This document shows, in pieces, positions 1-64,000 of a DNA stretch of 64,000 bases. This DNA is from Dactylorhiza incarnata (Eukaryota > Streptophyta > Magnoliopsida > Asparagales > Orchidaceae). A model generated the notes under the pieces. That model saw only the letters and a list, made by a program, of their open reading frames with translations. It did no database searches and was not told the DNA's origin. The stretch's first letter is position 1; every line of letters starts with the position of its first letter. The position numbers and the translations under genes were made by a program. The stretch covers positions 806,001 through 870,000 of the forward strand of contig JAWHQI010000202.1 in NCBI GenBank assembly GCA_033032865.1. Direction: 5' to 3'.

Positions 1-1040
1 CACAGCTTGCATGGGCCATGCAAGCTGGCTGCGCCGCCGCCTCCTCGGGGAGGGCCCTCCCTGCCACCCCTGGTCGGGGCGCCGGGGAGGGGGCAGACCT
101 CCGGCGGGGGTCCGGCGGCCTGGCGTCGCCGGCCGCCGCCGGGGGAGGGGTTTCAACCCTTACAGGAAAAAGAAGAGGGGGAGGCCACGGGTGCTGCCGG
201 GGCTGCGTCCTCCGGCGGCCCGGCCGCCTCCCCTTCGTCGGCGCCTAGGTCCCCGAGTGGGGACCTGCTCCCCCAGCGCCACCACCGGCGCTGGGGGTTT
301 GACTTCCACGGCCAGCGCCGCCACCTGAGCAAGCTCGGGGTGGCGCTGGTGGCGCTCCGACGACGCAGGGGGGGGGGGGGGGGGGGGGGGGGGCTTGCCT
401 CCAGGAGATAAGAAGGAGGAGGGGAGGTGGTTCTACCTGTGGAGGAGGTGGGCCTCGAGAGCTTGAGGGACAGTGGCCGGCCATGGGGAAGAGGGGCGGC
501 TCGGTTTGGTAGGGTTCCGGCGAGGGGCTGGTTGGGCTGGCTCCGACAGGGTGGAAGGAGGAGGAGGTGGGGGCTGAGGGGGTGTGTGGGCTTGAGAGGA
601 GGGCTGGCCCTTCCTTTTATAGGAAGGGGGAGGTCTCCCCCCCCCCCCCCCCCTCTCCTCCTTTCCCCACGTGGGGTTAAGGGAGGGTGAGTGGGGGGAG
701 ATATTTTCTCCCCCTCCCCTCCCTTCCCTCTCTCCTGCCCCCCCTTGCCCAAATAGGGGCTGCCTATTCATGGGCAGCCCCCTTCCTTGTGGGTGTGGGG
801 GGGGGGGGGGGGGGGGGGGGGCTTTCTCTCTCCTCCCCCCCCCCTTTTCTTTTCATTTCCCAATTAATTTCAAGCCGGGGGGGGGGGGGGGAGTTTGACC
901 GAGGTCAATCTAGGACGGGGTCTTCCAGGGTCCCGGGGTCCACTATGATCTGTCGGGGCTGATACCCGGTTCGTGCGCTTTATATTTCGTGCATTGCACT
1001 GATGTGGCCTACATAGCCCTAAAATGGCATACTCTCCATA
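1..1040. other. GC-rich, low-complexity stretch with G and C runs
   Basis: No gene is supported. The stretch holds homopolymer runs of G at 368-393, 797-821 and 877-891, and of C at 637-653 and 835-844. Open frames exist on both strands, but they encode only Pro/Gly/Arg-rich low-complexity protein in overlapping frames, as expected of GC-rich DNA with few stop codons. Confidence 0.6.
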
Positions 1041-1055
1041 CGACCATGAATCGAG

Positions 1056-2080
1056 GTGCAACGAATTCCGTTGCGCTCGTATTGTTCATACGAGTCTAAC
1101 GGAACTGACGGAATTCAATTCGGGGTTCGTACGGTCACTATTCATAATAATGAGGTAGTGGCGCGCTACGACACCCGAAATGGTCGTTTTCTCCAAACGA
1201 CCTCGGATCGAAGTGCAACGAATTCCGTTGCGCTCGTATTGCTCATTCGAGTCTAACGGAACTGACGGAAGTCAATTCGGGATTCGTACGGTCACTATTC
1301 ATAATAATGAGGTAGTGGCGCGCTACGATACCCGAAATGGTCGTTTTCTCCAAACGACCTCGGATTGAAGTGCAACGAATTCCGTTGCGCTCGTATTGTT
1401 CATACGAGTTTAACAGAACTGACGGAAGTCAATTCGGGGTTCGTACGGTCACTATTCATAATAATGAGGTAGTGGCGCGCTACGATACCCGAAATGGTCG
1501 TTTTCTCCAAACGACCTCGGATTGAAGTGCAACGAATTCCGTTGCGCTCGTATTGTTCATACGAGTCTAACGGAACTGACGGAAGTCAATTCGGGGTTCG
1601 TACGGTCACTATTCATAATAATGAGGTAGTGGCGCGCTACGATACCCGAAATGGTCGTTTTCTCCAACGACTTCGGATTGAAGTGCAACAAATTCCGTTG
1701 CGCTCGTATTGTTCATACGAGTCTAACGGAACTGACGGATGTCAATTCGGGATTTGTACGGTCACTATTCATAATAATGAGGTAGTGGCGCGCTACGATA
1801 CCCGAAATAGTCGTTTTCTCCAGCGACCTCGGATTGAAGTGCAATGAATTCCATTGCGCTCGTATTGTTCATACGAGTCTAACGGAACTGACGGAAGTCA
1901 ATTCGGGGTTCGTACGGTCACTATTCATAATAATAGGTAGTGGCGCTCTACGATACCCGAAATGGTCGTTTTCTCCTACGACCTCGGATTGAAGTGCAAC
2001 GAATTCCGTTGCGCTCGTATTATTCATACGAGTCTAACGGAACTGACGGAAGTCAATTCGGGGTTCATCTGGTCAATGTA
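1056..2080. repeat. 157-bp tandem repeat array, seven units
   Basis: Units begin at 1056, 1213, 1370, 1527, 1683, 1839 and 1993, a period of 157, 156 or 154 bp; the last unit decays after about 80 bp. Each unit contains two inverted repeats. One is CTCGTAT-5 nt-ATACGAG, flanked by a second pair TTCCGTT/AACGGAA. The other is GGTCGTTT-5 nt-AAACGACC. The period is not a multiple of three, so the short open frames across it are not coding. Confidence 0.95.
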
Positions 2081-2145
2081 CCCCAATGACTTAGTTGCGG
2101 CGCGCAACATTACTTAAAATGGTAGTTTTCTACTGCTCGGGCCTA

Positions 2146-2185
2146 CTTTTATTGGGCTCACTAGGGTCTAGTGGCCCAATAAAAG
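2146..2185. other. Long stem-loop close to the F LTR terminus
   Basis: Two arms of 17-18 nt (CTTTTATTGGGCTCACTA and its reverse complement lacking one base) are separated by 5 nt. The structure lies 10 bp inside the LTR edge at 2195. Confidence 0.8.
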
Positions 2186-2192
2186 TCGGGAT

Positions 2193-2470
2193 GTTACACT
2201 CCAGATCTCTGCAGCTGATGCACACCCCAAGATGTGATCAAACAAATCAGGTGATATTGCCCTCTTCAGGGCGAACTCTGCTTTGGCATTAATCCTTCTC
2301 CAGTTCCTCACCTCATGATGGTTATCTCCAACCAGAAAGACTTCCTCCGTGCTCTCTCATCCAACTACTTCCCAGAGGTCCTCACCCAGAAGATAACTTT
2401 GCATACACGACTTCCACTTCTTAAAGTTAGTCGATGTAAGCATCTCAATTCCAAGACCCCTTGCTTCCAT
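2193..2470 (-). pseudogene. Copia gag N-terminal fragment (element A)
   Basis: The minus-strand frame from an ATG at 2468-2470 reads MEARGLGIEMLTSTNFKKWK and continues with YLLGEDLWEVV, then AKAEFALKRAISPDLFDHI and SAAEIW. This is the typical start of plant copia Gag (NF..W motif, UBN2/DUF4219-like region). One in-frame TGA follows EVVG. The frame is lost at about 2195, where element F begins. It lies about 80 bp downstream (minus sense) of the primer binding site, as expected for gag. Confidence 0.8.
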
Positions 2471-2547
2471 GGCTCTACCACTGGTTCCTTCTTCACAAAG
2501 GCGATGACAACTTTTAGTTATTCATTGCTCTATCCACTCCAAGCTAC

Positions 2548-2558
2548 CTCTGATACCA
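2548..2558 (-). promoter_or_regulatory. Primer binding site of element A
   Basis: The minus strand reads TGGTATCAGAG, complementary to the 3' end of initiator tRNA-Met. It lies 2 nt from the LTR end, the same 2-nt spacing as in elements B and C. Confidence 0.85.
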
Positions 2559-2560
2559 TG

Positions 2561-3765
2561 TGAAATTTTTCGTAGATCTAGGAGTGAGCAGGAATTGTAT
2601 AACTAAAAGTTCAAGCCAAACAACCAGAAGCACATGAAGCAAACACAATCATTATTGATAAGCAAAATTCGTCAAATACTGGGCGAGGTATACATGGCGA
2701 GACATGATTTCGTCATTACACAAAAAACAGAAGAAAAAAGCAGCTGAAAGGAAAACCAGCGGTCTGTCAACTTGAGACCGCTTAAACGCCCAACTTGACA
2801 GTCCGCCCGGCTTGAAAACCAGATCGCCCGAACTGCCTGCCTGCGCCTTGAACAACACCAACTGAGAACCACGCGAACTCCCGAACTCAACTGATCCTCC
2901 TGAACTCCAGCAACCCGCACTGCAAGCCGCGAGACCGCCCGAACACCTTCAGAAGAGGAGGTGACCGCTGCTACCCGCACAATCCACAGAAGCTGCACAA
3001 GACAAGTTTGATCAGCTAGCCGTCCGGTTACAAAAACAAACCGCAAGAACAGGTTGCGAGCTCAGCTTACACTTGGTGCTATATATTTGCTGCTACAGTG
3101 GCTCCTATTTAAAGGCAGGCGACCTGATCCAGTCACCACCCTATGAGATAGGATCACCACCCCTTGATCGCGCGACCAGACCGGTCAACCCGCGCGACCA
3201 GCAAAAGAACCTCCTGCTTAGTGAGCTCGCCGACTTCAACAGAAGCCGCGCGACCATGACAACTCGCCCGGTCATGTCGCTCACCACCTGTGTTCGCCAC
3301 CCGACCTCCTCCAGAGACCGCGGACACACCAGATCGACTAGGGCACAGCCCGCCAAGTCGATCAAACACCTGTGACCGCATATGCCAGCTGATCGCCGAA
3401 GGACCAGCCATGCGAACACAACTCGGAGACCCGCGCGACTAAGACAACCTTAGTCTGCGCACACCACAAAGAACCCGGACAGCCTCCAGACCGGCTGCCA
3501 GCACCACGCGGTCATAAGCACCAGACCGCGCGCCTTCCTTACCAGGTAGAAACCTGCTCCGCCACGCGGTCAGACAACCAGACCGCGCGGCCTCACCTCG
3601 GCACCCTTGGACAGAAGACTGACGATCACACCGAGTAGCCCGCGGCTAGACCAAAGAGGTCAAACCGCCAGAGGAGACCGCAAGACCGTGCGGTTAGACC
3701 AAACCGCGCGGTCTCCCCCCCAGACCGCCAACTTCACAAAAACTCCCACTTCAACATTTTCAACA
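2561..3765 (-). mobile_element. 5' LTR of truncated copia element A
   Basis: On the minus strand the LTR runs from TGTTGAAAATG (3765) to ATTTCA (2561). B and C begin TGTTGGGA and end CTTTCA. A TATA-like TTTAAATA lies at 3107-3114, so U3 is about 3115-3765. A perfect 8-bp stem with a 9-nt loop (AGCGGTCT...AGACCGCT) lies at 2758-2782 in R/U5. U3 is dense in GACCGCGCGG-type motifs. The predicted target duplication begins TACAT at 3766; its partner would lie left of the window. Confidence 0.75.
3160..3715. promoter_or_regulatory. CpG-rich palindromic motif cluster in U3 of element A
   Basis: Inverted pairs of CGCGGTC and GACCGCG occur at 3507-3530 (10-nt spacer) and 3565-3587 (9-nt spacer). At 3684-3713 the arms are GACCGTGCGGTT and AACCGCGCGGTC. 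Single half-sites (GCGCGACC, ACCGCGCG) are scattered through the rest. They lie upstream of the TATA-like box. A regulatory role is inferred from position only. Confidence 0.55.
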
Positions 3766-5160
3766 TACATATTGGCTATTCTTGATGCAGAAGATAAATA
3801 CTCCAGATGAGTATGATTCATTGGTGAGCACTGAGATACCCAATCAACAAGAGGATCGCCCTTAATATGATGCAGTTCTGAAACATATGATACATAGCCC
3901 ATGTGGTCACTACAACCCGAATGCCCAATGCATGAAAAAATTCGGGTGCAATAAAGGATATCCTAAGCCTTTTGCGGAATATACTGTGCAAGGCAATGAC
4001 TCATATCCAGTTTATCGATGACGTATTGCCAACAGTAGAACTATTACAATTGGTCGCAGCGAGGGATTTATTGTGGACAACAGATGGGTCGTGCCATACA
4101 ACCTTTGGTTACTCTTAAAGTATGATTGCCACATCAATTTGGAGATATGCAGTTGTATCAAGAGTATCAAGTATTTGTATAAGTATGTCTACAAGGGACA
4201 TGACTGTGTGTCGTTTGAAGTTCGCCCCTGCCCCTAATTATGCTGAGGTTAGCAAGTACGTCAACGGTCGTTGGGTTTGTGCACCGGAGGCAATGTGGAA
4301 GATATTCAAGTTCGAGATGACGAGGATGTATCTGTCCGTATCAAGACTGCAAATTCATTTACCAAATCAACACCAGGTTCACTTCAATAGTGAACAAACA
4401 ATTTCAAGTGTCCTGGAAAATGACAGGAACTCTCGATCAATGCTTACTGAATTTTTTAGAAAGTACAACGAGGACCACGTGCTCGAGAAGTATTTATATA
4501 AAGATTTTCCAAAATACTTTAGATATTTAACAACCGAGCGTCGGTGGATAGCGAGAGTATCAAACCAAAAGATTATTGGTAGGATATATGCAGTCTCCCC
4601 GATGGAAGGCAAAAGATTTTACTTGCGATTGCTACTCAATCACGTTAAAGGTCCAAAATCATTTGAGGATCTAAAGTGTGTGACGGGTGTTCAATGTATA
4701 ACCATTAAACAGTCTGCAGAGCGATACATAGTTATTGAAGAGGATAATATCATTCGATATTGCTTGACTGAAGCAAAATGTTTTAGAATGTCAATTTCGT
4801 TGAGAAGACAATTTGCAACGATTCTGTTATACTGTGAACTAAGCTCTGTGCGAGACCCGTGGGATGAAAACTTCGACAGTATGACTGAAGATTACACATC
4901 AACGGGCACGTTAAATAGTACTTACATACAATATAAGATACTTCATGATGATTTGAACGACATTCCACAACAACATAAGAAAACTGTAACATAGTTTGGT
5001 TTGCCGGTCATAAGTGAAAGTTTTGAGGGTTTGCACAACTTCTCCAGCCTAATCAAACATGAGTTTTCCTTCTCAATATTTGATGATGATATAAATTCAG
5101 TTCACTCATTTAACTCAGATCAGCAGACATCATTCAACATTATAGGTACAACTATATGAG
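3766..5160 (+). pseudogene. Helitron RepHel, Rep (HUH nuclease) part, 5'-truncated
   Basis: Helitron replication-initiator similarity starts directly after the A LTR: ILAILDAEDKY, then PDEYDSLVSTEIPN, HMIHSPCGHYNPNAQCM, KFGCNKGYPKPF, VDNRWVVPYNLWLLLKYDCH and the catalytic-tyrosine region KYLYKYVYKG (about 4166-4200). It continues with SKYVNGRWVCAPEAMWKIF and on to about 4994. Several frameshifts and stops break it (about 3812, 3863, 4020, 4200, 4992). The HUH histidine motif, which should lie just upstream of ILAIL, is missing because element A inserted there. It cannot be functional. Confidence 0.85.
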
Positions 5161-6561
5161 AACGACAAAATGCGATGTTCTTCTTAGATGGTCCTGGAGG
5201 CACAGGAAAAACATACCTTTATCGAGCATTACTAGCAACTTTTCGAAATGAAGGTTTTATTATATTGACAACAACTTCATCGGGCATCGCAACAAACTTG
5301 CTCCCTGGTGGGAGGACTCCACATTCAAAGTTCAACATACCAATCAAATTTGAAATAATGTCAACATGTAAATTTAATAAACAGTCAGATTTGCGTGATT
5401 TAATACAACAAGCAGGGGCAATTATTTGGGATGAGGCGTCAATGATTCATAGAAAGACATTCAAAGTTGTAGATCGATCTTTCAAGGATGTGCTTGATGT
5501 GAATGAGCCAATCAGTGGCAAGGTTATGATCTTTGGTGGTGACTTTCGCCAACTAATGCTCGTTGTTATGAATGGAACAAAATCTCAAATTATTGGCGCA
5601 ACCATCGTTGAATTGTATCTTAGGATGAACGTCCACATTCTTAGCTTAACAGTGAACATGCGAGCTCATGATGATCCACAATTCTCGGACTTCTTATTGC
5701 GCGTTTGTAATGGTGATGAACCAACTTTGCTAAATGATATGATTCAAATTCTAAACTCAATGGTCATTCCTTGGGAAGATGAACGCTCCATAAATATATT
5801 AATCGATGCGATATTTCCTAATCTAAGTTTACAAACTGATGTCAGATATATGAAAAGCAGAGAAATAATAATACCTTTGAATGATGATATCAACAAAATA
5901 AATGAAAAATGTCTTGAGATATTTTCGGGGGAATACAAAACCTACTACTCTTTTTGACCCCGTTGTGGATGACACCCATAATTTATATTTGTCAGAATTC
6001 TTAAATTCAATAAATTCTGGGAATCTTCTACCTCACGAGCTCAATCTCAAGAAAGGTTCACCGATAATGCTTCTTCGGAACATTGATCCAAAAATTTGGT
6101 TGTGCAACAGAACAAGACTCACATGCGTATCTTTTTTAAGAAATATTATTGAAGCTGAAGTATTGAGCCGTGAATTTAAAAGTCATAGGGCATTCTTACC
6201 TCGAATTCCTTTGAAGAGTGCATAAGATGTTAAAATACCCTTCGAGCTCACCCGGAAACAATTCCCAACACGTTTGAGCTATGCTCTAACGATCAACAAA
6301 TCACAGGGCCAAATAATTTCAAATGTTGGGGTATATTTGCCTAATGAAGTTTTCAGTCATGGTCAGTTGTATGTGACATTATCAAGAGGGGTTTCGGCAA
6401 ACAACACCAAAGTGATGGTTAAAATGGCAAATTGGAGGAGCATGAAGGAGTATATACTAAAAATATTGTATTCAAAGAAATCTTCACAAGATTGCATGCA
6501 TCAAACCAGAATATATAGATTGACATGTTGTCTTTTTGATGAATGTATAACCAAACAGTAA
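5161..6561 (+). pseudogene. Helitron RepHel, Pif1-like helicase part
   Basis: The helicase half of the same gene has Walker A GPGGTGKT (about 5190-5213), Walker B IIWDEAS (5421-5441) and GGDFRQ (about 5536-5553). A C-terminal block SYALTINKSQGQIISNVGVY with YVTLSRG (6274-6420) corresponds to Pif1 motifs V/VI. The frame is interrupted at about 5950 and 6225, giving at least three open pieces. These helicases unwind DNA during rolling-circle transposition. The copy is dead. Confidence 0.88.
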
Positions 6562-6666
6562 TATGTTTAATAGTTAGTTATTTTTGTGTTCGGATCGGTT
6601 TATACAATTCAGTCAGTATAGATTAATTTCATCTCTATAGATTGATTTCTATGTATTTTCAACCAA

Positions 6667-6705
<39 letters not shown>

Positions 6706-7760
6706 CACGGGGTCCTTTTTGAAGCATATATTTTTTTTTGATATTCTCATTATTAAAGTCTTGGATCCATGTATCATTTAATATATATAACGATACTTTT
6801 TATTCATTTGCATGCTCTAATTTTGATCCCTACTTCATCTCAAACACATGCAGATGACAGACCAAAATCAATCTGAGGCGGCGGGGTCGTTGCCAAGCTG
6901 GGGTGGCCCGGTCTAATGCAAGAGCTTTATACTTTACAGATCTAATTTCGTGCATTTTAAATAACCAAAAATAGAATTACATGTTAAACACTTTCATTTA
7001 CCACAAATGTATCATTTGTTTCTCAGCTCTGTCAGTCTCAAGAAATAAAAACTGCAATACCACTGCCACTACCGACAGTGATTATGAATACTACGATGAA
7101 GTTTGCAAAGTGAGTACAGACAAATGGTCTTATGGTCCGCGTACTGAAGTTGAAGGTTTTAGGCTAATTATCCCGACATTGCCAAGAAGCTTGAGTGCGA
7201 GAGAAGAGTGGAATTTTGTTTTTTATATGATTAGGAGGTAACACCTAACAAATAATACATACTATGATTTGAATATTGTTGTTTTAACACATCACAAAGC
7301 TGTTATTTATTAATTTTTATCTTTACATCTTTGATCGAAACAGAATCTCTCAAGGCCACTGAAAGAAATCTATTACAGCATCAGAAGGGGATGCCAATAT
7401 TTTGATATGGATTCAACAATGGGATTATGCCGATTTTTTTTGCGTGTTTGTAGGTTTTAATTTTTTGGCATAAATGTAGGCAGATTTTAATTTTTTGAAC
7501 CCATGTTTATAATCAATGCTACTGTTATATACATCTTGCATGCTCATGCATTTCTTCATTGCATTATGCTCTTCTGATATTATTTTGATATGTATTGTCT
7601 TCTAATATTTTTTCTTTACAAGTATGAACTTTGTTCTGAGCTTTTTTTCATTGCAAGTATGAACTTCGCATGTATGTGTGTTACATGCAGATGTATGTGT
7701 TACAATCATATTCCTAATGTTGTACCTCTTAAAAATAATTCATAGCGTGACTTCTCTTCT
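6562..7760. other. AT-rich tail of the Helitron region with a poly-C run
   Basis: No recognisable gene apart from the weak exon candidate at 6981-7241. A run of about 36 C at 6669-6704 is followed by GCACGGGGTCC. The same signature (ACCAATG, C-rich, CACGGGGTCC) recurs at 8315-8341, which hints at duplicated Helitron-end sequence. No CTRR terminus could be placed. Confidence 0.5.
6981..7241 (+). CDS. Hypothetical exon-like ORF, possibly captured
   Basis: The open frame contains DYEYYDEVCKVSTDKWSYGP and REEWNFVFYMIRR and ends at GGAGGTAACA, which looks like a splice donor. An acceptor-like GAAACAG at about 7338 precedes a second possible exon (NLSRPLKEIYYS in one frame). I recognise no family. 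Position after a Helitron helicase suggests a captured host fragment; a chance ORF is equally possible. Confidence 0.25.
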   Translation: MLNTFIYHKCIICFSALSVSRNKNCNTTATTDSDYEYYDEVCKVSTDKWSYGPRTEVEGFRLIIPTLPRSLSAREEWNFVFYMIRR

Positions 7761-7763
7761 TGC

Positions 7764-8335
7764 ATGCCACCCACGACCAATTTCACCCTGACGATCAATG
7801 TCGCCCCGACGACCAATGTTGCTGCCCACAATCAATGTCCCCTCCCCGACCAATGCCCCCTCCCTGACAAATGTCGCCGCCCACGACCAATGTCGCCGTG
7901 AAGACCAATGCCCCCCCGACAATCAATGTTGCCGCCCCGGCCAATGTCGCCGCCCCGACCATTGTCATCGCCCCGACTAATGTCGCCGCCCCCGACCAAT
8001 GTCGCCCCGACGGACAATGTCGCACCGACGACCAATGTCGCCCCGTCGCACCGACGACCAATGTCGCCCCGACGACCAATGTCGCCCCGACGGCCAATGT
8101 CAGCCAATGTCGCTCCGACGACCAATGTCCCCCCCCCCCCCCCCCCCCCCCCCAATGTCGCCCCGACGATCAATGACGCCCCGACGACCATTGTTGCCCC
8201 CATGACCAATGTCGCCCCGAAGACCAATGTCGCCCCCATGACCAATGTCGCCCTGAAAACCATTGTTGCCCCCATGAACATTGTGCCCCCCCACGAACAA
8301 TGTCGCCCCCTAGACCAATGTCACCCCCTCACACG
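7764..8335. repeat. Minisatellite of about 15-18-bp units
   Basis: Degenerate units of the form CGACGACCAATGTCGCCC are repeated more than 25 times and interrupted by a run of 25 C at 8129-8153. Because the dominant unit is a multiple of three, long repetitive frames open on both strands; none is likely to be a gene. Confidence 0.9.
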
Positions 8336-8347
8336 GGGTCCCCCGTG
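8332..8347. other. GC-rich hairpin, Helitron-terminus-like
   Basis: CACGGGG-TC-CCCCGTG is a perfect 7-bp stem 10 bp before the Helitron-like 5' terminus at 8357. Short GC-rich hairpins of this type occur just inside Helitron 3' ends, but no CTRR follows. Confidence 0.5.
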
Positions 8348-8356
8348 CACGACTGC

Positions 8357-8378
8357 TCATATATACTATATTAAAAGA
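8357..8378 (+). mobile_element. Helitron-like 5' terminus
   Basis: TCATATATACTATATTAAAA matches the plant Helitron 5' consensus style (TC followed by TACTATATTAAAA). It is followed by the CTTCCCAAATTACCC type of sequence often seen there. The other end of this element could not be fixed; candidates are the hairpin at 11518-11537 or the GCGAAG hairpins at 8646-8770. Confidence 0.45.
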
Positions 8379-8445
8379 GAAAAGATGACTTTGGTTAAAC
8401 ATTAGGACGTACTTCCCAAATTACCCTTTCAATAAAAAAATATTA

Positions 8446-8556
8446 TTTTGAAAGAGAGGAGAGAGAGAGAAAAAGAGAGGAGAGAGGGGGAGAGAGTGCT
8501 GCCGAGAGAGGGAGAGAGTGCGGCGGAGAGGGAAAGAGAGGGAGGGAGAGAGAAAA
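8446..8556. repeat. GA-rich microsatellite-like tract
   Basis: An almost pure purine (GAGAGA/GGGAGAGA) stretch of about 110 bp. Confidence 0.85.
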
Positions 8557-8645
8557 ATATATATATATTTAAGTATATACGTATTTTTTTTACAAAATAA
8601 ATATTATAATATTAATGTATATTTCTTACGGTCATTTTGAGTACT

Positions 8646-8770
8646 CATATGTATATGTTGCGGGCGTAGCCCGCAGACGCATCGAGCACAGGCGAAGCCC
8701 GTGGGGAGGCGGGCGAAGCCTGCCATCGCCGGACGGGTACTGTCGCGCTTCGCCGGCTGTGTGTGTATAT
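8646..8770. repeat. GCGAAGC-type hairpin cluster
   Basis: Short palindromes such as GCGGGC/GCCCGC and GGCGAAGCC are followed by GGGTACTGTCGCGC. The same combination (GGGCGAAGCCC, then GGGTACTGTCGCAC) recurs at 11410-11520. This is compatible with ends of non-autonomous Helitron-like elements. Confidence 0.5.
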
Positions 8771-8926
8771 ATATATAAACATACGCACACGAGTGATAGA
8801 CATGTGGCTCCTCCCCTACGACCAATCAAGACAGTGCTTCACCCGCCCTCGGCACGCACTTGTTTATTTTTTCTAAAATCTATAAATTATTATATATATA
8901 ATAGTTTTTAATATATACACAAACAA

Positions 8927-9209
8927 GTGCTTATGGCGTAATGGATAAGTTGTCTGACTTATATATAGGTGATCCTGGGGTCAAGTCTCACTGTCCCTTT
9001 TTGTATGATTTTGGTTTTTTATTTTATTTTTTATTCTATCTAAATATTTGTCCCACATTGTTGGTTTAAAACTCTTATTGTGGTTTAAATAATAGGAGAT
9101 GAATGTATCATTTGAATTTGTCATAGAGCTGGCGTGCCTGGCCTTGTGGGTTATATGCACAGCTGGCAGGTGTAGATGGGCTTCTCTTAGTTATACCTAA
9201 TTTTATTTT
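8927..9209 (+). mobile_element. tRNA-derived SINE candidate
   Basis: The head (8927-8997) resembles plant tRNA-Arg: TGGCGTAATGGATAAG matches a Pol III A box, TCTGACTT follows, and GGGGTCAAGTCTC resembles a B box. The anticodon arm is disrupted and there is no acceptor pairing, so it is not a working tRNA. A unique body and a T-rich tail ending at about 9209 fit a SINE. No target duplication was confirmed. Confidence 0.4.
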
Positions 9210-9210
9210 T

Positions 9211-9755
9211 TTCATAATCTGAAAGGTAAATTGATAATTTTCTATTGTAGGGTAGTAGTCCTATTAAAATTATAGATTTAGGATCCCTTGCTATCCTAGG
9301 TATAGGAGCCCTATGAAAATCTAGACGGATGGTCTTGATTTGCTTAGGTTTATGATTTTCTTGATCAGTGGGTTTGGATTGGTTCTATGGCTTTTAAAAT
9401 CATGGATTTTAAAAGGCATTCATATTTCTTTATAAGTAGTTTATATATATATATAAATTAATGTTACTATTTAAACAATATACTTTAGTATAGAAATTTT
9501 ATTTTTTTTCATAATCTGAAAGGTAAATTGATAATTTTCTATTGTAGGGTAGTAGTCCTATTAAAATTATAGATTTAGGATCCCTTGCTATCCTAGGTAT
9601 ATGAGCCCTATGAAAATCTAGACGGATGGTCTTGATTTGCTTAGGTTTATGATTTTCTTGATCAGTGGGTTTGGATTGGTTCTATGGCTTTTAAAATCAT
9701 GGATTTTAAAAGGCATTCATATTTCTTTATAAGTAGTTTATATATCTATATATTA
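9211..9755. repeat. Direct tandem duplication, 297-bp offset
   Basis: The segment starting TTCATAATCTGAAAGG at 9211 is repeated from 9508 for about 248 bp with few differences. The 48-bp connector (ATAAATTAATGTTACT...) also reappears at about 11556-11605. Confidence 0.9.
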
Positions 9756-11402
9756 TAAAGAAATACATTTGGTACCATGTGAGGCTGAATTAGGACCATC
9801 CCTTCATTATTAGCCCTTCATTTTATGAAATATCCCTGTAGCCGTCTGATCAATAAACCCTAACCAGCTCCTTCTTAAAACCCATCACCGCTCCTTCATC
9901 GCAAAAAAAAAAACTTAACCCTACTTCATCGCAAAACCCGCAACTCTCCTTCTCCTCCGCAGCCGAAAAGCAGGATGACGACCATTGTCGCGCTCCTCCC
10001 GCTGCTCATCCCGCTGCACCTCCCTCTTAACATGACTCCTTCTGTTGCAGCTCCCTCTCGCGCCCATCCGCTGCACCTCCCTCTTAAGCCTCTCGCGCCT
10101 CTTGCGCCTCTCGCGCCTCTCGCGCCTCTCGCGCCTCTCACGCTGCAGCTCCCTCTCGCGCCACTCCCGCTGCAACGCTCCTTCGCATCCTCTGATCCAT
10201 CGACAAAGAAGGCTACAGCGCCACCAAGCTACTGCTACACTCAAAGGTCCTCAACCATCTTCCACATTCTTCACTTTTCTTCAGCCCTAGCCACTCTTTC
10301 TAATTTTATTCAGCCCTAATGGCAGGAATCGAAGCAAGCACTGGGATCATGCATCACTAAGCAGAGCAAATCAGGAACAACTCTGTAAATCCATCATTCT
10401 ACAGAAATGGGCTCATGCACCACTAAGCAGAACAAATTCATAATTTCTGAAAATCCATCATTCTATATGCTTCCTGAGCTTCTTCGCCAAATCAACGGTA
10501 ATCCATATACTCAAAGATATTTATGAATTTTCTGTGTAGGATCTTCAACGCGTATTGATAAGACCGTCATTCGGCACCATAAATTTACTCAACGAGAGGT
10601 GTCCGGTCATCTGCCCAGCCACATTACAATGATCAAGTTAGGGAATATTCTGTATAGGATCTTCATGAAAATTTGCATTCCCATAGATCAAGTTCAGCCA
10701 TATTAGAATGATCAAGTTCAGCCATATTAGAATGATCAAGTTAGGAACTTTTATGTATAGGATCTTTATGAAAATTTGCATGTCCATAGATCAAGTTAGG
10801 GAGTATTGAATTTGGAAACTATTGTGGTAATTATTGGAAGTAAAATGAGAACCTCAAAAAAACTATAAACCATCCCTAAAATCCAATAACGAAAAGCTTC
10901 AAATAACTGTTATGGAAATTTCAGCACAAATAATTTCAATGGAAGTTATAGACCATCCTGCACATTTATTTTATTACTGTCATTATTTTTTATTTTATTA
11001 AAGCTCCGGTTACTAATTTGCTTCTCTCATTGCACATCATCTCAGGTTTCTTTATTTTTCCTTACAACTACCTGCACATTTATGCGATTATTGTCATTAT
11101 TATTTGTTTAATTTGAGCTCCCACAGAACTGCTGTGCCAAAGATGATATCAAACCCTACTAAACCTTATAGCTACCTGCACTTTCTTTGGTAAATAATTG
11201 ATGAGATCAAACCTTATTATATTCCAAGATATAGAAAAGCTTCAAATGCACCTTGCATAGAAGGAGAATAATAACATGGGTCTTTACATAAATCTATTTC
11301 GAAGAATGTCGCCGCCCGATCACTGTGCTAAGGTAAAACTACACCCATTTCTAGAGGTTCAAAATAACGCAGAGCAATGAACACAAAAGTAAATATGACT
11401 GG
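9756..11402. other. Non-coding region with degenerate short repeats
   Basis: Nothing identifiable as a gene apart from the weak ORF at 9975. A 9-bp minisatellite (CTCGCGCCT, about six copies) lies at 10087-10140. Imperfect direct repeats of about 25 bp (CACTAAGCAGAGCAAAT type) lie at 10350 and 10420. A 24-bp direct repeat (TTCAGCCATATTAGAATGA core) lies at about 10690-10737. The rest is AT-rich. Confidence 0.5.
9975..10319 (+). CDS. Hypothetical low-complexity ORF
   Basis: A 114-codon frame with an ATG after a CT-rich leader. Much of it is the repeat PLAPLAPLAPLAP, produced by the 9-bp minisatellite. It could be a captured first exon, but the repeat alone would keep the frame open. Probably not a gene. 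Confidence 0.12.
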   Translation: MTTIVALLPLLIPLHLPLNMTPSVAAPSRAHPLHLPLKPLAPLAPLAPLAPLAPLTLQLPLAPLPLQRSFASSDPSTKKATAPPSYCYTQRSSTIFHILHFSSALATLSNFIQP

Positions 11403-11545
11403 GTGCATGCGGGGGGGGGAAGCCTGTCGGGGGGCGGGCGAAGTCCACTGGGGGGCGGGCGAAGCCCCCCGGGGAGGGCGAAGCCCGCCGAGGGCGGGCA
11501 GGGTACTGTCGCACGGGGCACGGGGGGGCCCCCGTGCACTGTCAC
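11403..11545. repeat. GGGCGAAGCCC hairpins and a 20-bp palindrome
   Basis: Three to four GGGCGAAG(C/T)CC motifs occur at 11415-11495, then GGGTACTGTCGCAC. A perfect 9-bp stem GCACGGGGG-2 nt-CCCCCGTGC follows at 11518-11537, ahead of a TA-rich stretch. It resembles the structure at 8646-8770. Confidence 0.55.
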
Positions 11546-12203
11546 TCGTATATATATATATAAATTAATGTTACTATTTAAACAATATACTTTAGTATAG
11601 AAATTATATATGTGAGCCCCTCCTCCATGCCTCCCCGTGCCCTGTAGTGCTTCCGCGCCGGGGCAAGGCGGGAGTCCGAGGGACAAAGCGGAAGTCGCCG
11701 CCGAGGGGGTCGGGGTTGGAGAGTGGGTTTGTAATGACAGGGCACGAGGCTTCTTCTCCATGTCCGCCGGGGATGGAAACAGGGCACAGGGCTTCTTCTC
11801 CATGTCCGTCGGGGCTCGCCGAGGCTGGAAACAGTGCACAAGACTTCTTCTCCATATCTGTCAGGGCTCGTCGGGGCTGGAAATAGGGCACGAGGCTTCT
11901 TCTCCATGCCCGCCTTCGATATCTGCTCTTCTTCTCTCTCCTTCGCTGAAAACGCCGATGACTGGAGGTCGAGGTAGCTGGTTGCTAACGTCAGAACTCA
12001 TAAGAGGATCGAAATGCGTGCGTTAGGAACGGGAGGCGGAAAAACAAATGAAAAAAACGGAAGCGTTTCGTTTACAAGAAACGTACCAGACTAGAATCGC
12101 TCAACCAAATGAAGCCTTAATTTCTCAAATACTATTATTATTATTTATTATTTATTATTTATTTGTCTTATTGAGCATATTCTCCTTGCCACATAAACAA
12201 TTA
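11546..12203. other. Non-coding region with four 42-51-bp imperfect repeats
   Basis: The block GGGCACGAGGCTTCTTCTCC recurs in four degenerate copies between about 11735 and 11915 (spacing about 42, 51 and 51 bp). The minus-strand open frames across it are repeat-driven. No gene is supported. The region ends in a short TTATTA-rich stretch. Confidence 0.5.
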
Positions 12204-12550
12204 GGGTCCATTCGGCAACTTGGAATTGGAATTGGGGAATTGAAATTCAGCAAATTCCAAAAACTGCAGGAATTGGAATTGGATGAATTCCAATTCAGCT
12301 GGTCAGGTGCTATGCAGAATTTGGCATTAGAAATTGGAATTGGACAATTCTTCTGTTCGATTGCAGAATGGAATTCAGATCTGAAATTAAAAATAACAGA
12401 GTAGAAAAAATAATACAAACAAAAGAAAGTCCATACACATAATTGTAGTCCTCACACATTAAAGTCCACACACGTAAAAAAGATGCACGCATAAAAAAGT
12501 CCACAAACAAACAATCCACATAAATACTACTAATTATGCTGCATTCGGAG

Positions 12551-13467
12551 CTACTCCAGTTTAAGGTCGTCTGGCAAAGTCATGAATACTCTAAATTTAG
12601 TGGTATCGCGAGAGAGTATATCTGTGACATTGAGTAATTCATGTTTTTGCAGCTGGGGTATATTACCAAGGGCAACATATATGGCTTTAGCACATGTCAG
12701 CGACGTATCTACAACAATAACGTGTCTTCCCAAAAATGACTTATCCATGTTAGAGGCAACACTAAATATGGCTTCTGCCAATGCATCAATCCCACATGAT
12801 CTTTTTTCCTTCTTTTGTGTGCTTCCCTCCCCTACAAATCCAGGATGATCTCCTGAATTGTTACTTTTTTCCACAAAAGACTCTATGTCTATCTCGATAA
12901 CATTCTCCGTTGCTGTCACAGCATGACTACCATTGACCTTCTCATTACCACAACACTCTCAAATCTGACCAATTAATAATAACTTTCCCTTTGTAATGTT
13001 TGAATGTTGGATGAGCCTGCAAATTTGCACAAAATAATAAGTAACAAACATAGAATATAGATTATTTTACATGTAAGGACATATAACAAAACTAGAATGT
13101 TGGTTACCTTTATGTAGTTTGCCCATACTTCTTCACTATCAACCTTGACCATATGTTATTCTCAATCCCTTCCAAAACCACTAGTATCTAGCATAACACT
13201 TGCATCGTGATAATATTTGTTCTAAGTTTTTAGTCGTGATGTGATCTTTTCTTTGTTAAAATCCACATTGCAAATCTCTTTCAATGTTGATATGGCCACT
13301 GTGAAGGTCATATACTTCCATCTATTGGGTGTCTTGTGACCCATGTTATGTTGCTTGAGCAAGACATTTGATATAGCTCTATCCATTTGCCCAATCCAAT
13401 GTAATGTAAGACCATTTGCTCTTGGTTGTTGACATTTCGTTAGACTTCTCCATGCTACAATTATCAA
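12551..13467 (-). pseudogene. Myb/SANT-like domain protein (broken)
   Basis: Exon 1 (13467 to about 13118) encodes LHWIGQMDRAISNVLLKQ, then VDFNKEKITSRLKT, FGRD and VDSEEVWANYIK. This is the order seen in the plant Myb/SANT-like DNA-binding domain family (PF12776). A GT-AG intron fits 13117-13017, and exon 2 resumes AHPTFKHYKGK. The C-terminal part (12919-12551) has CGIDALAEAIFSVASNMDK and LGNIPQLQKHELLNVTDIL, matching the family tail. Stops after RLKT, within FGRD-E and after the AHP block break the frame. Confidence 0.7.
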
Positions 13468-13479
13468 ACATAGAACATA

Positions 13480-13625
13480 ACACTATAACATTAAACATAA
13501 CATTGAACATTAATCATAACATAACAGTAAACAGTAAGCAGTGACATAACATTAAACAATAAACATAACATAACATTGAACATGAATCATTAAACAAAGT
13601 TGTAGCAGTGAGCAATTACATAAGT
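13480..13625. repeat. Degenerate AACATTAAACAT repeat
   Basis: About 140 bp made of variants of CATAACATTAAACA. Confidence 0.75.
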
Positions 13626-14454
13626 CCTCTACGAGCCTGATCTAAGTATCAAGATCTAACATAATTATCCAACAAAAAAATCTTCAAATCTATCATATCC
13701 CCAACAAGGAGACGGGGCAGAAGAAGAAGGAGACGCCAAGTCGGAAGGAGACAGGGATCGAAGGAGGAGAAGAGGCAGACGTGATTACCTGATGCGGCGA
13801 ATCAAATGATGGAGGTGATGGAATAAGACAGACCGAGGCGGCTGGAACAGTCGAGATTGTCGGGCTCGTCTCTTCCCTGGGGAAATTGGGAATATCGAAC
13901 GAGAATATCAAACTTTGACCCTAAGAATTGGAGTTATCTTTGTTTTATAAACATTGGAATCGGCTGAAAACCATTTCCAACCTAATTCCACGGTATCGTA
14001 CAACGCACATGGAATTGGACATCCCAATTCCAAGTCTGGAATTCCAAATCTGGCCGGCGGAACGTGGTCTTGTAATTTTTGACTAATTGTAGCTCATTTT
14101 TATAATTTCCTTATGCAAATTTTTTGATTGAGATGCAGTACTATTTTTTAAGGTGCGGCTTTGATCTTCTTTTGTGACTATAACTGGGATGATGAATGTT
14201 TGTACAACTATGTTAATCAATGTGCTCATGTAAATTTTGATTTCTTATAATTTTATTGAGATGATAATTACAACCCGATGTATTTGCGTATAAATTACAT
14301 AGATATATCAATTGATACAATGATGGTTTTTTTTAAAGCTTTAGGCTCCCGTTTGGCACATCAGTGGTGATCATGAACGCGGTGGCCGGTGGTTATGAGT
14401 TGTCGTTTGTGAACGCCCAACCTCACATAAGGAACTTCCACTACTAGGAAAATA

Positions 14455-14645
14455 ATTTTTAGCCACATTTTTTTGCCAGGGGTAAAAAATCATGGCTAAA
14501 ACTATAGCATTTGCCACGGTTACAAAAATCATAGCTAATAATAAAGTTTTAGCTAGGGAGCAAAAAGTCATGGCTAATACTTATGTATTAGCCACGGGTT
14601 ATAAAAACTTGTGGAAAATAGTTCTTTTTGCCACGGTTAGTTTCG
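14455..14645. repeat. CACTA left subterminal repeats
   Basis: Variants of TTAGCCACGG and its inverse CCATGGCTAA occur about eight times. In CACTA elements such repeats bind the transposase-associated protein. Confidence 0.75.
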
Positions 14646-16040
14646 TTTGGCTCTCATAAAGCCCTAATCACCTAACGATGCTCTCTGCTCCCCCGCTCGA
14701 CATTTCAGCTCTCTCCTTGCGGCTTACCCCCAACTCCCGTGCTCGACGATAAGTTAGGGCTACTCTATCTACAACGGTCTCCTCTGAGCCCGATCGAACT
14801 CCTCCGGCGAGCTCACTCTTCTCTCAACCACATGCGTGAGTGCAGCATACTGCATATGAATGCAGCCTCCCGCATACGTTCGACTGTAGATCCAGCCTCT
14901 CCAATGACGGAAGAAGCCCCTGTGTGCCATTGCAGATCAATGGAGAGCACCCTCTGACAATAACAAGGTGGCAAATCTTTATCTTCCTCGTCGATTCAGA
15001 ATCGAGCAGTAAGGGATCTCCCATTTCCAGGCCACTATCAGCGGGATCGAAGTTTTTCGGGTGAAATCGGCGTTTCTTCCTCCTTTTCGCGACCTAGACG
15101 AGCGCCTCATTCATTTAATTCGACGATTTTCCATCAGGGTAACTCAGATCTCTTCAATGCCGACTACATCAATATTACCATCCATTTTCTGGAGGCATTT
15201 TGGTCTTCCGATCCAAAGCAAACAAAAGGAGACATGGTCTTTGTTCAACTTTCATCATCGGCAAGTCAAAACTGGAGCAAGGCAGCATCCCCTTCATCTT
15301 CTTACTCCAGCTTGTCGTGTTGATGGGCCTTCAACTTCTTCTTTGTATAGATCTCGTGAAGCCAGAGATTCTCCAGGTTTGATCAAACAAGGAAGCTACC
15401 TTTCTAAACTATTATATGTCATCCTACCTTTTTTATCTTCAAGACCATTTCATATAGTTAGACCTTTTTTTATCTTCAAGACCATTCTAAACTTTAAATT
15501 TTTTTTAATAATCTAGTTTATAAACTCTATTATTGCTGCCCCAGTTTCAAGAAGTTATAAAGAGTGCATTGCAATAGATTGTCAATCTAGTGGGAAGTTA
15601 TGGCATTTGCATTTTACTCCAGATGGAATTTATAGGAGAAAGGTATCTCATGACATTTTTGGTGGTCATACTTAATCAAATAAAAGGTATGCAAGATCAA
15701 TTACCTGGCATCTGCAACCACTGCAATAATCTATAAATTCAATTATGAATAAGGAAAGGTAACACTTGTGTCAAATGCAGGTACTAATTTATATGCAATC
15801 GTATGCAGAAATCAAGCAAATTAAAAGGCCATATATATTACAAGCACACCGAAGAAAAAATTGATTAAAATTACATAGAGTTCATTGATAACCAGGATGA
15901 CTTAGATCTTACTGAAAATGTTGTAATATTATTTGTGAAGTTAACTACTATATGTCCATAGTGCATGTAGAAATAGTCAAAATTTTACCTCCATCTAAAT
16001 ACAGTTTCATACGCATGTGTTTTCAATTAATGCAATATTA

Positions 16041-16169
16041 GGGCCTCGTTTGGGGACTTATTTTCACCGGTCAAGCGGTTACGATCGCATGAACCGGATC
16101 TTAATTAAGGTCCGGTTCATGCGGTCGTAACCGCTTGACCGGTGAAAATAAGTCCCCCCAAACGGAGCC
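16041..16169. mobile_element. Foldback MITE, near-perfect palindrome
   Basis: Two arms of about 64 nt meet at TTAATTAA (16101-16108). Outer ends are GGGCCTCGTTTGGGG and CCCCCCAAACGGAGCC, flanked by TA. Only a few mismatches and small indels separate the arms. It lies inside the CACTA element. A transcript would form a hairpin of about 60 bp. Confidence 0.9.
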
Positions 16170-16384
16170 TAGATTGCAACGGCTTCAGGCCTGGTCGCTT
16201 TTATATCACCCATAGTGGATGTGCAATTATGGCATGAACAAAGCCTCAGCAGGTCTTATGAATGAACAATTATTCCATCATTATTACTTTCTTTTGTTCT
16301 CTACTAATAGTTATATATTGTATTGTGACACACATTTGTTATCTTATTATTAGCATTCTATATTTTTTAAAAAAATATAGAAAT

Positions 16385-16745
16385 TATTATTTGCCATGGT
16401 TTTAAATCGTTGCAAAATAGTTAAACAAAAATTCTGAATTATTATTAGCCACGGTTTTTAACCGTGGCCAATAGGTAGAGCATTTGCCACGGCCGGAAGC
16501 CGTGGCAAATAGCCCAAAATTACGGTTATTGAGTATCTTTTGCCACGGGGCAAAACCGTGGCAAAAGATCTAAGTATTAGCCACGACATTAATTGTTTGT
16601 GGCTAATATTTTTTGTCACAGTCAATCCGTGGCAAAAACTCTTTCTCCACGCGATCTTTAGCCACGAATTTTTTTCGTGGCTATACCGTGACAAAAACTC
16701 TTTAGCCACAATTTTGGACTTTTTATCAGTGCAATTTGCTCTCGC
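16385..16745. repeat. CACTA right subterminal repeats
   Basis: At least a dozen GCCACGG/CCGTGGC motifs in both orientations, several paired as hairpins (for example TTGCCACGG with CCGTGGCAA at 16490-16508 and 16540-16564). Confidence 0.8.
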
Positions 16746-16907
16746 CAAAATTCTATTTTCTTGTAGTGTTCATTCACTTTTATGTTCAAAACTATTTTTT
16801 TTCTTGGTGGCGGTCATAACCATTGTCTTACCAAACATGCATTCTATGATGGTGGCGTTTTTGTCTAAACTCACCGGAGCAAAAAACCCGCGCCAAACGG
16901 AGTCTTA

Positions 16908-18322
16908 ATGAGCTCGAGGACTATATGATGAGTATGTAATATATTAATACCTTTGAAAATTTTGAGATTTCTTGTTTCTTGGCAGGACTAAAGAACGATA
17001 CAGTAGCATTACAAGCTTGAGCATCACTATAAGTGTCCTCAATTTATATTATCTCTCCAAGTGTATTGAATGAGGCAAGTCAATGGCAGAGGAGCCTTTG
17101 ATGTAGTGTTCATTATTACAATTTTACATTTTTTTAGTTTTAGTATTTGCAAGATTAAAAAAAACACGGCGAAGCCCCGTGTATGAAAAAAGATCAGCCG
17201 ATATTTGATCCTAAGTATGAAAAGAGACTAGTCATCATTTGACCATGAAAATTGACATGTGTTTCATGCCAATTTTCAACTCCCACCTACCGGTTCTACC
17301 TCATGTCATCTACCACCACTACCTCCAAGGATTTGACTATGTAAATAGTCATTATGGAGGATGGTAAAGACATTCACTTCTCTTCAAACACAAACATTGA
17401 AAGATTTCTCTTGGGAGGCTTTTGTGGCGATCAGTCTTAGTTTGGGAGAGCTTTCAAACGTCGTTTTACTATGTTGATGAGAAATACTTTGCCTACACGA
17501 ATTAGATATGAAGTAGATTTGGACAAGGATTCGAAGAGGCATATTGAAGAGGATTTGTGTAATCTGTCATTGTCAGTAACTTATAATTTTCTGCTACTAT
17601 TTATTGTGTAATATTATGTAGTGCGAAGTTGGTGAATATCATGTGTGGAACGAGAAGGGAAAGCCTTGTATTTGCTATTTATTTTTTCATAAATCTCTAG
17701 TGGTGAATTTTCGGGTTAGATTCTGATCATCCAGTAGTTTTCACCTTATTGGATTTCCACATTAAATTCGTGTGTTACTTTTATTTGTTGTTATTATTGT
17801 GCTATATTTTTGGTTGTGTATCATCATACCGCCAAAGCGGTCGTGCATATACTTGCTCGGACTAATTTATAGATGCTCTGATTGACCTTGCACGCTCTCT
17901 AGCCCAACACCTTGTTTATCTATCTCTAGTCATCATTTGCCTCGTGACCATGACAATTAAAAAGTTCGTGCCATTACTTTTTTTTTGTTGCAAGTCTCTT
18001 AATTTTTTTCATATTGAATTTATTTCAACATTTTTAATGGGTCAATTTTATGTACTTATGCCCAAATCATCTACATATATTTTTTGGAGATTTAAATTCC
18101 CTTCCACATGATTATTTAACAATTTAAGATTCCTAAATTCTTCCTAGGGACACCTTATAATTATTGTTTCTTTTGCTCTTATTTGTTGGTTTTTTGCCAT
18201 CATCAGTCATATAATTAGCGACATGCACATGTCCTCATATATATATTTGTCTCTCTCCCCCTCTTTCTCTAAATATTCACACGTGTACACAAACACACAC
18301 ACACATCCTCTCTAAGTTTGTT
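16908..18322. other. AT-rich non-coding region
   Basis: No gene recognised. A GT-rich/CAG boundary at about 16984 and an exon-like stretch at 17430-17570 could be gene debris. A hairpin CACGG-CGAAGCC-CCGTG type occurs at 17166-17185, and a short CA microsatellite at 18280-18303. Confidence 0.45.
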
Positions 18323-18523
18323 AAATTATAGGTAGCACTCCTCTTACTTTTGAAATTACAAAAATATCTCTTGTAAGTTTACATTTTAAGACATCCATGC
18401 ACAAAAAGATCCCCCTTAAAATTTACTCCAACTGTGTATTATGTGCATTGATGTTATGAAATGTAAACTCATAGGGGAGAATTTCGTAATTTCAAAAGTA
18501 AGAGGGTGCAACATGTAATTATG
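18323..18523. mobile_element. Inverted-repeat MITE, about 65-bp arms
   Basis: Arms at about 18323-18390 and 18455-18523 are inverted copies. Both contain CTCTTACTTTTGAAATTAC and end inward at AAGTTTACATTT / AAATGTAAACTC. No target duplication was assigned. Confidence 0.75.
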
Positions 18524-18629
18524 CTAACTTCCAAGATTTTTTTGGTAATTATATATATTCTCTCTTTTTATAACACAAGCACTCTGACGTGGGATTTCAA
18601 ATGATAGTGGTAACATTATGTCTGTACAA

Positions 18630-19062
18630 ATAATATAACAATAGGTCCGGTCGGGACCTCACGTCATATTGAACACACAAGCTAGACGTTAAAAGATGAT
18701 AAACATAAATGAGAGACTACACAGAGTAAAGTAAATATGTTGGTGGAAGCTTTGATTATAATGCAGACATGAATGCCCACATCACTAAGACATGATATAC
18801 AATAAATTTTTAAACATCAACTCACAGGCCGGCAAAAATAATATATATAATATACACACAGACTATCTCTCTCTTCAAACAACATAACAATAGGTCCGGC
18901 CGGGTCTCCACTGCATATTGAACACACAAACTAGCATTAAAAGATGATAAACAAAAATGAGAGACTACATATAGTAAAGTAAATACGCTAGCGAAAGCTT
19001 TGGTTATAACACAAACATGAATGTCCACATCACTAGGAAATGATATACAATAAAGTTCCTGC
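18630..19062. repeat. Tandem duplication, 249-bp offset
   Basis: The segment around ACAATAGGTCCGG at 18638 recurs at 18887 with about 15% divergence over more than 170 bp, including AGATGATAAAC and GAGAGACTAC. Confidence 0.8.
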
Positions 19063-19513
19063 CTTAAGGCTTCACAATACATCTAGTGTATCAATACAAA
19101 GTAGTGTTCATACAAACATCGGCTCACATGCCAGAAAATAAGGAAAGCAATAAAAGAGTTCGACCTTCATGGGCTAGCTCAGCTTTAGGCTTTTGCCCAC
19201 TACTTTCCACTAAGTTCTCTAGCACCTGCACCAAACATAAATAGGTGGTAAATGAGGGTCACCTTTGAGCTGACCACAAACCGCATAGCGATCCCCCCCC
19301 CCCCCTCCCCGACCATTCTAGCAGGCTCCGGGGAGGGTCACCACTCACCTGCAATCAAGCCGTAATATGCAATATGTAGCAAAACAAAGAAAGTACAACT
19401 ACTCTACGCAAGGTGAGGTTTCAAGCACAATCAACTCTTCTAGGTTGAGCATCAAATAAAGTGGAACCTATGAATGCAATTGATAATGGTTGGGTTCACC
19501 CAGAGGTTCACCA
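19063..19513. other. No gene seen; internal side of degraded element E
   Basis: Contains a run of 13 C at 19293-19305. The last bases before 19514 (minus strand TGGTGAACCTCTGGG) begin with TGG and could be a primer site, though they do not match initiator tRNA-Met. Confidence 0.35.
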
Positions 19514-21303
19514 TGTAAGACCCCCTTCGGAAACTGACCCGAACAGGGAATCTTATCGCACACCACCGCCAATCCGCAACAAAGAAGGGGAAAACGAAAG
19601 AGTAGAGGTATGAACGTCTTACACTCTCCCATCATTCTCTTCCAAGCTGCGAATCGACGATGGTGCTAAGCGAACAACCATCACACCCCAACCAGGGTTC
19701 ACTATGAGCAGTAGCGGAAGTAGTACTAGCGGAAGACTGACAGCCACGTAGTAGAGCACAGAAATATATGAGTATATAAGACAAGACAGAAATAGCCACA
19801 ACAACGGCACGATGGCCCCACAGTCCAAGTACAACAGTCTATAGAAAATTCGGGGGCTCACAAGTAACATGCCAAGCCGGATGAAAAATGATATATATGT
19901 GCAGTAAATATGTAAATCTAATGAGCTAACTATATGACTGATAATGTTGTCAGGGGTAGCAACGATCATCATCATGCCTTCTATCTTCACGCCAAGTCCA
20001 CGTCAAGTCCACGGAAACACCCACGGTTTCGGTTGCATCGCCTTCGGCGGATAAAATGATAAGCGCGAACGCGTCAGTCAAACTAGACTGAGTGGTTCTT
20101 CCCGCTCCCCCCAAAGCCCTAACGCTCAAGGGAGGGAAATACCACGCTGCAGAAAGTAACAGACAGTATATATGCAATAATAACAGACGAATAGTATAAT
20201 ATGTAATAAGTAAAGTAGCAACCTATCAGTTGTGAGCATATGAGTAAGCAGTGTATAAAAGACAATGAAGGTATAAGTCCTACTGTTTCGAACCTAGCGG
20301 TGTCCACACTCACACACCCAACGAAAGCTAAACTAAACAGTATGAAACATGCTATCATCTAAGAGCAGTATAAGTAAAAGTATAAACCCAACCGGGATTA
20401 ACATCATTGTCACAAATGCACATGAAATCTATGTCAACATAAACTTAACAAACACACAATGTCGAGACGCAAGCACTTGATCGAAATCAAGTACAAACTA
20501 ACGACTGAGACACTTATTCGTGGGGTAGCTAATCCCACAGGCACCACCATCGTGGCCAAATGGTGGCAGTGACACGTCCTGGCCGCTTCTAGAGTGTTTA
20601 AGCACTATCACCCCTAGGCCTTACATACGGCTGTCTGAGCCCGTACTCAGTCATCGCCCATACTGGCGGAACAAACAAAAGAACCGAGGCATAGCTCAGG
20701 TCGAACTCCAGGTGGGTATCACCTACACAAACAACAAACTAGGCTAGGGCGCACGTTGTTGTTCAACCATGAGGCTATCCTAGAGTCACTGTACGAACCC
20801 TCTGGAGTGTGCCACCGAGAGAGTCAGCGACCCGCCACATCACACACATGCAAACATACAAACAATCACTTAGGGGAAAGAACACCCTACTAATCATCAC
20901 ACATGAGGGAAAGACACTCAGCCAGTGTATCGTCCCACCCTAGCACTCTCTGCGTTACAGGTGGACGCTATAGATCTCCTTGATGAGAGTCTCAAACCAC
21001 TCCTCATCACTTAGGGGAAATGAACACCCTATCATATCCAAGGTCACCAACAGTTATAATTCATCAGCTTTTATACTTTAGATTAATAACCTATAATGTA
21101 ATACAACATGAGTCGCTCCTCAATTTATATTCTCATTCAATCACACAGTTCATATTACCCTCATCAGGTCAGGATTGTCACTATTGACTTCAAACATACT
21201 TATTGAGGATTCAAAAACCTGATTCATTTCCAAGATAAGGTTATACTCATCAAGACTGGATCACCGCACGAGATCTAGTCTAGGTCATTAATCACATCCT
21301 ACA
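19514..21303 (-). mobile_element. Degraded LARD-like LTR (E), related to D
   Basis: It begins TGTAAGACCCCCTTCGG, like D (TGTAAGATC...CTTCCGG), with AATCTTAT following in both. Collinear similarity with D continues: GTAGCTAATCCC...GGCACC..CCATCGTGG.CAAA.GGTGGCAG at 20525-20575 matches 51990-52035, and GACCCGCCACATC at 20830 matches 52272. It is interrupted at 21303 by the chromovirus and resumes at 29875. No coding. Confidence 0.6.
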
Positions 21304-22345
21304 TGATGGCGGGCTAGTCTCTGAAAGACTGGTGCACGGCTAAATGATGCTCTCTCACAATACCCCGCTCTCCAACGTATTTTGGGTAGAAATCTAACCA
21401 CCTAAACCGATGTCAAACAACCACAAACCTAACGTCAGTACCAAGAGGATCCGACTAAAACAGCGATCGAAAAGTAGTCGGAAGAACTCCCAAAAGGGTT
21501 GGTCTCCAGATTGCCGCAATCCACCAAATCGGAAGGGGATATCGCATCACCTTGCGGATTTGAATTAGATCTTGCCAATCCTTCAAGGTCTTAAGAGATC
21601 GGAAATTATTACGATTGAATCAAGCAAACGCAGCAAGAAAATCATTCAATGCTTCCAAAGCCACACTCAAGCTAGCCACCAAATAAACGAGGGGGAGAAC
21701 ACACCAAGTGGAGGAGATTCGTTACCCAACCGAGAAGATAATTAGGCGAGTCTCACGCCAAGGATCCGTCGGAGTCACACCGGAGGAGATACACCGCTTG
21801 CCTTCAACGGAGTCGCACCGATGAAGATCTCCCGCCGAGGGAAGAGAGACCACCCCTGAGCTTGGCCGAGCTTCACGAGGAGCAGGGAGGGGGCGGCGTC
21901 CTGCTGCGTCGCACGACAGGGAGGCGGAAGAGGCCGACGGCGAGTCTCACGCCGGGCGAGTGGGCGGCGGCGTCCTGCTGCGTCGCACGGCAGGGAGGCG
22001 GAAGAGGCCGACGGCGAGTCTCACGCCGGGCGAGTGGGCGGCGCCTGCGTCGCGCGGCACACCGAGTGGGAGGAGCGAACCCTAAGGGGCGCAGGAGGGG
22101 AAATTCTCACGGGAGTTTTGTTCTCCAAAATTATCAATGATATTAAAGAGAGGAGATCCACCTATATATAGTGGAGTCTCATTACATCATAACCATACAT
22201 GAAGGAAATCAAATCCTAACCACTAGTTATGCTAAGCGCAGTCCAGATCAAGCTAAACGCAGTCCACATTAACATACATGCTGAATTTAAACGCAGTCCA
22301 CGGTAACGGAGACTAAGAAACTAATATTTAATATGTTTTATAATC
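21304..22345 (-). mobile_element. Chromovirus 3' LTR
   Basis: The U5 end (minus ...GCCCGCCATCA) is at 21304, exactly beside the CTACA duplication. A TATA box (CTATATATAGG, minus) lies at about 22160-22172. The inner boundary is approximate because no clear polypurine tract was found between the pol stop at 22360 and U3. It carries a 74-bp tandem duplication that the other LTR lacks, which accounts for the length difference. Confidence 0.75.
21893..22040. repeat. 74-bp tandem duplication inside the LTR
   Basis: Units start at 21893 and 21967 (GCGGCGTCCTGCTGCGTCGC). A single copy is present in the LTR at 27510. Confidence 0.9.
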
Positions 22346-22359
22346 ATATTAAATATTAG

Positions 22360-25300
22360 TTAAGTGCGAGGCCGCAAGTCGTAGCGGCGGCGAGCGTTGC
22401 GAGCACGATCCCCATTGTTGTTGCGCCTCAAGTCTTTTACGGCGGTGACGACTTCCTCGGTAACATCTTCAATAGGTGGAGGCGCCGTCACATCAGCACG
22501 AGCAGTAGGAGTAGCACCACGAACATGATGCGTAGGAGGCGGGACTGCATCAATCCTCCCCCGGTCGAAAGCACTCATCACCGGTGAGTGGTCGTGTAAA
22601 TAGCGTCGGAGAAGGTCCGCATCCCACTGGTGCAGGTCGTGCTCAGGAACCCAAGAATCATCCGAAGAAGAACGTCCCTTCCAACGAACCAAGAAGCGAC
22701 GTGTAGGCCCGTCCGGTGTGTCAATCGTCTCTTCATCCAAAATCCTGTCAGGAGATGGCAAAGCATGGAAAGATCTAGCAAAAGTGTCAGCATCAGTTGA
22801 AGACAAAGCAGTATAATCTCCCACCCGTGTGTCATCAGGTGAATCCTTGGCACACTCATTCCCAACCCCACATAATGTAGAAGAAGACTCACTCAAGGAA
22901 GAAAATGTAGAATTTGGTGGAAGTGATGTAGTATAGAGTGTTAAATCGGAAACATTAAAAATAGGAGAAATTCTCCAATCCGCAGGTAAACTTAAAACAA
23001 CCGCATTACTTCCAATATTCTTAATTACCTTGAAGGGGCCAGCTCTCCGAGGTGCCAAGTTTTTCACGGTTCCCGAAGGTAGCCGCTCCGGGAGTAATCG
23101 GACCAAAACCCAATCGCCAACATTAAAGTTGGAGGGCCTTCGGTGGGCGTTGGCTTGTGCTCGGTAGACATCATATTGAGTAGTTAATTTCTCTTTACTA
23201 CTTTTGTGGAGATCATGAACATGGTGAGCGAAATCCTGTGCAAATTGGTTTGATTTATATGAAGGTGGTAATGATATCAAGTCAAGAGGCACACGAGCTT
23301 TATAGCCATGGACTATCTCGTTCGGTGACAAACCCGTCAACCTATTTTTGGAGTTATTATAGGCTAGTTGCGCATGAGGTAGGACTAAGTCCCAAGTACC
23401 CTTATGGTCACCCACAAGGCACCGTAATAAACCACCCAGACTTCTATTTACCACCTCAGTCTGGCCATCCGTTTGGGGGTGGTAGGCCGAGGAAAATACA
23501 AGGCGTGTGCCCAACAAAGTCCATAGCGTTTTCCTAAAATAACTAGTAAATTTAACATCTCTATCCGACACTATGGATTTTGGAACACCGCGATGACCGA
23601 CAACTTCTTTAAAAAACAATTTGGCGATATGCGAAGTGTCATTGGTTTTGCTACATGGGACAAAATAGGCCATTTTTGAAAATCGATCTACCACGACCAT
23701 GACGGAATCATGTCGACGCAACGTAGGTGGAAGTCCTAACACAAAATCCATACTAAGATCTTCCCACGGGACGGACGGGATAGGTAAAGGCGTGTAGAGT
23801 ACAACATTAGTCTTATTGCCCTTGGCCAATTGGCAAGTGCGGCAGCTACTCACGATCTTTCCTACAAGGGTTTTCAATTTAGGCCAATAGAATTTTTCTT
23901 CTACTAACGCAATCGTCTTATCCCTCCCAAAGTGACCCACTAATCCACCGCTATGAAACTCCCAAACTATAAAGTGTCGAAGTGATGAGGACGGGATGCA
24001 TAAATGGGAGTGCCTAAACAGGTAGCCATCCCTAAGGAAGTAGGCCGAAATGGTGGTGGGGGATTCCTGTTGTGCCTCAAGGTAAATGTCCTTAAAGTCG
24101 GGACAAGTAACATATTCATCTTTTATGCGCTCAAACCCAACGACCTTAACTTGCATAGTGGATAATAAAAGAGCCACACGACTAAGCGCATCCGCGACCC
24201 TATTATCAGCCCCTTTTAGGTGCTTCAGCGTGAACGTGTACTCTTGCAAAAATGAGACCCATTTGGCGTATCTGGGGCTGATTTTTGCCTGAGAATTGAT
24301 AAAACGCAGCGCTTCATGATCAGATAAAAGGACAAACTCCTTGGAGAGTAGGTAATGCCGCCAATGTGCAAGGCTACGTACTACCGCATAGAATTCTCGG
24401 TCATAGTTGGAATAGTTTAGCTTAGACCCGGAAAGTTTTTCGCTAAAATATCCTATGGGGTGACCGTCTTGGCTTAGCACTCCTTCAATCCCAACTCCGG
24501 AGGCGTCGAAAAATAATTAGAAAACCTTAGAAAAATCGGGCAACCGAAGTATAGGGGCTTCAGTCATTAGTGTTTTGATTTGTTCGAATGCACGCGTGGC
24601 GGATTTAGTCCATGTGAACTCGCCCTTCTTCAAACACTCCGTAATAGGCGTCATCACACTACTAAAGTTGCGAATAAATCGACGATAAAATGTGGCTAAG
24701 CCATGAAAAGAACGGACGTCACGAATGGTCTTTGGCTCGGGCCAATCCCTAATAGCTTGGACCTTACTCTGGTCAACCTTAATGCCCTCTTCGCCAACGA
24801 TGTATCCCAAAAACTCCACCTCTCGCGCATAGAAAATACACTTTTTAAAATTTAAGTAGAGGTGCTCCGATCGTAGCGTAGAAAAAAACTAGACGTGGAT
24901 GGGCACGGTGATCGTGAGTGGAGGTGTTATAGACTAGAATGTCATCGAAGTAGACCACCAAAAACTTCCCCAGGTAGGGCTGGAAAGTATGGGTCATCAT
25001 ACGAGAGAAAGTGCTCGGGGCATTAGAGAGCCCAAATGACATCACTAACCATTCATACAAACCTTCTTTTGACTTAAAGGCGGTTTTCCATTCGTCGCCC
25101 TCTCGTATGCGGATTTGGTGGTATCCGCTACGTAGATCTAACTTAGAAAAGATGGATGAACCTGCCAACATGTCAAGTAGATCATCTAACCGCGGAATTG
25201 GAAATCGATATTTGACAGTGATTTTGTTGATAGCGCGGCTATCAACACACATCCGCCAAGACCCATCCTTCTTAGGAGCTAAGAGGGTCGGAACTGCGCA

Positions 25301-25717
25301 CGGACTCATGCTATGGCGTATGAACCCTTTGGATAACAAATCTGAAATTTGTCGTTGTAATTCTAGATGCGCGGAGGGGTTCAAGCGAAAATGAGGGAGA
25401 TTCGGTAAAGAGGAACCCAGGATAAAATCTATCGCGTGTTGGATATCACGCATAGGAGGTAACTCTGATGGCAATTCCTCCGGGTAAACATCTTTATATT
25501 CGTCCAAAAGGTCCCTCAACTCCGTAGGAAAACTATCCATCAAAGGTACTTCTTCTCTCGCGGCTAAACAAACTAACGCATACATCACGCCATCCACAAA
25601 TGAATCACGCTCAAACTCTCGCCTCCCAATCAGACTTAGGCTCTTCTTTTCTACAGGCAATGTGGTGTCCCTAGATGAACTACCCGTGTCCTTAGGAAGG
25701 GTGGGCCTCAAGACCAC
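22360..25717 (-). pseudogene. Chromovirus pol: RT, RNase H, integrase, chromodomain
   Basis: Reverse transcriptase shows MCVDSRAINKITVKYRFPIP, FSKLDLRSGYHQIRI and YFDDILVY (25717-24845). The connection and RNase H follow with [20 protein letters not shown]-type YDREFYAVVRSLAHWRHYL and DHEALRF. Integrase has the H..H..C..C zinc region (GHFGRD...CRTCQLAKG) and a D-D-E core (MDFVLGLP, SDRDVKFTS, HPQTDGQTEVVNRSL). A C-terminal chromodomain (RFLVRWKGRSSSDDSWVPEH) lies at about 22590-22760. A one-base frameshift near 24835 and a stop at about 24514 disable it. The chromodomain identifies the chromovirus clade. Confidence 0.93.
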
Positions 25718-25724
25718 CTTCTTA

Positions 25725-26045
25725 CCATTGAATAAAAACTCATAAGTGTTGGATCGTCCATAATGAGTAACGTCGTGGTCGAATAACTAGGGACGGCCAA
25801 GAAGGACATAGCAAGCGTCCATGAGTATCACGTCACACCAAACCTGATCCGAATATTATTTGATGCGGAGGGGAACTAAACAACGCTTACTAACTGGAAG
25901 TGAGGTCTTATTCACCCAAGCAACCTTGTATGGTTGTGGGTGGGGCTCCGCATTAAGGGACATGCGGGTAACCGCTCCCTCGGAGTTAACGTTCATACAA
26001 CTCCCGCTGTCAATGACCAGCTTACATAATTTATCCCCCTCTTAA
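25725..26045 (-). pseudogene. Chromovirus protease remnant
   Basis: The minus strand reads GDKLCKLVIDSGSCMNVNSE, the retropepsin active-site motif DSGS, continuing EPHPQPYKVAWVN. It is out of frame with gag by a shift near 26045 and has a stop before RT. Confidence 0.7.
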
Positions 26046-27201
26046 AAATCAAAGAGAATAAATTCGTCCTATTCCAATCATCCAAAGAGCGAGGGGTGGC
26101 AAGGATGCACCGCATAACCATGAGGTGAGAGTCGTCTTCTAAATCACTTGGTACGCCTTCCAAATCCGACTCATCCGTGGCCTCATAGATATAATCAGGC
26201 CTATCATCCGTATGCTCAACTAGTGCTAAAGCCCAAGTTTTGGTTGGGCACTCCATAGCGTAGTGGCCGGTTACTCCGCACTGATAACACGTGGCCCTAT
26301 CTTTACTAATTTTTCCAACGGGAATGCGCTCCCCGGACGGGTTTCTAGCGTCCCTAGCGGTGATGACAATGTTGGATGAGTCCTTGGTCTTGAATTTACC
26401 CTTATCCTTATAGGTGGAGGTGGAGGTAGTGGTCGCGTCCTTGCTCTTATAGGACCTGTGCTTGGCCTTGGACTCGGAGGCGAGGTGTTTCTCGATATCA
26501 AGGGCGGCGTTGAAGGTAGTGTTTAGGTCTGTGTGACCGTAACGCAAAAGTTTCCTTTGGATATCGTAACTAAGACCCTTACGGAACCTAGATAACGTGA
26601 CCTCGGGCATCTCCTGGACCTCACAACGGACCATCTTGTCCTTCAGATCGCCCATGTAATCGGCGACAGACCGCTCGCCTTGGCGAAGGGAGGCTAGATC
26701 ATCAAACATCTGGGTGCGATGATAAGCGGGGACATATTGGTCTTTTAAGAGATTTTTCATGGCAGCCCAACCGATCGGAGGGACACCGTCTACGACTCCT
26801 AAGCGACGCTCCTCATTTAGCCAAAATACTTTGGCCCTACCCGTAAGCTTCATCCGAGCGACTTGGACCTTTTGCTGGTCCGTCAAGTGATGCCACTCGT
26901 AGTAGCACTCCATGTCTAACACCCAATTCAGGAAGACTTGGGGTTCTCCTAAACCATCATAGGTGGGGGCGTTAATTTTTATGGCGCGGGTGAGATCGAC
27001 TTCTCGTTCCTGGCGACGAGGTGGTGGTCGATCACGCTGAGGTAGCTCCTCGTGTACGTCTTCCTCGTTGTGTCGTGCCCTATGACCTCTAGGTGGAGTG
27101 GGAGCGCGGTTCGGCGGACGATTACCCCTAGGAGGTGAAGGGGTTCGATGGGCCAACAGTTGGGTCAACATGTCCCGCAGCTCTCCCAATTGTTGATTCA
27201 T
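25993..27201 (-). CDS. Chromovirus Gag
   Basis: 402 codons. The N-terminal basic/proline-rich stretch is followed by the retrotransposon gag domain (APTYDGLGEPQVFLNWVLDM, WNLL-type MKNLLKDQYVPAYHRTQMF, DLASLRQGERSVADYM, RFRKGLSYDIQRKL). A CCHC zinc knuckle CYQCGVTGHYAMEC lies at about residues 305-320. After SLIFKRG the frame runs past the protease start because of a frameshift, so the last 17 residues are aberrant. Gag would package element RNA. Confidence 0.9.
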   Translation of the reverse strand: MNQQLGELRDMLTQLLAHRTPSPPRGNRPPNRAPTPPRGHRARHNEEDVHEELPQRDRPPPRRQEREVDLTRAIKINAPTYDGLGEPQVFLNWVLDMECYYEWHHLTDQQKVQVARMKLTGRAKVFWLNEERRLGVVDGVPPIGWAAMKNLLKDQYVPAYHRTQMFDDLASLRQGERSVADYMGDLKDKMVRCEVQEMPEVTLSRFRKGLSYDIQRKLLRYGHTDLNTTFNAALDIEKHLASESKAKHRSYKSKDATTTSTSTYKDKGKFKTKDSSNIVITARDARNPSGERIPVGKISKDRATCYQCGVTGHYAMECPTKTWALALVEHTDDRPDYIYEATDESDLEGVPSDLEDDSHLMVMRCILATPRSLDDWNRTNLFSLIFKRGINYVSWSLTAGVV

Positions 27202-27495
27202 ATCATCCCAAAGGACATCAACGGCAGTGGGGTTTGGGGCGTTTACCGTTCGTCGGCCATACTTGACGAGGACGAAGCGTGGTATTCGTGACCGGATCTA
27301 GTGGGCATACGACGTGCACTTGAAGAGAAAAAATTAAATTTTGTAGAAAATAAAATTTGGTGCACACGTGAGACCTAGACACGAGCGGACCGTGGCCAAG
27401 TTAGGAAATTGGCCAACCTCCCTCTGATACCAAATTGGTATCAGAGCCAGGTTTAGGGTGCGACCGTGGCCAAGTTAGGAAATTGGCCAACCTCC

Positions 27496-27506
27496 CTCTG
27501 ATACCA
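27496..27506 (-). promoter_or_regulatory. Chromovirus primer binding site
   Basis: The minus strand reads TGGTATCAGAG three bases from the LTR end at 27510. A second, inverted copy of the same 11-mer lies at about 27438-27448. Confidence 0.8.
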
Positions 27507-27509
27507 AAT

Positions 27510-28480
27510 TGATGGCGGGCTAGTCTCCGAAAGACTAGTGCACAGCTAAAGGACGCTCTCTCACAATACCCCGCTCTCCAACGTATTTTGGGTAGAAATC
27601 TAACCACCTAAACAGATGTCAAACAACCACAAACCTAACGTCAGTACCAAGAGGATCCGATTAAAACAGCGATCGAAAAGTAGTCGGAAGAACTCCCAAA
27701 AGGGTTGGTCTCCAGATTGCCGCAATCCACCAAATCGGAAGGGGATATCGCATCACCTTGCGGATTTGAATTAGATCTTGCCAATCCTTCAAGGTCTTAA
27801 GAGATCGAAAATTATTACGATTGAATCAAGCAAACGCAGCAAGAAAATCATTCAATGCTTCCAAAGCCACACTCAAGCTAGCCACCAAATAAACGAGGGG
27901 GAGAACACACCAAGTGGAGGAGATTCGTTACCCAACCGAGAAGATAATTAGGCGAGTCTCACGCCAAGGATCCGCCGGAGTCATACCGGAGGAGATACAC
28001 CACTTGCCTTCAACGGAGTCGCACCGATGAATATCTCCCGCCGAGGGAAGAGAGAACACGCCTGGGCTTGGCCGAGCTTCACGAGGAGCAGGGAGGGGGG
28101 AGGCGTCCTGCTGCGTCGCACGGCAGGGAGGCGGAAGAGGCCGACGGCGAGTCTCACGCTGGGCGAGTGGGCGGCGGTTGCGTCGCGCGGCACACCGAGC
28201 GGGAGGAGCCAACCCTAAGGGGCGCAGGAGGGGAAATTCTCACGGGAGTTTTGTTCTCCAAAATTATCAATGATATTAAAGAGAGGAGATCCACCTATAT
28301 ATAGTGGAGTCTCATTACATCATAACCATACATGAAGGAAATCAAATCCTAACCACTAGTTATGCTAAGCGCAGTCCAGATCAAGCTAAACGCAGTCCAC
28401 ATTAACATACATGCTGAATTTAAACGCAGTCCACGGTAACGGAGACTAAGAAACTAATATTTAATATGTTTTATAATCAT
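27510..28480 (-). mobile_element. Chromovirus 5' LTR
   Basis: It begins TGATGGCGGGCTAG on the plus strand (U5 end). A TATA box lies at 28296-28303. A perfect 7-bp stem CTAGTCT-5 nt-AGACTAG lies 10 bp inside the terminus. Instead of flanking DNA, pol sequence follows at 28493, so this LTR is internal to the insertion. Confidence 0.85.
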
Positions 28481-28492
28481 ATTAAATATTAG

Positions 28493-29356
28493 TTAAGTGC
28501 GAGGCCGCAAGTCGTAGCGGCGGCGAGCGTTGCGAGCACGATCCCCATTGTTGTTGCGCCTCAAGTCTTTTACGGCGGCGACGACTTCTTCGGTAACATC
28601 TTCAATAGGTGGAGGCGCCGTCACATCTACGCGAGCAGTAGGAGTAGCACCACGAACATGATGCGTAGGAGGCGGACCTGCATCAATCCTCCTCCGGTCG
28701 AAAGCACTCATCACCGGTGAGTGGTCGTGTAAATAGTGTCGGAGAAGGTCCGCATCCCACTGGTGCAGGTCGTGCTCAGGAACCCAAGAATCATCCGAAG
28801 AAGAACGTCCCTTCCAACGAACCAAGAAGCGACGTGTAGGCCCTTCCGGTGTGTCAATCGTCTCTTCATCCAAAATCCTGTCAGGAGATGGCAAAGCATG
28901 GAAAGATCTAGCAAAAATGTCAGCATCAGTTGAAGACAAAGCAGTATAATCTCCCACCCGTGTGTCATCAGGTGAATCCTTGGCACACTCATCCCCAACC
29001 CCACATAATGTAGAAGAAGACTCACTCAAGAAAGAAAATGTAGAATTTGGTGGAAGTGGCGTAGTATAGAGTGTTAAATCGGAAACATTAAAAATAGGAG
29101 AAATTCTCCAATTCGCAGGTAAACTTAAAACAACCGCATTACTTCCAATATTCTTAATTACCTTTAAGGGGCCAGCTCTCCGAGGTGCCAACTTTTTCAC
29201 GGTTCCCGAAGGTAACCACTCCGGGAGTAATCGGACCAAAACCCAATCGCCAACATTAAAGTTGGAGGGCCTTCGGTGGGCGTTAGCTTGTGCTCGGTAG
29301 ACATCATATTGAGTAGTTAATTTCTCTTTAATACTTTTGTGGAGATCAAATTGATG
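28493..29356 (-). pseudogene. Second partial copy of chromovirus pol 3' end
   Basis: Collinear with 22360-23215: the end of integrase, the chromodomain (about 28723-28893) and the C-terminal tail, with few differences. It stops at GTGGAGATCA (29348), where the sequence switches to AAATTGATGGC and then to an inverted LTR. Confidence 0.9.
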
Positions 29357-29869
29357 GCGACTCCGTTGAAGGCAAGCGGTGTATCTCCTCCGGTGTGACT
29401 CCGGCGGATCCTTGGCGTGAGACTCGCCTAATTATCTTCTCGGTTGGGTAACGAATCTCCTCCACTTGGTGTGTTCTCCCCCTCATTTATTTGGTGGCTA
29501 GCTTTAGTGTGGCTTTGGAAGCATTGAATGATTTTCTTGTTGCGTTTGCTTGATTCAATCGTAATAATTTCCGATCTCTTAATACCTTGAAGGATTGACA
29601 AGATCTAATTCAAATCCGCAAGGTGATGCGATATCCCCTTCCGATTTGGTGGATTGCGGCAATCTGGAGACCAACCCTTTTGGGAGTTCTTCCGACTACT
29701 TTTCGATCGCTGTTTTAGTCGGATCCTCTTGGTACTGACGTTAGGTTTGTGATTGTTTGACATCTGTTTAGGTGGTTAGATTTCTACCCAAAATACGTTG
29801 GAGAGCGGGGTATTGTGAGAGAGCGTCATTTAGCCGTGCACTAATCTTTCGGAGACTAGCCCGCCATCA
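29357..29869 (+). mobile_element. Inverted LTR fragment, 513 bp
   Basis: This is the reverse complement of 27510-28022, of exactly equal length, ending with the U5 terminus GCCCGCCATCA at 29869 beside CTACA. Since TATA lies at about 28300, the copied piece falls within R-U5, the extent of minus-strand strong-stop cDNA. Confidence 0.9.
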
Positions 29870-30507
29870 CTACATTTAAGGCTCGTGACGTACTCTCGTC
29901 TACTCCCACTGAAATCATCTTATATATTCATAGCATCGAGACTGCGATCATCATTTCATGCTCGGTCCTGGTTTCATCATAGTAGGCTTAAACCTACTAA
30001 TTCTTCAAGTCTAAGTTCATTATATGTTCTTGTCATCAGACTCGTATAAGCATTCCAAGGGTCAATAACCTCAATTATAAACCAGGATTTGGACTATCCG
30101 CTCATAGACATCAAATATCCGCAGTTACGCTAATACCCTTGGAAGGTATCATGTCGTTGGCTAAATAATATTCTAAACCCTAAACCCTAAACCTTAAACC
30201 CTAAATCTGAATCACACGACAACAGACTTGATCTCATCTTCGACATCAGTCCCCTCCGAATGCTTCACCATTTATTTCCATTGCGCGGTTCTCCGTTGAG
30301 TTCATCGCATGATCCACCGTCGGTCTCTGCCGCAAGTATTGTTGATCTTCATTGTCGAATCCATTATTGACTGTCGTCGCACGATTCTTCGTTGATTTTC
30401 GTCGCACGATCCTTCGTTGATTTCCGTCGCACAATCAGCACGAGTTCATCGCAAGATCTACCGTCGATCTCACCGCACAATTTAATATTAATTCTCGACG
30501 TGCAAGC
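29870..30507. other. Resumed element E sequence up to element B
   Basis: No gene. Contains the interstitial telomeric repeat and a degenerate CGTCGCACGATC-type minisatellite (about 30290-30507: GTTGATTTTCGTCGCACGATCCTTC-like units, not written in full). The array continues across element B at 40925. Confidence 0.55.
30174..30206. repeat. Interstitial telomeric repeat (CCCTAAA)
   Basis: About four and a half copies of CTAAACC(C/T), the plant telomere heptamer. Confidence 0.85.
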
Positions 30508-30696
30508 TGAAAGTGCACAGTTAACCTCACTAGAATTCTCTAGAGGGGGGTGAATAGAGATTTAAAATATTTTGTGCAATTATATATATTTATATGTGGT
30601 GATCACAGATTAAGGCTTCCCACACACCAACAAGAATTAAACAAGTAAAGAAAATAAATGAAAGAAAAGAAATCACAGCACAACACAAAGAAATAT

Positions 30697-30726
30697 AGTG
30701 GTTCCCCAAACTTTGGGTAGTCCACT
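30697..30726 (-). promoter_or_regulatory. Conserved leader stem (element B, 3' LTR copy)
   Basis: Outer stem AGTGG/CCACT with inner CCCAAA-C-TTTGGG. The 5' LTR copy is at 39788-39817. Element C has the same outer stem and CCC/GGG but a different apical helix. Confidence 0.6.
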
Positions 30727-30764
30727 CTTCTACCCCCTTGGTAGGAAATTCACTATCTTGCACT

Positions 30765-30855
30765 GAGTCTTTTGATAAGGAGACTCTTAGAACCACCCTG
30801 AGTCTTTTGACAAGGAGACTCTTAGAACCAACTGAGTCTTTTGAAAAGGAGACTC
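30765..30855 (-). repeat. Three tandem hairpins in element B R/U5
   Basis: Units at 30765-30786, 30800-30821 and 30834-30855 each pair GAGTCT with AGACTC over a 10-nt loop and are separated by TTAGAACCA. The loop differs by one base between units (GATAAGG, GACAAGG, GAAAAGG). The 5' LTR copy is 9091 bp to the right. Confidence 0.85.
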
Positions 30856-31512
30856 TTAGAACCAGTACAACTGAATTTTTTGAAGAGAGGTTCTACAAAC
30901 TCTTTTACAATATGTGAAAATAAAGGTAAAGAAGAAAGAGAGATCATATAAAGACAAGAAGGAATCTTCTTCCTAGCAAGAAGATTGGAAGCACAAGAAG
31001 TAGTGAATGAAATCTCTCTTCTATAGTGAGAAGGAGATTGTAGCCCTTTTCTCTCTTTTGTGAGAGCTATCAGAGTTTGCAGCAATATGGCTTCAGAGTG
31101 AGAAGGAGAAGGAAGCTTGTTCTTTACTGCAGCACTATTTCTCAATTTTCTCTTTTCACTTGGGAGCTCTTCCTCTTTTTCAAATGTAAAATGGTGGATC
31201 ACTTCTTGTTGCTTTCTGCCGACCATCTTGTTATTTATAGCTATGTTCATTAAAATAACACTATAGGAGAGTAATCAATTAGCAGACAGAGTATTAGAAA
31301 GAAGGAGAAATTTCCATAACAATTATATCCATAGAAGGAAAGTATTCATTCTGATTTCAAATAGTGTCCATAATGGATTTAATCAAATTAGCCAAGAAAT
31401 CATTAGAGGAAAAGAATAATTCAGAACGGCTATAAAGAATAATTTGATTTCATATAAATCAGATCTATGGAAGAAGGAAAGAGATCTGGCGATTTTTGAA
31501 TTAATCATAGAA

Positions 31513-31750
31513 ATCGACGTGCATCGATTACTATTAAACGTAGGCGTCGAATTCGTCCTGGCAGAACGTCGAGAGGAGAATAAGGAAGGTGCGTCGACTA
31601 GGGTGCGTCGACTTCTCAAGATACGTCGACTAGAAGTCAGAGCTACGTCGACATAGGATACGTCGAATTCTGCTTGGAGCTACTTCGACTCATTCTGATA
31701 GAAACGTCGACTTTATTTCGACGTTGCGTCGAATACTATTCGACGCATAT
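31513..31750. promoter_or_regulatory. GCGTCGA palindrome cluster in U3 (3' LTR)
   Basis: About 14 GTCGA/TCGAC half-sites in 240 bp. The clearest full site is GCGTCGA-ATACTAT-TCGACGC near 31730. The 5' LTR copy at 40604-40841 retains more intact CpGs (for example CGTCGATT versus CATCGATT here), as expected if CpG deamination erodes them. Confidence 0.75.
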
Positions 31751-31828
31751 TTACGTACCTTGATTTTCCTTTCTTGGAATTCATATTCAGCTTATTTTCA
31801 CGGGTTAAGAGAAATCATTTTCCCAACA

Positions 31829-31841
31829 ATCTCCCCCTATT
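31829..31841 (-). promoter_or_regulatory. Polypurine tract of element B
   Basis: Minus strand ATAGGGGGAGAT immediately before the LTR start TGTTGGG. Confidence 0.9.
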
Positions 31842-31927
31842 TGTCTTAACCCTATTTAAAGGGAAATTGTACTAGCATTTAATCAACTCAGCAAGGCAAT
31901 TATATAGAACAGAAATATGTCAAACAA

Positions 31928-33346
31928 TTAGAATATGAAAGCATATGACAAGCATTTGTCTTTCACCAGAAACTTCTTTTTGTACATGAAGTTGACAAAA
32001 GCAGAATAAAGTTTCCTAGATAAGTTTTCAATAGCATCAAAAATGTAGCCCCTGGCTCTATCAGGTCGTTCCTGGACATTCCTGATGATTGTATGCAGTT
32101 TTTCCAAGAGTTTATCACCATCAGGGATATTGTCATTTATGGAGTAGCCTTTGCTGATGATGATTGCTGCCTTTTCATCAATCATCTCAATTGTAATGTT
32201 TTGAATTTTCTTTTCAGTAGGCTTGATCTCAGGTGGTCCCTTGCTATCAACCTTGGGCCTGTATTTTGTTTTCTTTTCTGATTGCTGCTTCTCAGGAATC
32301 TCAGCCATTTTTCCTTTCCCTTTCCAGGGTGAGGCATGCCACTTGTCTAATTTTACAGGTCTGTTGGGCTTCTTGTAGGGAATGTAAGTATCTTCTGTAC
32401 ACCCTACACCCCTCTTGTGCTTTTGGCCTTTCTCTAGGATGACCCCTGCCTGAGGGTTTTTCTTTTGATAAGCTTCAATATCAAACAACTTCTTTGGAAT
32501 TTTGACAGAAGATTCAGCAAGAATTTGTTCCTTGGTCATTCCCCTGTTGATCTTTTCCATCCAGGCATTCCTCTTATCTTCTACTTCCTTCCTAGCTGCT
32601 TCATATTCATACAGCTCTCTTTCTCTTATTTCCTCATGCGTCTTTTCCATGTCAGGGTCATGGTATTCCTTTACATGGCTGGTAGGAATGCTGACAGGCA
32701 TTTTTTCAAACCTTTTTATCTCCTCACAGGCTTTTCTATACTTCTTTTCTTTAGCATACTCTTTCATTTCTTCTTTGGAGAAGTTTTGCCAGTGAGGGAT
32801 GGCTTCTCTTTTCCTTTTCATTTGTCCTTCTGGACTTTTCCTAGGTAGAATCTGCTTATTGAGTTTTGCTATTGGAGGAGGTAAAGGTAGCAGTGGAGGT
32901 AGAGAAGAAGGTTGAGGTGGAGGTAGAGGTAGAGGTGGAGATGAAGGTAGAGAAGGAAGTTGAGGTGGAGGTAGAGGTAGAGAAGGAGAGGGAGATGGAG
33001 TTTTCTCTTTAGGTGGAGAAGGAACTTTCTCAAGAAAAAGAGTTTGTTCTGCAATAGAAGGCAGAATGACCTCTGGTAGAATAATCTCTGCTGAGGGAGT
33101 TTTGTCTCTTCCAGGCTCTTCTGAAGGGATGTCCTCAAGTAGAGGTGTCTTCAGTTTGATGTAACTGGCAGAGAAGCCAGGAGAGTGATGCTGAAATTCT
33201 TCTTCACATAGGGGTGCATCAGTCCACATCTGTCCCTTCCAGTCATCAGAGGTGGCTGCTTCTTCCTCCCCCTGAACTCCTGAGTTCTTTACCATAGGAA
33301 GCTCCCCCTGAGTATATGGGGCATCAGTTCTAAATGATGAATCCAC
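31928..33346 (-). CDS. Downstream ORF of element B (env-like position)
   Basis: 472 codons between pol and the 3' LTR, in sense with pol. An acidic N-terminal part is followed by a proline-rich block (PLPPPQLPSLPSSPPLPLPP, about residues 118-165). A long charged, helix-prone segment follows (KEEMKEYAKEKKYRKACEEI to EEIRERELYEYEAARKEVED, about 190-270), then a basic region and a hydrophobic C-terminus. SIRE/Maximus elements are known for an extra ORF here, called envelope-like, with proline-rich and coiled-coil parts. I see no clear signal peptide or transmembrane segment, so envelope function is not supported. A Gag-like or captured protein is an alternative. The frame is uninterrupted. Confidence 0.75.
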   Translation of the reverse strand: MDSSFRTDAPYTQGELPMVKNSGVQGEEEAATSDDWKGQMWTDAPLCEEEFQHHSPGFSASYIKLKTPLLEDIPSEEPGRDKTPSAEIILPEVILPSIAEQTLFLEKVPSPPKEKTPSPSPSLPLPPPQLPSLPSSPPLPLPPPQPSSLPPLLPLPPPIAKLNKQILPRKSPEGQMKRKREAIPHWQNFSKEEMKEYAKEKKYRKACEEIKRFEKMPVSIPTSHVKEYHDPDMEKTHEEIRERELYEYEAARKEVEDKRNAWMEKINRGMTKEQILAESSVKIPKKLFDIEAYQKKNPQAGVILEKGQKHKRGVGCTEDTYIPYKKPNRPVKLDKWHASPWKGKGKMAEIPEKQQSEKKTKYRPKVDSKGPPEIKPTEKKIQNITIEMIDEKAAIIISKGYSINDNIPDGDKLLEKLHTIIRNVQERPDRARGYIFDAIENLSRKLYSAFVNFMYKKKFLVKDKCLSYAFIF

Positions 33347-33509
33347 AGCATGATCTCCTTTAGTGTGATAAGAGGAGGTATCTCCAAAGTATTTGTTGAA
33401 TGTGTAGTCAGAGTGATTGGAGAGGATTGGAGCCTATTATAAGAGAAGAGGTTGGTGTAATTCTTTAGAGATAATGTTTAGAGTTGAAAGGGAAATTAAT
33501 CCTGAGCTT

Positions 33510-33800
33510 TTAAGAGAGATAGAGAACCTGACAAGGTGGGTTTCTGGAGCCATTCTCCCCCTGGTTTATATCCTGCATAAAGGATTTAAACCTTTCTGGC
33601 GACAGAGGCCGTTCTTGAATGAGAGCATGAAGCTCAGGAAGAGAAGCAGAGAAGGTTGCCAGTTTAGCTGCACAGGTGTTGATCATGGCAGCACATTCGT
33701 TGGCGAAGTGATTCAGTCGAATCTGGAAGTCATTTACGAGGTGTTCGAGAGCATCGTTCATCTCTTTGATGAGGGCCGATTGATCAGAGGTTGGTGTCAT
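33510..33800 (-). CDS. Small ORF upstream of the env-like ORF
   Basis: 96 codons starting MTPTSDQSALIKEMNDALEH, predicted mostly helical (heptad-like LEHLVNDFQIRLNHFANECA) with NCAAKLATFSASLPELHALI. It is in a different frame from the 472-codon ORF. The two could be one ancestral ORF split by a shift, or two separate proteins. Family not recognised. Confidence 0.5.
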   Translation of the reverse strand: MTPTSDQSALIKEMNDALEHLVNDFQIRLNHFANECAAMINTCAAKLATFSASLPELHALIQERPLSPERFKSFMQDINQGENGSRNPPCQVLYLS

Positions 33801-33978
33801 TGATGCAGAGAGAGAGAGAGAGAGAGAGGTAGAAAACGAAGTTTTGGCGGTTGAGGAGAGTATATGTTATGAAATAGGAGGTATTATTTAAAGAAGATGA
33901 AACGTCGAGAAAGGAAACAGAAATCACGGTAATTCAATCGTCAAAAGAGGAAGTAAGGATTTGATTCTAATTGTAACC

Positions 33979-34200
33979 AGATGTCGACGTTACGTCGAAT
34001 TGATGTCGACATATGCGTCGATATGGAGTCGACGCTCCGTGGAGATTTGTCCACTTACTGTTCTGTCGACGTGTTCATAGCCCTGCGTCGATATAAGTTC
34101 GACGGTGTGTCGATACGTTATCAACGTAACTTTGCCCGGAAGAAATCAACACCAGCGTCGAGTTCGTTTCGACGGTGCGTCGATATGTATTCGACGCATG
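33979..34200. promoter_or_regulatory. GCGTCGA palindrome cluster between pol and downstream ORFs
   Basis: At least ten GTCGA/TCGAC sites, including GCGTCGA-TATGTAT-TCGACGC at its right end. The motif is the one in U3, yet this lies more than 2 kb away in a non-coding interval. Confidence 0.7.
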
Positions 34201-34254
34201 TTCAAATACTGTCTTAGATTTCCTGATTTCTTTTAGATTTCCCAACAATGGTGG

Positions 34255-37200
34255 TTACAGACTACCATCAAGCATTCCTAAGGTGTTGATGAAATAATTA
34301 TGCTTAGTTTCATCCAAGGGTTTTGTGAAGATGTCTGCTCTTTGATTGTCTGTGGGAATATATTCTAGGGTTATCTTACCTTTTTCTACATTGTCTCTAA
34401 GGAAGTGATGTCTGATTTCTATATGTTTGGTTCTACTATGAAGGACTGGGTTGGATGTTATGGATATAGCACTAGAGCTATCACAATAGATCTTAGAGTT
34501 ATGTATTTCCAATTTGTAGTCAAGAAGCTGATTTTGCATCCACAGGATTTGTGAACAACAGCTCCCAGCAGCTATGTATTCAGCTTCAGCTGTTGAGGTT
34601 GAGACTGAGGTTTTTTTCTTACTAAACCATGAAATCAATATGTCACCTAGGAATTGGCAGGTGCCAGATGTGCTTTTTCTATCAACCCTACATCCAGCAT
34701 AATCTGCATCTGAGAAACCTATTAATTCAAAGTTGGTTTCTGCTGAGTACCATAGACCTAGTTTAGGGGTTCCCTTTAGGTATCTAAGAATCCTTTTTAC
34801 AGAGGTGAGATGGGATTCCTTTGGATCAACCTGAAATCTAGCACATATGCAAGGGGCAAACATGATGTCAGGTCTGCTAGCTGTTAGATATATAAGGGAT
34901 CCTATGATGGCCCTATAAGTCTTTTGATCTACTGATTTTCCTTTATCATCTTTTTCTATAATGGCATTGGTTGTCATGGGTGTTTTCATGGTAGATGCTG
35001 ATTCCATACCAAACTTTTTGATTAGCTCTTTAGTATATTTGGATTGTGAGATGAAGATTCCCTCACTACTTTGTTTTACTTGTAATCCTAAGAAATATGA
35101 GAGTTCTCTCATACTACTCATTTCAAATTTAGATTGCATTAGATTAGCAAATCTTTTACACAGTTTAGGATGAGTTGAGCTAAAGATGATGTCATCTACA
35201 TATATTTGAACAAGGAGGAGTTGGTTTTTATGGGTTCTAGTAAAGAGTGTCTTGTCTACTTTTCCTCTTTCAAAGGAATTTTCTAAGAGGAAATTAGAGA
35301 AAGTTTCATACCAAGCTCTAGGTGCTTGCTTAAGACCATATAGTGCTTTGTTAAGTCTATAAACAAAGTTAGGAGAAGAGGGATTAACAAAACCTGGTGG
35401 TTGCTCTACATATACCTCTTCTTGAAGATCACCATTCAGAAAAGCACTCTTGACATCCATTTGGTAGACTTTCATCTTCATGAAGGCTGCATAGGCAAGA
35501 AAGAGCTTGATTGCCTCTAATCTGGCTACTGGAGCAAAGGTCTGGTTGTAGTCTATCCCTTCTTCTTGTCTATATCCTTGTGCTACAAGTCTTGCCTTGT
35601 TCCTGACAATTACTCCAGTGGAATCTAGTTTGTTCCTGTATACCCATTTTGTACCAATCACAGGGTAGTTTCTTGGTCTTTCAACTAGGTTCCACACTTT
35701 GTTTCTCTCAAATTGGCCTAGTTCTTCTTGCATGGCCATAATCCAGTGAGGATCACAGTTTGCTTCCTCAAACTTCTTTGGTTCAACTTGTGATAGGAAG
35801 CATTGGAGCATCATCCCATTGGAGACCTGGTGTCTTGTTCTTACTCCTGTATTGGGGTCTCCAATTACTTGAGTTTGTGGATGATCTTTCAAATTGACCC
35901 TTGTCCTGCCTAGACTTATCAGATGTTCTTCTTCCTCATTGGTGATAGGATCATTGTCCACCTGGCCTTCCTGAACCATGTTCTCTTGTGGGAGTTGGTT
36001 TTGAATGTTCTTTTCTGAATCTTCTTCATGTTCTTGTTCAGATTCCTCACTTGATTCCTTTATCTTGTTTTCTTTTCCATTATCTGTGTTCTCTAGAACC
36101 AGTTGTTCAAGCTGTGTTTCTATGCTGCTGCTTTCCTGTGGAAAAGAGCTGGTGGGAGTTCCCTCCCCCTTAAACAGCATGTTAGTTTCATCAAATATAA
36201 TGTGCATAGACTCTTCAATTTTAAGAGTTCTCTTATTATAGCACCTATAGGCTTTACTAGATGCTGAGTATCCCAGAAATATTCCATCATCAGATTTCTT
36301 GTCAAACTTGGCAAGATGATCTTTTCCATTATTTAGGATAAAACAAGCACATCCAAAGATCTTAAAATATTTAACTATGGGTGTTTTTCCTTTCAGGAGC
36401 TCATATGGAGTTTTTGATTTAGTTTTGTGTATTAGGCTTCTATTTAGAATATAGTTGGCAGTGTTGACTGCTTCAGCCCAGAAAGTTTTTGGTAAACCTG
36501 ATTCTACTAGTAAGGTCCTTCCTGATTCTATTAAAGTTCTATTCTTTCTTTCAGCAACTCCATTTTGCTGAGGGGTTCTAAGGGCTGAAAAACTTTGTTT
36601 GAAACCTATATCTTCACAGAAACTACTCATAAACTGATTTTCAAATTCAGTCTCATGATCACTTCTGATTATGGAAACCTGACTATTGAGTTCAGATTGA
36701 ATTTGTTTTATGAATCTTGAGAGAGTCTTATGGGTTTCAGACTTAGCCCTTAGAAAGAATACCCAGCTGAATCTGGAATAGTCATCCACAATGACTAGGG
36801 TATAGGATTTTCCACCTAAGCTCTGAGTGGATATGGGACCAAAGAGATCCATGTGTAGTAAGTAAAGGACCCTGGGAGAGTCATCCTTACCAATTGGTTT
36901 GAAGGATGATTTGATTTGTTTTCCTAGTTGGCAAGGTCTGCATGGAGAATCCTTAGCGTACCTACCCTTTGGTAAGCCTCTAACTAGGTTATTCTTTGCT
37001 AGTTTACTAATTGCTTTGTAGTTTAGATGACCTAGTCTCCTATGCCATAATTCACTTTTATCAATAATATTGTTGAATAAACAGACTTCTGTGGGTAATG
37101 AGCTAAAGTCCACTACATATACTTTTCCTTTTCTAATTCCATTGAGTACTGTGGCACCAGTCTTGATATCAATAATATGGCAGAATAGTGTGGTGAATTT

Positions 37201-37467
37201 TACCTCATACTTACCATTTTCACATATCTGACTTATACTTATCAGATTGTGCTTCAGTCCTTTGACTACTGCCACATTCTTGAAGGTGGCTTTCCCTTCT
37301 TTGAAATCTACAAAGCCCTTGGTTTGGCCACAGCTAGAGTCTCCAAAAGTTACTGATGGTCCAAGTCTATCCTCAAAGTTGATTAACAGGTTTTTGCATC
37401 CTGTCATGTGCATGGAGCATCCATTGTCCAAGTACCACACCAGCCTGGAGATGTGATACATCTGCAC
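34255..37467 (-). CDS. Copia Pol: protease, integrase, RT, RNase H
   Basis: 1070 codons, uninterrupted. Protease motif [13 protein letters not shown] (about residues 11-23) has DNG where DSG is usual. Pre-integrase zinc motif [11 protein letters not shown]...CRPCQLGKQ is at about 140-185. The integrase core has [21 protein letters not shown] and [16 protein letters not shown] has [41 protein letters not shown] and YVDDIIF (about 590-840). RNase H has [18 protein letters not shown] and IFTKPLD (about 920-1055). The order is Ty1-copia. The first ATG is not a natural start; the frame upstream is closed by a stop about 20 codons before the protease motif. Confidence 0.97.
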
Positions 37468-38021
37468 ATAAAATTTTAAACATTAGTTTGAACCCTGCTG
37501 AGCTGGGGTCCCTTTCTCCCATCAGTGTAAAATTTAATAAAAGAGTAAGTGGGTTTTTCTGAATATCCTTCCTCCTTTAGGGGCATTGGTTTATCATACC
37601 AATTTTCTTTGGTGATGTTACAGAAGTAGTGGTCATAGTAAAAGGAGATGGATTGAGAGACCTGTTTGGAAGAGGAGAAATTTCTGTCTGATTGGTTGCG
37701 TCGATATGGATTCGACATAGGTTTATGGTTGCGTCGATATGAAATCGACGCTTCCTTCTCCATTCTGCATTTATTTTCAGTCGAAGCATGAGAGAGGTTG
37801 CGTCGAGTAGGAGTCGACGCACTTTGATGCAAGCATTGATTAGAAATTGACATGCGTTGATAAGAATTCGACGCATGTTTGACTCTTTTCTAAGGATATT
37901 TTCCTAGGATTCCTTCATATGTAATAGGATTAGTTTTATTAAAGACAGTGGTTGTTCCTGGATTTTACTGTGATCTTTCTCCTGTCAAATGACCTTCCCT
38001 AGTGAAGTGAATAAGATGTCT
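37468..38021. other. Gag-pol interval with GCGTCGA palindromes
   Basis: Gag stops at 38022 and the pol frame opens near 37480, leaving about 550 bp. Four interrupted palindromes with 7-nt spacers (GCGTCGA-N7-TCGACGC or one-arm variants: spacers TATGGAT, TATGAAA, GTAGGAG, TAAGAAT) lie at 37698-37876. A 125-codon frame crosses the interval (37853-37476) but reads the palindromes as repeats; whether it encodes polyprotein linker is unclear. Confidence 0.6.
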
Positions 38022-39551
38022 TCAAATAGATTTTCTAGGTGATTGAGTTTTTGGTTCTAAGTTAGTATTATCTCCTAGTTGTCTAAGTCTTTCAGTAAGA
38101 TTTCTAGAGATGTTTTTGAGCTTCTGACTTCTCCCATTTAGAGAGTCTTCAAAAACTTTTGCCTTTGCTAGCTCATTTTTCAGTGTTAGATTTTCTGTAT
38201 AGATTTTGTCTAATTCCTTTAGGCTAAGCTCATAGTTATTATACTGTGTATTTACTTGTTTGAGATTGTTTAATTCATTTCTTAGTTCTTTAATTTCTTT
38301 TTCAGATTTGATTAGATTTAAACAGAGTTCTTTGAAATTGTTTTTGAAATCAGTGGAAGAGAAATCTATATCATCAAGTATATTTACTATGGATGTATCA
38401 TTAGGCTTCTCAGTGGCCATCAAACAGGTTTCCTCCAGCTTGGCCTCTTCTTGATCATTGTCAGATGAGGTGCTTTCTTTAGATTCTGAATCACTCCATG
38501 ATTGAGCAATGAGACCTTTCTCTTTCTTCTTTTTCTTCTGTAGATTTGTTCTTTTCAGATCTTTCTTTTTGCTGATCTCCTTAGGACATTCAGGTGCAAC
38601 ATGTCCAGGTTTCCTGCAAGAGTAACATATAATCTCTTTAGTAGGTGTTTTATTATACCTGGTTTTTGAGTCTCTTCCTCTGGATCCTTCTGTTTTGATC
38701 CACTTATTGAACCTTCTGGCCAGTAGGCCGATCAGCTCCTCATCACTTGTAGAGGGTTCACCTTCAACAGCCTTCAATGCAATACTCTTTTCTTTTGAAA
38801 GTGAAGGAGCCTTTTCTTTCTCTTCTTTCTCAGCTCTTGTCTTCAACAGATGTTCATAAGATTTTAATTTGCCCAACAAGACATCTGTTGAAATTTCTCT
38901 TTGACTTCTGGAGTCTCTAATTGGCCAGATTCTTGAATCCCAAGAGCTAGGGAAGCAAGTTAGCAGTTTGTCATTTATCTCAGTGAGAGATATGTCCTTT
39001 TCAAGTGTTCTCAACTCATTCACTATGAGGCTGAATCTGGCATACATGTCAGCAACACTTTCACCTTCTTTCTTCTGAAAGTTTTCATATTGAGAGATGA
39101 GTAGTGCCTTTCTATCCTTTTTCTCATCAGCACTTCCCTCTACCATTTTGGTGAGAGCTTCCCATACTTCCTTAGCTGACTCACAATCAGCAATCTTTTG
39201 GAAGATTTCATCTGAGAGGGTTGAGACTAGGATATTCATAGCCTTGGCATCATATCCTTGGGCTTTCTTTTCTTCCTCTGTCCACTCAGCTTTTGGAGCA
39301 AGTGTTTCAGTCACTTTTCCACTTGAGTCCTTTCTGAATGGCTTGGGGGGACCTGTCAAGATAACATTAAACAATTCATCATCAATAGAGTTTAAATAAA
39401 TTCTAATTCTTGTTTTCCAAAGTGCAAACTTTTCAAGGTTGCAAATTGGTGGTCTGGTGGAAACATAATCTTTGATTTGTGCCAAGTGAAAAATAATTGT
39501 TAGAGAAATATATATATATATATAAATAAGAGGTAGGATCGTTTTGATCAA
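38022..39551 (-). CDS. Copia Gag (element B)
   Basis: 509 codons. The natural start is uncertain: the first 25 residues come from a TA microsatellite (YIYIYIYI), and homology begins at about IKDYVSTRPPICNLEKFALW. The core resembles plant copia Gag (DAKAMNILVSTLSDEIF, CESAKEVWEALTKMVEGS, LISQYENFQKKEGESVADMY, IVNELRTLEKDI). CCHC knuckle CYSCRKPGHVAPEC lies at about 310. A C-terminal coiled coil (FKELCLNLIKSEKEIKELRN) is typical of the long Gag of SIRE/Maximus. Forms virus-like particles and packages RNA. Confidence 0.93.
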   Translation of the reverse strand: MIKTILPLIYIYIYISLTIIFHLAQIKDYVSTRPPICNLEKFALWKTRIRIYLNSIDDELFNVILTGPPKPFRKDSSGKVTETLAPKAEWTEEEKKAQGYDAKAMNILVSTLSDEIFQKIADCESAKEVWEALTKMVEGSADEKKDRKALLISQYENFQKKEGESVADMYARFSLIVNELRTLEKDISLTEINDKLLTCFPSSWDSRIWPIRDSRSQREISTDVLLGKLKSYEHLLKTRAEKEEKEKAPSLSKEKSIALKAVEGEPSTSDEELIGLLARRFNKWIKTEGSRGRDSKTRYNKTPTKEIICYSCRKPGHVAPECPKEISKKKDLKRTNLQKKKKKEKGLIAQSWSDSESKESTSSDNDQEEAKLEETCLMATEKPNDTSIVNILDDIDFSSTDFKNNFKELCLNLIKSEKEIKELRNELNNLKQVNTQYNNYELSLKELDKIYTENLTLKNELAKAKVFEDSLNGRSQKLKNISRNLTERLRQLGDNTNLEPKTQSPRKSI

Positions 39552-39579
39552 GGAGTTAACCTTTTTAGATCAACCTCGC

Positions 39580-39589
39580 TTTGATACCA
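39580..39589 (-). promoter_or_regulatory. Primer binding site of element B
   Basis: Minus strand TGGTATCAAAG two bases from the LTR end, initiator tRNA-Met type. Confidence 0.85.
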
Positions 39590-39591
39590 AT

Positions 39592-40919
39592 TGAAAGTGC
39601 ACAGTTAACCTCACTAGAATTCTCTAGAGGGGCGGGGAGGGTGAATAGAGATTTAAAATATTTTGTGCAATTATATATATTTATATGTGGTGATCATAGA
39701 TTAAGGCTTCCCACACACCAACAAGAATTAAACAAGTAAAGAAAATAAATGCAAGAAAAGAAATCACAACACAACACAAAGAAATATAGTGGTTCCCCAA
39801 ACTTTGGGTAGTCCACTCTTCTACCCCCTTGGTAGGAAATTCACTATCTTGCACTGAGTCTTTTGATAAGGAGACTCTTAGAACCACCCTGAGTCTTTTG
39901 ACAAGGAGACTCTTAGAACCAACTGAGTCTTTTGAAAAGGAGACTCTTAGAACCAGTACAACTGAATTTTTTGAAGAGAGATTCTAAAAACTCTTTTACA
40001 ATATGTGAAAATAAAGGTAAAGAAGAAAGAGAGATAATATAAAGACAAGAAAGAATCTTCTTCCTAGCAAGAAGATTGGAAGCACAAGAAGTAGTGAATG
40101 AAATCTCTCTTCTATAGTGAGAAGGAGATTGTAGCCCTTTTCTCTCTTTTGTGAGAGCAATCAGAGTTTGCAGCAGTATGGCTTCAGAGTGAGAAGGGGA
40201 AGGAAGCTTGTTCTTTGCTGCAGCACTATTTCTCAATTTTCTCTTTTCACTTGGGAGCTCTTCCTCTTTTTCAAATGTAAAATGGTGGATCACTTCTTGT
40301 TGCTTTCTGCCGACCACCTTGTTATTTATAGCTCTGTTCATTAAAATAACACTATAGGAGAGTAATCAATTAGCAGGCAGAGTATTAGAAAGAAGGAGAA
40401 ATTTTCATAACAATTATATTCATAGAAGGAAAGTATTCATTCTGATTTCAAATAGTGTCCATAATGGATTTAATCAAATTAGCCAAGAAATCATTAGAGG
40501 AAAAGAATAATTCAGAACGGCTATAAAGAATAATTTGATTCCATATAAATCAGATCTATGAAAGAAGGAAAGAGATCTGACGATTTTTGAATTAATCATA
40601 GAAATCGACGTGCGTCGATTACTATTCGACGTAGGCGTCGAATTCGTCCTGGCAGAACGTCGAGAGGAGAATAAGGAAGGTGCGTCGACTAGGGTGCGTC
40701 GACTTCTCAAGATACGTCGACTAGAAGTTAGAGCTACGTCGACATAGGATACGTCGAATTCTGCTTGGAGCTACTTCGACTCATTCTGATAGAAACGTCG
40801 ACTTTATTTCGATGTTGCGTCGAATACTATTCGACGCATATTTACTTACCTTGATTTTCCTTTCTTGGAATTCATATTCAGCTTATTTTCAGGGGTTAAG
40901 AGAAATCATTTTCCCAACA
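39592..40919 (-). mobile_element. Element B 5' LTR
   Basis: Same structure as the 3' LTR with a 7-bp insertion (CGGGGAG) near 39633. TATA box at about 40322-40331, U3 palindrome cluster 40604-40841, leader stem 39788-39817 and the three hairpins at about 39856-39946. Confidence 0.95.
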
Positions 40920-40924
40920 CTAGC

Positions 40925-41340
40925 GTTGTTATTTTGATCGCCCGCATCAATATTATTTACCGTCGCGCGATCCTCGTTATTTCGATCGCGCGCATTAATA
41001 TTATTTGTCGACGCGCGATCGTCGTTGTTTCGACCACACGCACAACACTACTTATTTATCATCGTGTCGCACCCCGAGACTCGCGGAGAGGGGTCGCAAG
41101 GACCCACTCAAAATGATCCGCGACCACGCCGAGCACGACTACGCTCGGGTGTCCGCGGGTCGCCGGAAAAATGGGGCCTTTGCGAGAAGGTTTCTACAAT
41201 TGAAACTTAAGATCTATACGGAGGGAGGAGTCGAGGAAGAACGCACCGGGTGTCCGTGTATGTTACCCGCTAGCCGCGCACGCGGAATTTGTCGGTCATT
41301 GTTCCCGGCCATGCTCGGAAACCCTATATTCTCGACCTAA
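40925..41340. repeat. 48-bp repeats and possible LTR edge (element E continuation)
   Basis: Units begin at about 40927, 40975 and 41023 (GTTATTT.GATCGC.CGCAT.AATATTATTT core, period 48). They continue the array left of element B. From about 41066, TGTCGCACCCCGAGACTCG looks like an LTR start, but no partner is visible. No gene; the open frames across it are short and unrelated to any family I know. Confidence 0.5.
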
Positions 41341-41819
41341 TAAGCATCAGGTAGAATCCCAGTCGTCGGATCCTTGATCAGGCCAATCAACAACCCAAAA
41401 TCGGGTTTAAAATAGTTACGTCGCGGAACACACGGTCGTGCATTTCATGAGTACGGTTGTGCATGAGTTTATTCTGGAAAGACTGGATTTCAACTGATCT
41501 GACTCTGCTCGTGCTTTCTGATCATGCGCTGAGATGCATGATCGTGCGTTTGCCCAGAAATCCTTTGAAAAGCCACATAAATAGTCCCCAAAGTGCACGG
41601 GACATCCTTAGGCTCTACTGATCTCAACCCATTTCTCAAGATGTTTTTGGGGTGTTATAATAGTATTCTCATCACTCATCTTCTCTCGTTTGCAGCATGC
41701 AGAGGTGATGTACCCCTAACCATGCACGGTGTCGTCTCGCTCGAAAAAAGACAAATCATGTTATGCAATATAATGGTAATTTTGATGTCTTTTCTCAAGT
41801 GAGATGACATCGACCGAGG

Positions 41820-41870
<51 letters not shown>

Positions 41871-41890
41871 CGCACTCTGCATAGCAACAC
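41341..41890. other. Unclassified stretch ending in a 46-base G run
   Basis: No gene recognised. G run 41822-41867. The last five bases before element C, AACAC, are its predicted target-site copy. Confidence 0.5.
41822..41867. repeat. Poly-G tract, 46 bases
   Basis: The longest of eight G/C homopolymers in the window. Confidence 0.9.
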
Positions 41891-42028
41891 TGAAAGATTA
41901 TATAGGTATATGATCTAATTCACCTAGAGGGGGGTGAATAGGTATTTTGATTTTTACTTGTTTTATTTAGATAGTTAAAACTATTCTATGCAAGAAATCA
42001 AGCAAACCCAGAAAACACACGTGTTTAT

Positions 42029-42067
42029 AGTGGTTCCCCAAGACAGTGTGTCTATGGGTAGTCCACT
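42029..42067 (-). promoter_or_regulatory. Conserved leader stem (element C)
   Basis: Outer stem AGTGG/CCACT, inner CCC/GGG, apical helix GACA-GTG-TGTC. A second hairpin CTAACA-GTG-TGTTAG follows at about 42086-42100. The 5' LTR copy is at 50272-50310. Confidence 0.6.
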
Positions 42068-42121
42068 TTCCCCCTTCACCCTTCTAACAGTGTGTTAGAC
42101 AGGGTCAACTCCTCCAATCTC

Positions 42122-42475
42122 AGCTCCAAGAGCTTACAACACAGATACCTCAGGATCTCTCAGGTTTTCCCAACCCTACCTCAGGCACAGCATCCCTACC
42201 TCAGATCAGTCACTGATCCTACAACTCAGACCATAGCAGGTCCTACAATCTCAGGCTAACAAGCCCTACCTCAGAGAAATCTACCTCCTACAACTCAGAC
42301 CACAGCAGGTCCTACCTCAGAGGAATCCTCCTCCTACAGCTCATGCAATAATGCCTTACAACTCAGGCTAAACAGCCCTACCTCAGATCTTCACAGATCC
42401 TACCTCAAGCTGTCCTCACAGCTCTACAACTCAGGCAGTGAAGCCCTACAAACTCAGAACCCAAAGGTTCCTACA
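42122..42475 (-). repeat. Variable-stem hairpin array in element C leader
   Basis: About 15 units of 20-27 bp with linkers CTACCTCA or CTACAACTCA, each holding a different short inverted repeat. Examples: AGCTC-CAA-GAGCT (42122), GATCAGT-C-ACTGATC (42204), GACC-6-GGTC (42229), GGCT-AACA-AGCC (42254), GAGG-AAT-CCTC, AGCTGT-CCTC-ACAGCT (42408) and GAACC-CAAA-GGTTC (42457). The 5' LTR copy is 50367-50715. Confidence 0.85.
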
Positions 42476-42890
42476 ATAAAAGATTTGTTGAAGCTTACTA
42501 CAGCAAACAGCAGAAGAAGTCCCCTGTAGTTCCTGCACACCTGGTGCTTCCTTGTAGCTGGAGATGTTGATGGCAGCTACTAACTGATCTTCCTCTTCAG
42601 ATGAAGGATGGAATATCACCTTGCTCCTGGTAGACGAGCTTTCTTTTTCTCTCTTCTTCTTCTTGCTTGTTCAGTGAGCAGCAGGAGAAAGACGAGAGCT
42701 CTAGCCGTCAATGGAATAGTAATCACTTTTAGCACTCGAGCAGTACTTTTCCAAAGTGCCCTAACTTCTTCTTTTATACATCCCCGACCTTCAACGGCTC
42801 CCAACCGTCTTTCTGAGTAGTATGGGAGAGACTGGTGGACCCCATCCTGACTTTCTGCAGCTTGCGCCACAGGCAGAACTCGCACTCTAT

Positions 42891-43341
42891 GTTCGACGAA
42901 CACTCCAAGCTCTGTGTTTGATGAACTCACCGTACTCTGCGCTCGACGAACTCGTCATGCTCTGCGTTCGACGAACTCGTCATGCTCTGCGTTCGACGAA
43001 CTCGATTCTCCGTTCGACGAACACGCCAAGTCTCAGCGCTTGCTTCTGTTCTGTCTCTGTGTTCGACGAACTGTGTTCTGCGTTCGACGAACATGCCAAA
43101 TCTCAGTTGTTTGCTTATGTTGTCTCTGTGTTCGATGAACTGTGTTCTGCGTTCGACGAACACGCCAAATTTCTTCTATCTGCAAGCTGCTTCTTTCCCG
43201 TCTCAGCGGATCCGCTGAGACAGTGAGCTCGTCTCAGCGGATTCTTCTATCTTCAGCTCCTTCCCCGTCTCAGCGGATCCGCTGAGACAGTGAGCTCGTC
43301 TCAGCGGATTTGATCCTTCGTCTCAGCGGTTCTGCTGAGAC
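42891..43341. promoter_or_regulatory. GTTCGACGAAC and GTCTCAGCGG palindrome clusters in U3
   Basis: Ten GTTCGACGAAC-type 11-mers (seven exact) lie between 42891 and 43161, partly as a 25-bp tandem. Then two perfect 22-bp palindromes (GTCTCAGCGGA plus its complement) occur at 43200-43221 and 43267-43288. An imperfect one is at 43320-43341 and single half-sites are at 43231 and 43298. Confidence 0.8.
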
Positions 43342-43522
43342 AATTCTTCATCTCTCAGGAGTTGATTTCTCCTGAACTAAGGGCATGATTGGCCCTTTCT
43401 CTTGAGTTACCTAAGCATGTATATCTTACACAAATATGGCTTTATCAAATACAACTTTGTACTTAGCATTGTGAGTGATGCCTCTTCAAATCAAAGAAAT
43501 ATTGAGGGCAATATTCCCAACA

Positions 43523-43534
43523 ATTTCCCCCTAT
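43523..43534 (-). promoter_or_regulatory. Polypurine tract of element C
   Basis: Minus strand ATAGGGGGAAAT directly before TGTTGGG. Confidence 0.9.
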
Positions 43535-44355
43535 TTGAAGAAGGCAGAATATTCTCAATGCTAAGGTACATACTCAAGTAAAAACATATCATGAAAATGA
43601 TCTATGTAGCATTCATGATAACATTGCTTAAGATAACATTGTTTACGCCTGCTTTGATACCTCATGACAGATTTTGTTAAGCTTTGACTAGCTCATAGGT
43701 TATCTCCCCTTATCTAACTCAGATTATGTGGCATATTCATAATAACTAACTCTGATAAATTTTATCAGAGGGCTAACTCTGATTTGGTCATAGCATTGGC
43801 CATCTCCGCCTTTCTGATTTCTTCAACTATTTTCCTTTTAGGAATTGGGAGGCAGCATTTACCAACTCCCCCTCAACCTGAGCAGGGACTTGCTCCCCCT
43901 CAATGTAAGTATTATTAGCTATATTAGCTGTTCTTGTTCATTTTGAACAACCCTTGCTAGCTCCCCCTCACTTGGAGCATTAGTATTGACCTTTTGATTG
44001 TAAGTGTAAATGAAATTAAATCCAATGCCTGAGTTCGTCGAACTCAGAGTTGAGTCCGTCGAACACAAGCTCGACGTTCGTCGAACCCAGGTAAGAGTTC
44101 GTCGAACCCAGAATTTTCCCAGCTGTTTGAGCATGAAGCTCAGCTGATCCAGATTTTTCTGATCCAGCTGATCATACTACATTATGCTGTTCTAAATTTA
44201 ACATTTTAGGGAGATTATCTACCCTATCATGTGGACTATGCCTACTGTAAAGTTGATCAATTCAGATTTCAGTTTATCATAACAGTACATATTGTAAGAA
44301 TTGTACAAATGAGAACATAAGCATTTTAATAGTGGATATTGATTCATAAATGAAC
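43535..44355. other. Non-coding interval between pol and 3' LTR of C
   Basis: No env-like ORF remains. Four GTTCGTCGAAC-type sites (the same 11-mer on the other strand) cluster at 44034-44112, repeating the U3 motif. Confidence 0.65.
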
Positions 44356-47300
44356 TCATTCTAAATTCAACATACCTAATTCAATTTTGAAAGAATTGAA
44401 CTTGGCCTCATCCAGTGGCTTGGTGAAGATATCAGCTACTTGATTATCAGTGGGGACATATTCAAGTTTGATATCTTCACACTCTACATGCTCTCTAATA
44501 AAATGGTACCTTATTCTATGTGATTGGTCCTGCTATGGGAGACAGGATTTTTGGCAATAGAAATACCATTGGATGAGTCACACAGCATGGGAGATTGTAT
44601 AATAATCCTCCAATTGATGTTGGATCCACAGAAGTTGAACACAACAACTACCTGCAGCAATGTACTCTGACTCAGCTGTGGATATGACCACGCTGGATTG
44701 CTTTTTGCTGCTCTAAGAGATCAGCCTTCTCCCTAGGAATTGACAAGTGCCACTTGTGCTTTTCCTGTCTTCTTTGCATCCTGCAAAATCTGCATCTGAA
44801 TAGCCTATTAGTTCAAAGTCATTGTTCCTAGGGTACCAAAGGCCAAGATTTAGGCTGCTCTTGAGGTATCTCAAAATCCTCTTGACAGAGGTGTAGTGAG
44901 ATTTCTTAGGACAAGCCTGATACCTAGCACAAACACATGTAGAATACATAATGTCTGGTCTACTAGCAGTCAAGTACAACAGGGATCCAATGATACACAT
45001 GTACATGGATTCATCAAAGGCCTTCTCCTTTTCATCATTGTCTAATGATACATTAGATCCCATGGGTGTTCTCATGGTGGAGGCTAATTCCATCCCAAAT
45101 TTCTTGATGAGCTCCTTGGTGTACCTAGTTTGGGAAATGAAAATTCCCTCATCAGACTGTTTCACTTGGAGCCCAAGGAAATATTTAAGTTCACTCATAC
45201 TGCTCATCTCAAACTCCCCCTGCATTAGATTGGCAAATCTCTTGCAGAGGTTGTCATCAGTAGACCCAAATATTATGTCATCAACATAGATTTGGACTAA
45301 GAGACACTTGCCCCTTGTTCCCTAAGAAACAATGTGTTATCTATCTTTCCCCTCAAGAACTTGTTCTTGATAAGAAAGCTAGTCAATGTCTCATACCAAG
45401 CCTTGGGGGTTTGCTTAAGACCATACAAAGATTTCCTAAGTAGATAAACATGAGATGAGAGAGTGGGATGGACAAAACCTGATGGTTGCTCTACATAAAC
45501 TTCCTCTTTCAGATTCCCATTCAGGAATGCTGATTTGACATCCATCTGGTATACCTTGAAGCCTTTGTGGGTTGCATATGCAAGTAATAGCCTTATGGCC
45601 TCCAACCTTGCAACTGGGGCAAAGGTTTGGTCAAAGTCTATTCCTTCCTCTTGCCTATACCCCTTTGCAACCAACCTTGCCTTGTTCTTGATGATTGTCC
45701 CATTCTCATCCATCTTGTTTCTGAAGATCCATTTGGTGCCAATTATGTTGTGTCCATGTGGTCTTGGCACCAACTTCCATACTTTGCATCTCTTAAATTG
45801 CAACAGTTCTTCCTGCATAGCCTGAATCCAGAATGGATCCAAGTTGACCTCTTCAAATTTATTAGGCTCTACCTGTGACAGGAAACTGAGGAATAAGGCC
45901 TCATTGTGAGCCCTGCTCCTAGTTGTCACACCTTGCTGAACATTCCCAATAATCTGCTCCATGGGATGATCTCTTAGATGAATTGTAGCTGCAGTCAGTC
46001 TATTCTCTGGGTCTGCTTGCTGTGCTGTTTCAGCTGGTTCATCAGTGTCTTCATTAATATTGACTGCTTCCTCTTCAGGGATGGCAGCATCAGAATGAGC
46101 TTTGTTGTTGCTTGGTGTGTCTTATATAGACATCCTTTCCAACTCATGTTCATTTCCTGTCAAGACAGAAGATCTAGACCAGCCATTATATATTAGGCTG
46201 GTTTCATCAAATACTACATGCATAGACTCCTCTACAACATTAGTTTTCTTGTTGTATACTCTATAAGCTCTACTATGAGAGCTATAGCCAACAAGAACAC
46301 ATACATTGCATTTCTCTGCAAACTTTGTTAATTGAGATTTTCCATTGTTCAAAATGTAGCATTTTGAACCAAAGATTCTAAAAATGAAATTGGTGGTTGT
46401 TTGCCTTTCAGAATCTCATAGGGAGTTATTCCATGAACCTTATTGATGGAAGCTCTATTGAGAACATGACAAGCAGTATTGACTGCCTCAGCCCAGAAGT
46501 ATTCTGGGAGTGAGGAGTCACTAAGCAGTGTTCTCCCAGCTTCTATCAAGGTCCTATTCCTCCTCTCAGCCAGACCATTTTGTTGTGGAGTCCTTGGGGA
46601 GGAGAACTCTTGGGTAATACCATATTCTTGGCAAAACCTTGTCATAACATCAGATTGAAATTATGTGTCATGGTCAGTTCTAGTTCTGACCACATCACAT
46701 TGCAAGTCATTCTGAATTGCTTTGACAAGAGTTATAAAAATATTTAGAGTATCAGACTTCTTCTTTAGGAAGAAAACCCATGTATATTTTGAGTGATCAT
46801 CAACAACCACCAAAGTATACAACTTCCCACCTAAGCTGAATTGGCAAGGGACCAAACAAGTCCATATGCAAGAGATAGAGACATCTTTTAGTGTCTTTGG
46901 TGCCAATACTTTTAAAGGTGGTCATTGTTTGCTTACCCATTTGGCAAGCATGATAGGGACCATCTTTAATACATTTTAAATTAGGACTATTCCTGACAAG
47001 CTTTTTAGAGAAAAGTCTATACATTATCTTGTAGTTAATATGAGCAAGTCTCTTGTGCCATTGTACACAGAGAGACTCATTCTCATTAGCTACAAGACAA
47101 ACAGATGTAAGAGAATTACTGCAAATAAAATCTAAGCAATAAACATTCCCACTCCTAGTGCCTGAGAGAATAGTCTCTAAGTCCTTAGACTTTTTAATCA
47201 AGCACTTGTCATTGTGGAATTCAATGACATAGCCTAGGTCACACAGTTGACTTATGCTCACAAGGTTGTGTTGCAACCCTTCAACATAAGCTACCCTTGT

Positions 47301-47495
47301 GATGGAAACTATGCCATTGGATATCATACCATATCCCTTGGTGATTCCTTTTTCAGATCCCCCAAATATAACTTTGGGTCCATTCTTCACATGCTTGTAG
47401 TCCTGTAGAAGACTCCTTGTTCCTGTCATGTGCCTTGAGCACCCACTTTCCAAGTACCAAATTTGTTTTAGGTTGGTACTTGAACTAACCTGCAA
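44356..47495 (-). pseudogene. Copia pol of element C, frameshifted
   Basis: Protease WYLESGCSRHMTG (Glu in place of the catalytic Asp), zinc motif WHKRLAHINY...HACQMGKQ, integrase pieces HMDLFGP, RTDHDT and PQQNGLAERRNRTLIE. RT shows [20 protein letters not shown], with YVDDIIFGST present only in another frame. RNase H shows [20 protein letters not shown] and [11 protein letters not shown], ending LGMLNLE at 44356. At least six shifts or stops (near 46810, 46660, 46350, 46125, 45297, 44715) break it. It is clearly related to element B pol. Confidence 0.93.
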
Positions 47496-47513
47496 GAAGA
47501 AGTTTAGTTATCC

Positions 47514-50071
47514 TTAGGAGCCCAAAAAACCTTTGGGTCCTAGGTGCATGTTAGTCTGATGAGAGAATCTCACCCTAACTACACTCCTAGCAGGAAGGCT
47601 CTTCTTTGCATTAGGTACATTGGGATTGTACCAACAATCTATGGCAAAGTGTCCCACTTTACCACAACACCAACATTCATGAATATTGTATCTCCTTTTT
47701 TGAACATTTCTTGAGGGGAGTGCAGCACTGTGCACATGTTCAGGTGGAGAGACAGCTGCATTCTTCCTGTTTCTCTCAGCAATGATTTGATTGAAAGTCA
47801 ATCTAAGTGCTGTCTTGATGCTCTTTGTCCTGATGTCATCAACCTGCTTTGGCTTGGCAGCCATACAAGATCTGATGGCATCTGTCACTGAGCAACAAGC
47901 CATGTCAACAGATTTGACATCAGTTATTTTCTTTGCTGAACTAGATTTAGAAGTGCTTGCACCCTGATTCTTGAATGAGGGGGCTGATGTACCAAATACA
48001 AAAGGTCCAGGTTGGACCATTTGAATTTCCTCATGGGAAGCCTTCATGGCACTCAATCCCATCTCCTTTCTTCCACTATGGGAAGGAGTATTTTCCTTCC
48101 TATAGAAACTCTCATTCTTCCAGTGACCATAAATGCTTTCATGGTCATACCTGTTGGAAGGAAGTAACACCTTTTGAAAGGTGGGTTGAGGCTTAGCCTT
48201 CCCCTTTCTCTTCTCTCCACTCCCTTCTCCTACTTCCATTTTATTGAATCCTAGTCCTCTCCTTTTGGTTTGAGAGGAGAAGGTGTCAATAATAGGGAGA
48301 ACGGATTTGGGCTTGGAGAATTGAGCCACCAGGTTCTTCTCTTTCACATGCTTCCCCTCAAGGTCCTTGATGACCTTGTTCTTCAGGGAAATAATGCTTA
48401 ATTGCATAAATATTAACCCCTTTAAGTGGCTTATCTGTCTACTCATCTGAGCCACCAGGGTGGTAGGTTCAGTGTAGTCAGTTTTAGTCACTTTAAGGGA
48501 GGCAATTTCCTGGGCTTGCCTCTTGGCAAGCTTCTTGCTCTTCTTCAGAGCTTCCAAAAGAACACCATACTTGTCAATCAATTGATTGACATCTTCCTCA
48601 GCTTCTGAACCACTTCCACCAATTGATGAAGGTGCTTCAGATTCTGGACCAGTCTCATAATCAGAAGAGGATATGGAATGAATTAATACCTGCTCATGTT
48701 CAGAATTGTTGTGGCTGTCCTCATCTTCAGTTAGAGCCATTAGCCCATGGTCATCTTGAATGACTTCATCCTCCTCTACATCACTGTCTGAATGTGATAG
48801 AGGGGCCCTGATTCCTGTCCTGATAACTGGATAGCCCTCTCCCTCCTGAGCAGCAACTAACCCTATGTAGGCTTCCTCTTCTTCATCTGAATCTGAAGAT
48901 GAAGATGAAGATTCACTCTAGCTCTTTCCTTTTTGGCTAGAAAGGATTTTTCTTCCTTCCTCTCCTTCTGGTGATGGGTCTTCTTGTCATCTCTTTCTTT
49001 TCTCTTGACTGGACAGTCCGCAATGACATGTCCAGGCTTACTGCAGCAATATCAAGTGATGTTATTTGAAACATGTTTACTAGATTTAGAATCGTACCTG
49101 TCCCCTTTGGGGTGCTGCCTTTCAGATCTATGGTGATCCTTCCTGGGATGAGAGGAGGAGGAAGGTTTGTTCTTCCAATGTTTCCTCCTTATCATCTTCT
49201 TGAATTGCCTAGTGAAGGCAGCAAACTCCTCATCAGAAGAGGAGCAGTCTGAAGTGCAGCTCTCAGACTTCTCAGATTCAGCTGTCCTTCTTGGAGGTGA
49301 CTGTAATCTGCCCTTTCTCTTCTTTGAGCTATCAGCTTTGAGAGCTACAGTTCTCTCCTTTGTGTGAGCCCTGGAAGAAGTATCCTCCTCCTTTCTTGCA
49401 GTCAGCTGCATCTCATATGAGAGCAGTTTCCCAAATAGTGTGTGGGTAGGGGTTTCTCCCAGCTTTGCCACCTCCCTGATGACACAAATTTTTGTGTCCC
49501 AATCCCTAGTTAGAGATCTAAGGAACTTATCATTCATCTCATAGTTGGTGAACACTCTCTCATAGGTTCTTAGTTCATTCACTATCCTAAAGAACCTCTC
49601 ATAGCACATGAAAATGCTCTCTTGGCTCATCTGCCTAAAGGCTTCATACTCTTGGTTTAAGAGTGACTTTCTATCATCTCTCACTTATGCAGTCCCTTCC
49701 ATATAAACTACTAATGTGTCCCACATTTCCTTGGCAGTAATGCAGTGTACTAAGTTTTGAAATGTGGAGTCATCAATAGCATTTACTATGATGTTCTGGG
49801 CTCTCTTGTCCATAGTGAACAGAGTGAGTTCATTTGTGGTTAAGTCATTAAATGCCTTTTCCACCCTTCTGGTTGGATCTATTATGGAGGCAGTTTTGAA
49901 AGTGAAGGGACCTTCCTTGACAGTAACATAGATCCTAGGGTCAGATGCTTCCATGAACAATCTAACCCTCTGCTTCCATATGCCAAAGTTGTCTTTGTTG
50001 CATATGGGCAGTTTCATGGAGCCCATCTCCTTCTTCATTCCACTAGAGACCATCTGATACAGAATATTCAA
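47514..50071 (-). pseudogene. Unusually long copia gag of element C
   Basis: Starts at about MGSMKLPICNKDNFGIWKQR (within 50071-49685), continues after a stop as LLNQEYEAFRQMSQESIFMC and IVNELRTYERV, then the first knuckle YCCSKPGHVIADC (after an in-frame TGA near 49055). An acidic serine-rich stretch leads to the 408-codon frame 48740-47514 (coiled-coil-like, VLLEALKKSKKLAKRQAQEI). That frame ends with a second knuckle CWCCGKVGHFAIDC. In total it spans about 850 codons with three or more lesions. Confidence 0.85.
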
Positions 50072-50123
50072 TACCTATTTAGGATCTGGTCAGACTGTTA
50101 AGTCTTTCTTGACCAACCTAGCT

Positions 50124-50133
50124 ATGATACCAC
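50124..50133 (-). promoter_or_regulatory. Primer binding site of element C
   Basis: Minus strand TGGTATCATAGC, two bases from the LTR end. Confidence 0.85.
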
Positions 50134-50135
50134 TT

Positions 50136-51061
50136 GAAAGATTATATAGGTATATGATCTAATTCACTTAGAGGGGGGTGAATATGTCTTTTGATTTTTA
50201 CTTATTTTATTTAGATAGTTAAAACTATTCTATGCAAGAAATCAAGCACACCAGAAAACACACGTGTTTATAGTGGTTCCCCAAGACAGTGTGTCTATGG
50301 GTAGTCCACTTTCCCCCTTCACCCTTCTAACAGTGTGTTAGACAGGGTCAACTCCTCCAATCTCAGCTCCAAGAGCTTACAACACAGATCCCTCAGGATC
50401 TCTCAGGTTTTCCCAACCCTACCTCAGGCACAGCAGCCCTACCTCAGATCAGTCACTGATCCTACAACTCATACCACAGCAGGTCCTATAATCTCAGGCT
50501 AACAATCCCTACCTCAGAGAAATCCACCTCCTACAACTCAGACCACAGCAGGTCCTACCTCAGAGGAATCCTCCTCCTACAGCTCAGGCAATAATGCCTT
50601 ACAACTCAGGCTAAACAGCCCTACCTCAGTTCTTCACAGATCCTACCTCAAGTTGTCCTCACAGTTCTACAAACTCAGGCAGTGAAGCCCTACAAACTCA
50701 AAATCCAAAGGTTCCTACAATAAAAGATTTGTTGAAGCTTACTACATCAGACAGCATAAGAAGTCTCATGTAGTTCTTGCACACCTGGTGCTTCCTTGTA
50801 GCTGGAGATGTTGATGGCAGCTACTAACTGATCTTCCTCTTCAAATGAAGGATGGAAGATCACCTTGATCCTGGTAGAGGAGCTTTCTTTTTCTCTCTTC
50901 TTCTTCTTGCTTGTTCAGTGAGCAGCAGGAGAAAGACGAGAGCTCTAGCCGTCAATGGAATAGTAATCTCTTTTAGCACTCGAGCAGTACTTTTCCAAAG
51001 TGCCCTAACTTCTTCTTTTATACATCCCCGACCTTCAACGGCTCTCAGCCGTTCTTCTGAG
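50136..51061 (-). mobile_element. Element C 5' LTR, truncated part
   Basis: Homologous to 41891-42817, with the leader stem and the hairpin array (50367-50715) and the TATA box at about 51015-51024. U3 is missing because D inserted just upstream of TATA (minus sense). Confidence 0.92.
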
Positions 51062-52322
51062 TGTAAGATCACTCTCCCGCACCTAGAGAGCTTCCGGATC
51101 TTATGCCCAGAACCGCCGCCTTACGGTGACACTAACACCCGAGTTAGCTGCCTCCGCAAGACGCCGATCCTACCCGCAGAACGATCAACAGGCCAACAAG
51201 AGGTAAGAAGGAAAAATAAACAAAACCAAGTCCACAATCACATATTTATACAACAAAATATAAAAAGTCCATCAATGAGTACAACAAGTAAAGGAGAGAA
51301 AGGGCTTAAGCCCGGCACATATCCAAGCAAAGTACAAAAACTCTCTCACTCTACATCTATGCGGAAGCTAAACAAACTCTCAACTCTCGAACACTTGTCT
51401 TGTAGTAGAAGTAATGCGCGACATAAGCTCCTCAGGTCCTGTCTCCTCTTCTATCTGGGGCTCCATCACCTCGGGTACCTACGGTCACAACCGACCATTA
51501 GTCATAAAGACTAAGCTGATTTTGTCCCCGCCTCCCCCCGCGACTCCTAGGCACCGTGCAGGAGGACGAAGCGGAGGAAAAACAAGGGGTAATAGAAACA
51601 AGGCAGGTGACAAATGTCTAGACTAGTAGGGTATATATATACTAAGCAAGAAGAGGTAACAATTCTATACAAACCAGAGTAAGTATGACAGCAAATAGCA
51701 ATAGACAATGCAATATAAAGAAGCAGGTACAAGAAATAAGTGCAGCTACGAAAGTAACCTTAACTTATATGCACACATAAAAGCACATAATTTAAGGGAT
51801 CTGGCAAGAAGTAAACTCATTGTATAAAAGAGCTCATACGGATTTATACAATGAGGTCTCTGTTTGTGCAGGAATGTTATGCTATGATGTGCAATGCAAT
51901 GATGCAATGTTTGTATTATTATTTCATACACATGCAACTCACCCATACGACTCTGTACGTACAGACCTTTAGTTCCCACTTTTCGGAGGTAGCTAACCTC
52001 TCGGGCACCTCCCATCGTGGTCAAACGGTGGCAGAGGAGCGGGCGTCTCCTCACCTAGGTGGGTAAGTCGCACTACCAGACCTAGTCCCTAACGTACGTT
52101 GTGATACCGGTACCCGGTACTCACGAGCTTCGGCGTACTAAACTGAATTGGTCAGGCATGGTTTAGGGAATCCGTCCCGTCGGACGCACAGAAGACAACC
52201 TGGCCCCCATAAAACCACTAGCACTGCCGAGTCAACGAACTGCTGTCGGTGTGACGACTAAGACAGAACCGAAGACCCACCACATCTTATACACAAGCAA
52301 CATGTATTAGCCATTTACTACC

Positions 52323-53001
52323 GAGCCTCCAGCTCGCAATTCTGCATCAACATTTATAAAGTAGAGCCTACCGCTCGCCAGACTATACCGCTCGCCAGAC
52401 TATACCAGTCTTATATTTAAACTACGAGCCTATCGCTCGCTAGACTACACTAGTCTTATATTTAAACTACGAGCCTACCACTCGCTAGACTACACTAGTC
52501 TTATATTTAAACTACGAGCCTACCGCTCGCTAGACTACACTAGTCTTATATTTAAACTACGAGCCTACCGCTCGCTAGACTACACTAGTCTTATATTTAA
52601 ACTACGAGCCTACCGCTCGCAGGACTATCCCAGTCCTACCTTATAACCCGAGCCTATCGCTCGCAGGATTATCCCAGTCCTTCCTCATAACCCGAGCCTA
52701 TCGCTCGCAGGACTATCCCAGTCCTTCCTTATAACCCGAGCCTACCGCTCGCAGGACTATCCCAGTCCTTCCTTATAACCCGAGCCTACCGCTCGCAGGA
52801 CTATCTCAGTCCTTCCTTATAACCCGAGCCTATCGCTCGCAGGACTATCCCAATCCTTCCTTATAACCCGAGCCTACCGCTCGCAGGACTATCCCAGTCC
52901 TTCCTTATAACCCGAGCCTACCGCTCGCAGGACTATCCCAGTCCTTCCTTATAACCCGAGCCTACCGCTCGCAGGACTATCCCAGTCCTTCCTTATAAAA
53001 T
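52323..53001. repeat. 44/45-bp paired-hairpin array (D 3' LTR)
   Basis: Four 45-bp units (52426, 52471, 52516, 52561), then nine 44-bp units (52606 to 53001), after two or three degenerate units. Each unit has CGAGC-CTACC-GCTCG followed by AGACT-ACACT-AGTCT (45-bp type) or GGACT-ATCCC-AGTCC (44-bp type). Confidence 0.95.
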
Positions 53002-54037
53002 GTTCCGGTTTGGGATGGAAGTTAACTTGACATGTTCTCCTACTTAACTAGTCTTGTCTATAATTTAGTTGATCTTAGAAGCTTTAGGGTTAGCCTTGGA
53101 CTTCCGGAGGGTTACCCGGTGAGGGGCTCGCAGCGGTACTGGAAAGTGTGGCGGGTTGACACCCCGAACTTCCTCTTCCTAAGGCACTTAATCTTGTTGG
53201 TATCTACCCCTTTTTACTTGATCTCCATTATCCTCTCCAATTACATTAAATCTATAAGATGAGTTAAACTTGGCTTTTAGGAGTGGGGGAGTTCTTTTGA
53301 ACTCCAACACCACCAATTATGACCGGGTGCTGACTCTCCCGTCGTCACATTCTAAGCTCGAGTTCCCTTCTTCACCGAGGAACTGCACACATTCAATTAG
53401 CATTCTCAACCTTACTTGGACCCACACTCCTATTCTTCGTCATCCTTAATCTAGGGTTTGCCTTAGATATTTCTCGACTTCTCCCTTGAGTATTTACCTT
53501 AAGATGGCTCACCCGGCTAAGGGTAGTTTTACTTCCATATAATCATTTAACACTGATGAGTTGTCTGTGGGGCCCTTGATGAGGTCTAACCTCCTTTTTA
53601 TATCGTTATAAATTCCTGCACTTATAGCTTTGCTAAACGCACCCCAACCCTTATTTCCCATGATGCCCTTAGAGGTGTTCTTCCAAATAATCTGAGCCTT
53701 CATAATAATCAAAGAGTTAATAGTTTTATGTGTGAAGGTCAGTGGTGGTCTAAATCATATAAATCAGTTTTACTATTCGCAGACCAAATGAGATTGAGCT
53801 AGATTTGACTCCTATGGTGCAATCTTGATTATATCATATCCAAATGAGTTCCAATTATTACCATAGGTTCACATTTTGTAACGATCTAACAACCTCAAAG
53901 CCTACACTTCATACTCTTCCAGGGAATTCTTAATCATAGTTTCTATTCAGATAGATGGGATGAAAGTAAAGTTTTACGCAATAAGTATCATCTAAGAATC
54001 TCTATAAATTCTGATGAATTCACACTAGCATAGTATT

Positions 54038-54745
54038 GGTCTAAAAACCTAAAACCCCAAGTTTCACCTTTTCCAGGGATTATTTAACCATGATTTCTAT
54101 TTAACATAAATGGTGTGCCAATAAGGGATTACACTACAACTACCATCTACAGGTCTCTATAAATTCTGAGAAAATTACTATCGTACAATATTGGTCTAAA
54201 AACACCAGATCTTAAGTCTAATATTAATCCAAGGAGTATTTACCTTTATTTATCATTTATTGCATTTGGTGTTCCAATAAGGGTTTACACTACAAGTGTT
54301 ATGTTAAGACTTCAATAAATTCTGGGAAAATTACTATAGCACAATATTGGTCTAAAAACACCAGATCTTAAGTCTCTTATTAATCCAAGGAGTATTTACC
54401 CTTATTTATCATTTATTACATTTGGTGTGCCAATAGGGTTTACACTACAAGTGCTATGTTAAGACTTCAATAAATTCTGGGAAAATTACTATAGCACAAT
54501 ATTGGTCTAAAAACACCAGATCTTAAGTCTCTTATTAATCCAAGGAGTATTTACCCTTTTTTATCATTTATTACATTTGGTGTGCCAATAAGGGTTTACA
54601 CTACAAGTGCTATGTTAAGACTTCAATAAATTCTGGGAAAATTACTATAGCACAATATTGGTCTAAAAACACCAGATCTTAAGTCTCTTATTAATCCAAG
54701 GAGTATTTACCTTTATTTATCATTTATTACATTCTTACTAAATGC
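54038..54745. repeat. About 156-bp tandem repeat, 4.5 units
   Basis: Units start at 54038 (diverged), 54193, 54349, 54504 and 54660 with GGTCTAAAAACACCAGATC. They lie in the segment absent from the right LTR. Confidence 0.9.
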
Positions 54746-54928
54746 ACCCCAATTTTTCCTACACCCTTAAGTCCAAAACTTCAACTTGAAGTTCAGAGAA
54801 ATCCACTCATGCACATGAGTTGAATTCTTAGCTAGAGGTGGTTGATATCATATCTGAGGCATGGACAAATCTTCAAAGCATTTGCATGAGCCAAAATCAC
54901 TAAACACACCAGATACACTTTTATACAT

Positions 54929-55505
54929 GTCTCACTAAAAAAGGTGCTGAGGGAGCTACAGAGATCCAAATGACATGAAATCAGTAGCATTTTAAAGGTA
55001 ACGTCAAGATATACAATTGTTATGTTGGTCACTTCCTCCAGAAATGATTCTAACCTAAGTGAAATCAACATGCAAGTTCTGTTACCAATTATTTATCTTA
55101 ATCAAAATACACTTATATACGTGTCTCACCAAAAATGGTGCTGAGGGAGCTACAGGGATCCAAATGACATGAAATCAGTAGCATTTTAAAGGTAACTTCA
55201 AGATCTACAATTGTTATGTTGGTCACTTCCTCCAGAAATGATCATAACCTAAATAAAATCAACATGCAAGTTCTGTTACCAATTATTTATCTTAATCAAA
55301 ATACACTTATATACATGTCTCACCAAAAATGGTGTTGAGGGAGCTACAGGGATCCAAAAGACATGAAATCAGTGGCATTTTAAAGGTAACTTCAAGATCT
55401 ACAATTGTTATGTTGGTCACTTCCTCCAGAAATGATCCTAACCTAAGTAAAATCAACATGCAAGTTCTGTACACATTATTTAACCTAACAAAATTCACTT
55501 GTGAC
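54929..55505. repeat. 194-bp tandem repeat, three units
   Basis: Units start at 54929, 55123 and 55317 with GTCTCAC.AAAAA.GGTG. A diverged fourth copy begins at about 56008. Confidence 0.9.
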
Positions 55506-57519
55506 AATTTAAATTAAATAGAAAACATAATAATTCTAGCTCTAATGACCTCCAAACTCTATGATTTGGTGGTTAGGTCACCATACATGCATGGTCAAAG
55601 TTTTAGTGACATGCAAGGTGATTCTCATCTTCAATCACATCTAAAACCTCACTAGCCCCAAATGGCTATTAGCAACCCAATTTCCTCCTAAGTCACAAAC
55701 TTCATTTTGAAGTTCAGAGAAATATCCGCATGCATTTGTGATGAAAATTTAACCAGTGTCCATACAGGACCTAAAGAAGCCCTCGCCAAAATTTGGGATC
55801 ATTAGGAGTTATATAACTCCAAATATTCAATTTATTTAATTTTCTAAGTTTTGAACAAAACTATAGAAAAATTATCTCCAAAAAATCTGATATTTAAACC
55901 TAAGCTAGGTATGAGGCACATGCATGCATGGCCAAAATATCAAGTCCATCAGATCTACCATTTGAAAGATATACACAATCTAATTTCTGATTTTAATTAT
56001 GACCAGTCTCACTAAAATGGATGATGGGGGTTCTACAGTGCTCCAAATGAGCTGAAATAAATTTCTAATTAAATTAGACATCTAGATCTACAACAGTTAT
56101 CTCTGTCACTGTTCATGAAATGGCCTCTAAGGGCCTCCAATAATTTGTACAAGATCATAAAATAAATGTGACAGATTTAATTAAACTATATAACATTTCA
56201 TTAAAAACACTATTCATCATCTTCCTTCTTGAGCCCGAAATTCCAGTTTACAGGGCTGATTTCGGCCCCTTTTTCCTGGCCACCTGGGCACCCATCGGCC
56301 GGAAACCACCACCACCTCCATCGCGGATGTGGGGGCTATGGATTCCCAGCGACACCGCCGCCGGAGGCGGCCCGTACGGCAAGTTTGAGCTTGGCCTAAA
56401 ACACCATTATATTCCGAAATTTTCCATTTTTCTCACCATGGATCGGGCTCATTTGAGCCTGATGTCTCTCCTAATGGATCTAGGATGCTAGCACAAGGGG
56501 AGAGGAGGAGAAACCGGACCTTAATGGAGCTTGACGGCGGCGGCGGCGGTGGTTGGCCATGAATCTTCTCCTCTCCGACGAGCTTGCTCAAAACTTCAAT
56601 CCTCCACCGTTTGCAGTGATCCAAGGCTTGATTTCATATGCTCTCCACCTTCTGAAGCTAATGGTGAAGTCAATTTGGGCTGAGGGTGGCTTAATTCATA
56701 GCAGCCATTAAGGTGATTTCAGCCAAGCATAGGATGCTCCTCCATGATGCCATTTGTCACCCCCACTGCTGGAATTTCAGCTGGGAATCACTTTTGGAGC
56801 TCAGTGGGAGGATTGAAAAGAGGAGAGGAGGGACAAGTGGCTTTCAATCCATGATTTCCTCCTTTGTCCTCTCTTGGATTTGGGGGAAAGTCCGAATTAG
56901 CCTCTTGCATGCCATCTACTCCTAATTTTTGAGGGCATGCAAGGTAATTAGGTCATGGGCTGCAGGTTGGGCCACCTATTGAGGCCTTAGCCCATATGGT
57001 TTGGCTTAATTGATTCAAATGCCCATTTTAGCCCAATTTTGACATATGTTGACTTTTGGGGTTGACTTAGTCAATTGGTGAGTTGACTGGTCTAATGTGT
57101 TGGTCTTGAGTCCCTTGACACCACCCAATGTTGTTTGGGTCATGGTGGTGCCCTATTTGGGCCAATTTAGCCAATATGTGTGATTTTGACCAAAATTGGG
57201 GAAAAGTTGACTTTGGTCAATTTGGTCAATTTGATGATCTCATGATGAGGCTTTTGGGTCTATTAGGTCCCCCATGATGTTCTAAGACTAGGGGTGAAGT
57301 CAATTTCAAGTTTTGGGGGTCAATTGAACCCATTGATGGAGGATTGGCTTATGTTGACCTGAGTTTAACTTTGGTTGATTTGAGTCCTATAGGAGATCAC
57401 ATGTGAGTTCATCTAACCCTATGTGTTCTAAGGTTGCAACCTAGCACAAACTCACAACACTCACCACTTGTCTCATCCTGATTGATGTTAAGAGGTCTAG
57501 AAGTTCTGAGGATGTTACA

Positions 57520-60470
57520 AATCCCAATAAACAAAAGAATAATTTTGTCCCCGAAATTCAAGTTCGGGTCTACGGGGTTCCACTTGTGGAGGTAGTATGA
57601 GGGTTGTTCAGTTATTAAACCTGACATCATTTCCAGGGGTTTATATTAACATCAAAAATCTATATACAGATTTCTAGAACATTCCCGTATTAATATCCCA
57701 AGGTGTCTACTTCTCAAATTACAGTCCATGGTATGGACATTCTAAATTATCACCTCAACTCTTCAATGTGAACGAAGCATGAAGTTTACTCAGAGGTTGA
57801 ATCTAATAAAATTCCCAGAGCTTGCCACTGATCTAAAAGATCATACATCAAAACTCATGACATTTCAACACCAATAATTCAGGAAAATAATTCCTCAAGT
57901 TGTAATCTCAAATTGTACTTGTGAAGGAAGCCTGTCCTTTAATCAAGGATTAATTCTAACAAAATTCTCCAAGTTTCCTACTGATATGAGAAGCCCATGT
58001 GCAAGTCTCTATGACAATCCAGTAACTATATTTCATGGTACAAATCTCTATGTTTAAGTCGACACATACCTCAATAATCTAGCTATAGGCATGAACTTAT
58101 TTATGATGAAAATTCAACTTATGTGCACATGTGGTCATCCTTCTTGAATCCTTCATACAGTTCAGCATCGACCAATACGTATGAGTCAATAAATCACCAA
58201 GTTCATTATACTCGTGAGATCATCACTACTATGTATAAACCATAATCCAACCTCTAAAGTTATGATTTAGTGAGAGGTCGTATTTCCCAATATCACGTAT
58301 TACTCTCTTAACCATACAACATTCTTGGGGATTATAATGACATTTGTCCTTCAATTCCCAGGCTCGTCAAGCCATGAAAAAAAAATCATAAGTACTCTCT
58401 TATTTACTTAATCCATAGGTATAATTTCAACGATCTAATATGGTGGCAGTGCTTATTTATGTCATTCAAAAGTTCATAGTTGATAACTATGATTCGTGAC
58501 TTGGTTAAACCCAAATATCGTTGGTAGCAATGATAATCAATTCCCGTGTTTATCACTCCCAAGGCATATGGATATTGGTCACGATATAATTATTCAAAAA
58601 TGAAAAGAGGAGCATGATTCTTCAATAATTGTATGTACCTTATCTTCGAACGCCCTGAAATTCAAGAAATTCCAATTATAGTTCTATCATGCAGGAATCT
58701 AATTTCAGTCCTCATAGCTCATAAAGTGATTTGTTTGTCCCCAGAAACTAGCTTGGCCATCCTATGTTTCAATCGATTCGACTGAATTCAGATATTTGAT
58801 AATCCAACGATATTGCACTGTTTGCCCCGAATATAACTGAATCATCGTCTCCGAGTTGGGGAGGGAGATCTAAGGTACCCCACTTGCATGAGGTTGTTTA
58901 CATTTGTTCACCTCTTAAGATCGCGAGGGCCTATTGTTCGTTCCATTCTTATCCGGTCCATATCCGACTTAAACCTGCGCTGAGTCCATAATTCATGTTG
59001 GTTCTCTCTTGCGCTTTTCAAGAGTTTTATTCGTCAAATCTTTAGTCGACATTAAAGTCATTAATCGTGTGTTACGGCAATTGAGTTGAGATGGTAGAGG
59101 GTATATGAATATGCTGTCGAGGCAATAATTATCACACCACCTTAACTGAGTGTAAAACTCTTTCCACAATCAGTGCTACCTCAAGCTTAGGTCTTTTAAA
59201 GTGATTTCACAATTTTCTTTTGAATTTGCAAGTGATTCACACCATGACTTGTATTGGGGAAGGCACAATCGGTCCTTAGGTTGCGTACTAAGTAGCTATC
59301 TACGACATTATGTTTAGACTTTGGAGATTCTCTCGAAGTCTTATACTGTTTTCCTTGTTCTCAAGAGTCGCATGCAAAGAACTTTCTAGGCGACCTGATC
59401 TATAACTTCAAGACTTCATTTACTATTTTCTTTGTTTACTTATCTGCATAACCTTAGAGCATTAAGGGGGTGAATAATCATTCTTGAAAGCCTCTATGTT
59501 CTTATTCCGATTGTGTATTCATATCAGTCCCGTCGTAGTAATAATAATTCTCCTTTCTTAAGACGAAGGAATTCTTCAAGGGTCTTGACTTCCAGGAAGG
59601 GTTGGTCATCAGACCGATTATGCATCCTTCAAAATCTCTTCTTAAGTCAAGTAAAGTTGAATACTTCAAGATTGCTTACGTTTTTGACGAGCATTTCCAA
59701 AACAAGGTCTAGGGAACTCGAGTTGGTATCTAACTGGCCCCAATAAACAAAAGGGATTAGCCCCTGTACACTTCGGGCTAAGATCCTGATATCATTATGA
59801 CCTATTATCCTAGGTATTCACTCACTCCTTAGGGCATACAACTCTAGACTTGGAGTTCCATCCGTGGTCCATTGATATTCCACATATTTTTAGGCCATTA
59901 AGGTTACTAATTATCGCAACCTTCTCATGATTATTCTATGGGCCATACACAAAATGGTCTTTTCTGAACTCGAATCCTTATCCAAACCCGGTGTGTGTCA
60001 CGATGATCATTTCGGTGTAACCTAGTTGTTGGTTTGGAGAATAAGTTTACGATTCTCCTACTGTCCACTAATGGTGTTCGTGCACTGAATATCTTGAGGC
60101 GGTCCTTCTCATTGGGTAGGGGGTGATGATATCACTTGATATTAGAATTAAGGACGTCGGCGTTTTAAACTTTAGGTAACTATTTTCTCAATAGACTCTT
60201 CTTTTAGTCACTTTGGGGGTCATAACGCCTTAATCCGTCTATGCCTGAGGTTGGTTTGGATTAGTGCACGCAATAAAAATCATCTTGGTGCGTCAAACTA
60301 GAAAGATATCCTAGTTGGGTTGGCCTAACTCATTGATTAATGGGCTGTTTTGTGTGATTTTTATTTACACATGGGCACATCACTGCTTCCGCTGCTAGTT
60401 TGTCCTCAAACTAACTCGAGCGGGGGTGTCCCATGGTTTGTGGACATCTTTCTCGTTGGATCGTTGTTCA
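57520..60470. other. Non-coding interior of element D
   Basis: No gag or pol motif found in either strand; the longest open frames are under 80 codons. GGGGACAAAATT (minus, about 57543-57554) precedes the 3' LTR. Might be a highly decayed polyprotein, but no conserved motif survives. Confidence 0.65.
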
Positions 60471-60472
60471 AG

Positions 60473-60480
60473 TGATACCA
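60473..60480 (-). promoter_or_regulatory. Primer binding site of element D
   Basis: Minus strand TGGTATCA followed by CTTGAACAACG, two bases from the LTR end at 60483. This orients D on the minus strand. Confidence 0.75.
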
Positions 60481-60482
60481 GT

Positions 60483-63400
60483 TGTAAGATCCCTCCCCCG
60501 CACCTGGAGAGCTTCCGGATCTTATGCCCAGAACCGCCGCCTTACGGTGACACTAACACCCGAGTTAGCTGCCTCCGCAAGACGCCGATCCTGCCGGCAG
60601 AACGATCAACAGGCCAACAAGAGGTAAGAAGGAAAAATAAAACAAAACCAAGTCCACAATCATACATTTATACAACAAAATATAAAAAGTCCATCAATGA
60701 GTACAACAAGTAAAGGAGAGGAAGGGCTTAAGCCCGGTACATATCCAAATAAAGTAAAAAAACTCTCTCACTCTACATCTATGCGGAAGCTAAACAAACT
60801 CTCAACTCTCGAACACTTGTCTTGTAGTAGAAGTAATGCGTGACATAAGCTCCTCAGGTCCTGTCTCCTCTTCTAGCTGGGGCTCCATCACCTCGGGTAC
60901 CTACGGTCACAACCGACCGTTAGTCATAAAGACTAAGCCAATTTTGTCCCCGCCTCCCCCCGCGACTCCTAGGCACCATGTGGGAGGACGAAGCGGAGGA
61001 AAAACAAGGGGTAATAGAAACAAGGCAGGTGACAAATGTCTAGACTAGTAGGGTATATATATACTAAGCAAGTAGAGGTAACAATTCTACACTAACCAGA
61101 GTAAGTATTACAGCAAATAGCAAAAGACAATGCAATATAAAGAAGCAGGTACAAGAAATAAGAGCAGCTGCGAAAGTAACCTTAACTTATATGCACACAC
61201 AAAAGCACATAAGTTAAGGGATCTGGCAAGAAGTAAACTCATCGTATAAAAGAGCCCATACAGATTGATACGATGAGGTCTCTGTTTGTGCGGGAATGTT
61301 ATGCTATGATGTGCAATGCAATGATGCAATGTTTGTATTATTATTTCATACACATGCAACTCACCCACACGACTCTGTATGTACAGACCTTTAGTTCCCA
61401 CTTTTCAGAGGTAGCTAACCTCTCGGGCACCTCCCGTCGTGGTCAAACGGTGGCAGAGGAGCGGGCGTCTCCTCACCTAGGTGGGTAAGTCACACTACCA
61501 GACCTAGGCCCTAATGTACGCTGTGATACCGGTACCCGGTACTCACGAGCTCCTGCGTAATAAACTGAATTGGCCAGGCAGGGTTTAGGGAATCCGTCCC
61601 GTCGGACGCACAGAAGACAACCTGGCCCCCATAAAGCCACTAGCACTGCCAAGTCAACGAACTGCTGTCGGTGTGACGACTAAGACAGAACCGAAGACCC
61701 ACCACATCTTATACACAAGCAACATGTATTAGCCATTTACTACCGAGCCTCCAGCTCGCAATTCTGCATCAACATTTATAAAGTAGAGTCTACCGCTCGC
61801 CAGACTATACCAGTCTTATATTTAAACTACGAGTCTACCGCTCGCTAGACTACACTAGTCTTATATTTAAACTACGAGCCTACCGCTCGCTAGACTACAC
61901 TAGTCTTATATTTAAACTACGAGCCTACCGCTCGCTAAACTACACTAGTCTTATATTTAAACTACGAGCCTACCGCTCGCTAGACTACACTAGTCTTATA
62001 TTTAAACTGCGAGCCTACCACTCGCAGGATATCCCAGTCCTACCTTATAAACCGAGCCTATCGCTCGCAGGATTATCCCAGTCCTTCCTCATAACCCGAG
62101 CCTATCGCTCGCAGGACTATCCCAGTCCTTCCTTATAACCCGAGCCTACCGCTCGCAGGACTATCCTAGTCCTTCCTTATAACCCGAGCCTACCGCTCGC
62201 AGGACTATTTCAGTCCTTCCTTATAACCCGAGCCTATCGCTCTCAGGACTATCCCAATCCTTCCTTTTAACCCGAGCCTACCGCTCGCAGGACTATCCCA
62301 GTCCTTCCTTATAACCCGAGCCTACCGCTCGCAGGACTATCCCAGTCCTTCCTTATAACCCGAGCCTATCACTCGCAGGACTATCTCAGTCCTTCCTTAG
62401 AAAATGTTCCGGTTTGGGATGGAAGTTAACTTGACATGTTCTCCTACTTAACTAGTCTTGTCTATAATTTAGTTGATCTTAGAAGCTTTAGGGTTAGCCT
62501 TGGACTTCCGGAGGGTTACCCGGTGAGGGGCTCGCAGCGGTACTGGAAAGTGTGGCGGGCTGACACCCCCGAACTTCCTCTTCCCAAGGCACTTAATCTT
62601 GTTGGTATCTACCCCTTTTTACTTGATCCCCATTATCCTCTCCAATTCCATTAAATCTATAAGATTAGTTAAACTTGGCTCTTAGGAGTGGGGGAGTTCT
62701 TTTGAACTCCAACACCACCAATTGTGACCGGGTGCTGACTCTCCTGTCGTCACATTCTAAGCTCGAGTTCCCTTCTTCACCGAGGAACTGCACACATTCA
62801 ATTAGCATTCTCAACCTTACTTGGACCCACACTCCAATTCTTCGTCATCCTTAATCCAGGGTTTGCCTTAGATATTTCTCGACTTCTCCCTTGAGTATTT
62901 ACCTTAAGATGGCTCACTCGGCTAAGGGTAGTTTTACTTCCATATAATCATTTAACACTGATGAGTTGTCTGTGGGGCCCTTGATGAGGTCTAACCTCCT
63001 TTTTATATCATTATAAATTCCTGCACTTATAGCTTTGTTAAACGCACCCCAACCCTTATTTCACATGATACCTGGGCACCCCTTCGGCCGGAAACCACCA
63101 CCACCTCCATCGCGGATGTGGGGGTTATGGATTCCCGGCGACACCGCCGCTAGAGGCGGCCCGTACGGCAAGTTTGAGCTTGGCCTAAAACACCATTATA
63201 TTCCGAAATTTTCCATTTTCTCACCATGGATCGGGCTCATTTGAGCCTGATGTCTCTCCTAATGGATCTAGGATGCTAGCACAAGGGGAGAGGAGGAGAA
63301 ACCGGACCTTAATGGAGCTTGACGGCGGCGGCGGCGGTGGTTGGCCATGAATCTTCTCCTCTCCGGCGAGCTTGCTCAAAACTTCAATCCTCCACCGTTT

Positions 63401-64000
63401 GCAGTGATCCAAGGCTCAATTTCATATGCTCTCCACCTTCTGAAGCTAATGGTGAAGTCAATTTGGGCTGAGGGTGGCTTAATTCATAGCAGCCATTAAG
63501 GTGATTTCGGCCAAGCATAGGATGCTCCTCCACGATGCCATTTGTCACCCCCACTGCTGGAATTTTGGCTGGGAATCACTGTTGGAGCTCAGTGGGAGGA
63601 TTGAAAAGAGGAGATGAGGGACAAGTGGCTTTCAATCCATGATTTCCTCCTTTGTCCTCTCTTGGATTTGGGGGAAAGTCCAAATTAGCCTCTTGCATTC
63701 CATCTCCTCCTAATTTCTGAGGGCATGTAAGGTAATTAGGTCATGGGCTGCAGGTTGGGCCACCTATTGAGGCCTTAGCCCATATGGTTTGGCTTAATTG
63801 ATTCAAATGCCCATTTTAGCCCAATTTTGACCTATGTTGACTTTTGGGGTTGACTTAGTCAATCGGTGAGTTGACTGGTCCAATGTGTTGGTCTTGAGTC
63901 CCTTGACACCACCCAATGTTGATTGGGTTATGGTGGTACCCTATTTGGGCCAATTTAGCCAATATGTGTGATTTTGACCAAAATTGGGAAAAAGTTGACT
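60483..64000 (-). mobile_element. Element D 5' LTR (partial in window)
   Basis: Roughly 98% identical to the left LTR in the stretches compared by eye, with its own copy of the hairpin array. At about 63066-63071 it jumps from the sequence matching 53666 to that matching 56283, a 2.6-kb difference. Confidence 0.88.
61745..62402. repeat. 44/45-bp paired-hairpin array (D 5' LTR)
   Basis: Same architecture as 52323-53001, with units at 61831, 61876, 61921, 61966 (45 bp), 62011 and about eight of 44 bp. Several loop bases differ (ATCCT, ATTTC, ATCTC) while the stem mostly holds. Confidence 0.93.

Follow-up and report, generated by a model that had tools for sequence, protein, structure and literature searches.

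To our knowledge, little has been worked out about the way in which plant LTR retrotransposons tag their RNA for packaging. The packaging signals of single-stranded RNA viruses share a short recognition motif and have stems of differing sequence; the motif is carried by hairpin loops at sites scattered through the genome. Here we describe an array that resembles such dispersed signals (e.g., PMC3593212, PMC5431903) in having many hairpins. In contrast to them, it is a tandem array whose units share their motif in the joints, not in the loops. The array lies in a window of 64,000 nucleotides from Dactylorhiza incarnata (assembly GCA_033032865.1, contig JAWHQI010000202.1, positions 806,001 to 870,000).

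The array is also similar to the repeated motif (RM) of Sireviruses, tandem palindromes in the LTR with a family-specific sequence (Bousios et al. 2010, PMC2829016). According to the portion of that paper available, which calls the Sirevirus LTR extremely diverse, the RM is found in only 13/21 Sirevirus elements, its copies are >85% identical in 10/13 elements, and a CGG-CCG core is present in 12/13 (Table 3 of PMC2829016). RM copies within an element are alike and precede the TATA box, in U3, whereas the array lies downstream of it, with stems that differ and a constant joint. PMC2829016 has 0 occurrences of "hairpin" and "stem-loop"; the stem loop that it describes, in the part available, is an inverted repeat at the polypurine tract (PPT). 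We considered the array as an RM and rejected this. It sits downstream, not upstream, of the TATA box, and it has 10 distinct left arms (stem positions 2-5) among 15 units, where near-identical copies would be expected in one element.

Other known systems are similar in part. The hairpin palindromes of maize Sireviruses, which attract small RNAs (Bousios et al. 2016, via PMC10760457), are likewise RNA structure predicted from palindromic motifs clustered in an LTR. They are palindromes of a cis-region, with CACCGGACNNNGTCCGGTG as the commonest consensus, and the available part of PMC10760457 tells of no constant joints with changing stems. Long retroviral R regions have a conserved stem-loop structure in the R part of the LTR, as in the array (PMC3601003). 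However, that structure is told for retroviruses; for Sire LTRs the available part of the same source gives TATATA, CAACAAA and a PPT stem loop, and no tandem array. The Ty1 5' leader (TIPIRT domain, PMC5454406) is also a structured 5' end of a Ty1/copia RNA, and its structure is needed for translation, packaging and priming. Copia-type leaders can therefore be structured and matter for packaging. The Ty1 structure is a pseudoknot with two kissing hairpins, and PMC5454406, as far as it was available, has no tandem array. Our literature search, with most subscription papers outside its coverage, found no constant-joint, changing-stem array described for LTR retroelements.

Element C and its hairpin array

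We found that the array belongs to a broken Ty1/copia Sirevirus, element C, which is on the minus strand and is read right to left (Table 1). The strand is assigned because the ORFs, the primer-binding site (PBS), the PPT and the TATA box are all placed there. Pfam profiles identified copia-type gag and reverse transcriptase. One of the five gag-pol pieces searched (47517-48740) was without a Pfam match; its translation contains a CCHC zinc-knuckle-like stretch, seen by eye. Self-comparison of the window gave the LTR copies as direct repeats (41888-42822 and 50131-51065) that are 96% identical. Another LTR, from ~51062 rightwards, abuts the 5' LTR of element C and cuts it short. A run of 46 G (41822-41867) lies to the left of the 3' LTR, 24 bases from the LTR end; G or C runs of at least 25 also occur elsewhere in the window.

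By its sequence, element C carries most of the Sirevirus marks given in the available part of PMC2829016. Sireviruses have several AGGGGGAG PPTs before the 3' LTR, the terminal one followed by AT/TG (PMC2829016). Element C has three exact AGGGGGAG copies (beginning at 43968, 43900 and 43873, with one more within pol at 45221) and a terminal AGGGGGAA-AT-TG. The terminal PPT differs from AGGGGGAG at its last base, a change known in two elements, in all their copies (PMC2829016). Around the terminal PPT, candidate matching arms of an inverted repeat, AGCATTG...CTTCAAAT and its inverse, can be spotted by eye. The CGG-CCG palindrome is present as GTCTCAGCGGATCCGCTGAGAC at 43200-43221 and 43267-43288, followed by the TATA sequence TATAAAAG, which starts at 42778 in the 3' LTR and at 51022 in the 5' LTR (minus strand). 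These U3 palindromes are of the known Sirevirus repeated-motif kind and are distinct from the hairpin array. The published junction of 5' LTR and PBS is CA-ATTGG (or AGTGG)-TATCAGAGC, and a polyC integrase signal is also described (PMC2829016). We found CA-AGTGG-TATCATAGC at 50136-50121, with one departure, and TTCACCCCCCT at 50182 and 41938.

Table 1. Features of element C (positions in the window).
Feature	Position	Strand	Details
Hairpin array, 3' LTR	42122..42475	-	15 units, cores 13-18 nt
Hairpin array, 5' LTR	50365..50719	-	96% identical to 3' copy
gag-pol pieces, broken	44716..49684	-	Pfam profile matches; five pieces searched separately
Retrotran_gag_2	49055-49684	-	E 3.1e-07
gag_pre-integrs + Pol_BBD	46803-47495	-	gag_pre-integrs 8.2e-14
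RVT_2, two pieces	45300-45962 and 44716-45225	-	9.5e-53 and 5.8e-08
3' LTR (LTR3)	41891..43522	-	TG...CA, ~1.63 kb; begins after PPT AGGGGGAA + AT
5' LTR (LTR5)	50135..51062	-	5' part missing
TATA box TATAAAA, 3' LTR	42772..42778	-	motif only
Primer-binding site TGGTATCATAGC, initiator-Met tRNA type	50121..50132	-	resemblance to PBS in the available part of PMC2829016
Terminal polypurine tract AGGGGGAA	43525..43532	-	sequence
U3 palindromes GTTCGACGAAC; GTCTCAGCGGATCCGCTGAGAC with CGG-CCG core	42891..43341	-	upstream of TATA box
U5 hairpin box AGTGGACTACCC...GGGGAACCACTATA, 3' LTR	42026..42067	-	conserved, directly downstream of array
U5 hairpin box, 5' LTR copy	50269..50310	-	sequence
Hairpin between array and U5 box, plus-strand letters ACCCTTCTAACAGTGTGTTAGACAGGGT	42078..42105	-	sequence

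The original prediction had placed about 15 tandem units, with linkers and unit-specific stems, between the TATA box and the primer site. The units are in the sequence, and on the minus strand the array does lie there, with its start 303 nt past the TATA box and ahead of the primer site; the strand that had been read (plus) was wrong. Since the host element is on the minus strand, the array would appear in its RNA as the reverse complement of the plus-strand letters. Of the two copies, the one in the 5' LTR would end up in the putative leader on transcription. A parser that uses the linker anchors alone (GTA...GAG, minus strand) finds 15 units in LTR3, and a strict parser, which skips cores with an inner GTA, finds 14. 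In the RNA sense each of the 15 LTR3 units consists of a GAG-Nn-GUA joint, where n is here mostly 0-3, and a hairpin with 3-7 pairs; GGAACCUUUGGGUUCU, GGAUCUGUGAAGAUCU and GAGCUGUGAGGACAGCUU are examples of LTR3 cores. The outermost pair in LTR3 is G.U in 13/15 units and A-U in 2/15, the second is G-C in 13/15, and the inner pairs are varied. The claim of a different stem in every unit does not hold generally: the 15 units have 10 distinct left arms, and element B and its kin have two or three near-identical units. Among C-family joints (n=261), GAGGUA was found 111 times, GAGUUGUA 66, GAGUUUGUA 26, GAGCUGUA 26 and GAGAUUGUA 20, along with nine rarer ones. There were ~11.8 anchored cores per C array of ~430 nt, compared with 1.0 per kb in the remaining window.

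We rejected a coding reading of the array, as the joints introduce stop codons (TGAG, GTAG). No listed ORF of at least 150 amino acids overlaps either array, and a search of 41800-51200 with 4227 Rfam covariance models gave no match at E up to 1. A hairpin at 42143-42158, before the last unit, has a UGAG loop, i.e., the joint motif inside a loop, and its stem varies. It is also present at L098, L101, L120, L121, L123 and L124, with stems AGATCC/GGATCT or AAGTTC/GAACTT; in LTR3 itself the stem is mismatched. Just upstream of the array (42484-42490, minus strand) is CAACAAA, which resembles the Sire polyadenylation site motif as given in the available part of PMC3601003. If used as a poly(A) site, it would put the array in U5 only.

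Pairing of stem arms within and between arrays

We found that the two arms of a stem match each other far better than they match the arms of other units. In the arm-swap test, stem arms were swapped between units and pairing at stem positions 2-5 was recounted. In LTR3, 56/60 of these positions were paired, compared with 37.8 ± 2.85 after swapping, and none of 20,000 swaps was as good. LTR5 had 52/60 paired (35.6 ± 2.8 swapped; 0/20,000 as good). Only 184/472 positions were paired in chance GTA...GAG stretches elsewhere in the window. In five hold-out C-type arrays, 40/44, 43/44, 54/56, 47/48 and 42/44 positions were paired, and 0, 1, 0, 0 and 0 of 5,000 swaps reached the natural pairing. The one hold-out E-type array had 19/20 paired, with 77/5,000 swaps as good. 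The two remaining hold-outs, from families L114 and L118, had no significant pairing with the strict parser (2/3 and 4/11 positions, in 1 and 3 units). Longer stems are visible in both on looser inspection.

Folding energy gave a weaker signal. For 42029-42475, folding had been proposed as a test of the structure, and on the plus strand this region does fold better than its shuffles (z -3.1, 1/100 as good). That strand is not the RNA sense, in which z was only -2.3 for the LTR3 array (5/500 shuffles as good) and -1.9 for LTR5 (18/500). The antisense strand of the array gave z -3.5 (0/500). Whole-region folding energy modestly beats shuffles, antisense more so, and is too weak as a witness alone. 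The signal is probably weak because the sense strand is G/U-rich and folds many ways.

Related arrays are abundant in the genome (3.27 Gb in 3184 contigs). A search with the array gave 3,417 first-look candidates; the 40 that were scored were 94-100% identical. A U5 box pattern matched exactly at 18,699 places and its reversed control at 0. A C-type box matched at 2,001 places, and a short-tip box at 1,712, nearly all of which also match the first U5 box pattern. Outside this genome, the U5 box had 0 matches in viral_contigs and 0 in genome_contigs, neither of which is a plant-genome collection. The box pattern used for excising C-family arrays matched 27/40 fetched loci (10/20 + 17/20), 4/8 array-search loci and L036. 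Loci without a match were left out of the C-family analyses; L039, L047, L049 and L052 were used for the LTR-pair comparison. Removal of duplicates left 32 C-type sequences, or 30 arrays without the two LTRs of the window, and these are 60-97% identical to LTR3. L099, in which other DNA replaces most of the array, is included in the 191-unit and stem-change counts. It was left out of the joint, AUG and intact-pair counts and of the two-difference, like-stem, cluster-representative, G.U and joint-conservation analyses.

We found that pairing is maintained among these copies while the paired letters change. The 30 C-type arrays contain 355 cores, 191 of them distinct. Watson-Crick pairs were present in 177/191 distinct units at position 3 (82.5 ± 6.0 swapped), in 152/191 at position 4 (68.5 ± 5.8) and in 132/186 at position 5 (55.6 ± 5.9). 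All four pair types occur at position 4 (C-G 81, T-A 42, G-C 20, A-T 9). At the outer stem positions G.U or G-C is nearly invariant, and these pairs are little informative; 155/191 units close with G.U. In 30 E-type arrays with 100 distinct cores, position 4 was paired in 89/100 (39.4 ± 3.9 swapped), and position 3 is nearly fixed (89 vs 79.6 ± 1.5).

These arm-swap statistics ignore kinship among copies. Relatedness was lessened by clustering the cores and keeping a single representative of each cluster, with representatives >3 edits from one another. The 37 C representatives had 124/145 positions paired, compared with 88.3 ± 4.1 after swapping and 105 in the best of 5,000 swaps; with one arm slid by 1, only 80/145 and 63/145 were paired. 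E representatives had 84/99 paired (55.1 ± 4.1 swapped; 0/5,000 as good). Where two cores had exactly two differing arm positions, these were complementary in 9 cases vs 9.3 expected in the C family, and in 5 vs 2.4 in the E families. This comparison is uninformative, probably because such neighbors mostly carry private changes. As a gauge of whether like stems are avoided within an array, mean differences were compared with a random draw and were 2.133 vs 2.041 ± 0.043 for C and 1.687 vs 1.646 ± 0.106 for E; the draw mixes homologous units of related copies, which leaves these figures without weight.

Covariation over family copies, which the original prediction had put forward, withstood the test in its arm-swap form, in 30 copies, 37 representatives and 5/5 C-type hold-outs. 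The prediction had also held ordinary tandem-repeat decay to be inadequate, and we agree. Decay of an ordinary tandem repeat with a consensus unit that is palindromic by chance would account for the similar units that recur within and between arrays and for the nearly constant outer pairs. However, swapped arms pair far less, which refutes the decay reading at the inner stem positions, and units private to one array are less paired than shared ones. We regard such an origin as scarcely credible.

Rows of hairpins are also found in other families. In a box-search survey, the first 30 loci represent 29 distinct places (L019 repeats L018) from two contigs. By eye, all 29 have tandem hairpin-like repeats just upstream of the U5 box. 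Most are of type B, with two or three near-identical units; one is C, four are E and three are F. Type F has GGTGC-TAGG-GCACC and GGTGT-GTGG-ACACC between TGATCAAAA linkers. Related families have the C-type joints with different stems. The hairpin row seems to be common to the families, with stem diversity as a trait of the C and E types. The tip of the U5 box varies between families (AAAGTTT, AGATTTATT, ACATC, AAGATC, ATAGACACACTGTCTT), whereas the search pattern itself sets the base, AGTGG/CCACT.

Two further elements in the window have repeats of this sort. Element B, a minus-strand copia element with LTR repeats at 30508-31828 and 39592-40919 (97.5% identical), has three near-identical hairpin units of 34-35 nt in the corresponding part of its leader, at 30762-30864 and 39852-39955. 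The LTR of another element (minus strand, 52386-52998 and 61779-62399) has a 44-45 nt tandem repeat, each unit of which contains two palindromes. At matching positions AGGACT...AGTCCT stands in one block and AGACTA...TAGTCT in the other, seemingly a further compensated stem switch.

Strand bias and the fate of changed stems

We found that most mispairs tolerated in stems are of the kind able to pair in sense RNA. At positions 3-7 of 227 distinct C cores (hold-outs included), there were 65 G.U and 9 A.C mispairs. The G.U share was 0.878, compared with 0.603 ± 0.015 after swapping and 0.662 in the best of 2,000 swaps. At position 4, 15 distinct units had T.G and 3 had C.A; at position 5 the counts were 19 and 1. 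Since G.U in the sense strand is A.C in the antisense strand, this indicates that the constraint acts on the sense RNA.

The two LTRs of a retrotransposon belong to one element, and differences between them therefore arose after insertion. We compared five LTR pairs, of ~10 suggested by spacing; they were paired into elements from spacing and orientation. The five pairs had 37 stem-pair differences, of which 36 affected one side and 1 both sides. Both copies stayed paired in 21 of these, one copy was broken in 16, and two-sided restored pairs numbered 0/37. Among 14 close copies, two-sided Watson-Crick replacements were found in 3/65 changed stem cells. Among 16 distant copies they were found in 86/311, a rough count, and 144/311 were unpaired; the alignment behind both numbers crosses shuffled units. 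The first four pairs were intact in 24/24 C cores that occur in at least three arrays and in 97/143 that occur in one. E cores were similar (shared, 17/18; single-array, 46/67). As judged from these copies, the pattern is one of selection in active elements plus decay in dead ones.

The original prediction had left two explanations of the stems, selection on structure or template switching. We favor selection on RNA pairing, which appears very probable, because of the G.U excess in the sense strand and the contrast between LTR-pair and deep differences. Template switching (quasipalindrome correction) would make and repair stems with little or no selection. It is a described mechanism that can create stems and multibase compensations (PMC8794818, as far as available), and some stems do differ by several pairs at once, e.g., AGATCC/GGATCT and AAGTTC/GAACTT, both with a TGAG loop. 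However, it predicts no strand bias of mispairs, in contrast to the 65 G.U and 9 A.C observed, and the variation from C-G to T-A is accompanied by T.G, not C.A. Template switching should also act in dead copies, where no LTR-pair difference was restored on two sides and 16 were broken on one. As the main cause it is improbable; as a source of mutations it may contribute, though it is not needed.

The same mispairs bear on palindromes that act in DNA, as protein-binding sites or cruciforms like the Sirevirus U3 repeated motifs. Palindromic LTR motifs with proposed regulatory roles are known in Sireviruses (PMC2829016, available part), and element C has U3 ones. A role in DNA is nevertheless very unlikely for the array. 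It is downstream of the TATA box, stems that differ from unit to unit offer no common DNA site, most of the tolerated mispairs can pair in sense RNA, and the usual closing G.U is a mismatch in DNA.

Conserved joints and possible roles of the array

We found that joints are conserved more than stems. In 15 distant copies compared with LTR3, anchor letters were identical in 686/759 cells, stem letters in 1247/1671 and loop letters in 449/805. Variants shared among 14 close copies were found in 0 of 66 anchor, 9 of 140 stem and 12 of 73 loop columns. The comparison is independent of the parser in the non-reference copies. The E families share the C-type joint, with GAGTTGTA in 54/129; here GAG and GTA are set by the parser and only the middle is free.

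The arrays contain few AUG triplets. From dinucleotide-based expectations, C arrays had 35 vs 146.1 expected and E arrays 6 vs 43.0. The control AGT was also low in C arrays (182 vs 304.7) and not in E arrays (268 vs 232.3). The R-U5 of LTR3 (855 nt) had 3 AUG vs 14.2 expected and that of LTR5 had 4 vs 15.9, with none common to the two.

On balance, we lean toward reading the array as a structured element in the 5' leader of Ty1/copia retrotransposons of the Sirevirus genus. If transcribed from the TATA box, it would lie in the RNA leader, and the element RNA would have 10-15 short hairpins in a row, with selection on base pairs in the stems and on sequence in the GAG-Nn-GUA joints. The hairpins might serve as exchangeable spacers that hold many single-stranded copies of the motif open. 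Their sequences would drift along paths that preserve pairing, and the joints would be the part that is recognized. As the reader of the joints we would guess, first of all, the Gag of the element itself, acting through its CCHC zinc knuckle; such reading could lead to recognition, dimerization or packaging of genomic RNA. Gag nucleocapsid binding and packaging would be well served by many exposed copies of a motif close to the 5' end. We put forward this putative role in packaging or recognition as a possibility that falls somewhat short of even chances.

The main rival to Gag binding and packaging is translation that is friendly to scanning. A weakly structured, AUG-poor leader would let ribosomes scan or shunt to gag, with short hairpins melted in turn and joints kept for a host RNA-binding factor or for avoidance of pairing. 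The low AUG content of C and E arrays and of R-U5, and stems of only 3-7 pairs, are in line with this. However, avoidance of AUG is expected in any capped leader and marks place more than function. Control of translation also leaves the conservation of joint letters, in distant copies and across families, unexplained, and we consider it unlikely, if clearly less so than the other rivals.

A more specific form of the recognition reading is more tentative still. It would make the array a modular recognition device, with at least 10 single-stranded GAG-Nn-GUA copies and hairpins free in sequence provided they pair, present in thousands of Sirevirus copies here and probably old in the genus. If many sites or varied stems were required, families with only two or three near-identical hairpins would be out of line.

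A leader with few shared stem letters, yet with strong covariation and a kept joint motif, is a defined RNA to probe. The joint is a motif to mutate, and the 2,001 places with a C-type box are a natural set of variants. The arrays are also an unusual record of compensatory evolution, in which paralogous stems lie in one molecule and LTR pairs and private changes provide a near-neutral control.
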